Of a stretch of DNA of 30,206 bases, positions 1 through 30,206 are shown one piece after another. Made by a program: the position numbers and the translations under genes. Numbering within the stretch: position 1 is the first letter of the stretch; the number at the start of each line of letters is the position of its first letter. The DNA is from a virus, in IMG/VR virus record IMGVR_UViG_3300025636_000019, positions 1-30,206 of that record. One strand, given 5' to 3'. Below the pieces are notes generated by a model. It was given only the letters and a program-made list of their open reading frames with translations, did no database searches and was not told the origin of the DNA.

Positions 1-372
1 CTCTAGGGCTATTTCTCCGTCTAGTTGGTATTTCTCTCTGTACAAGTCTCCACGTTTCAGCATAGCACCAACACGATTGGCAACTGCAAGCTGTGTATTA
101 AGAACGTCCTGCTCGTTATCGTTACCGACAAACTCGTCCTCTGTGTCATCTTTAGATTCGTCTACCAAATCCATACAAAGCAAAGAAATGTTAAATAAAA
201 GCGTTTGTCCTCTATCAACTACGTTGTTCACAATGAAGTGCGACAAAGGAAAGATTGTTTGTTTGTTTAAATCAACCTCAAAGATGTTTCCGTATGTTAC
301 TGTATTGACAAACGGGTCTTTCAATAGTTCGTCTTTTAATTTGTCTGTAAGGTTATAGAATCCTTGTGCCAT
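1..372 (-). CDS. Conserved phage virion-assembly protein, C-terminus beyond window edge
   Basis: The frame opens with ATG at 370-372 (MAQGFYNLTDKLKDELL) and stays open for 124 codons to base 1, so it is a 5' fragment of a longer gene. It holds segments such as DPFVNTVTYGNIFEVDLN and FNISLLCMDLVDES, followed by NDNEQDVLNTQLAV and a basic RGDLYREKYQLDG stretch. From memory this pattern belongs to a conserved protein of Bacteroidota siphophages that sits among head-tail and tail genes; a tail-completion or connector role is inference from position. It follows the tail-assembly chaperone and is separated from it by a strong terminator hairpin at 394-420, so its expression must depend on read-through or another promoter. 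No promoter is visible in the 22 bp between hairpin and start. Confidence 0.75.
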   Translation of the reverse strand, partial: MAQGFYNLTDKLKDELLKDPFVNTVTYGNIFEVDLNKQTIFPLSHFIVNNVVDRGQTLLFNISLLCMDLVDESKDDTEDEFVGNDNEQDVLNTQLAVANRVGAMLKRGDLYREKYQLDGEIALE

Positions 373-393
373 TTTGTTTTTCTTTTAAAACAT

Positions 394-420
394 AAAAAAA
401 CCCCTATTGTTAAATAGAGG
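394..420 (-). terminator. Rho-independent terminator after the tail-assembly chaperone
   Basis: On the minus strand an 8-bp stem (CCTCTATT / AATAGGGG, one wobble pair) with a TAAC loop is followed directly by seven T residues. It lies between the stop of the frameshifted chaperone reading frame (442) and the start of the next gene (372), so it would reduce transcription into that gene. Confidence 0.85.
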
Positions 421-441
421 CTTATCATATGTGGTGCAGTT

Positions 442-1175
442 TTATTTGAAACTCTTTTTAATCTTCTTATTTTCGAACTCTGTCTTGTCTTTTAAGTAAG
501 CTAGATATAAATAACAAGCGTGTAATGGATAACGTGATACAGGAGTTCCTATTTCTACTCCGATAATTCTTTGAACTTTTTCATCAGCGAGTGCAACTGC
601 TTCTTCGTAATTTCCCCACTTTTTAGCAAATCCTTTGACTCCTTCTCCAACTCCTCCCCCAAATAGTTCGGGATAGCTTTCAGCAATCCGTTCGTTAAAT
701 TGTAAAAAAAAACCGTTGCACCTAGTACAACCGATAAAGGTGCTTGTTTCATAACCTCCGAATATCTCGAAGAACCCTCGTAATCCTCAATCAAATATTT
801 ACCTCTTTGCTCGTGTATAATTGGTCGATACATTACCGCCATAGCCTTGTTCATATTGTCAAAGTCATTTAAGTACGTTGTAAGGTCTTTATTCTCCCCG
901 TAGGTTATACTATCCAACTTTGGGATGAAACCGTATTTAACACCATTTAAAACGAATGTAGGAGTAAACTGCTTGTCTTGTTCAAAGACTGAATTTATCT
1001 GTTCTGCAAATCCCTCTATCTTATCAGCAGGCAACATATTAAGTTCCTTCTGTGAAATGTTTAAGAACGTTGTGAGTGTTTGGTCTATCGTTGGTTCTTC
1101 TATCTTGCTAAATACTTGGTATTGCTCTAGCGTTATATCGTCAAGGCTTTCGGGAATTGTTATCTCTATTCTCAT
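442..1175 (-). CDS. Predicted -1 frameshift fusion of the tail-assembly chaperone (GT-like, 244 aa)
   Basis: The -1 frame relative to the chaperone at 555-1175 is open far upstream of the chaperone stop and continues 113 nt beyond it, to a TAA at 442-444. It has no usable ATG of its own. A run of nine T residues (704-712) is read in frame 0 as GTT TTT TTT TAC and is a good site for a -1 slip (T TTT TTT). Slipping there gives frame-0 residues 1-157 followed by 87 residues that look like protein, including FAKKWGNYEEAVALA, YPLHACYLYLAYLKDK and a basic end, KKIKKSFK. Tail-assembly chaperones of many siphophages make a short G and a long GT product by -1 frameshifting; the GT extension recruits tail-tube subunits to the tape measure. 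Transcriptional slippage adding one U would give the same product. Confidence 0.7.
555..1175 (-). CDS. Tail-assembly chaperone, short (G-like) form, 206 aa
   Basis: This is the frame-0 product of the chaperone locus. It begins MRIEITIPESLDDITLEQYQ and has the central motif YGENKDLTTYLNDF, then YRPIIHEQRGKYLIEDYEGS and the hydrophobic VVLGATVFFYNLTNGLLKAI. I recall this pattern from tail-assembly chaperone-like proteins of Flavobacteriia phages. It overlaps the upstream gene by 4 bp (ATGA at 1172-1175), which suggests translational coupling. In siphophages the chaperone binds the tape measure and keeps it soluble until the tail tube polymerises. Unusually, the tape measure here is not next in order within the window; it lies at 24963-26930, which would be downstream only if the genome is circular or continues past the left edge. 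Confidence 0.75.
   Translation of the reverse strand: MRIEITIPESLDDITLEQYQVFSKIEEPTIDQTLTTFLNISQKELNMLPADKIEGFAEQINSVFEQDKQFTPTFVLNGVKYGFIPKLDSITYGENKDLTTYLNDFDNMNKAMAVMYRPIIHEQRGKYLIEDYEGSSRYSEVMKQAPLSVVLGATVFFYNLTNGLLKAIPNYLGEELEKESKDLLKSGEITKKQLHSLMKKFKELSE
704..712 (-). other. T9 slippery run, candidate -1 frameshift site
   Basis: Nine consecutive T residues on the coding strand are read as GTT TTT TTT TAC in frame 0 of the tail-assembly chaperone. Both the P-site and A-site UUU codons can re-pair after a -1 slip. The site lies upstream of the KKWGNY segment of the -1 frame, so a slip here includes that apparently conserved segment. Confidence 0.65.
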
Positions 1176-1402
1176 TTTAATTGCTTTGCGTAATGGTTGT
1201 ACAATTTAATTATCTGCTTGTTTAGTTCTCCGTCTTTTTGGCTGTATAAATGTTCTCCGATTCTTGCCTTTCCGTTCTTTGTTACTTGTATCTTACACTT
1301 TCCAAATCTAGCAGTTTCCTGTGGCACAGCTTCGACCTTGATTCCATTCTTTAAGCATTTAGACATCGCTAAAATGTCCTGCATTTCTTTTGTGACAGGC
1401 AT
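1172..1402 (-). CDS. Hypothetical protein upstream of the tail-assembly chaperone (76 aa)
   Basis: I place the start at 1402 (MPVTKEMQDILAMSKCLKN) rather than the in-frame ATG at 1441. The upstream 29-aa gene ends at 1405, leaving a tidy 2-bp gap, and the extra 13 residues would overlap that gene. The protein is lysine-rich, has no transmembrane segment and contains TARFGKCKIQVTKNGKARI. Its stop overlaps the chaperone start as ATGA. I do not recognise a family. Its place between a promoter-proximal micro-operon and the chaperone suggests a late or virion-assembly role, which is inference only. Confidence 0.7.
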   Translation of the reverse strand: MPVTKEMQDILAMSKCLKNGIKVEAVPQETARFGKCKIQVTKNGKARIGEHLYSQKDGELNKQIIKLYNHYAKQLK

Positions 1403-1404
1403 AA

Positions 1405-1494
1405 CTATATGTAAAATGCTATTCCAAAAAACGCTGCCCAATACAGCATACTATATATTAATAGTTCCCAGTTACTTTCCTTTCCTGCTTTCAT
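1405..1494 (-). CDS. 29-aa single-span membrane peptide
   Basis: The ORF starts at 1494 (MKAGKESNWE) and continues as one hydrophobic, aromatic-rich segment, LLIYSMLYWAAFFGIAFYI, to TAG at 1405-1407. The charged N-terminus with a C-terminal membrane span suggests a tail-anchored micropeptide. It sits 4 bp after the coiled-coil gene at 1499-1627 and 2 bp before the gene starting at 1402. This gap-free fit is the main reason to believe it. No function can be assigned. Confidence 0.55.
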   Translation of the reverse strand: MKAGKESNWELLIYSMLYWAAFFGIAFYI

Positions 1495-1498
1495 AATA

Positions 1499-1627
1499 TT
1501 ACTTTTTAAAGTTTTGTTGTTGGCAATATGATAATTGCATTTTTAAATTCTTTGCTTGTGTTCTTACCTTTTCAAGTTCAACCTCCAAGGCTTTTATTCT
1601 TGCTTTTAGATATTCTTCTTGTTCCAT
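1499..1627 (-). CDS. 42-aa coiled-coil protein, first gene after a promoter (paralogue of 13418-13546)
   Basis: The protein starts MEQEEYLKARIKALEVELEK and is almost entirely a charged amphipathic helix with a heptad-like spacing of L, I and V, ending YCQQQNFKK. It aligns without gaps over 42 residues with the protein at 13418-13546, sharing ME, RI.ALE.E, LK.QL, QQ and F. It is the first gene after the promoter at 1652-1682, with a leader of about 20 nt. The function is unknown; a dimeric or oligomeric helical adaptor, or a leader-type gene, are possibilities. The short length lowers certainty, but the paralogue in the same promoter-proximal position raises it. Confidence 0.65.
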   Translation of the reverse strand: MEQEEYLKARIKALEVELEKVRTQAKNLKMQLSYCQQQNFKK

Positions 1628-1651
1628 TGGTTTGAGTTTTAAATTATGTTA

Positions 1652-1682
1652 CAAAGATAGACCTTTTTAATAAACCACCAAA
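1652..1682 (-). promoter_or_regulatory. Bacteroidota-type promoter for the chaperone transcription unit
   Basis: On the minus strand TTTG (1682-1679) is followed after 19 bp by TATCTTTG (1659-1652). This matches the Bacteroidota primary-sigma consensus TTTG - 19-21 bp - TAnnTTTG. It lies in the gap after the large terminase stop (1710), and transcription would start near 1646, just ahead of the coiled-coil gene at 1627. It is the only good promoter I see for the leftmost transcription unit. Confidence 0.8.
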
Positions 1683-1709
1683 CTTTTTTTAACTTTTTTT
1701 TACTTTTTG

Positions 1710-2894
1710 TTAATAAACGAAGTATTGCCCTTTGTTCGGATTCTCTAATTGTGAAGTGATAGCGTAACGTGCAGCATCAATACAATGGTCAAAATTTCGA
1801 ATCGGTTTGTTTACTGTATTTCCTTCTCTGTCTTTCATCCACGTATAGGATTGTAGTTCTTTGATGAGGTTCTTACTTGACCTTGTAACAAAGATTTTGT
1901 TCTGATTGATTAAGTTGATTCCGTAAACGATTGAATCCTTTCCTTTGGTGCAGGGCAATACTGTATGACCGTAGGTGTTAAGTTCAGCTATTGATTTCGG
2001 TTCTGCTGAATCTGCATAAACCACATCCCTAATCCCCTTTGATTTGAATAAGTCTGATATATCACTGTTGAGCATTTTCTTTTGGTATATAACCTCGTCA
2101 AATATATAAGCATCGTTGTATTTGTATAAGCCTATCAATGTTGTAGGGTCGTTGCTATATCCAAAGTCCATTCCGTAACACAATAACCTTGCCTCTGTTG
2201 GTAAATCTATTTCTTTCCAATCGGTAATGCATACGCCATCTAAAGAACCTACTTGACCTAGTCCGTAAACCTTCCACCAATTCGCCCAATACGTGCTTTC
2301 TTTTGCCTTTTCTTTTGCTGATTCTATATCTGCCACAATAGTATCGGGAAGCGCTTCGTTGTCTAGGTATGTAAGTGTAATAAAATCTGCATCGTCGTTT
2401 CCAACTACTTCGGTGTGCGCCCAAAAGTTTGCCGTCGGGTTGAAGTCAATCCATATATCTCCGCTCGTTCTTATCGAGAGTTGGTTGTAGGCTTCAAATG
2501 GTACGTTGTTAGCTTCGTTTATGTACAAAGTATTACGTCTAGCACCTCGTAGCTTATCGGGTTGCTCTACGCTAAAGAATTCGATATATGAGCCGTTTGT
2601 AAATGTATATTTTAAAGACGACCTATTCCAATGACTATCCCTGTATCTTCCTGTCATCATCATCAGTTTAAGAAAGTCCTTAATAGCGCCCCTACGCAAA
2701 TGCGGTATTGATTCAGATACAACAGAGATTTCAAGCATATCATTTTTGGTTGCTTGGTTTATTAACGCTAAAAGAATAGAGAAAGTTTTAGAAGCTGATG
2801 TTCCTCCTTGAATTACTTTTTTTCTTCCTCCTAGCTCTTGTATTTTTAAAATCTTTTTAAGCGCAGTAGTTATCTCTATGCTAGAGTTATTCAT
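1710..2894 (-). CDS. terL: Terminase large subunit (TerL), 394 aa
   Basis: TerL is the ATPase and nuclease of the DNA-packaging motor at the portal. The N-terminal ATPase domain has a Walker A-like GGTSASKT at residues 30-37 and a Walker B LYINEA around 123-128. The C-terminal RNase H-like nuclease shows YGMDFGYSNDP (about 240-250), VVYADSAEP (about 291-299) and DHCIDAARYA (about 369-378), supplying the three acidic metal ligands. The length is normal for a short TerL with nothing missing. It overlaps the small terminase gene by 8 bp. Packaging genes here close the early block instead of opening the structural block; the chaperone operon begins at its own promoter just downstream. Confidence 0.95.
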   Translation of the reverse strand: MNNSSIEITTALKKILKIQELGGRKKVIQGGTSASKTFSILLALINQATKNDMLEISVVSESIPHLRRGAIKDFLKLMMMTGRYRDSHWNRSSLKYTFTNGSYIEFFSVEQPDKLRGARRNTLYINEANNVPFEAYNQLSIRTSGDIWIDFNPTANFWAHTEVVGNDDADFITLTYLDNEALPDTIVADIESAKEKAKESTYWANWWKVYGLGQVGSLDGVCITDWKEIDLPTEARLLCYGMDFGYSNDPTTLIGLYKYNDAYIFDEVIYQKKMLNSDISDLFKSKGIRDVVYADSAEPKSIAELNTYGHTVLPCTKGKDSIVYGINLINQNKIFVTRSSKNLIKELQSYTWMKDREGNTVNKPIRNFDHCIDAARYAITSQLENPNKGQYFVY

Positions 2895-3153
2895 TAAAGT
2901 CTATGTTAAACAGTGGTTGCTCTGCGTTTATAGTAACGTCTTTAGTTTCTTTTGGCTTCCCGTACATATAGTTCATATACATTTGCAAGGCTTTGAAGTC
3001 GCCTTCATCTATCTTTGATTTTAGGACTTTGATAGCTTCGTCTTTGTCAATGTGTTTGTTCAGCATCTCGATTAACTGCATTTCTTCTGACTTGCTTTTG
3101 CGTCCTGCTTTACCTTTATGTCCTTTGTTGTTTTTTCTTCCGTCCATAATCAA
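2887..3153 (-). CDS. terS: Probable terminase small subunit, 88 aa
   Basis: The protein is small and basic at the N-terminus (DGRKNNKGHKGKAGRKSK), followed by helical segments, EEMQLIEMLNKHI and DFKALQMYMNYMYGKPKE. This resembles the N-terminal and helical core of small terminases of phages infecting Bacteroidota, where a YGKP or YGRP motif is common. It recognises phage DNA and loads TerL. Its 3' end overlaps terL by 8 bp, the usual arrangement. The start could also be the second ATG at 3147. No promoter is evident in the 50 bp before it. Confidence 0.8.
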   Translation of the reverse strand: MIMDGRKNNKGHKGKAGRKSKSEEMQLIEMLNKHIDKDEAIKVLKSKIDEGDFKALQMYMNYMYGKPKETKDVTINAEQPLFNIDFNE

Positions 3154-3203
3154 ATAAAATCATTATTGATTCTTTAATTTAAAACAATTTAAAAGTCTAG
3201 TTG

Positions 3204-3365
3204 TTAATTGTCAGCGTAAACCATTGTAAATACCACTTGAAATATTCCTAGGTATAGTACGTGGTCTACTTCATAAACTCCTTCCCCTCTAAACTCGTAA
3301 GGTCTAATTCCAAACACTAAACCTTTTACTATTCCTATTTTAAATTCCCACCCTTGTAGTTCCAT
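3204..3365 (-). CDS. 53-aa hypothetical protein
   Basis: The ORF starts at 3365 (MELQGWEFKIGIVKGLVFGI) and ends with TAA at 3204-3206. It contains RPYEFRGEGVYEVDHVLYLG and is rich in aromatic and beta-branched residues, with no clear membrane span and no recognised motif. It fills the gap between the methyltransferase (stop 3377) and the terminase pair, with an 11-bp spacing to the former, consistent with the packed gene layout. The function is unknown. Confidence 0.6.
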   Translation of the reverse strand: MELQGWEFKIGIVKGLVFGIRPYEFRGEGVYEVDHVLYLGIFQVVFTMVYADN

Positions 3366-3376
3366 TTCTTTTCTTT

Positions 3377-3973
3377 TTAAAACATTCGTATTTGTTGTTG
3401 GTGTTCTTGGATTCTTTTCATAGCTTTTTCATAGTATTCTTTGTCTAATTCACAAGCTGTTAAATCATAACCTAAATTATGACAAGCTAAAGCTATGCTT
3501 CCACTTCCTAAATGTGTATCGAGTATTTTATCGCCTTCTTTGGCGTACTGCATTAACAAAAATTCATAAAGTTTTACAGGTTTTTGAGTGGGGTGTACTC
3601 TATTTGGGTCTTGTGGTGCAATTTCAATCCATTTAGATGTAGTTCCTAAATTTTCAGATAAACTTGCTATTTCAACCATTGACATTGTAAAGTTTATGCC
3701 TATTGTTTTCTTTTTCCAAGCTACAAATCCTTTCCATTGTGGTAATTCAAAGTTATTAGCGCCCCATATTATTTGTTCTTTACTCACTCTAAATAACTCA
3801 TTCCAATACTCTTGTGTTGGTCGCCCCTCTAAACTTTTCATAGAACCATTTGCCCTCATATCCTTTGTCGGTTGGTTTTCATCCCTATATGGCGGGTCTA
3901 CAATTGCAAGGTCAAAGTGGTTATCTTCATACCTTGCCATTAGTTCCATATTATCTTCGTTTGTTATTTTCAT
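3377..3973 (-). CDS. DNA N6-adenine methyltransferase (beta-type order), 198 aa
   Basis: The protein transfers a methyl group from S-adenosylmethionine to DNA adenine. Catalytic motif IV, DPPY, is at residues 26-29 near the N-terminus. HPTQKP is at 127-132 and the SAM-binding segment LDTHLGSGS at about 151-159, giving the motif order of beta-class enzymes. No restriction enzyme gene is adjacent, so it is an orphan methyltransferase, most likely protecting phage DNA from host restriction or timing packaging or replication. It overlaps the upstream 27-aa membrane peptide by ATGA (3970-3973). The target site cannot be read from the sequence. Confidence 0.92.
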   Translation of the reverse strand: MKITNEDNMELMARYEDNHFDLAIVDPPYRDENQPTKDMRANGSMKSLEGRPTQEYWNELFRVSKEQIIWGANNFELPQWKGFVAWKKKTIGINFTMSMVEIASLSENLGTTSKWIEIAPQDPNRVHPTQKPVKLYEFLLMQYAKEGDKILDTHLGSGSIALACHNLGYDLTACELDKEYYEKAMKRIQEHQQQIRMF

Positions 3974-4053
3974 AGTTGTATTTTTATAATTGTTATTATT
4001 AGCCCTAAAAAGACCACTATAAGCGTTCCGATTATTATTGTGTCTGTTGTCAT
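3970..4053 (-). CDS. 27-aa single-span membrane peptide
   Basis: The ORF MTTDTIIIGTLIVVFLGLII, ending TIIKIQL, is one hydrophobic helix. It is joined to both neighbours by 4-bp ATGA overlaps: its start overlaps the stop of the zinc-ribbon gene (4050-4053) and its stop overlaps the methyltransferase start (3970-3973). Two such junctions are unlikely by chance for a spurious ORF, so translational coupling is probable. The function is unknown; an inner-membrane peptide is the only supported statement. Confidence 0.6.
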   Translation of the reverse strand: MTTDTIIIGTLIVVFLGLIITIIKIQL

Positions 4054-4190
4054 AATTCTATCTTTGTTTTATTGTTATCACGTTCCCTTAACAAACCCAA
4101 TTCGGTAAAACACGTCTTACAAAGACCCTTGTAGTTTATTTTAGAATCGCACCTTATACAATCTATAATTTCCTTTTTCTTATTTGTCAT
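4050..4190 (-). CDS. 46-aa putative zinc-ribbon protein
   Basis: The sequence starts MTNKKKEIIDCIRCDSKINY and continues KGLCKTCFTELG. Two CxxC pairs (CIRC and CKTC) about 16 residues apart make a small zinc ribbon that could bind nucleic acid or protein. The ORF lies directly after the 77-aa gene (3-bp gap) and overlaps the next micropeptide by ATGA. No family is recognised. Confidence 0.65.
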   Translation of the reverse strand: MTNKKKEIIDCIRCDSKINYKGLCKTCFTELGLLRERDNNKTKIEL

Positions 4191-4192
4191 AA

Positions 4193-4426
4193 TTATATAT
4201 TTTTACTTATTATTGTAGATACTAAATCTTTTAATTCTTCAATACCTTTGATTGTATTAAACCACAATTGATGTTCTTCATTAAACACCTTTATGCTTAT
4301 TTCTTTGCCCTTCTTTATTTCTATGGAAATATTATCCATATCATAAATCATTTGCTTTTGTTCTTCAGTCACGTCATCTGACCAATCAAAGTCTATAAAC
4401 TTTTTAGCTACTTGTTCATTTGTCAT
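4193..4426 (-). CDS. Hypothetical acidic protein, 77 aa
   Basis: The sequence begins MTNEQVAKKFIDFDWSDDVT and contains SIEIKKGKEISIKVFNEEHQ. It is predominantly acidic with alternating hydrophobic residues in the second half, suggesting a small alpha/beta fold. Its start overlaps the stop of the upstream gene as ATGA (4423-4426). No family is recognised. Confidence 0.65.
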   Translation of the reverse strand: MTNEQVAKKFIDFDWSDDVTEEQKQMIYDMDNISIEIKKGKEISIKVFNEEHQLWFNTIKGIEELKDLVSTIISKNI

Positions 4427-4839
4427 AGTTTACTTTTTAATTCATTTACAAACCTTCTTAAGTCTTTTACAGGTATCTTATTTCTTGCTCTAAATCCCTC
4501 TACAAAGTTAGCGTAAGGACAACCTGACCTTTTATTATAGGTATCTTTATCCGTTAACTCTATACCTGTGATGGTGCATTTCTTTGGCTCTGCATAAGCA
4601 GGATGCTCCAACATTGAATTAAAGTAAGCTATACCTATATCTTCAGCAGGAATGCCTACCTCTTCTGTCTTTAATTTCTCTATGTACAGGGTTGCATCCA
4701 TCAGCTCTTCCTGAAGGTGTGTAAGCCATTCAAAGACGTTTAAATCATCTCTCTCTAACGTTGTACCATATTTTCTAATTCCTTCGTTAGAACGTAGCTT
4801 ATACGCCCCTAACACTCTGTTTACTATCTTATCTTCCAT
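4423..4839 (-). CDS. Conserved phage protein with MazG-like helical segment, 138 aa
   Basis: The N-terminal half has YGTTLERDDLNVFEWLTHL followed by QEELMDATLYIEKL, a pattern I associate with a widespread small phage protein related to all-alpha NTP pyrophosphohydrolases; the EEL.DA segment is reminiscent of the EExxD metal site. The C-terminal half (from about residue 62) is different, with two Cys residues in KKCTITGIEL and KRSGCPYANF. This looks like a fusion or an extended family member. Activity on nucleotides is possible but not established here. It overlaps the downstream gene by ATGA. Confidence 0.7.
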   Translation of the reverse strand: MEDKIVNRVLGAYKLRSNEGIRKYGTTLERDDLNVFEWLTHLQEELMDATLYIEKLKTEEVGIPAEDIGIAYFNSMLEHPAYAEPKKCTITGIELTDKDTYNKRSGCPYANFVEGFRARNKIPVKDLRRFVNELKSKL

Positions 4840-4840
4840 A

Positions 4841-5041
4841 TTATTGTTTATTGTAAAAATGTTCGTAAAGTTCCCATATCTTTTTCTCTGATTCTTTGAT
4901 TGAGTAAATCACATCGCTCTTTATTATTTGACCTTTGTAATCTACTTCTATCCTTACTGACTTCTTCGACACAGGAGTGTTGTATATCTTTATCTCGTTC
5001 TTGAAGCAGTATTGTTGTGCCTTGTAATTATAGCTGTTCAT
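4841..5041 (-). CDS. Hypothetical protein, 66 aa
   Basis: The sequence is a basic small protein, MNSYNYKAQQYCFKNEIKIY, with VSKKSVRIEVDYKGQIIKSD and a helical end, ESEKKIWELYEHFYNKQ. The stop lies 1 bp before the next gene's start. No motif is recognised, and its role within the early operon is unknown. Confidence 0.6.
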   Translation of the reverse strand: MNSYNYKAQQYCFKNEIKIYNTPVSKKSVRIEVDYKGQIIKSDVIYSIKESEKKIWELYEHFYNKQ

Positions 5042-5120
5042 TTATTGCATCAAATATTGTTATCTGATTATCTTTTGGTTTATCTTGCAGCCTTTCGAGT
5101 ATCTCATCCAAAAATTCCAT
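5028..5120 (-). CDS. Possible 30-aa peptide
   Basis: A 30-codon frame (MEFLDEILERLQDKPKDNQI, ending TIFDAINEQL) bridges the 62-bp gap between the genes ending at 5104 and starting at 5041, overlapping them by 17 and 14 bp. The composition is protein-like and amphipathic. It may be a translational coupler. The short length makes it uncertain. Confidence 0.4.
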   Translation of the reverse strand: MEFLDEILERLQDKPKDNQITIFDAINEQL

Positions 5121-5487
5121 ATTGCTCTGTCTTCTTTCTGTAAAACTCAATCAACTCATTAAGCTCAACTATTTTTAACTTTAACCTGTCATTCTCTTTC
5201 TGTAATGATGGGGCAGAACTTAACGTTCTTTTCATATTGTCATAGTAGTTCTTAAACTTTAACTCGTACATAGCATCATAAAATGTATTGTTTAATGCAT
5301 TAAGAACACTTGCGTGGGCTTTAAGCCCTAGAAGGTCTGCAAGGTCTTGAGTGCCTAATTCAGTAAACTCTCTACACAACTTAATGAATACCGCTCTTGG
5401 ATATACGTAGTTTCTCTTCCTTGATGATGTATCGAGTGTTACATCAAAATCCTTCTCAATTCTCTTTTTAATCTCTAATGCTGTCAT
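5104..5487 (-). CDS. DnaA domain IV-like DNA-binding protein with C-terminal coiled coil, 127 aa
   Basis: Residues about 28-68 (PRAVFIKLCREFTELGTQDL, then ADLLGLKAHASVLNALNN) follow the pattern of the C-terminal DNA-binding domain of the replication initiator DnaA: a helix with R..A...L.RE.T, the L..IG..LG turn, and a signature resembling HSTVLHA, here HASVLNA. Residues about 95-120 form a charged coiled coil (LQKENDRLKLKIVELNELIE). There is no AAA+ ATPase domain, so this is not DnaA itself. It could bind DnaA-box-like sites in the phage or host origin. It overlaps the upstream gene by 20 bp. The family assignment is from pattern only. Confidence 0.6.
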   Translation of the reverse strand: MTALEIKKRIEKDFDVTLDTSSRKRNYVYPRAVFIKLCREFTELGTQDLADLLGLKAHASVLNALNNTFYDAMYELKFKNYYDNMKRTLSSAPSLQKENDRLKLKIVELNELIEFYRKKTEQYGIFG

Positions 5488-5671
5488 CGTTTTCTTCTTT
5501 TGTTAATTCGTCTATTGCTAATTTAATACCTGCACAAGTTAAGTACAGTTCCCTTTCTTCGTAAAGCTCAAGTAATTCTGTTAGGTTATCTATTGTGAAT
5601 CCTTCATCGTACAAGGACAAGGAATCTCTATACCCATACATTATTATCTCTTGCCTGCTTTCTTCTGTCAT
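5468..5671 (-). CDS. Hypothetical acidic protein, 67 aa
   Basis: I place the start at 5671 (MTEESRQEIIMYGYRDSLSL) because that ATG overlaps the upstream stop as ATGA (5668-5671); the longer frame from 5707 would overlap the upstream gene by 40 bp. The protein is strongly acidic (LTELLELYEEREL, KEENDDSIRD). No family is recognised. It may be a small helical early protein. Confidence 0.65.
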   Translation of the reverse strand: MTEESRQEIIMYGYRDSLSLYDEGFTIDNLTELLELYEERELYLTCAGIKLAIDELTKEENDDSIRD

Positions 5672-5862
5672 AAAACATTCATTATTCTTTTCATTTTGAA
5701 TTGGCAAAACTGCAAGGAGTCCCTCCCATACATAGCCATAACATCGTAGTATTCTTTGTCCCTAATCTTCTTCCAATCGTCAAGAGTCCAATGTTCTGTT
5801 AACAAAAAGAACTCTTTGCTGTATCCGTCTAATCTTTGTAATATTCTATCTCTTTCTGTCAT
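5668..5862 (-). CDS. Hypothetical protein, 64 aa
   Basis: The sequence starts MTERDRILQRLDGYSKEFFL and includes WTLDDWKKIRDKEYYDVMAM. It is aromatic-rich, charged and probably all-helical. The start overlaps the stop of the RecE-like exonuclease as ATGA (5859-5862), so it is translated from the same message. The function is unknown. Confidence 0.65.
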   Translation of the reverse strand: MTERDRILQRLDGYSKEFFLLTEHWTLDDWKKIRDKEYYDVMAMYGRDSLQFCQFKMKRIMNVL

Positions 5863-6677
5863 ACCTCTCCGAATATAGTAAAATCATTTACATCTTGTTC
5901 TTTATCTATAAAATACTTCTTGTACTGGTCGATTGCTTTCTCTGTTTCTGCCAATCCTTTGAAGTAAGTTTCCTCTGTTACATTAAACACACCTACTGCT
6001 TTAGTTTTCTTATCTACAACCAAGAAGTAGAAGTCATCATAAGATATGCCGAACAACTCACAGTAAATGTAAACCTGCATATGGTATCCAAAGTTCTGTA
6101 CGTTCCACTTAAACCTATCCATATCGCCAGTAGTCTTAATGTCTAATAGAATGCCTTTCTCTCTCGATAATAAGTCAGCCTTCGCTCTAAATGGTATTCC
6201 TGATATCTCTCCAATCACAGGCACTTCAGCATCACAACCTTCCATAAATGTAGAAACAGAACTGTTGTTTAAAACTGCGTCTGCTATACCTCTACAATTG
6301 TCATACTCTTTTTGTGTGAATGTATTTGGATTCTCTGCAAGTGCTGCTTTGAATACTTTGGTAGCTCTTGTTGTAGTTTCCACAATATTTACATCAGATA
6401 GCTTTTCAGGCTCTAATAACATTGTGTGGATTAGCTTACCCTCTTCCAAGGCTTTAGAACCTTTCTGTACCCCTTCTAACATATCCTTGTAGTCTTTAGG
6501 GGATTTGTTTAGTAGCTTAACAGAACTACTGCTTAATACGTTTTTAGCAAGGTATCCGTAGTAGAAAGAATCGTCTATTGCCTTCTTCTCTAAATCTGCT
6601 ACATCCCACTCCTTGCCGTCAAATGTTGTTATTTTATTACCCATATCTATAAATGCTTTTTGCACAAAGAGAACCAT
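5859..6677 (-). CDS. RecE/exonuclease VIII-like PD-(D/E)XK exonuclease, 272 aa
   Basis: This is a predicted 5'-3' double-strand DNA exonuclease that would make single-strand tails for the phage annealing protein. The core shows EEGKLIHTMLLEPE (about 78-91), FRAKADLL (163-170), LLDIKTT (177-183, metal-binding D179 and K181) and FGYHMQVYIYCELFG (about 196-210), the signature of the RecE/DUF3799 exonuclease domain. The size fits the catalytic domain alone. A promoter lies just upstream (6695-6725). Either the ATG at 6677 or the one at 6644 (MGNKITTFDG) could be the start. The first five residues, MVLFV, match the start of the nuclease at 7838-8341. Confidence 0.85.
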   Translation of the reverse strand: MVLFVQKAFIDMGNKITTFDGKEWDVADLEKKAIDDSFYYGYLAKNVLSSSSVKLLNKSPKDYKDMLEGVQKGSKALEEGKLIHTMLLEPEKLSDVNIVETTTRATKVFKAALAENPNTFTQKEYDNCRGIADAVLNNSSVSTFMEGCDAEVPVIGEISGIPFRAKADLLSREKGILLDIKTTGDMDRFKWNVQNFGYHMQVYIYCELFGISYDDFYFLVVDKKTKAVGVFNVTEETYFKGLAETEKAIDQYKKYFIDKEQDVNDFTIFGEV

Positions 6678-6694
6678 TAGTGATTCCCCTTATG

Positions 6695-6725
6695 CAAATA
6701 TAACATAAATAGTAACAAGTGTCAA
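6695..6725 (-). promoter_or_regulatory. Bacteroidota-type promoter for the exonuclease operon
   Basis: On the minus strand TTG (6725-6723) is followed after 20 bp by TATATTTG (6702-6695). Transcription would start near 6689, about 12 nt before the exonuclease ATG at 6677. The element lies in the only gap of the mid-early block, right after the 51-aa gene ending at 6732. Confidence 0.75.
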
Positions 6726-6731
6726 TAACTT

Positions 6732-6887
6732 TTACTTATTTGGCGTAAAGTTTTTCTTAAACGCTAACTGACATACGCTAAACCTTTGGTCTTTTTCAGG
6801 GTATTCCTGTCTCATAAGGGCATTCCCCATACATCGTTGAATGTAATCTTTATTAGTTTCGTACTTCTTTACTTTTGGAATTGGCAT
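6732..6887 (-). CDS. 51-aa conserved phage small protein with Cys pair
   Basis: The sequence starts MPIPKVKKYETNKDYIQRCM and continues EYPEKDQRFSVCQLAFKKN. The pattern MPIPKP...D.I.RCM...M..E.P...QR.AVC is one I know from small proteins and protein tails of Bacteroidota phages; its biochemical role is not established. The stop is 2 bp before the exonuclease -33 element region, and the start is 2 bp after the stop of the 78-aa gene, so it closes the preceding operon. Confidence 0.7.
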   Translation of the reverse strand: MPIPKVKKYETNKDYIQRCMGNALMRQEYPEKDQRFSVCQLAFKKNFTPNK

Positions 6888-6888
6888 A

Positions 6889-7125
6889 CTATTTATCTAA
6901 ATGGTTTAACAATAGATTCCCATCCTTACTATCTATGGAGCGAATCTCTCTATAAATAATACGACTTTTACGTCTTGTTTCTGCCTTGTCTCCCTTTGTT
7001 GAGGTTATTCCTAACTCTGTGTAAAGGAAAGCATCTAACTCTAATAGAGCATCTATCTTCTCTCTGTCTGTTGCTGGTGCATTTACTATATCACTAATCC
7101 TGTCTAATAATTGTTGTTCCATCAT
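6889..7125 (-). CDS. Hypothetical protein, 78 aa
   Basis: The sequence begins MMEQQLLDRISDIVNAPATD and includes EKIDALLELDAFLYTELGI and RRKSRIIYREIRSIDSKDG. The composition suggests a two- or three-helix protein with a basic C-terminal half. It lies 2 bp after the metallophosphoesterase and 1 bp before the 51-aa gene. No family is recognised. Confidence 0.65.
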   Translation of the reverse strand: MMEQQLLDRISDIVNAPATDREKIDALLELDAFLYTELGITSTKGDKAETRRKSRIIYREIRSIDSKDGNLLLNHLDK

Positions 7126-7127
7126 AT

Positions 7128-7841
7128 TTATAATTCCATTAATTCGTTTACTACTGTTTTACCACCCATTACTACTGCACATCCAATAGCAGGTTTCTTG
7201 CCTCGTTTTGCATAAGCAAAAGCGTACTTGTCAAAATCAATACCGCAGCCTACTTGAGTTCCGAATACTTTAAAGTTAGCACCAACAAACCACTGGGTAT
7301 AGCATTGAGTATGGAGGTGTCCTTGTACTGTGTTCATCATATCAGCTCTACACTTCGTGTGGGCAGTACCTCCTTCTCCGTGGATATACTGTACATCATC
7401 TATTACAAGTCTATCTATAAAGTTCCAATTAGGCACTTCCAACACTTCACTAAATGACTTAATCCAAGCCTTCGGTACTCCTGCACTAAATGCCTTTCTT
7501 GATATGATTCTATCGTGGTTTCCGATAAGAACATCTGCTTTAGGGAACATCTTATACCAACGACTTAAACGTTCGATAGCGAACTCTAATTCTTCTCCTG
7601 CTCCCATACCATCAGGGTCTGACTCGTGGTAACTTGAGTAATGCGAATCAATTACATCCCCAATAAACACAACTCTATTACAGTTGTACTTTGCATAAAC
7701 CTCTGCACAATGGTTTAGGTATTCGTCTAACGAGAATGGCTCGTGAAGGTCTCCAATAACAAGAACTCTTTGCTCCTTCTTTGTGATGTTTTCGAATGCT
7801 TTGAGTTTGTTTCCTCGAAGTCTTGGTCTAAAATCTTTCAT
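7128..7841 (-). CDS. Calcineurin-like metallophosphoesterase, 237 aa
   Basis: The five metallophosphoesterase motifs are all present: GDLHEP (30-35), GDVIDSH (61-67), GNHDR (107-111), YIHGEGG (152-158) and QGHLHT (173-178). They build a two-metal site for phosphoester hydrolysis. Phage members are variously nucleases (Mre11/SbcD-like), phosphatases or cyclic-nucleotide phosphodiesterases; no capping or DNA-binding domain is visible to choose between them. The start overlaps the PD-(D/E)XK gene by ATGA (7838-7841). Neighbourhood with recombination genes favours a DNA-processing role, as inference. Confidence 0.9.
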   Translation of the reverse strand: MKDFRPRLRGNKLKAFENITKKEQRVLVIGDLHEPFSLDEYLNHCAEVYAKYNCNRVVFIGDVIDSHYSSYHESDPDGMGAGEELEFAIERLSRWYKMFPKADVLIGNHDRIISRKAFSAGVPKAWIKSFSEVLEVPNWNFIDRLVIDDVQYIHGEGGTAHTKCRADMMNTVQGHLHTQCYTQWFVGANFKVFGTQVGCGIDFDKYAFAYAKRGKKPAIGCAVVMGGKTVVNELMEL

Positions 7842-8341
7842 AATTTACTCATTTGATTTAACTTGTTGTTTTCTATTTCATACGTAGGTGCCTTAAGCTT
7901 GAAAGTACTTCCGTCTGACCTTGTTCTAATTGTTCCCTCTTCGTAGATGATAGAGCGTTCTTGTAACTGGGGTTTTGTAACCCACCCACATATAGTAAGG
8001 TTGTAGTCTGTCTTGTTTAACGAACAAAATATATAGGCATCGCAGTTGAATTTATTTTGGTAGGCTATAAAATTATTCACGTAATAAGGTCTTGGATCAA
8101 CCATTCTACCCATAGTCTTGACATCTATATTAAGACCTTTATAGCTTAAGTCAAACCCACCATCAAAACCATAAGACAAAGAGTAATCTAAACCTAAATG
8201 TTTTTTTATCATTACTTCCCCAAGCAAACCTACATATTGTTGCTCCTTGTTGCCATTCGCTTTACTTCTCTGACCTATGTTGTTTTTAGATACAAAGTCC
8301 CAAACCATAAGTCTGATATCTTTAGGCACAAATAAAACCAT
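7838..8341 (-). CDS. Predicted PD-(D/E)XK-fold nuclease, 167 aa
   Basis: Residues 38-42 (GLLGE) carry a conserved Glu, followed by GFDGGFDLSYKG and IDVKTMGR with D64, D73 and K75 arranged as in PD-(D/E)XK nucleases. The C-terminal part has FNCDAYIFCSLN and ICGWVTKPQLQER, resembling the substrate-side strands of small restriction-like nucleases. Possible roles are Holliday-junction or flap cutting, or host DNA degradation. It begins MVLFV, as does the RecE-like exonuclease at 5859-6677, and the first 22 nt of the two genes are nearly the same. Confidence 0.65.
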   Translation of the reverse strand: MVLFVPKDIRLMVWDFVSKNNIGQRSKANGNKEQQYVGLLGEVMIKKHLGLDYSLSYGFDGGFDLSYKGLNIDVKTMGRMVDPRPYYVNNFIAYQNKFNCDAYIFCSLNKTDYNLTICGWVTKPQLQERSIIYEEGTIRTRSDGSTFKLKAPTYEIENNKLNQMSKL

Positions 8342-8343
8342 AC

Positions 8344-8745
8344 CTATTCGTATTGTTTAAATAGATTCAACAAGTCTTTCATCATTCTTGGAGCAGAACA
8401 CTTCTGGCACTTAAACTGCTTGTTAAACACTCTATTGTATATCAAATTCATTTCCTTGAGTTGCTTATTGGTTAATTTGTTTTTACCTTTATCAACCCAA
8501 TCTGCAATATAATTGTACTCATCTTCTTCAAGACATTTAGGCTTGTTATACTTAAACAGTCTATTGAGTATCTTTTGTCTCTTATCACAACCACAGTCTT
8601 CTCCAGCAATAAGCTCTACTGCTTTCTTGATGCCTGTTGCTTCAGTTACTTTAGCAATAGTATCTCCAAGTCCTTGTGATTCTTTCTCTTGGTTAGCCTT
8701 CCATTCCTTGTAGGCTTTAGTACGTTTGTCTTTTGGTTCTTCCAT
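8344..8745 (-). CDS. Conserved phage protein with GEDCGC motif, 133 aa
   Basis: The N-terminus is charged and helical, then TGIKKAVELIAGEDCGCDKR (C51, C53), C71 and a C-terminal CQKC pair (113-116). A TGIxKxVxxxAGEDCGCDxR motif followed by an RLF.Y..PKC.EEDEY pattern is one I recall from Bacteroidota phage proteins of unknown function. The Cys set suggests metal binding. The start overlaps the MazG-like stop by one base (TAATG). It may interact with DNA or virion components; nothing here decides. Confidence 0.7.
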   Translation of the reverse strand: MEEPKDKRTKAYKEWKANQEKESQGLGDTIAKVTEATGIKKAVELIAGEDCGCDKRQKILNRLFKYNKPKCLEEDEYNYIADWVDKGKNKLTNKQLKEMNLIYNRVFNKQFKCQKCSAPRMMKDLLNLFKQYE

Positions 8746-9041
8746 TATTCTTGTTTTATAAATATTCCGTCTACCATTTTGCCTTTACGTTTAGATATAA
8801 CGCTATAAGCACTATCAATACACTCTTCTATACTATACCCCTCTATATGGGCAATGTTCGTTAATACTACCACCATATCGCCAATAGCATCAACTATCTC
8901 GTCTTTATTCCTCCTCATTAAAGCTTCTCCAAGCTCTCCATTCTCCTCCATTAACTTTGAGTATTGAGCAAAAGAATCCGACTTGTTGTAGATTCCTTTC
9001 TTTAATGCCCAGTATCTTATCTTGTCAAAAATGTTATCCAT
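8745..9041 (-). CDS. MazG-like nucleotide pyrophosphohydrolase, 98 aa
   Basis: The all-alpha NTP pyrophosphohydrolase signature is clear: EENGELGEAL at 32-41 followed by EIVDAIGDMVVVL at about 48-60, giving the E-E-x-x-E and E-x-x-D metal ligands. Such enzymes hydrolyse (d)NTPs to monophosphates and pyrophosphate. In phages they may adjust nucleotide pools or lower host alarmones; which substrate applies cannot be told. It follows the 51-aa coiled-coil gene with a 1-bp gap. Confidence 0.85.
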   Translation of the reverse strand: MDNIFDKIRYWALKKGIYNKSDSFAQYSKLMEENGELGEALMRRNKDEIVDAIGDMVVVLTNIAHIEGYSIEECIDSAYSVISKRKGKMVDGIFIKQE

Positions 9042-9042
9042 A

Positions 9043-9198
9043 TTACAAATAGTTTAAATCTTCTGTTTTATCTTCGTCTAACTTATCCTGTATGGCTTTT
9101 ACTGCCTTCTCTAACTGAACAACCCTAACATATAGTTGAGTTGCTACCTTTTCTAATCGTCTAATCTTCTCGTTTTGAGTGTGGTTCTTTTGTTTCAT
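9043..9198 (-). CDS. 51-aa coiled-coil protein
   Basis: The ORF starts at 9198 (MKQKNHTQNEKIRRLEKVAT) and continues QLYVRVVQLEKAVKAIQDKL with heptad-spaced hydrophobics, ending in an acidic tail. It fills the gap between the sigma-like gene (stop 9211) and the MazG-like gene (start 9041). It resembles the two 42-aa coiled-coil proteins only in general character, not in detailed alignment. The function is unknown. Confidence 0.6.
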   Translation of the reverse strand: MKQKNHTQNEKIRRLEKVATQLYVRVVQLEKAVKAIQDKLDEDKTEDLNYL

Positions 9199-9210
9199 TT
9201 TGTAAATATA

Positions 9211-9816
9211 TTAATAATTGTTGTAGTTTTCCCAATCTTTTTTCAGACTGCTCTTTATCTTGTCTCTGCAATTGTCTATCGTATTAAAGATAGAACTCAA
9301 GCTAATGGTAGTATTAGAAGCTAATTTCCTCATAGACATCTTTTCTTTAAAGTATAAGTCAAATATCTTTCTATCGTACCAATGCCAATCGTTAGTAATG
9401 TCTTCTACCTTCCCACACATATCTAAATCAGAAAGGCTTTCTATAAACTCCAATTCAAAGTCTTCGTACAAGGTGTCTTCTGACTTGACAAACTTGTTAA
9501 ACATAAGGCTATCGTGTTCTACTTCACTATCCCTTAACTCGGAATAATACCTCAATTCTAATCTCTTTTTAGCTCTACCTACCTTATGGAAGTTCTGCCA
9601 ATGAAGATGTTTTAGGGTTGTGTAAACATAAAACGTATTTACTTTGTCCTCATCGTACATTATCCTATCAACGTCTTTTACTGCGTTGTCTACTCTAATA
9701 TACATTTCTTGAACTATCTCTTGTACATCATCATCAGACAATCCGAACGAACTTGCCATTCTAATCCAATCATCGTGATTCTCTGCTAATACTTGTAAGA
9801 CACTTGGTTTAATCAT
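9211..9816 (-). CDS. Sigma-70-like regulatory protein, 201 aa
   Basis: An N-terminal segment, LSDDDVQEIVQEMYIRV (about 26-42), looks like the start of sigma region 2 (the DxxQE..RV pattern). The C-terminal segment from about 146 (WYDRKIFDLYFKEKMSMRKL, then SLSSIFNTIDNCRDKIKSSL) looks like the helix-turn-helix of region 4, including the spaced I/L pattern of its recognition helix. The middle is acidic and divergent. A phage sigma factor could direct late transcription from non-consensus promoters, fitting the lack of host-type promoters in front of the capsid and tail genes. It overlaps the RusA-like gene by ATGA. Confidence 0.6.
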   Translation of the reverse strand: MIKPSVLQVLAENHDDWIRMASSFGLSDDDVQEIVQEMYIRVDNAVKDVDRIMYDEDKVNTFYVYTTLKHLHWQNFHKVGRAKKRLELRYYSELRDSEVEHDSLMFNKFVKSEDTLYEDFELEFIESLSDLDMCGKVEDITNDWHWYDRKIFDLYFKEKMSMRKLASNTTISLSSIFNTIDNCRDKIKSSLKKDWENYNNY

Positions 9817-10208
9817 AATTTGGTTATTTTTGCTACTAATCTTGGGTTGTCTCTATCAATTCCCATTGACTTCGAGTTTACTTCTACTACAATAGACAGG
9901 TCATCTGCTTCGATGCAGCCTCTCTCAACCATTGCGTCTTGGAAGAACTTATCGATAACGCTTATCACATTCATCAAGTCACGCTTCCTTTTGTTAGGGG
10001 CATAATAGAAGTACTCTATCTTTACCTTACCTTTTATCTTAAATTTAAGTAGAGGTGTTATCTCCTTCTTGAACTTAATCTTTAATCCGTTTGACGTCTT
10101 GTAGTGCCAGTTACGATAGTTATTTAGCGTTAGCCACTTGACCTTACCTTTTGTTTGATTTAAGGCAAGAGGCAAGTCCACTATTGCTACTTCGATTTCT
10201 TTATCCAT
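9813..10208 (-). CDS. RusA-like Holliday junction resolvase, 131 aa
   Basis: The segment RKRDLMNVISVIDKFFQDAM, then VERGCIEADD (about 74-103), matches the RusA pattern RDxDN...K...D.L...G...DD with metal-binding acidic residues D77, D86, D102 and D103. RusA-family dimers cut four-way DNA junctions; in phages they resolve recombination and replication intermediates before packaging. The length is usual for the family. Its start overlaps the primase-helicase stop by 8 bp. Confidence 0.8.
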   Translation of the reverse strand: MDKEIEVAIVDLPLALNQTKGKVKWLTLNNYRNWHYKTSNGLKIKFKKEITPLLKFKIKGKVKIEYFYYAPNKRKRDLMNVISVIDKFFQDAMVERGCIEADDLSIVVEVNSKSMGIDRDNPRLVAKITKL

Positions 10209-11943
10209 TGGTTCTTAATTTATCTAATTGACTGAATGGTGTTCTACCATTGAATGAGTATCTTGATGACTTAATATCAAAGGAGATATTCTCAATATCT
10301 TGTGGATAACCTACTAACTTTTGTTTCTTAATCTTCTGACTACCGAATGTTACCTTTCTACTTGAGAAGTCAATAGCTCTATCAGGTCTCCATACAAACA
10401 ATACGTTGTCAGCCTTGTCAGCAAACGTACCTCCACCCTTAATTCTATTCACATCAGGCTTTGGGTATCTACCATCATCATTCTTTTGTGGGGTTACTTG
10501 ATGAGCTACTAAATGTATTGAGATATTGTTATCTACTGCAAACCTCTTTAGCTCACTCATAAACCTTGAGATATACAAGTCCTCACGCTCTCCTCTATTC
10601 ATCTTATGCTGAACAGTATTGTAAGGGTCAATAATCAAAGCTCTAATCCCTTGAGTCTTGATTAAGTATTTTGCCTTCTCAAAGATAGTCTCTAATGTAA
10701 AGTTCTTCTTTGGGTAGATAACATTAAAGTGTTTCTTAACAAAGTCCATACCTTGCCTGTATTCTGCTTCGCTCATATAGTTCTTCTCATAGTATGGGTC
10801 GCAACTCTTACCAATATACATCTCAATAATATCATTAAAGAAATCATTCATAGGCATATTCTCTGGGCTAAACACTCCGAACTTCCAACCATCTACACTT
10901 GCTTTGATTGTTGCCAACTGATTCAAGAATAAACTCTTTCCTTCGTTTTGGTATCCTGTCCATATATTTACTTCTCCTGCTCTCCAAGTCCAAGCCTTAT
11001 CAACCTCTTCGATATACGTAGTAGTACCTCTCTCTTGACCATTGCGATAACCATCCAACATACTCTCGGTAATATCGTCAACAGTAAAGATACCGTCTAT
11101 TTTAGGTCGAGAAGCGTTTTTAGCACGTTTATGGAGACCTTCTATACCTTCTTTGACTAATACCTCATTCGCGTCTTTATATGGGCTGAAATCAACTAAA
11201 AGACACCTCTCTGCACCAAACCTCCTAACAAGCTCTTTTTCTAAAAACCTACCATTCTCATCATTATCTACTGCAATATAAATAGTCTTCTTGTTCTCGA
11301 ATGCCTCTGAACAAGTGTTAAGACATTCTAATTTCTTATCTATATTCTTATCCCCTACATTTGGTGCGCCTTGACTAACTGATGTATGGAAATCTACACC
11401 TGCTACTTCCCAGGACAATGAATCCATTTCCCCCTCACATATAAAAACACTGTTAGCATCTTTGATTCTATCGTAATTATACATTATTGGTTGTGCCTCT
11501 TTAGCTTGAAAGAACTTCTTGCTATCTATTGCACGAGTCTTGTAGTTAATCACTTTAGAGTCCTTATAATAGGCAAAGACCACACCTCTACCATCTCTTG
11601 ATGATTTTACTTTATTCTTGTCAATTACCTCTTGAGTGATGCCTCTATCTTTTAGGAACTGAATAGCGTTGTTCTTAATATCTGATAAGTCATCATTCTT
11701 TGGTAAGACGTATTGTTTAGTTTGTTCTATCATCTGTGTTATTGTTTGTTCAGTTCTTACTTTGCCACTCCATGCACATTTATGGCAGTTATATAATCCC
11801 TCATTTAGATTAATGCTCAAGCAATTGTCAGATAAATTAGACTTTCCTTTCTCTTTACATTTAGGACACTTAACCTTCTGTTGCTTCGAAGTAGTTGATT
11901 TTAGCTGAATATCTAACTCTGAAAAATCTGATAAACTTGCCAT
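10201..11943 (-). CDS. Bifunctional primase-helicase (T7 gp4-like), 580 aa
   Basis: This is the core replication enzyme: it primes the lagging strand and unwinds DNA. The N-terminal zinc-binding domain has CPKC (26-29) and CHKC (53-56). The TOPRIM primase core has CEGEMD (169-174) and AVDND (224-228). The C-terminal RecA-like helicase has Walker A GYQNEGKS (330-337), Walker B ALIIDPYN (435-442), VAHQVTPQK (about 479-487) and GGGTFADKADNVLFVWRP (about 503-520). All domains are intact. No DNA polymerase gene is present in the window, so the phage uses the host polymerase or encodes one elsewhere. Confidence 0.93.
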   Translation of the reverse strand: MASLSDFSELDIQLKSTTSKQQKVKCPKCKEKGKSNLSDNCLSINLNEGLYNCHKCAWSGKVRTEQTITQMIEQTKQYVLPKNDDLSDIKNNAIQFLKDRGITQEVIDKNKVKSSRDGRGVVFAYYKDSKVINYKTRAIDSKKFFQAKEAQPIMYNYDRIKDANSVFICEGEMDSLSWEVAGVDFHTSVSQGAPNVGDKNIDKKLECLNTCSEAFENKKTIYIAVDNDENGRFLEKELVRRFGAERCLLVDFSPYKDANEVLVKEGIEGLHKRAKNASRPKIDGIFTVDDITESMLDGYRNGQERGTTTYIEEVDKAWTWRAGEVNIWTGYQNEGKSLFLNQLATIKASVDGWKFGVFSPENMPMNDFFNDIIEMYIGKSCDPYYEKNYMSEAEYRQGMDFVKKHFNVIYPKKNFTLETIFEKAKYLIKTQGIRALIIDPYNTVQHKMNRGEREDLYISRFMSELKRFAVDNNISIHLVAHQVTPQKNDDGRYPKPDVNRIKGGGTFADKADNVLFVWRPDRAIDFSSRKVTFGSQKIKKQKLVGYPQDIENISFDIKSSRYSFNGRTPFSQLDKLRTNG

Positions 11944-11964
11944 ATTGTTTAGTTTTATTTTGTT

Positions 11965-12225
11965 TTATAAAGATGTCTGATTCACTACATGGATACTATA
12001 TCCTTTAAGTTCTTTAGACGACTCAACCTTAATTCCCTCAAAGATAAAAAAACTTACTGTAAAATCATCAGTTATTTGGTCTTTATGTGCCTTATACTCT
12101 TTTAATTCATCTACAATACAATCCCAAATATGTTCCGATACAACTATCTTTGAATTTCTTATAATTAGTCTGTCTTTAGGTATGTTGTCCACAACAGAAG
12201 ATAAACTAGCTAATACTCTTATCAT
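11965..12225 (-). CDS. Hypothetical protein, 86 aa
   Basis: The sequence starts MIRVLASLSSVVDNIPKDRL and includes VVSEHIWDCIVDELKEYKAH and a beta-rich end, FTVSFFIFEGIKVESSKELK. No motif is recognised. It sits between the winged-helix protein and the primase-helicase, 5 bp after the former, so a replication accessory role is conceivable. Its leader carries the AAACTAAACAA sequence seen before other early genes. Confidence 0.65.
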   Translation of the reverse strand: MIRVLASLSSVVDNIPKDRLIIRNSKIVVSEHIWDCIVDELKEYKAHKDQITDDFTVSFFIFEGIKVESSKELKGYSIHVVNQTSL

Positions 12226-12230
12226 CTTGT

Positions 12231-12503
12231 TTAGTTTATATATATTCTTCTTTCTTTTCCGTAGTTGCCAATAGAATGAGTAATTCTGGTTATATGTTCA
12301 CCATCCTCTAATTTGTTTAGCATTCTGTATAATGTTCTATCGTGGATTCCTAATGACTCCGACAATACCTCATTTGTAGCGAAACAATACCCTTTCTTTT
12401 TAGCTAATGACTGTATTAATGATAGTAACGTTACTTCTTTTATATTTAAGTCTCTCTCCATAAGTTCCAAGTTTACATTTACAAATTTAGCTTTCTGTTT
12501 CAT
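12231..12503 (-). CDS. Winged helix-turn-helix DNA-binding protein, 90 aa
   Basis: Residues about 22-88 (VTLLSLIQSLAKKKGYCFAT, NEVLSESLGIHDRTLYRMLN, KLEDGEHITRI, then the RRIYIN wing strand) form a compact winged HTH of the kind found at the N-terminus of phage replication initiators and DnaD-like loaders. It is the size of the DNA-binding domain alone. Its place directly before the primase-helicase suggests an origin-binding or helicase-loading role; a transcriptional regulator is the alternative. Confidence 0.7.
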   Translation of the reverse strand: MKQKAKFVNVNLELMERDLNIKEVTLLSLIQSLAKKKGYCFATNEVLSESLGIHDRTLYRMLNKLEDGEHITRITHSIGNYGKERRIYIN

Positions 12504-12526
12504 TTACTTTATTACTGTTAATAATA

Positions 12527-12546
12527 GAGGGGTTTTTACACCCCTC
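12527..12546 (-). terminator. Intergenic GC-rich hairpin, possible attenuator
   Basis: A 7-bp stem (GAGGGGT / ACCCCTC) with a 6-nt loop lies between the SSB-like stop (12563) and the winged-helix start (12503). On the minus strand it is followed by TATTATTAAC, not a real U tract, so it may be a weak terminator or an mRNA processing or stability element between the recombination and replication genes. Confidence 0.45.
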
Positions 12547-12562
12547 CTTACTAATGTGCCTA

Positions 12563-12838
12563 CTAAAACGGCAAGTCATTCTTCATTTCTTCTACTACTT
12601 TAGCTTCAGCAGCTTTTCCTCCATCTGCTTTTGGCTCATAGTTATCAATCCACACAGAGTGTGTCTTACCATAGTTATCAGGGTTCTTTAATGCCCCAAT
12701 TGTTAGCTTGAGATAACGCTCTCCTTTGTACTCAAACCAAGAATCTTTAATCTTTGATTCAGATATACTGAAGTTTACTAAATCGAAGTTTCCTGCTTTC
12801 TTACCTCTTCCTACGTACTGTCTTTCTTGTTGACTCAT
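12563..12838 (-). CDS. SSB-like protein with acidic DLPF tip, 91 aa
   Basis: The protein is about 90 residues with an aromatic, basic body (RQYVGRGKKAGNFDLVNFSI, WFEYKGERYLKLTIG) and ends in an acidic linker and NDLPF. The last residues mimic the C-terminal DD(L/I)PF peptide of bacterial single-strand DNA-binding proteins, which docks repair and replication partners. The gene is next to the ERF annealing gene, the usual place for a phage SSB. The OB fold itself cannot be confirmed by eye. Confidence 0.6.
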   Translation of the reverse strand: MSQQERQYVGRGKKAGNFDLVNFSISESKIKDSWFEYKGERYLKLTIGALKNPDNYGKTHSVWIDNYEPKADGGKAAEAKVVEEMKNDLPF

Positions 12839-12876
12839 AATTTACTGGTTTTAAATGAATATTTATTTACTTACTA

Positions 12877-13407
12877 CTATAATTTTAATAACGCTTTTAC
12901 TTCTGCACCGACAGAATACTTGCCCTCGATAGCTGAAATACTACCACCATCTCTTACGAATTTAAGTGCCTTCTCAAAAGCAGGAGTAGCAGCATTCAAT
13001 ACAGGCTTTCTAATCTGTTTAGGAGTAGATGCATCAGTATCTTTATCTGTTACAACACCCAACATACTACTTAATGCGTAACGTCTAATATACGTGATTG
13101 CAGAACCTAATACTTGATACTCGTTCATACCTTTCAGAGATACATTCTCTGGGATAGGTGTGAAGCTTGTAATAGATTGGTCTGATTTGGTGTGGAATAG
13201 AATAGTCTCTATGCCTCCTTCTTGTATGAGTTGTGTAAACCCTAAATCAAACTTCTTTAACACAGGATTAATAATACTAAAGATAGTTGGCAAGTCAGCA
13301 TAACTGTATCCGTAACCTGATGTTCCTTTATGAACCACAGGACACTCTTGTTGAAAGTTAGCTAATGCCTGATAAATTGTTGTTGTACTCTTCTTTGTTG
13401 TTGTCAT
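12877..13407 (-). CDS. erf: ERF-family single-strand annealing protein, 176 aa
   Basis: ERF proteins anneal complementary single strands in phage recombination. The sequence shows the family features YSYADLPTIFSIINPVL (about 34-50) and GSAITYIRRYALSSMLGVVT followed by DKDTD (101-125), matching the G.A.TY.RRYAL..MLGV..D.D.D signature of ERF. The length is at the short end, with the core intact and a short helical tail. It is the second gene of the early transcription unit. The partner exonuclease would be the RecE-like protein at 5859-6677, which has its own promoter. Confidence 0.9.
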   Translation of the reverse strand: MTTTKKSTTTIYQALANFQQECPVVHKGTSGYGYSYADLPTIFSIINPVLKKFDLGFTQLIQEGGIETILFHTKSDQSITSFTPIPENVSLKGMNEYQVLGSAITYIRRYALSSMLGVVTDKDTDASTPKQIRKPVLNAATPAFEKALKFVRDGGSISAIEGKYSVGAEVKALLKL

Positions 13408-13417
13408 AATAATTGTT

Positions 13418-13546
13418 TTAGTTTCTAAATGATTTTTGTTGCTCGAATTTTAATTGTGATTTTAGTATTGAGTTCTCACTACGCAATTTTGATACTTCTT
13501 TTTCTAGTGCCTCAATCCTTGATTGTAGAAATTCTGATAGTTCCAT
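13418..13546 (-). CDS. 42-aa coiled-coil protein, first early gene (paralogue of 1499-1627)
   Basis: The ORF begins MELSEFLQSRIEALEKEVSK and ends QLKFEQQKSFRN, a charged helix with heptad-spaced Leu, Ile and Val. It is exactly the same length as the protein at 1499-1627 and aligns with it without gaps. It is the first gene after the promoter at 13573-13604; an AGGAGGA run lies about 18 nt before the start. The function is unknown. The coiled coil suggests dimerisation. Confidence 0.65.
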   Translation of the reverse strand: MELSEFLQSRIEALEKEVSKLRSENSILKSQLKFEQQKSFRN

Positions 13547-13569
13547 ATTATAAGTTTAAGTGTTCCTCC

Positions 13570-13596
13570 TGACAAATATAGTATAATGTGTTGTCA
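13570..13596. promoter_or_regulatory. Operator-like inverted repeat over the early promoter
   Basis: The sequence TGACAA (13570-13575) and its inverse TTGTCA (13591-13596) are separated by 15 bp. One arm overlaps the -7 element and the other lies between it and the -33 element, so a dimeric protein bound here would cover the promoter. The half-site is only 6 bp and no cognate repressor is identified. Confidence 0.4.
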
Positions 13597-13604
13597 TATG
13601 CAAA
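13573..13604 (-). promoter_or_regulatory. Early promoter, Bacteroidota type
   Basis: On the minus strand TTTG (13604-13601) is followed after exactly 20 bp by TATATTTG (13580-13573), a full match to the Bacteroidota consensus. Transcription would start near 13567, about 20 nt before the 42-aa coiled-coil gene, and run through the replication and recombination genes. It stands directly downstream of a strong terminator, so this operon is insulated from the lysis genes. Confidence 0.85.
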
Positions 13605-13613
13605 TGGTAGAGC

Positions 13614-13655
13614 AAAAAAAAGACAGTAGAAATAATGTGGTTATATTCTACTGCC
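13614..13655 (-). terminator. Rho-independent terminator of the lysis/late transcript
   Basis: On the minus strand a 10-bp stem (GGCAGTAGAA / TTCTACTGTC, one wobble pair) with a 14-nt loop is followed by eight T residues. It lies after the last lysis gene (stop 13922) and ahead of the early promoter. Confidence 0.88.
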
Positions 13656-13662
13656 CTTAAAG

Positions 13663-13708
13663 ATAAACTAAAATTAAAACAAATAAACTAAAAGTAAACT
13701 AAACTAAT
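13663..13708. repeat. Iteron-like direct repeats (ATAAACTAAAA family)
   Basis: The plus strand has ATAAACTAAAA at 13663-13673 and at 13683-13693, then GTAAACTAAAC at 13694-13704, and a partial copy, AAACTAAT, at 13701-13708. The spacing from the first to the second copy is 20 bp and from the second to the third 11 bp, near helical periods. Next to an AT-rich stretch this looks like an initiator-binding array, but low-complexity AT sequence can produce similar patterns. Confidence 0.4.
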
Positions 13709-13860
13709 ATACTGTAAATATAACATATTATGTTGCATAAGTACAACAATAAGTATAAAGAAATCCAACTATTTATAATATATTTTTTTTATATAGTGCA
13801 ACACTACATTATATTTTACATTATTCGGAGAGTACTCCCCATTGTCGTTACCTTGTTAAG

Positions 13861-13891
13861 CAAAGGTACACCACGAATGGGCAAATGTCAA
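13861..13891 (-). promoter_or_regulatory. Second promoter candidate in the control region
   Basis: On the minus strand TTG (within TTGACA, 13891-13889) is followed after 20 bp by TACCTTTG (13868-13861), matching TTG - N20 - TAnnTTTG. A transcript would start near 13855 and end at the terminator at 13614, giving about 240 nt with no evident gene. An inverted repeat, TGTCAA - N10 - TTGACA (13886-13907), overlaps its -33 element. Confidence 0.5.
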
Positions 13892-13921
13892 GTATAAGTT
13901 ATTGACAATTATTAATAAGTG

Positions 13922-14311
13922 CTACTTCGTTACTCCTTGTTTTTTCTCCCAAGTACGCATTCCACCTAGCCCAAGCATACCAAATAGTATTGTGAATAAC
14001 TCATCCATCTGTAAAGCAGGTAAATCACTCCATTCAGGGTGAGCGAAGATAATTAGGTCTCGTAGTATAAAATTATATAGTAAGGCAACACCTATAACCC
14101 AACCAATAAAAGGTCTCCAACCTGCCACAAACATCGTTCTATGACCTGCCTCAACTTCATTTATCTTTGTTTGGAGGGCAACTAACCTTTCAGCAGTTTC
14201 GAGTTGCTTATTAGGGTCAAGTTCTTTTCCCTTGATAGCTTCACGTATATCTTTAGCTAAATCTCCGATTCCTTTTGTGCCTGTTCCTAAAAGTTTACTT
14301 ATCCAACTCAT
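13922..14311 (-). CDS. 3TM holin-like protein (GTA-holin type), 129 aa
   Basis: The N-terminal half is amphipathic and charged; then HRTMFVAGWRPFIGWVIGVA (about 57-76), matching the AGWRPFIGW signature of the 3TM holin family used in phage and gene-transfer-agent release. Membrane spans lie at about 66-90 and 103-118. It would permeabilise the inner membrane at lysis. Its start overlaps the upstream membrane protein by 4 bp (ATGA), and it is the last gene of the lysis cassette, just before the terminator. Confidence 0.8.
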   Translation of the reverse strand: MSWISKLLGTGTKGIGDLAKDIREAIKGKELDPNKQLETAERLVALQTKINEVEAGHRTMFVAGWRPFIGWVIGVALLYNFILRDLIIFAHPEWSDLPALQMDELFTILFGMLGLGGMRTWEKKQGVTK

Positions 14312-14577
14312 CTTAATAATAGTATAAAATATGCAATCATTACGTTTAAATTAACAAGAACTAAATTCCATTGCTTCGCTACGAATACCTGTGGCAATGA
14401 TAATAATCCTGCAAATATATAAAATACCACACCTTGTGTCTGTGGGAGTAAATGAGGAGCTGTGATAAAGAAACCTGTCCCCATATACCCTAATCTATTG
14501 GCAATCCTTTCTAAAGGCGTTAAACGTCTTTCTTTGACTAAACTCCTTAATATTGTACTTTTAAATTTATTTACCAT
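14308..14577 (-). CDS. Small multi-span membrane protein of the lysis cassette, 89 aa
   Basis: A basic N-terminus (MVNKFKSTILRSLVKERRLT) is followed by hydrophobic segments at about 31-43, 49-66 and 72-88, ending VMIAYFILLLR. It lies between the endolysin (7-bp overlap) and the 3TM holin (4-bp overlap). A second holin, antiholin or spanin-like function is possible. The position is strong evidence for lysis; the precise role is not. Confidence 0.7.
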   Translation of the reverse strand: MVNKFKSTILRSLVKERRLTPLERIANRLGYMGTGFFITAPHLLPQTQGVVFYIFAGLLSLPQVFVAKQWNLVLVNLNVMIAYFILLLR

Positions 14578-14945
14578 CGAGCTTTGTATCCTCTAATATC
14601 GTAGTGAGTAAACGTTTTATATGCTTTGAGTCCTCCTTGAACCATCTTGCCTTCAGAAATCAAATACTTTATTATATTGGCAACTTCATCGGGTGTTTTA
14701 GATTCAACGACAATGTCAGCAGCTTTAGCGAATAAGTGTTGGCTCTTTGTAGAAGAACCTCCTATCTTACGATTATACTCAAGGCTTCTGTATGCCGAAT
14801 TAATTGAAATAGGCACTCCTAAATAGTCTCGTAGTACTTGTAGATTGTCTGCCAAATCAAGAACATTAGGCAATAAAGCAATAGGCAATTCGCTACCATC
14901 TTTACAATCAAACTCTGACAAACTAAAATTCTCTGTTATTCTCAT
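14571..14945 (-). CDS. Endolysin, peptidase M15A-like, 124 aa
   Basis: This is a predicted zinc D-Ala-D-Ala-type peptidase that cuts peptidoglycan cross-links. The sequence carries the N-terminal FSLSEFDCKDG, then NSAYRSLEYNRKIGGSSTKS, QH (H70), KAADI (D77) and THYDIRG (H114, D116). H70, D77 and H114 are the expected zinc ligands of the Peptidase_M15_3 group. It has no signal peptide and no wall-binding domain, so it needs a holin; three membrane-protein genes surround it. Start overlaps the upstream 50-aa membrane protein by ATGA. Confidence 0.9.
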   Translation of the reverse strand: MRITENFSLSEFDCKDGSELPIALLPNVLDLADNLQVLRDYLGVPISINSAYRSLEYNRKIGGSSTKSQHLFAKAADIVVESKTPDEVANIIKYLISEGKMVQGGLKAYKTFTHYDIRGYKARW

Positions 14946-15094
14946 TTATTTTTTTTATTCATTATAACCCACTTTTGAATAGTGTACCCAATAGTAACAA
15001 GCATCAAGGTAATCTTTAAGACTACGTCTAAATTGCTCATAGATATACCAAACGTTCCGATACTTAATGCGTACACTTTCAAATCTTGAGTCAT
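14942..15094 (-). CDS. 50-aa single-span membrane protein, possible holin component
   Basis: The ORF starts MTQDLKVYALSIGTFGISMS, has a membrane span around residues 23-42 (VVLKITLMLVTIGYTIQKW) and ends basic, NKKNK. It overlaps the endolysin start as ATGA (14942-14945). Small proteins of this form next to endolysins are common in marine phages. It is probably a holin or lysis accessory. Confidence 0.65.
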   Translation of the reverse strand: MTQDLKVYALSIGTFGISMSNLDVVLKITLMLVTIGYTIQKWVIMNKKNK

Positions 15095-15098
15095 ATTT

Positions 15099-15500
15099 TT
15101 AGAACTTTAAAGATTGATAATTAAGACCCATAAAGCTATGGATTCCTTCTGTTTCTATCTCTACACTATAAGACTTCCAACCATAAGGGTGGTCGATAGA
15201 TGTTACAGCAGGCACAATTACATTGCCTTCTTCGTCTAAAACTGCTTCTTCTTCTATTGTAGTAATCCCCTCTGCGTTCCATAAAACGTCTACAAGGTAG
15301 TCTGTACCAAATACAGCCTCTTCTACCACTTCTCCTTCTTCGTTGATTACAGCCTCTGAAATAACCTCATAGCCTAACTCTACAATAGTGTGGGAGTGAG
15401 TTGGATAGTTGTTTCCATCTTCGTCTTGTGCTACTCCTAAACCTTCGATTTTCTCGATTGCCTGTTCTTTACTGTTGAATGCGTATTTACCGATTTTCAT
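15099..15500 (-). CDS. Acidic protein between fibres and lysis genes, 133 aa
   Basis: The protein starts MKIGKYAFNSKEQAIEKIEG. A YLVDVLW segment and the PYGWKSYSVEIETEGIHSFM end resemble a small protein often found beside tail-fibre genes of marine phages. Two internal stretches, EAVINEEGEVVEEAVFG and EEAVLDEEGNVIVPAV, are similar to each other and look like an internal duplication of a beta hairpin. A fibre accessory or chaperone role is a guess from position. Confidence 0.65.
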   Translation of the reverse strand: MKIGKYAFNSKEQAIEKIEGLGVAQDEDGNNYPTHSHTIVELGYEVISEAVINEEGEVVEEAVFGTDYLVDVLWNAEGITTIEEEAVLDEEGNVIVPAVTSIDHPYGWKSYSVEIETEGIHSFMGLNYQSLKF

Positions 15501-15562
15501 TTTATATTGATTTTATATTTATTACCCTTGTTTTTATTATAGGTGTATTTGTTACACTTGTG

Positions 15563-16753
15563 TTAATTTACTAATGCTTGACATTCTGCATCGCTTAAAG
15601 CAGTATCATCTATTGTAAAGTTGTTTATTTTTAATTCAGTATGTTGTCCGTAAAAATGTAAAGAACCTAAATCTCTTTGTGTTGTCAATGTTCCACTTAA
15701 ACTTGAACCTTGTACGAATACTTTATATGAATTACCGTCTACTCTAATTACGAATTTATTAGTACTACTTGTAATTCCGCTTACTGGATAACCTCCATCT
15801 ATATGATTGTATAGTCTTATACCTCCTACATTATTTCTTATTGTAAAAGATGTTAAATTACTGCTATTCCTTATTCCTGCAAAAACCTTATTATTATCAT
15901 TTACATTCAAATCAGCATCTAAAAATAAAGTGTAAGAATTACCAATATTCAAAGGAGTTAAATCTAAATATGTTGGTATTGTATCGTAAACCCTCGTTAC
16001 TGCACTTCCAGATGTAGGAATATACGATGTAGCGTAACTGCCTTGTTCTAATTGTGCTCCGTAAATATAAATTGCTTCCCCATTTCCAGTATAAGAATTT
16101 TCATTTGAATTGTTATTTATGTATAAAGCAAATTGACTATTTGTCGTTGTTGGAGTAAATTTAAAACCTATCCTATACCAACCATTATCAAACGCTTCCA
16201 CGATAGCATCAGAAGAACCATTGGTTAAGTTATAAGTTTCATCATCTAAATTAAAATTTAATGTAGCACCAGTATATCCTTCGACTAATCTAATATATTT
16301 AGAATTATATTTTTTTACAAAACACGAAATATAATATGGTTGACCAGAAGTAACCGAAGAAGATAAAGTATCGTAAGATGCGTGTTGAGAATTACTTGAA
16401 TTTACCGTACTTAATGCTGCATTTAAAGTTCCGTCTGGACTTACAGTTTGATTATTAGCGACTGTTACATTTAATTTAGACCATCCAGTATCAATATCTT
16501 CACTTCTTGGAATTAAATTACTCCTACTTGGCTCTAACAACAAAGCACCTTTAGTATTATCCTTATAATCTATTCTTGGCTCGTTTGCACCTACTGTTTC
16601 GATTAAACCTTGTTTGTTTATTGTTGTCGCACTTGATGAACGCTCAAAGTTAAAAGGCAAAGGCTTGTAATTTCTGTTCTCGTCATTGTATGCAAGGATA
16701 GTACCTTCTTTTCCGTACCATTCTCCGTTACCAAATTTTAATGTATTCGCCAT
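15563..16753 (-). CDS. Lectin-like fibre/receptor-binding protein, third copy, 396 aa
   Basis: The N-terminal 110 residues (FGNGEWYGKEGTILAYNDEN, FERSSSAT, PRIDYKDNTKGALLLEPSRS) are shared with the copy at 16755-18044 and, from the FxRxSxAT motif on, with that at 18047-19201. The middle contains an all-beta, carbohydrate-binding-like region ending in GAQLEQGSYATSYIPTSGS. The C-terminus (LGSLHFYGQHTELKINNFTI, then DDTALSDAECQAL) resembles a LamG/concanavalin-like domain. It is probably a virion surface or tail-fibre protein that binds host glycans. It lies 1 bp after the second copy's stop. The C-terminal lectin region differs from the other two copies. Confidence 0.7.
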   Translation of the reverse strand: MANTLKFGNGEWYGKEGTILAYNDENRNYKPLPFNFERSSSATTINKQGLIETVGANEPRIDYKDNTKGALLLEPSRSNLIPRSEDIDTGWSKLNVTVANNQTVSPDGTLNAALSTVNSSNSQHASYDTLSSSVTSGQPYYISCFVKKYNSKYIRLVEGYTGATLNFNLDDETYNLTNGSSDAIVEAFDNGWYRIGFKFTPTTTNSQFALYINNNSNENSYTGNGEAIYIYGAQLEQGSYATSYIPTSGSAVTRVYDTIPTYLDLTPLNIGNSYTLFLDADLNVNDNNKVFAGIRNSSNLTSFTIRNNVGGIRLYNHIDGGYPVSGITSSTNKFVIRVDGNSYKVFVQGSSLSGTLTTQRDLGSLHFYGQHTELKINNFTIDDTALSDAECQALVN

Positions 16754-16754
16754 C

Positions 16755-18044
16755 TTATAATGTGTTTAAATTTAATTCTGTTACTATTTCGTTTAATGAA
16801 CGATAGCTTGTCATATATTCTAATTCTTCGTCTGTTAGTGCTGTATCGTAGTAGCCAATTTCTTTGGTTTTTCCGTAGAAATCACCAATATTATCCGACC
16901 TACTAAATAAAATTTCACTTAAAGTTCCGTTTGAAATCATTGTTGTATTTGCACTTTGACCAACCTCAAACCCATCAATCCACATCGCAAAATCTCCGCT
17001 TTTATATTTAAAACACACCTTACTATTTGTTATAGAAGAATTTATATTATATGTAAAAACAACTAAAGATGAAGCTCCAACCCTATAAACTGCTGCTAAT
17101 TCATTTGATGAAGCAGTATATTGAATATTTAAAGTATTTTCATAAGCGTTTGAAGAACTATTTTTTATAGATATTATTTTAAAAGTTCCATCATTAGCAT
17201 TCGCAGCTATATTAGCAAACAATACTCCCTCACTATCATTAAACACTTCCGAGTTTCCAGAACCATTAGCAGTTTCAGCTACACGAGTTTGGATTGAACC
17301 TTGTGTTGGGATGTAGGAAGATGCTACGTTTCCACTTTCTAATTGTGCGCCCCAAATATAGATACCACTTGTGCCATCTCCTTGATATGAAATTTCATTG
17401 TTATCAGATAATAATTGAATTACGTTGTAAAAAGTTGTTGCAGTTGCAGTAACTTTTATTGAACACCTATACCACCCATTACCATAACTTTGAATAGAAG
17501 CATTAGAGTTACTTTGTAAATCTACAATTCCATTTTCTAAATCAAATTCAGCATATCTTAAAAATGAAGCATTGTCAAATCTTAATCTTATTTTTTTTCT
17601 GCCATTTTTCTTTACAAAAACAGAACTTACATAATCTTGAGCAGAAACGCTTGATGTATGATACAATAAATGTGAATTATTATCTGTGTTTTCAGTAAGT
17701 TTATAAGCGTTTAAAACTCCTTCTGGAGATATGGATTGATTAGAACTTGCGGATGACCTTGTTTTAGTCCAATAAGCATTACTAAAATCTTCTGAATAAG
17801 TTACATAGTTTGTAGCTGCCTTTTCCAAAAGAAATACACCATCTTCGCTATCTGTATAATCTATTCTTGGCACATCTCTACCAACTACTTCTATCAAACC
17901 TTCTTTGTTTACTCTTGTAGCAATACTATCTCTCTCAAAAGAGAAAGGCAAAGGTTTATAGTTTCCGTTTTCATCATTGTACGCAAGTGATGAGCCTTCT
18001 TGATTTGCCCATATTCCGTTTCCATATTTAAGTGTTTGTGCCAT
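16755..18044 (-). CDS. Lectin-like fibre/receptor-binding protein, second copy, 429 aa
   Basis: It has the same domain plan as its two neighbours: N-terminal LKYGNGIWANQEGSSLAYND, FERDSIAT and PRIDYTDSEDGVFLLEKAAT, a beta-rich middle with GAQLESGNVASSYIPTQGS, then NDSEGVLFANIAANANDGTF and a LamG-like end with YGKTKEIGYYDTALTDEELE. The last part matches the C-terminus of the copy at 18047-19201, so this protein shares its N-terminus with one neighbour and its C-terminus with the other. It is likely a glycan-binding virion protein. Confidence 0.7.
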   Translation of the reverse strand: MAQTLKYGNGIWANQEGSSLAYNDENGNYKPLPFSFERDSIATRVNKEGLIEVVGRDVPRIDYTDSEDGVFLLEKAATNYVTYSEDFSNAYWTKTRSSASSNQSISPEGVLNAYKLTENTDNNSHLLYHTSSVSAQDYVSSVFVKKNGRKKIRLRFDNASFLRYAEFDLENGIVDLQSNSNASIQSYGNGWYRCSIKVTATATTFYNVIQLLSDNNEISYQGDGTSGIYIWGAQLESGNVASSYIPTQGSIQTRVAETANGSGNSEVFNDSEGVLFANIAANANDGTFKIISIKNSSSNAYENTLNIQYTASSNELAAVYRVGASSLVVFTYNINSSITNSKVCFKYKSGDFAMWIDGFEVGQSANTTMISNGTLSEILFSRSDNIGDFYGKTKEIGYYDTALTDEELEYMTSYRSLNEIVTELNLNTL

Positions 18045-18046
18045 AT

Positions 18047-19201
18047 CTATTCTATTACGTAGTTTTGTCCTTCTGCCATTGCTCTAAAGCTATCCCAAGA
18101 CGTTAATTCTTCTAAATCTATATCTGTTGTGTCGTAGTATCGTAGTTGTTTGGTGTTTCCGTAGAAAGGGAAAGCACCATCGCCTCTTTGAAATCTTAAT
18201 ACATTTAAAGTTCCGTTAGGAAATGTTGATGCTAACGTGTCTGAAAATATCTCAAACCCATTAACCCAAAAAGAAACGTCATTTTCTTTATATTTTATTA
18301 AAGCCTTACTAAATATTGTAATATCGTTTAATGTAACACCATATATTTCTCCGACACCACCTACATATAATAATGCTTGTAAAACGTTAGATGTACTCCT
18401 GTATCTTAATTGTATAATATTTGAGTTACTTCCGTCAGAAATTGTAATGTTTCTAAATGTTAAATCATCAGCCAACGCACTTATCTCCGCCATCAAAACC
18501 CCCTCTGAATCGTTAAACGTATCTGATAAGTCTCCTGTGCTTCCTGCTAAATCTGCTGCACGTGTAACGGCACTTCCGTTAGTTGGGATATACGATGTAG
18601 CGTAACTGCCTTGTTCTAATTGCGCACCGAATATTAATAAATCTCTTGCAGTCGCTCCTCCATTAGTATTTATATTAAAAAAACCGTTAGTAGATGATGT
18701 TTTCTCTACAACTATTCTTTGCCAACTTCCATTTAGAGTAAAAAGTGTTTCTCCACCTCCAACAAATAGTTGTATTGTTTCCCCACTTACACCTTTAACA
18801 TATAAACTTCCAACTATATCTCCAGTTGATGTAGTGTTTGTATATATGTTTTGACTAAAACTTGTAAACAATAATCTACTTGCGTTTTGTGTTCCGTCTG
18901 GAGATATTGCATAATTAGATGTTACATATAAATTTCCAGAGTTCCATCCAGAAAAATCGTTAGATTGAGTTATATAGTTTGTCCTACTCGGCTCTAACAA
19001 TAAACTAGGGCAACCTCCATCTGAATAGTCTAATCTTGGTACGTTTGAACCTACTGATTCTATAAATCCGTTTTTATCTATTCTCGAAGCTGTCGAGTTT
19101 CTTGTAAAATCATCAAAGTCAGCATCTGCTGAATTAGGCATAACTCCGTAAGCAGTTCCTGCTTTTACACCACTCGGTACGTATAAATATTTTAATCCCA
19201 T
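18047..19201 (-). CDS. Lectin-like fibre/receptor-binding protein, first copy, 384 aa
   Basis: The N-terminus (MGLKYLYVPSGVKAGTAYGV) differs from the other two copies and could be the virion-attachment end; homology starts at FTRNSTASRIDKNGFIESVG and PRLDYSDGGCPSLLLEPSRT. It then has GAQLEQGSYATSYIPTNGS and a C-terminal LamG-like domain (NDSEGVLMAEISALADDLTF, YGNTKQLRYYDTTDIDLEEL). It lies 13 bp after the 57-aa gene and 2 bp before the second copy. It is the first of the array and so the best candidate for the anchored subunit. Confidence 0.7.
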   Translation of the reverse strand: MGLKYLYVPSGVKAGTAYGVMPNSADADFDDFTRNSTASRIDKNGFIESVGSNVPRLDYSDGGCPSLLLEPSRTNYITQSNDFSGWNSGNLYVTSNYAISPDGTQNASRLLFTSFSQNIYTNTTSTGDIVGSLYVKGVSGETIQLFVGGGETLFTLNGSWQRIVVEKTSSTNGFFNINTNGGATARDLLIFGAQLEQGSYATSYIPTNGSAVTRAADLAGSTGDLSDTFNDSEGVLMAEISALADDLTFRNITISDGSNSNIIQLRYRSTSNVLQALLYVGGVGEIYGVTLNDITIFSKALIKYKENDVSFWVNGFEIFSDTLASTFPNGTLNVLRFQRGDGAFPFYGNTKQLRYYDTTDIDLEELTSWDSFRAMAEGQNYVIE

Positions 19202-19214
19202 AGTTTTATTTGTT

Positions 19215-19388
19215 TTATATTTCGATACAAGTTAAAGACTCAAGAGAACCACTATCAGCATCAACTCTATCCTTAAAGTCTTTTATAATAATTTTGTCAG
19301 CGTATGCGTTACCCCAACCTTTTAACGAAGTTCCTTGTCCCCACTCGGAATCAAAGCTTGCTATTCCCCAATCTATTGAATTTGCCAT
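19215..19388 (-). CDS. 57-aa small protein preceding the fibre genes
   Basis: The ORF begins MANSIDWGIASFDSEWGQGT, includes SLKGWGNAYADKIIIKDFKD and ends SLTCIEI. The WG repeats resemble the short N-terminal motif common in proteins encoded beside fibre genes in Bacteroidota phages. It ends 13 bp before the first lectin-like gene. It may be a virion or fibre-attachment protein; the function is not established. Confidence 0.65.
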   Translation of the reverse strand: MANSIDWGIASFDSEWGQGTSLKGWGNAYADKIIIKDFKDRVDADSGSLESLTCIEI

Positions 19389-19470
19389 TTTCTATCTTTT
19401 TCAAGAACACTTTAAGTTTCTCCTTATTGTCTTCTTTTGGTTTATATTGTTTCTTTATCCTAAATTCCAT
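19351..19470 (-). CDS. Possible 39-aa basic protein
   Basis: A frame starting at 19470 (MEFRIKKQYKPKEDNKEKLK, then VFLKKIENGKF) fills the 66-bp gap between connector and 57-aa gene, overlapping them by 16 and 38 bp. The lysine-rich helical composition is protein-like, but the overlap and short length keep it tentative. Confidence 0.4.
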   Translation of the reverse strand: MEFRIKKQYKPKEDNKEKLKVFLKKIENGKFNRLGNSKL

Positions 19471-19961
19471 CCGTGAAATATTGTGTCTTTATCAGGACTA
19501 ATATCTTCGTTTGTGTTGCTATAATATTCAGGGAACAACGTAGAGGCATTACTCTCCATATAGTCGATAAATCTGTTAGTATAGTAGTTAGCGTAATCTC
19601 TTTCTTTCTGTACCAAGAAATCTACCTCTTCTTTACTTATCGTAGACCCATTAGATACCTCGCTTCTATATACACCTCCGTTTGCAATTGTATAAGACGC
19701 AAATGGTAAATACTCTGCCATAGAGAAATGAATCAACATAGGCTGAATAAAGTTGTTTACTAAATCCAAATAGTTACCTGTTAAATTGCCAGCTATAATA
19801 TCGTTGCTAATCTTGTTGTACAAGTCTGTGCCTAAATAATTTTGGATATGAATTTCTTGTGCCAATCTAATGAATTGAATGAACTTATCCGTATCTACAT
19901 TACCGCTTATCGCAGTATTCTTTACTAAATCGGCTTTCTTTATAAATAATGCTTTTGCCAT
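19455..19961 (-). CDS. Probable head-tail connector protein, 168 aa
   Basis: The sequence starts MAKALFIKKADLVKNTAISG and has FIRLAQEIHIQNYLGTDLYN, then helical stretches and a Tyr-rich end. It fits the pattern of a conserved family (DUF6712-like, from memory) that follows the portal in Bacteroidota phages and is all-helical like gp6-type adaptors. It lies 3 bp after the portal stop. The connector function is inferred from position and fold type. Confidence 0.65.
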   Translation of the reverse strand: MAKALFIKKADLVKNTAISGNVDTDKFIQFIRLAQEIHIQNYLGTDLYNKISNDIIAGNLTGNYLDLVNNFIQPMLIHFSMAEYLPFASYTIANGGVYRSEVSNGSTISKEEVDFLVQKERDYANYYTNRFIDYMESNASTLFPEYYSNTNEDISPDKDTIFHGWNLG

Positions 19962-19964
19962 ATC

Positions 19965-21224
19965 TTATTCTGTTTGAGATGTTGGTTCTTCTTCTATCGG
20001 CAATTCTTGTTCTGTATCGGCTTCAGAATCCTTTTTAACGCCTGTTTCCTTCTCTATCTCTGCCTCACTGATAGCGTTAGTCAAGTCGGTAAATTCAAGC
20101 GGCTGTAACGTCTTAAAATACACATCTAAATCGATACCGTTAAATTCAAGAATCTCCTCAATCTCATCAAGGATAGTTACCTGTAAAGGTCTGATTACTG
20201 TATTGTCCATAAGAACAGATGCAGTCTGCAATTCTTCTGCGTTGTTACCAAGACCTGAAGAGTCCTTAATACCTACAAGCATAGGAGATACAATTCGATG
20301 GGACACCATAACTTTTCTCATACTCTCATCCGATAGGAATTGGTACTGCTGGTGGGCATCACTTAATTGTACTGGCTCTATACTTGCCGACAACTCTTTA
20401 GAATCATTAAAGGCTAATATAAATCGCCCTGCGTTACTTGACCCTGAAAACTTGTCGTATATTCTTTGCTCAATAGCACTTCTTTCTTCTTCAGTAGGCA
20501 CTCCATTGTTAAAGTTAATCAACATACTTGGAGCTAAACCATTCTGAATGTTATTTATGTGGTAGTTTGCAATCTCTTCTTCCAATTCAGCATACTGAAT
20601 ACCTCCTTGATAATCCACAGGAGAGTAGTAAAAGTAACCTGCCTTGTAAGGCTTGATGTAAACTATCTCTATATTTTCTTTAGAACAACCAAATGCAGGT
20701 ATTCTCTTTACGTTCTTTTTAGAGTTACTTACTTCTGACCAATCGTTAGAGTAGTAGTAAGCGTTAATCTTTCCTTTAGCATCTGCTTTTTCAGCTCTTA
20801 ATGTTTGCACAGGAATATGCTCTACTTGTGCGATACGACTCCTATCTTTAGAATAGATAACTTGAAATGCTGCATTCCCCATCATCTTATAATCGTAACA
20901 AACACTCTTTAGGCACTTCTTTGAGAATAGTGACTTCATTTCAGCATACTGTTCAGGCTTACTGTCTCCATCAACTGCATCTAATCCTTTACCATAAATC
21001 ATATCTGCAATTCCATTAATCGCAGCATTATTCGTAGGAGAGCCATTATATCGGTCAATCAAGTATTGGAAGTAGTCATTGTCTTCTCCATACTCTACCC
21101 AATCTCTGTTTTGTACTTCTACAACTTCAGGTCGTGTATAAGAAGAGAAATTTACTACGTGAACCTTGCCTTGCTTTTTAGCAGCTTTAGGTTGTCTGTA
21201 CTTGTTTACATTGCGTTTTGCCAT
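19965..21224 (-). CDS. Portal protein, 419 aa
   Basis: The portal forms the dodecameric ring through which DNA is packaged and the head-tail connector binds. The sequence shows a basic N-terminus, NRDWVEYGEDNDYFQYLIDR, SPTNNAAINGIADMIYGKGL, CYDYKMMGNAAFQVIYSKDR and, later, DSSGLGNNAEELQTASVLMD, the usual portal clip/stem and wing segments. The C-terminus is a long acidic, Glu-rich tail. The length is normal. It is unusual that the portal follows the capsid genes in transcription order. Confidence 0.85.
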   Translation of the reverse strand: MAKRNVNKYRQPKAAKKQGKVHVVNFSSYTRPEVVEVQNRDWVEYGEDNDYFQYLIDRYNGSPTNNAAINGIADMIYGKGLDAVDGDSKPEQYAEMKSLFSKKCLKSVCYDYKMMGNAAFQVIYSKDRSRIAQVEHIPVQTLRAEKADAKGKINAYYYSNDWSEVSNSKKNVKRIPAFGCSKENIEIVYIKPYKAGYFYYSPVDYQGGIQYAELEEEIANYHINNIQNGLAPSMLINFNNGVPTEEERSAIEQRIYDKFSGSSNAGRFILAFNDSKELSASIEPVQLSDAHQQYQFLSDESMRKVMVSHRIVSPMLVGIKDSSGLGNNAEELQTASVLMDNTVIRPLQVTILDEIEEILEFNGIDLDVYFKTLQPLEFTDLTNAISEAEIEKETGVKKDSEADTEQELPIEEEPTSQTE

Positions 21225-21233
21225 AATTGTATA

Positions 21234-21572
21234 TTATAATACTATAAATTCGTTGTCAAAAGTATCTTCTGTTACATACTCATCTTTATGTACATCGAAC
21301 TTGTCATAGTCTGTTTGATTCGTACAAAATATCGTGTCTCTATAAATAACATCGCCTGATTGATTGGCAACCTCCATAGAATAGTTAGTGCCTTCTACTA
21401 AAGAAAAAGCTGCTGATGAAAGAGTCATATACCCATCTGAATTAGAAACTCCTACACTTACGTTTGTTGAGGTTCTTGTATTCTTGTTAGTCAATGTCAG
21501 AGTAACAGATGATGCTGCTTCTCTTGGTATAAACTTTATGTTTTGGACTGATGCTGTTGTTAAGATTTTCAT
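21234..21572 (-). CDS. Small virion-associated protein, 112 aa
   Basis: I choose the ATG at 21572 (MKILTTASVQNIKFIPREAA) because the longer frame from 21626 would begin inside the terminator hairpin at 21609-21634. The protein is beta-rich (SVTLTLTNKNTRTSTNVSVG, YRDTIFCTNQTDYDKF) and acidic at the end. The pattern MKILT...IKFIPR...IFCT.Q recurs, from memory, beside portal and tube genes of Bacteroidota phages. A decoration or connector protein is possible. Confidence 0.7.
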   Translation of the reverse strand: MKILTTASVQNIKFIPREAASSVTLTLTNKNTRTSTNVSVGVSNSDGYMTLSSAAFSLVEGTNYSMEVANQSGDVIYRDTIFCTNQTDYDKFDVHKDEYVTEDTFDNEFIVL

Positions 21573-21608
21573 ACAATCAAGTAATACAGAAATAGCGATT
21601 TGTTTGCA

Positions 21609-21634
21609 ATAAAAAAAGGGCAACATAATGTCGC
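21609..21634 (-). terminator. Terminator after the tail-tube-like gene
   Basis: On the minus strand a 7-bp stem (GGGCGAC / GTTGCCC, one wobble pair) with an ATTAT loop is followed by seven T residues. It sits 32 bp after the stop of the tube-like gene (21666) and would limit transcription into the portal operon. Confidence 0.8.
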
Positions 21635-21665
21635 CCCTTTCTCGTGTCTGTAAGTATCTTAATGA

Positions 21666-22223
21666 TTAAGAACCTATAACAATTGTTACGTCTGCCGTTG
21701 GAAAGTCCCAAGTAGTAGATAAAACTTCAGTAGGAGCAAGAAATTCAGCAGGAGAAGTTTCCATTCCTGTGAAAGAAAGAGTATATCCACTCATATCCCC
21801 CATAGCACCACCTGTTACGATAGTACCACCTGATACGTCAGCTCCGTGTTGTCTCCCTACCAAGAAAAGATTTCCGTTGTAGTCCTCAACAATTACTTGT
21901 GGGTTTGTAGAAGCAAGAAGTTTAACTGCCTTATTATCTACTGCTGATAATTTAGGTAAAGTTAAGTTCAATACTTGCTCGTAGAAAACTGTTCCGTTCT
22001 CTCTTGAAGAGTTAATAGTTTGCTCGAAAGTCGAGTTTCCTTTAAGGTCATATTTATAAACAGTACCTGCTGCGGTAACGTCGTCAATAGTATCGTCAGT
22101 AGCGTCTTTCACCCATCCGATAGATGTTCCCTCGTCAAATGTAGCGAAATAAACTGCTTTAAGTCCTCCAACAGAGTCTTTACAGTTTAATGCTCTACCA
22201 TCAGAGATAAATGTACAAGCCAT
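21666..22223 (-). CDS. Putative major tail tube protein, 185 aa
   Basis: I start the gene at 22223 (MACTFISDGRALNCKDSVGG); the longer frame from 22271 begins within the hairpin after the capsid gene. The sequence shows TFEQTINSSRENGTVFYEQV, LTLPKLSAVDNKAVKLLAST and the end GYTLSFTGMETSPAEF, the pattern of a tube-like virion protein that follows the capsid in related phages. It is bracketed by two terminator hairpins, as expected for a very abundant protein. Alternative: a head decoration protein. Confidence 0.6.
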   Translation of the reverse strand: MACTFISDGRALNCKDSVGGLKAVYFATFDEGTSIGWVKDATDDTIDDVTAAGTVYKYDLKGNSTFEQTINSSRENGTVFYEQVLNLTLPKLSAVDNKAVKLLASTNPQVIVEDYNGNLFLVGRQHGADVSGGTIVTGGAMGDMSGYTLSFTGMETSPAEFLAPTEVLSTTWDFPTADVTIVIGS

Positions 22224-22244
22224 AATGTTATATTTTTTTAGGTT

Positions 22245-22277
22245 AATAAAAAAGGGATAGGCAGAACCCACCCCTTT
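22245..22277 (-). terminator. Terminator-like hairpin after the major capsid gene
   Basis: The minus strand folds into an 11-bp stem (AAAGGGGTGGG with CCTATCCCTTT, two wobble pairs) with a 5-nt loop, followed by TTTATT. The gap between the capsid stop (22300) and the next start (22223) contains no ORF. It may act as an attenuator or as an mRNA 3'-end stabiliser. Confidence 0.7.
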
Positions 22278-22299
22278 ATTAAATTAGTTATTCAGTTAA

Positions 22300-23229
22300 T
22301 TATGCAGGAGTGTAAAGTACGATGTCAGAACCGATTCCGTATTGCACAGAAGCAGTAAATCTCATAATTACTCTTACATTTTGAGAACCATCAAGGTCAG
22401 CCATATCCAATACTTTAACTTCGTTAGTATCATTCAAGATACCTGTTCCGAAGAATAAGTTAGATTTTTCAGCAGCTACGATGTAGTTGTTAGACAATCC
22501 GTTTGCTACGAAGATTTTTACTCCGTCAAACATCAAGTCTCCCATCGCTTGGTTAGTTCCTTGTCCACCTACACCATTTGCACCTACTCCGTTAGCAGCA
22601 AAGCCACCTAAAGCACGTACATAAGCACGATAAACATTTTGAGCTACATACAAGTGAAGGTCTTCAGACCCATACAATGCAGAAGGAATAGCATCTACTA
22701 CTTTTCCTAACTCATCAATTACGTTTCCAGCAGTTACAGAAGTACCTACTACGTCAATTACGTCAGCATCAGCAGTAGCCAATGTTACGATTCCGTCAAA
22801 CTCTCCTTCAGTAGCGTTTACACCACCCCAGATATTTTGCTCGATTTTTTGAGCTACTTTAGCTTGTGCGTGAGAGATTAAGAAGTCTGCGAAAGAAGCA
22901 GGAAGATTGTCAAATGCAGAATATCCCATTTGGATTGCATCCCAGTCGCTTCTGAAGTCAGCCTTACACAATTCAAGGTTTACTTGGAAAGTTTCAGGTT
23001 CGATAACTCTTTCAGTCAAAGTGATTGTAGAAGTGTCAGCGAAGTCGCAAGTACCATCTTTTACAATTCCGTCAGTAGCCAATTTCTTGATTACCTCTTT
23101 GAACTTTACGTTTGGTTTAACAGTGATTCCACCGTTGTCGATTGTTACACCACTTAAAAGAGCAGCAGAGATGTATTCTCCTGCAAATTCTCCTGAATAA
23201 GATGTAGTGATTGAAGTTGTTGTTGCCAT
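22300..23229 (-). CDS. Major capsid protein, 309 aa
   Basis: This is the most likely HK97-fold shell protein. It follows protease and scaffold genes, has low-complexity beta-rich and Ala-rich composition, and shows a protein-like N-terminal arm (TTSITTSYSGEFAGEYISAA), an E-loop-like region, FADFLISHAQAKVAQKIEQN (spine-helix-like), then VAQNVYRAYVRALGG and a C-terminal YGIGSDIVLYTPA. The codon choice is more uniform than in the neighbours, in keeping with high expression. The absence of a long cleaved N-terminal domain fits the separate scaffold gene. Confidence 0.8.
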   Translation of the reverse strand: MATTTSITTSYSGEFAGEYISAALLSGVTIDNGGITVKPNVKFKEVIKKLATDGIVKDGTCDFADTSTITLTERVIEPETFQVNLELCKADFRSDWDAIQMGYSAFDNLPASFADFLISHAQAKVAQKIEQNIWGGVNATEGEFDGIVTLATADADVIDVVGTSVTAGNVIDELGKVVDAIPSALYGSEDLHLYVAQNVYRAYVRALGGFAANGVGANGVGGQGTNQAMGDLMFDGVKIFVANGLSNNYIVAAEKSNLFFGTGILNDTNEVKVLDMADLDGSQNVRVIMRFTASVQYGIGSDIVLYTPA

Positions 23230-23255
23230 TTTTTTTAGATATTAAATTTAGATTA

Positions 23256-23777
23256 TTATTTACTATACATTTTTGATAGAACTCTATCCATTGTGCTACC
23301 ACCTCTTTTTTGGCTAAATAACACTTTTCTCTCATTTGATAATTCAGCTTCAGGGCTATGAGATAAAGGCTCTGATGCAGGTGCTTTAGATAAGTCTTCG
23401 ATTTGAGCAGACATTTCTAATTTTTCTTGTTCGTAAGCGTCAGTTGCTTGAGTAAACATTGCTTTAATTTCAGCGATAGTATTTTCAAACTCTTCTCTTG
23501 AAATATACTTTTCTTCGTCCAAATCTTCTTCAACGATTTCCTCTTCAGCTTCTTCAGCTACTTCTTCTTCCGCTACTTCGTCTTCTTCAGCTAATACTAC
23601 CTCTTCTTCTGTTGCTTCAGATGATGCTGCCTCAACAACTTCTTCTTCTTTAACTTCTGTTTCCGTAACTTCTTCGGATAGTTCAACTACCTCGTCTTTT
23701 ACTTCTTCAGGTTTACCGATAGAGGATAGCTTTTGCATAATGTCCGAAAGTACAGATGTTGCTTTTTTGCTTTCCAT
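23256..23777 (-). CDS. Acidic scaffold-like protein, 173 aa
   Basis: Residues about 22-90 are almost entirely Glu, Val, Ala and Asp (repeats of EEVVEAA and AEEEVAEEA type), followed by a coiled-coil segment (about 91-130) and a basic C-terminus, KVLFSQKRGGSTMDRVLSKM. An acidic, helical body with a basic capsid-binding tail directly before the major capsid gene is the usual design of a scaffold that shapes the procapsid and is later removed by the maturation protease. Sequence-based proof is not possible for this composition. Confidence 0.7.
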   Translation of the reverse strand: MESKKATSVLSDIMQKLSSIGKPEEVKDEVVELSEEVTETEVKEEEVVEAASSEATEEEVVLAEEDEVAEEEVAEEAEEEIVEEDLDEEKYISREEFENTIAEIKAMFTQATDAYEQEKLEMSAQIEDLSKAPASEPLSHSPEAELSNERKVLFSQKRGGSTMDRVLSKMYSK

Positions 23778-23843
23778 AAGTAATGATTATTAAATAGGTT
23801 ATAAGTAAATAATAGTAATTGTATTGGGTGTTAGATTTTTAGG

Positions 23844-23999
23844 CTATATTTTACCTATTCCTTGTGCTTCCACAGACCCATCACAACATTTTCTTGAATA
23901 TGTCTTGCCATTTTTACATAAGCACCCCCTTCTACCATGGGTTGGAGATGCCGTACTTGGTATAAAACTCTTGCTATTTTTATTTCTTTGTTGAGCCAT
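23844..23999 (-). CDS. 51-aa Cys-rich small phage protein
   Basis: The ORF begins MAQQRNKNSKSFIPSTASPT and contains RRGCLCKNGKTYSRKCCDGS. A GCLCKDG..YS.KCCDG motif is one I recognise from small proteins near capsid-maturation genes of Bacteroidota phages. The four Cys may bind metal. It lies 2 bp after the protease stop and 67 bp before the scaffold. Its role is unknown. Confidence 0.7.
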   Translation of the reverse strand: MAQQRNKNSKSFIPSTASPTHGRRGCLCKNGKTYSRKCCDGSVEAQGIGKI

Positions 24000-24001
24000 A
24001 T

Positions 24002-24946
24002 TTAGGATTTTAATTCGTTTAACTTGTCTTGTATTAATGCACCTAAATTGTCAAGGACAAATTGTGCCTCCTCTTCAGATAGTTCTGACATATTCTCTTC
24101 TCTTGATATTCTTGTTTTTGCCCAACTCAAAGCGGATTTACCTCCCCAAGCATCGTACATAAGTTTACCACAACCATCCTCATAGGATTTACTTGAATTC
24201 AAATCAGGTTTGTGTCTACTTAAATAAGAATACATACGTTTTATAGTCGATAAGCTAATTGGCTCTCCATTCGCTAATTGATTGGCACGTTGTTTACCAA
24301 CTCCTGTTCCGCAAGAACCCCAACCATTCTCTTCAGCCCATTTTAAGGCTCTTTTAGCGTTGTTCTTTACACTATCAGGGTAATCACTAAAGCTCTTTAA
24401 TTCTACCTCTTCAGATACGCTTAAATTAACTGCTTCAGAGAAGTATCCTTCGATACTAAATCCTTTTACTGCACCTGTTTTAACGTAGTCTTTCCAAACG
24501 TCTTCATTGTTTACCTTCATAGACACCATCCACGTTCCAACAGGCATCTCTAATCCGTATTTACGTGATTTATCGTGGACTTCGTCTTCTACTATCCAAG
24601 ACTCAACTACTGATAACCCACTTAACTCTGCTTGATGCTCTAAAGTAGATTTATTTTGGTTTCCTTCTATCAAAAACAATTCAGAAGCCTTTTTAACTGT
24701 TTCTTCCGAGAAATAGATGTAGTATCCCTCCTCATCTTCACTATCTTGACGATAGATGTTCTTATTTGGAATTAAGGCAGCCCCCATAAGGATTCTCTTG
24801 TCTGTATCTACGTCAGCAAGTTGTACCTTGTCTTGTTTAGATAATGCTATGAAGTTTTCCTGTATTGCAGGTCTGTCTACTATCGAAATAGCTTCTATTC
24901 CAGAGAACATTTGCTCCTCATCAATTATTAACTCAATTACTCTCAT
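24002..24946 (-). CDS. XkdF-like prohead (capsid maturation) protease, 314 aa
   Basis: The N-terminal ~180 residues form the XkdF-type serine protease: SIVDRPAIQENFIALSK, STLEHQAE (H104), VVESWIVEDE (S116-W117), GTWMVSMKV and VKGFSIEGYF (S164). H104 and one of the serines are likely catalytic. The C-terminal part (about 186-285: AKRALKWAEENGWGSCGTGV, then ANGEPISLSTIKRMYSYLSR and GCGKLMYDAWGGKSALSWAK) is a further domain common in Bacteroidota and Mu-like protease fusions, function unknown. It cleaves the scaffold and the shell during maturation. Confidence 0.85.
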   Translation of the reverse strand: MRVIELIIDEEQMFSGIEAISIVDRPAIQENFIALSKQDKVQLADVDTDKRILMGAALIPNKNIYRQDSEDEEGYYIYFSEETVKKASELFLIEGNQNKSTLEHQAELSGLSVVESWIVEDEVHDKSRKYGLEMPVGTWMVSMKVNNEDVWKDYVKTGAVKGFSIEGYFSEAVNLSVSEEVELKSFSDYPDSVKNNAKRALKWAEENGWGSCGTGVGKQRANQLANGEPISLSTIKRMYSYLSRHKPDLNSSKSYEDGCGKLMYDAWGGKSALSWAKTRISREENMSELSEEEAQFVLDNLGALIQDKLNELKS

Positions 24947-24962
24947 ATCTTATTATTTTAAA

Positions 24963-26930
24963 TTATAAACTTGCTGATTCTATTATATTTCTGTCTAACT
25001 CTTGTGCAGTAGATACATCTGAAGCTACTACGTATGTTCTTGTAGGGGCTTTTTCTGCTTCGCTTATAGCGTCTGATAGTTGATTGATATTGCTACTACC
25101 TACGATATTAAATGATGGTGGCTGAACTGCTGCTCCTCCTGCCCCTCCTACTCCTGTATCAAGTGCTGGTGCTGATGTTGCAGACGGAACAAACTTTTGT
25201 TTTGCAATCATTGCTACTTGAGCTAAACCAAAAGCTATCGTTGGTATTGCTGCTGATAACCTCGTAAAGAAACCTCCTTTTGTGTCCTTCATCACTCCTA
25301 CTGCCGAGGCATAAGTGTCTATTAGTGCTTTAGAAATAGACAACGCTTTATCTATTTTGAATTGCTTTTCTTTAAGCTTGTCTTGTTTTTTAGCTAACGC
25401 AGCGTCATTGGAAGCTATTTTTAACTGTATCCTCTTTCTTTCTTCAGCAGATAAGTTTTCGTTATTAAGCCTCTCTCTTAACTCGTTATTTATTTTGTTA
25501 GTTTTAGCTTGTTCTGCTTGTATTTCTGCATCTATAAAACCTTTAGCTAAACCACCAATAGCTTCCCCTTTCTTTTGAGCTTGTTTAAGGTCATCAACCT
25601 GAAGTAATTCAATAAGGTCTAACTTCTTCTGTAAATCACTTCTTGTGTCTTCAAAATCTTTAGTCCTTAATTCTCCTTGTATTTTAAAATTTTCTTTATT
25701 AGCTTTAAAGAGTCTTTTAAAGTAATTGTCAGTGTCTTTTGCACTTTGCTTAAAACTCTTGTCCTCAAATAAAGCTGTCGCTTTCGCTCTTTTCTTTGTG
25801 TCTTTATCAAGGTCAAGTCCTATTTCACTTCTTAAAGAAACTATTTCTTTCTGTAATCCTAAATACTTATCATTAAATTTACGTCTTTTATCTAATAAAG
25901 AGTCTAACTGCTTTTGAAAGTTATCTCTTTCTTGTTTAGCCCTGCCTCTTACTCTTTTAAACTCTGATTCATAAAGAGCGTCAAAGGCTCTTGAGCCTTT
26001 TTTAACACTGCCTATTGACTTTACCGTTCCTTCCTCAAACTCTTTTAATCTTCTTATGTAAAAGTTTGAATCCTTTACTGCCTTTCCTGACAACTCATCT
26101 CTTAATTTAGACTCTTTTTTTTGTGTTTTGTTTATTTCTTCGGAAAGTTTCTTGCTTATTTCACTTTGCTCGTTTTCTTTTTTCTTGGATTCTATATATT
26201 TATCAAGTATATCTTTTTGTTCTTGAGCAGTTTTATTCCCTTTAGTAAGTGCATCATAAACCTCTTTATCTGTTTTTTTTAGTACTTTAAGTAAAGTGTT
26301 TCTTTCTTTTAAAGGCAAGTTAGCATCAAACAGTTTTTTAGAGATTAAAGTTAAGTTATCTGTTGATAATGATAATGAATTGTTAAAATCATCAACACTC
26401 TCCGTAAGTTCTTCAAAATACTTTTGTATTTTCGGTAAAAAGGATATGAGTAATTGTAAAGCAATTAAAACACCACCACTACCTAATAAAGAACCTGCCA
26501 AAGTCTTAAATGAAGCTACGAATCCTCCTTGTGTTTGTGCGTGTTGTCCCATAAGGGTAGCTAACTGACCAATGTTGTTAGCCATACCCTGCATACCATA
26601 TTGAGCATCAGATGCAGCTCTACCTGCCTCGACAAGGATAGCGTTATTAAGACCTGTTTGTGTTTTACCCTCTTTTGTGGCTTTAGAAGCGTTCATTGTT
26701 GAGATAGCTAACTCTTTATTAGCTTTTGCAGCTAATTGGGCTTTTATCTGTAAATCCGCTAATTCCCTACCTTGCTCTGACTCTTGAAACGTTGCCTCTT
26801 CGGAAGCCCTCTTGAGTCTCTTTTCGGCAGCAGTTAATCCATCAATAGAGTCTTTAGCTTTCTTCGCCCCAGTAGTTACCCCTTTATCTCTTAACTCAAC
26901 ACTAATTATTACTTTTTCACTTTGTGCCAT
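24963..26930 (-). CDS. Tail tape measure protein, 655 aa
   Basis: The protein is a long, mainly helical coiled-coil protein with a hydrophobic segment (about 146-166) near the first third (AGSLLGSGGVLIALQLLISF), long Lys/Glu-rich helices (about 250-540), and a Gly/Ala-rich C-terminal end (GVGGAGGAA). This is the typical tape-measure plan. At about 0.15 nm per residue it would set a tail of about 98 nm at most. It overlaps the 49-aa ORF by 14 bp. Its chaperone gene is at 442-1175, far away in this window. Confidence 0.85.
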   Translation of the reverse strand: MAQSEKVIISVELRDKGVTTGAKKAKDSIDGLTAAEKRLKRASEEATFQESEQGRELADLQIKAQLAAKANKELAISTMNASKATKEGKTQTGLNNAILVEAGRAASDAQYGMQGMANNIGQLATLMGQHAQTQGGFVASFKTLAGSLLGSGGVLIALQLLISFLPKIQKYFEELTESVDDFNNSLSLSTDNLTLISKKLFDANLPLKERNTLLKVLKKTDKEVYDALTKGNKTAQEQKDILDKYIESKKKENEQSEISKKLSEEINKTQKKESKLRDELSGKAVKDSNFYIRRLKEFEEGTVKSIGSVKKGSRAFDALYESEFKRVRGRAKQERDNFQKQLDSLLDKRRKFNDKYLGLQKEIVSLRSEIGLDLDKDTKKRAKATALFEDKSFKQSAKDTDNYFKRLFKANKENFKIQGELRTKDFEDTRSDLQKKLDLIELLQVDDLKQAQKKGEAIGGLAKGFIDAEIQAEQAKTNKINNELRERLNNENLSAEERKRIQLKIASNDAALAKKQDKLKEKQFKIDKALSISKALIDTYASAVGVMKDTKGGFFTRLSAAIPTIAFGLAQVAMIAKQKFVPSATSAPALDTGVGGAGGAAVQPPSFNIVGSSNINQLSDAISEAEKAPTRTYVVASDVSTAQELDRNIIESASL

Positions 26931-27066
26931 ATCCTTCTCGTTTTCCTTGTTTATATGCCTCTTTTATACTGTTTTTCAACTCGTACTTTCCTTTAGCTAT
27001 CTCTATTGTCTCTGTCCCTCCATAGAAATAATCAGAATTTAGCAACTGTATCACATCTTTTATCAT
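26917..27066 (-). CDS. 49-aa hypothetical protein between tail genes
   Basis: The sequence starts MIKDVIQLLNSDYFYGGTET and ends basic (KQGKREGYGTK). Its start shares one base with the stop of the upstream tail protein (TAATG, 27064-27068) and its stop is inside the tape-measure start region. This makes translational coupling likely. No family is recognised. Confidence 0.6.
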   Translation of the reverse strand: MIKDVIQLLNSDYFYGGTETIEIAKGKYELKNSIKEAYKQGKREGYGTK

Positions 27067-29198
27067 TATATCTCGTTTAATAGTTCTATATCACTCTCTC
27101 CTGTTTGTAGGTTTGTTGTGATGCTGTTAATTCTATACCTCTTACCATCGTCTATAACAACATAAGACAATATATTTTCTTTCGTTAAAATATTAGCAGG
27201 CAAGAAACACTTCTTTTTTACTAATCTTTTGTTTATTTGAAATACGCTTTGTATGTAGTTTTTATAATACGTTTCAAAAAGACTGTTTAGTAATTGCCCT
27301 CCGTAATATTCGCTTCTTTCAGTAGAAAAATGAATGCTTTGTAAAGATAGGTTATATATGTTTTGAGTATTAGATGGTATAAAGTAAGAGTCAATAGGAC
27401 TGTGTGTAGTCTCATTGTCTCTAAACGATATATCTGTTATATCTCCAGGGTCCCCACTAATAAGCTGACTAAAAAACACTAAAGGTTTACCTTTTATTGG
27501 GTTTAGGTTATTATCAACCATTAATCCGTAAATTGGGTCTAATTGACCCCCTGTTGTTTGGTCTATAAGTCTTTCATACATTAAATGCTCGAAGGGTAGT
27601 TTAACCTCGTAATCTTTCCCTACCCATCTTAAATCAGAGCCTCCCTTATACTCTTCTTGTCCAAAATACTTATTTTCAAGTTGCTTGTACTTATCTGCTA
27701 AAATAGTTTGATTCCCTTCATATTTAAAATCAATATTCTTAAAAGGAAGTGCTACATCTGACTTTGACGAACTTATATCAACATATTTAGTTATATCAAT
27801 AGTGTCTTCTATATAATAATCGTCTAACGGCTGCACTTTTATGCTTCCATTAGGCTCAATATAAGCAGTTAAGTTAAACATTTTAAACAATCCTGTAAGA
27901 AAGTCTATAACTTTAATTTCAGGTATTTGTTGTGTTATGTTAAATTCAGCAGTAGCAAGTATCGTTACGTTTCCTGTTGTGTCGTTGTCTCTTGATAAGT
28001 TAGTGTATAACGTATCTCCTATGTTGTAAGTCCAACTCCAATATACATTAGAAAACGTCATAGTGTCTTTTGACCTTAACTCCATAGTTATAAATCCATC
28101 TGACCTAATTATAGGAGCATCTTGCCAATCAGAATCAAAGCTACCTGTTATACTTGTCTCTTTGTAATGTTCAACTCCATCTTTATATATTATTACGTCA
28201 TAAGGAATGCCAGCATCAGCTTGTTGTGGGGTAATCGACAACTTATAAGCATAACCATCAACCTCTTTTGTGTTTGTGTCAATGTTTCTTGCATCTACAC
28301 CTGTTGAAGTTCCCTCTAAAATCATAGGAACTCCAGTTGGAGTAAATGATAATATATTGTTATCAAGCTCCCAATTATCAACATATTTAGAATATAAATT
28401 CCCTTCGATACCTGTTTCAAAAGAACCACTTTTTCTCTGAAGCCACATATACAAGTTATCAAGCAGTGTGTTAGAACTCTCAAAAAACCCCCCAGAAAAG
28501 TTGATAGAGTATTTTTCCTCTATCGCTCTTAATATAGAGTATATGCGTATAGCGTATTTTAAATCACTCCAAAGAACTCCGTGGTAGTGAGGGTTTCCTC
28601 CACCTGGATGATACCATAAATTACCATCTGAACCAGTATTAACATTACTTTTATAATACAATGGTTTAGTATGGGTTATTAGTGGACTGATTATTGGGTT
28701 TGTGTATGTTTCAGACCCTACTGTTACGTTGTTGTTAGATGTTAAGTGGTTCTTTATTTCAGTAGTCGAGTACTGAAGAGAAAACTCATTCAGGTACGTC
28801 AAAGAATCTAATTTGTCGTCTCCTAACAAATCTTTTAAATTAACCAGATTACCTAAAAAAGTAACTCTATAAGAATGAGCTTTGTTTTCTTTTAAGTCAA
28901 CTCCTTCGAGTCTTATTTTTCCTGCTTTAAAATCAATTCCGTTCAGCTTTATTAATCCATCGGTTTTAATCCTTGCATCAAATCCGTTATTAATATCGAA
29001 GTTGTAGTAGTGTTTAAAAAGCTTGTTTGTTTTCTTTGAGGCAGGGATAGTAAATGTTTTAGTAAAGTCAGTAAACACTTTAGATATATCCCTTATATTT
29101 TGAATACTTTGCGTTAAAGAAATAGTTTCATCTTGAAACAACTCTATTCTTTGGTAAACATTGTCTTGGTCTTTTATGAATAATTGTACTTGTTGCAT
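27066..29198 (-). CDS. Large tail/baseplate protein, 710 aa
   Basis: The N-terminal part (MQQVQLFIKDQDNVYQRIEL, then DISKVFTDFTKTFTIPASKK) is a pattern I recall from a large tail-tip protein of Flavobacteriia phages. The rest is beta-rich (carbohydrate-binding-like turns around residues 290-390), ending LQTGESDIELLNEI. It abuts the next tail gene, with 1 bp between it and the gene ending at 29199. A distal-tail or baseplate hub role is inferred from the family memory and neighbours. Confidence 0.65.
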   Translation of the reverse strand: MQQVQLFIKDQDNVYQRIELFQDETISLTQSIQNIRDISKVFTDFTKTFTIPASKKTNKLFKHYYNFDINNGFDARIKTDGLIKLNGIDFKAGKIRLEGVDLKENKAHSYRVTFLGNLVNLKDLLGDDKLDSLTYLNEFSLQYSTTEIKNHLTSNNNVTVGSETYTNPIISPLITHTKPLYYKSNVNTGSDGNLWYHPGGGNPHYHGVLWSDLKYAIRIYSILRAIEEKYSINFSGGFFESSNTLLDNLYMWLQRKSGSFETGIEGNLYSKYVDNWELDNNILSFTPTGVPMILEGTSTGVDARNIDTNTKEVDGYAYKLSITPQQADAGIPYDVIIYKDGVEHYKETSITGSFDSDWQDAPIIRSDGFITMELRSKDTMTFSNVYWSWTYNIGDTLYTNLSRDNDTTGNVTILATAEFNITQQIPEIKVIDFLTGLFKMFNLTAYIEPNGSIKVQPLDDYYIEDTIDITKYVDISSSKSDVALPFKNIDFKYEGNQTILADKYKQLENKYFGQEEYKGGSDLRWVGKDYEVKLPFEHLMYERLIDQTTGGQLDPIYGLMVDNNLNPIKGKPLVFFSQLISGDPGDITDISFRDNETTHSPIDSYFIPSNTQNIYNLSLQSIHFSTERSEYYGGQLLNSLFETYYKNYIQSVFQINKRLVKKKCFLPANILTKENILSYVVIDDGKRYRINSITTNLQTGESDIELLNEI

Positions 29199-30206
29199 TT
29201 ATCGAATGTTGTTTATTTTATTAAAAGCAAATTCCACATCCATTGTGTAGTTTATCAACTTGTCATTTAAACTTGTTTTATACAATAACTCGCTTGACAA
29301 CAAGGTTATTGGCAATGCATTATTTTCGTATGTTATCCACAGTTCTTCTGATAAAGATAGTTGCCTAAAAACCTCATTATAGCTTTCAGGATAAAATCCT
29401 GTATTTAATTGCAGTCTTTCTACTCCTTTCTTGTCGAATACTGTTTTTTGCCTTGAGTTTATAGAATAAGTGCCTCCTGAAACGATATTAGCCTTATAAG
29501 ACTCTTCTGTCGTCTGCATAGACAAGTTAGACCTCTTGAAGAACCACAAATCTTGCAATGCACCAAACTTATTTACAAACGTGATTTTATATGGGGAGAA
29601 TTTACATTCTTCTATTTCTTGTATAGTTATTATATCTGTACCAGAAGAATTACTTATTTGTATTTTATCTGCATCAAAATCAGCATAAAAATCGTTTGCT
29701 ATATCTTTAACACAGCTAAAAGCTTCGATAGTTCCACCATCTCTAATTACTCTACTGTAAAATGCATCAGAATCTAAAGCAGAATTTGAAACGTATTGTA
29801 TTATATCATCAGAATTATTAGAACTTTCAAGTATTTTTTGAAATATTATTTCATTGTCTTTGAAATATGTTACATCTGTATTTTCTGTTACGTGAACAGG
29901 TATTGTTATATTAGCGTAGTCATTTGTGTATATTAAATCATTTGACTGCAACACGACCGAGTCATTTTGTGGATTAGCACCATCCTCAAAGTAACCATAT
30001 CCGTCAAATATAGCAAGGTTTTGTTGAGCTGTTACGGCAACAGATGTGTTTACATATGTTCTACTGATATTATAGTTCAGCCATTTTGTTCCATCTGTAT
30101 AGTTGCCATCAAAATTGTTTTCTATGTAATCTCTAACTAATTCAGACACTTCAAAGGTTACAGCCCCATCTATTGCGGTTGCAGACAAAGAGTATGTTGG
30201 TTGTGA
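29199..30206 (-). CDS. Tail protein, 5' end beyond window edge
   Basis: The frame is open to the right edge (30206) with no in-frame stop, so the gene starts outside; the TTG at 30188 is not needed as a start. At least 335 residues remain. They are beta-rich and acidic, with YDNIS-like strands (WLNYNISRTYVN), CKFSPYKITFVNKFGALQDL and WITYENNALPITLLSSELLY. The neighbours are a large baseplate-type protein and the tape measure, so it is most likely a tail or baseplate component. Confidence 0.65.
   Translation of the reverse strand, partial: SQPTYSLSATAIDGAVTFEVSELVRDYIENNFDGNYTDGTKWLNYNISRTYVNTSVAVTAQQNLAIFDGYGYFEDGANPQNDSVVLQSNDLIYTNDYANITIPVHVTENTDVTYFKDNEIIFQKILESSNNSDDIIQYVSNSALDSDAFYSRVIRDGGTIEAFSCVKDIANDFYADFDADKIQISNSSGTDIITIQEIEECKFSPYKITFVNKFGALQDLWFFKRSNLSMQTTEESYKANIVSGGTYSINSRQKTVFDKKGVERLQLNTGFYPESYNEVFRQLSLSEELWITYENNALPITLLSSELLYKTSLNDKLINYTMDVEFAFNKINNIR

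Follow-up and report, generated by a model that had tools for sequence, protein, structure and literature searches.

A conserved U9 run and a probable programmed -1 frame transition in a dual-product gene family of environmental phages

Comparative analysis of a gene in IMG/VR virus record IMGVR_UViG_3300025636_000019 suggests that one phage gene would yield two proteins, its conserved run of nine U's (U9) being the site of a programmed -1 frame transition. The predicted products are 206 aa (frame 0 throughout) and 244 aa (transframe) in length; in the latter, 157 residues read in frame 0 are followed by 87 residues read in the -1 frame. Judged from the sequences of relatives, a two-product transition is very probable, irrespective of the machine that slips and of a role as chaperone, and two products that share their amino-terminal part (N part) through a -1 transition, as the comparative evidence indicates here, are a mark of genes of the lambda G/GT kind. 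The features of the site are listed below by position in the window, which is the whole 30,206-nucleotide stretch that was analysed (positions 1 to 30,206 of the record).

555-1175, minus strand: frame-0 ORF for the short product, 206 aa, of which residues 1-157 are common with the transframe product
704-712, minus strand: candidate T9 (U9) slip site, GTT TTT TTT T, with the in-phase heptamer U_UUU_UUU at 705-711
442-705, minus strand: -1 frame segment, 87 aa and TAA, the carboxy-terminal part (C part) of the predicted 244-aa transframe product
555-704, minus strand: frame-0 tail, which also codes in the -1 frame (dual-coded) and is closed by the stop at 555-557
695-697, minus strand: +1 frame stop, two codons past the T9 run

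Read directly on the minus strand, G713 is followed by T712-T704 and frame 0 is GTT TTT TTT TAC. The -1 frame is open from stop to stop, from 786 to the TAA at 442-444, and overshoots the frame-0 stop by 113 nt; the 87-residue segment (705-445) contains no Met in the window, and the frame junction in the protein would be VFF-LQFNER. The original prediction had described nine T's at 704-712 and a -1 frame, open to a TAA at 442 and lacking an ATG of its own, and the sequence agrees. It had also held that a classical heptamer of mixed bases is missing, which holds in part, as U_UUU_UUU (711-705) sits in phase. Any T9 run contains an in-phase X_XXY_YYZ heptamer, whatever the phase of the run. Only one T9 run was found on the two strands of the window, compared with 5.5 expected from dinucleotide shuffles; because a lone run of this length is unsurprising in AT-rich DNA, the case rests on conservation.

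Relatives were collected by scanning IMG/VR with the frame-0 protein, a fusion profile, a distant profile and the -1 domain alone, and any T run of seven or more was admitted to the pooled set. This set holds at least 292 loci, mostly on metagenomic contigs, so that locus counts are not counts of independent events; since several loci were fetched more than once, we count 226 distinct 150-nt sites, which form 68 clusters when the -1 products are grouped at 70% identity. In all of the at least 292 loci the run is nine, rarely ten, nucleotides long, never seven or eight, and the -1 frame is open. At least 80 of the loci were recovered by the -1 domain query on its own. Runs of ten are of two types, one with an extra T in the codon ahead of the two Phe codons (loci L195 and L216) and one with a TTG or TTA codon inserted after them; the second type occurs in 19 of the loci L253-L308, where the run stays long, and the -1 relation is preserved by both types. 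These comparisons indicate that the conservation of the T9 run is beyond chance. A conserved A/T homopolymer of at least about nine nucleotides at the junction of overlapping ORFs, one mark of a transcriptional slippage site, is thereby present. The relatives are environmental phages, largely uncultured, and the few known hosts are marine flavobacteria; among bacterial genomes a single contig matched, in a Winogradskyella MAG.

One cultured relative is the Nonlabens phage P12024S (Inhavirus), which at about 30% identity also carries a T9 run, CTT TTT TTT TAT. Its genes 38 and 39 (locus L082, 6001-6695) comprise the same gene with the same -1 continuation, but they are annotated as two separate hypothetical genes and the frame-0 tail is shorter, and P12024L likewise matches in two pieces. 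Comparison with the window suggests that genes 38 and 39 are probably one frameshifted gene, with 39 in the -1 continuation. The separate annotation of gene 39 would suit an alternative in which the -1 segment is a gene of its own, with its own start and translationally coupled to the first; however, 90 of 92 representatives lack an ATG within the segment's first 45 codons, and 52 of the 92 lack ATG, GTG and TTG alike. With the Met-free segment of the window added, we consider a separate gene highly unlikely. An ordinary gene split by a homopolymer error in sequencing or assembly is more improbable again, close to negligible: T9 runs are error-prone, the remote homologues are uninterrupted and Flavobacterium phage 6H resembles an error case, but run length and frame relation are the same in at least 292 loci on many separate contigs, the frame-0 tail is itself kept open and silent bases are fixed.

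Selection was measured on both frames downstream of the run. Over 992 pairs, which are not independent of one another, pN/pS is 0.16 upstream, 0.30 for the -1 segment inside the overlap and 0.29 beyond it, compared with 0.70 for the frame-0 tail and 2.23 for the +1 control frame. By this measure the -1 segment is under purifying selection. When constraint was placed on the -1 frame alone in simulation (-1 pN/pS 0.25), the frame-0 tail gave a pN/pS of about 1.07, and the simulated value nears 0.7 when the frame-0 constraint is about 0.5; the tail appears, on these values, to be weakly constrained. Its length points the same way. With the -1 protein fixed and its codons reshuffled, the mean frame-0 tail is 22 codons, as against an observed median of 61, and the tail is longer than expected with a median P of 0.025 (below 0.05 in 60 of 92 representatives). 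Taken together, the constraint on the -1 segment and a frame-0 tail that is kept open suggest that both ends are selected. The +1 frame, by comparison, ends two residues after the run in 85 of the 92 representatives. The original prediction had proposed a -1 transition at U9 and a search for purifying selection in relatives as its check; the value of 0.30 for the -1 frame and a U9 (rarely U10) run that is invariant in at least 292 loci support the transition.

Codon choice at the site is strongly biased. The Phe codons of the run are TTT in 184 of 184 cases, compared with a TTT:TTC ratio of 519:168 (TTT 76%) elsewhere in the gene, and the codon ahead of the Phe pair ends in T in all 92 representatives. 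The silent bases T2, T5 and T8, which are wobble positions of U_UUU_UUU besides being part of the nine-run, are thus fixed. Where the -1 codon is TTA or TTG, a change of T8 to C would alter neither protein, yet it is unseen. The site also displays one mark of a ribosomal -1 site, an in-phase X_XXY_YYZ heptamer (here U_UUU_UUU) with conserved silent bases. T1 and T9 are non-silent positions. Other hydrophobic columns have T at the second codon position at frequencies of about 0.9-1.0, nearly as often, so that T1 says little, and both T1 and T9 can be explained by hydrophobic residues. In frame 0, T9 is the first base of a T-initial codon (Y, W, L, S or C); in the -1 frame it is the middle base of an L or F codon. 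In four of five uninterrupted homologues the residue after the matching aromatic pair is A, G, A or E, which hints that T9 may be kept for the sake of the run. We also considered the nine invariant T's as proof that nine bases are required, an argument that is weakened by the possible coding constraint on T1 and T9.

Two machines could produce the transition, and the original prediction had named polymerase slippage as well. As in Shigella mxiE, RNA polymerase would insert a single U at the run, and we give about an even chance to a slip made mainly by the polymerase. Bacterial RNA polymerase slips efficiently at nine A or T, the Thermus hybrid being 9-10 bp (PMC5009743), and selection against runs is evident from length nine in a large share of genomes (PMC1088944). 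In keeping with a polymerase, T9 is always T whichever frame-0 residue (Y, W, L, S or C) follows, the minimum run is nine and no stimulatory RNA structure was found. The same two products would arise if the ribosome slipped instead, with the Phe tRNAs in the P and A sites moving in tandem by -1 on U_UUU_UUU and with no stimulator, and we rate this as a serious possibility that falls somewhat short of an even chance. The heptamer is in phase and its wobble bases T2, T5 and T8 are fixed; the lambda-type tail-chaperone frameshift is ribosomal and certain tailed-phage shifts seem to proceed without stimulators, according to a review (PMC5009743); and 6-7% shifting has been measured in tail-chaperone genes of an HK97-like phage cluster (PMC3711429). 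On the other side, E. coli ribosomes shift far less readily on U_UUU_UUU than on A_AAA_AAG (PMC5009743); seven U's would be enough for a ribosome, yet a run of seven or eight occurs in 0 of 226 distinct sites, and the silent alternative U_UUU_UUC is unseen. Since the runs are of nine or more and never of seven or eight, RNA polymerase is slightly favoured over the ribosome; the small remaining share of probability goes to polymerase and ribosomal slippage acting together or to some other route.

The other genes of these phages do not single out either machine. Where a preceding T completes a run of seven (the ribosomal phase), TTT-TTT pairs show a 2.6-fold deficit relative to TTC-TTT pairs, and where a following T completes it the deficit is about 3-fold; avoidance of T7 is thus of similar strength in that phase and outside it, which suggests an effect of the homopolymer itself. 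On the coding strand of the other genes in the fetched loci, the numbers of T runs fall sharply from six to seven, and those of A runs fall most at nine.

No stem-loop or pseudoknot, a stimulator that many but not all ribosomal -1 sites have, was found downstream of the run, where mean z is -0.03 and -0.24 and the consensus energy of 14 sequences is -0.61 kcal/mol, and the two Rfam matches are weak, both being under the gathering scores. Upstream, the window and its close relatives L001 and L005 have a 7-bp hairpin (731-715, minus strand) whose end is 2 nt short of the T9 run, but the family has no excess of such hairpins, with 12 observed among 92 representatives against 9.7 expected from synonymous reshuffling. 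The hairpin at 715-731 resembles a terminator. A second terminator-like hairpin with a T-rich tail lies at 398-423 on the minus strand, between the stop of the -1 frame and the next gene, and may limit downstream transcription.

The identification of the gene as a tail-assembly chaperone, as the original prediction had it, found no backing in sequence searches. In PHROGs the N part matches phrog_32199, of unknown function, and the window's -1 domain has no match; neither part of the window protein has a match in Pfam or NCBIfam, one member of the fusion alignment matches DUF3841 weakly, and lambda G and T align to the family at chance level only (hhalign). The two AlphaFold models have a mean pLDDT of 87 and 86, the latter for the -1 segment. 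No solved structure matches by sequence. For the frame-0 model, PDB matches are all below significance, with one VIA-align row at Z 2.1, and the -1 domain has neither a significant match in BFVD nor a PDB chain to align. In BFVD nearly all matches of the N part are uncharacterised phage proteins, one weak match being named tail assembly chaperone.

The neighbourhood of the gene bears on the same identity and includes the following features.

1710-2894, minus strand: terminase large subunit (phrog_2, E 9e-37), upstream and separated from the gene by small ORFs
1-372, minus strand: next downstream gene, cut by the window end (phrog_30964, function unknown), by reading similar to P12024S gene 41
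24963-26930, minus strand: tape-measure-like protein of 655 aa, judged by composition, with a weak minor tail protein match (phrog_226, E 0.0097)

The gene thus lies downstream of terminase, and in P12024S the frameshift gene directly follows it; in the Duneviridae relatives the gene is at least two genes upstream of the tape measure. Neither in the window nor in P12024S does the gene lie between the major tail protein and the tape measure, the position that marks G/GT genes. This position, the missing family and profile matches and the existence of remote homologues in one ORF are in keeping with a frame transition that serves something other than a G/GT chaperone, such as a virion or connector protein made with or without an extended C part. 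We regard that as a real possibility, if not quite an even one, because two products made by -1 transition, where the genome also encodes a tape-measure-like protein, follow the chaperone pattern and the weak fold match is to a protein of that name. In a G/GT-like scheme, the shared domain would act together with the tape measure protein, and a second contact would come from the -1 domain. That the pair works like lambda G/GT is, in our estimate, slightly favoured; given the lack of a family match and the different gene order, the pair may work like G/GT and is not classed as a member. More tentative is the combined proposal that polymerase slippage, and not the ribosome, sets the short:long ratio of a tail-assembly chaperone in these phages, which we put appreciably below an even chance.

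Remote homologues of the N part are uninterrupted single ORFs of 259-301 aa, which we count in favour of the frame transition. They belong to phrog_25418, which is linked by profile (E 4e-12 for the fusion and 1.7e-10 for frame 0) and includes Duneviridae members (FPSV-F7, laban6-1, Ingeline_1), Polaribacter phage Leef_1 and Microcystis phage Mea-Yong924-1. Their N part is homologous, while the C part is collinear but weakly similar alone, and the single ORF involves no shift. Alone, the -1 domain matches the C part of these homologues only weakly (E 0.0047, probability 7.5%), and a profile of the frame-0 tail likewise aligns to that part. Homology of the whole transframe protein to the uninterrupted Duneviridae protein was rejected, the -1 domain match being too weak, and homology was kept for the N part only.

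Several known systems resemble the gene described here. Lambda G/GT and HK97 gp13/gp13-14 are likewise tailed-phage genes in which one -1 shift yields a short and a long product with a shared N part, the HK97 record reading 'translated due to a -1 frameshift'. In contrast to both, the slip site here is U9/U10 and the frame-0 product has a dual-coded tail, which from the xTT codon spans 51-85 codons in most loci and 28 in P12024S; in contrast to lambda, the gene is downstream of terminase and has no detectable profile similarity to G or T. In Shigella mxiE, a U run inside the ORF likewise lets one extra mRNA nucleotide join two ORFs (PMC1088944), at a slippage rate of 20-30% (PMC4256274), but mxiE is a regulator, whereas the present gene belongs to a phage structural region and its slippage is inferred from sequence. 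Citrobacter tssM1 (A11) and Thermus dnaX (A9) also yield two length variants per gene from a homopolymer of at least nine, and in tssM1 the ratio of the two variants is functional (PMC4256274, PMC1088944); these are A runs in other genes, with slippage demonstrated on RNA.

Our analysis puts on record, in environmental phages, a large family of genes with two predicted products, the longer of which is not annotated as such. With U9/U10 throughout, no stimulator found, apparent selection on each of the two frames and shift-free remote relatives, the site is well suited to a test of ribosomal against transcriptional slippage. Should polymerase slippage prove true, the phage would set the ratio of its two forms at transcription, as Citrobacter does for tssM1, and if that ratio were one of chaperone forms, the lambda G/GT strategy would have been reached via another machine.

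Two further observations concern neighbouring and related genes. In Flavobacterium phage 6H (NC_021867; locus L228, 10044-10927), gp10 stops just past a T6 run and an unannotated gap of about 300 nt after it holds the remainder of the protein in another frame, while FPSV-F7, a close relative of 6H, has one ORF of 293 aa; the break in gp10 looks like either a mistake in sequencing the homopolymer or a disruption of recent origin. In the window itself, three consecutive genes at 15563-19201 on the minus strand (384, 429 and 396 aa) match the tail family phrog_5939 and are probably tandem paralogues.
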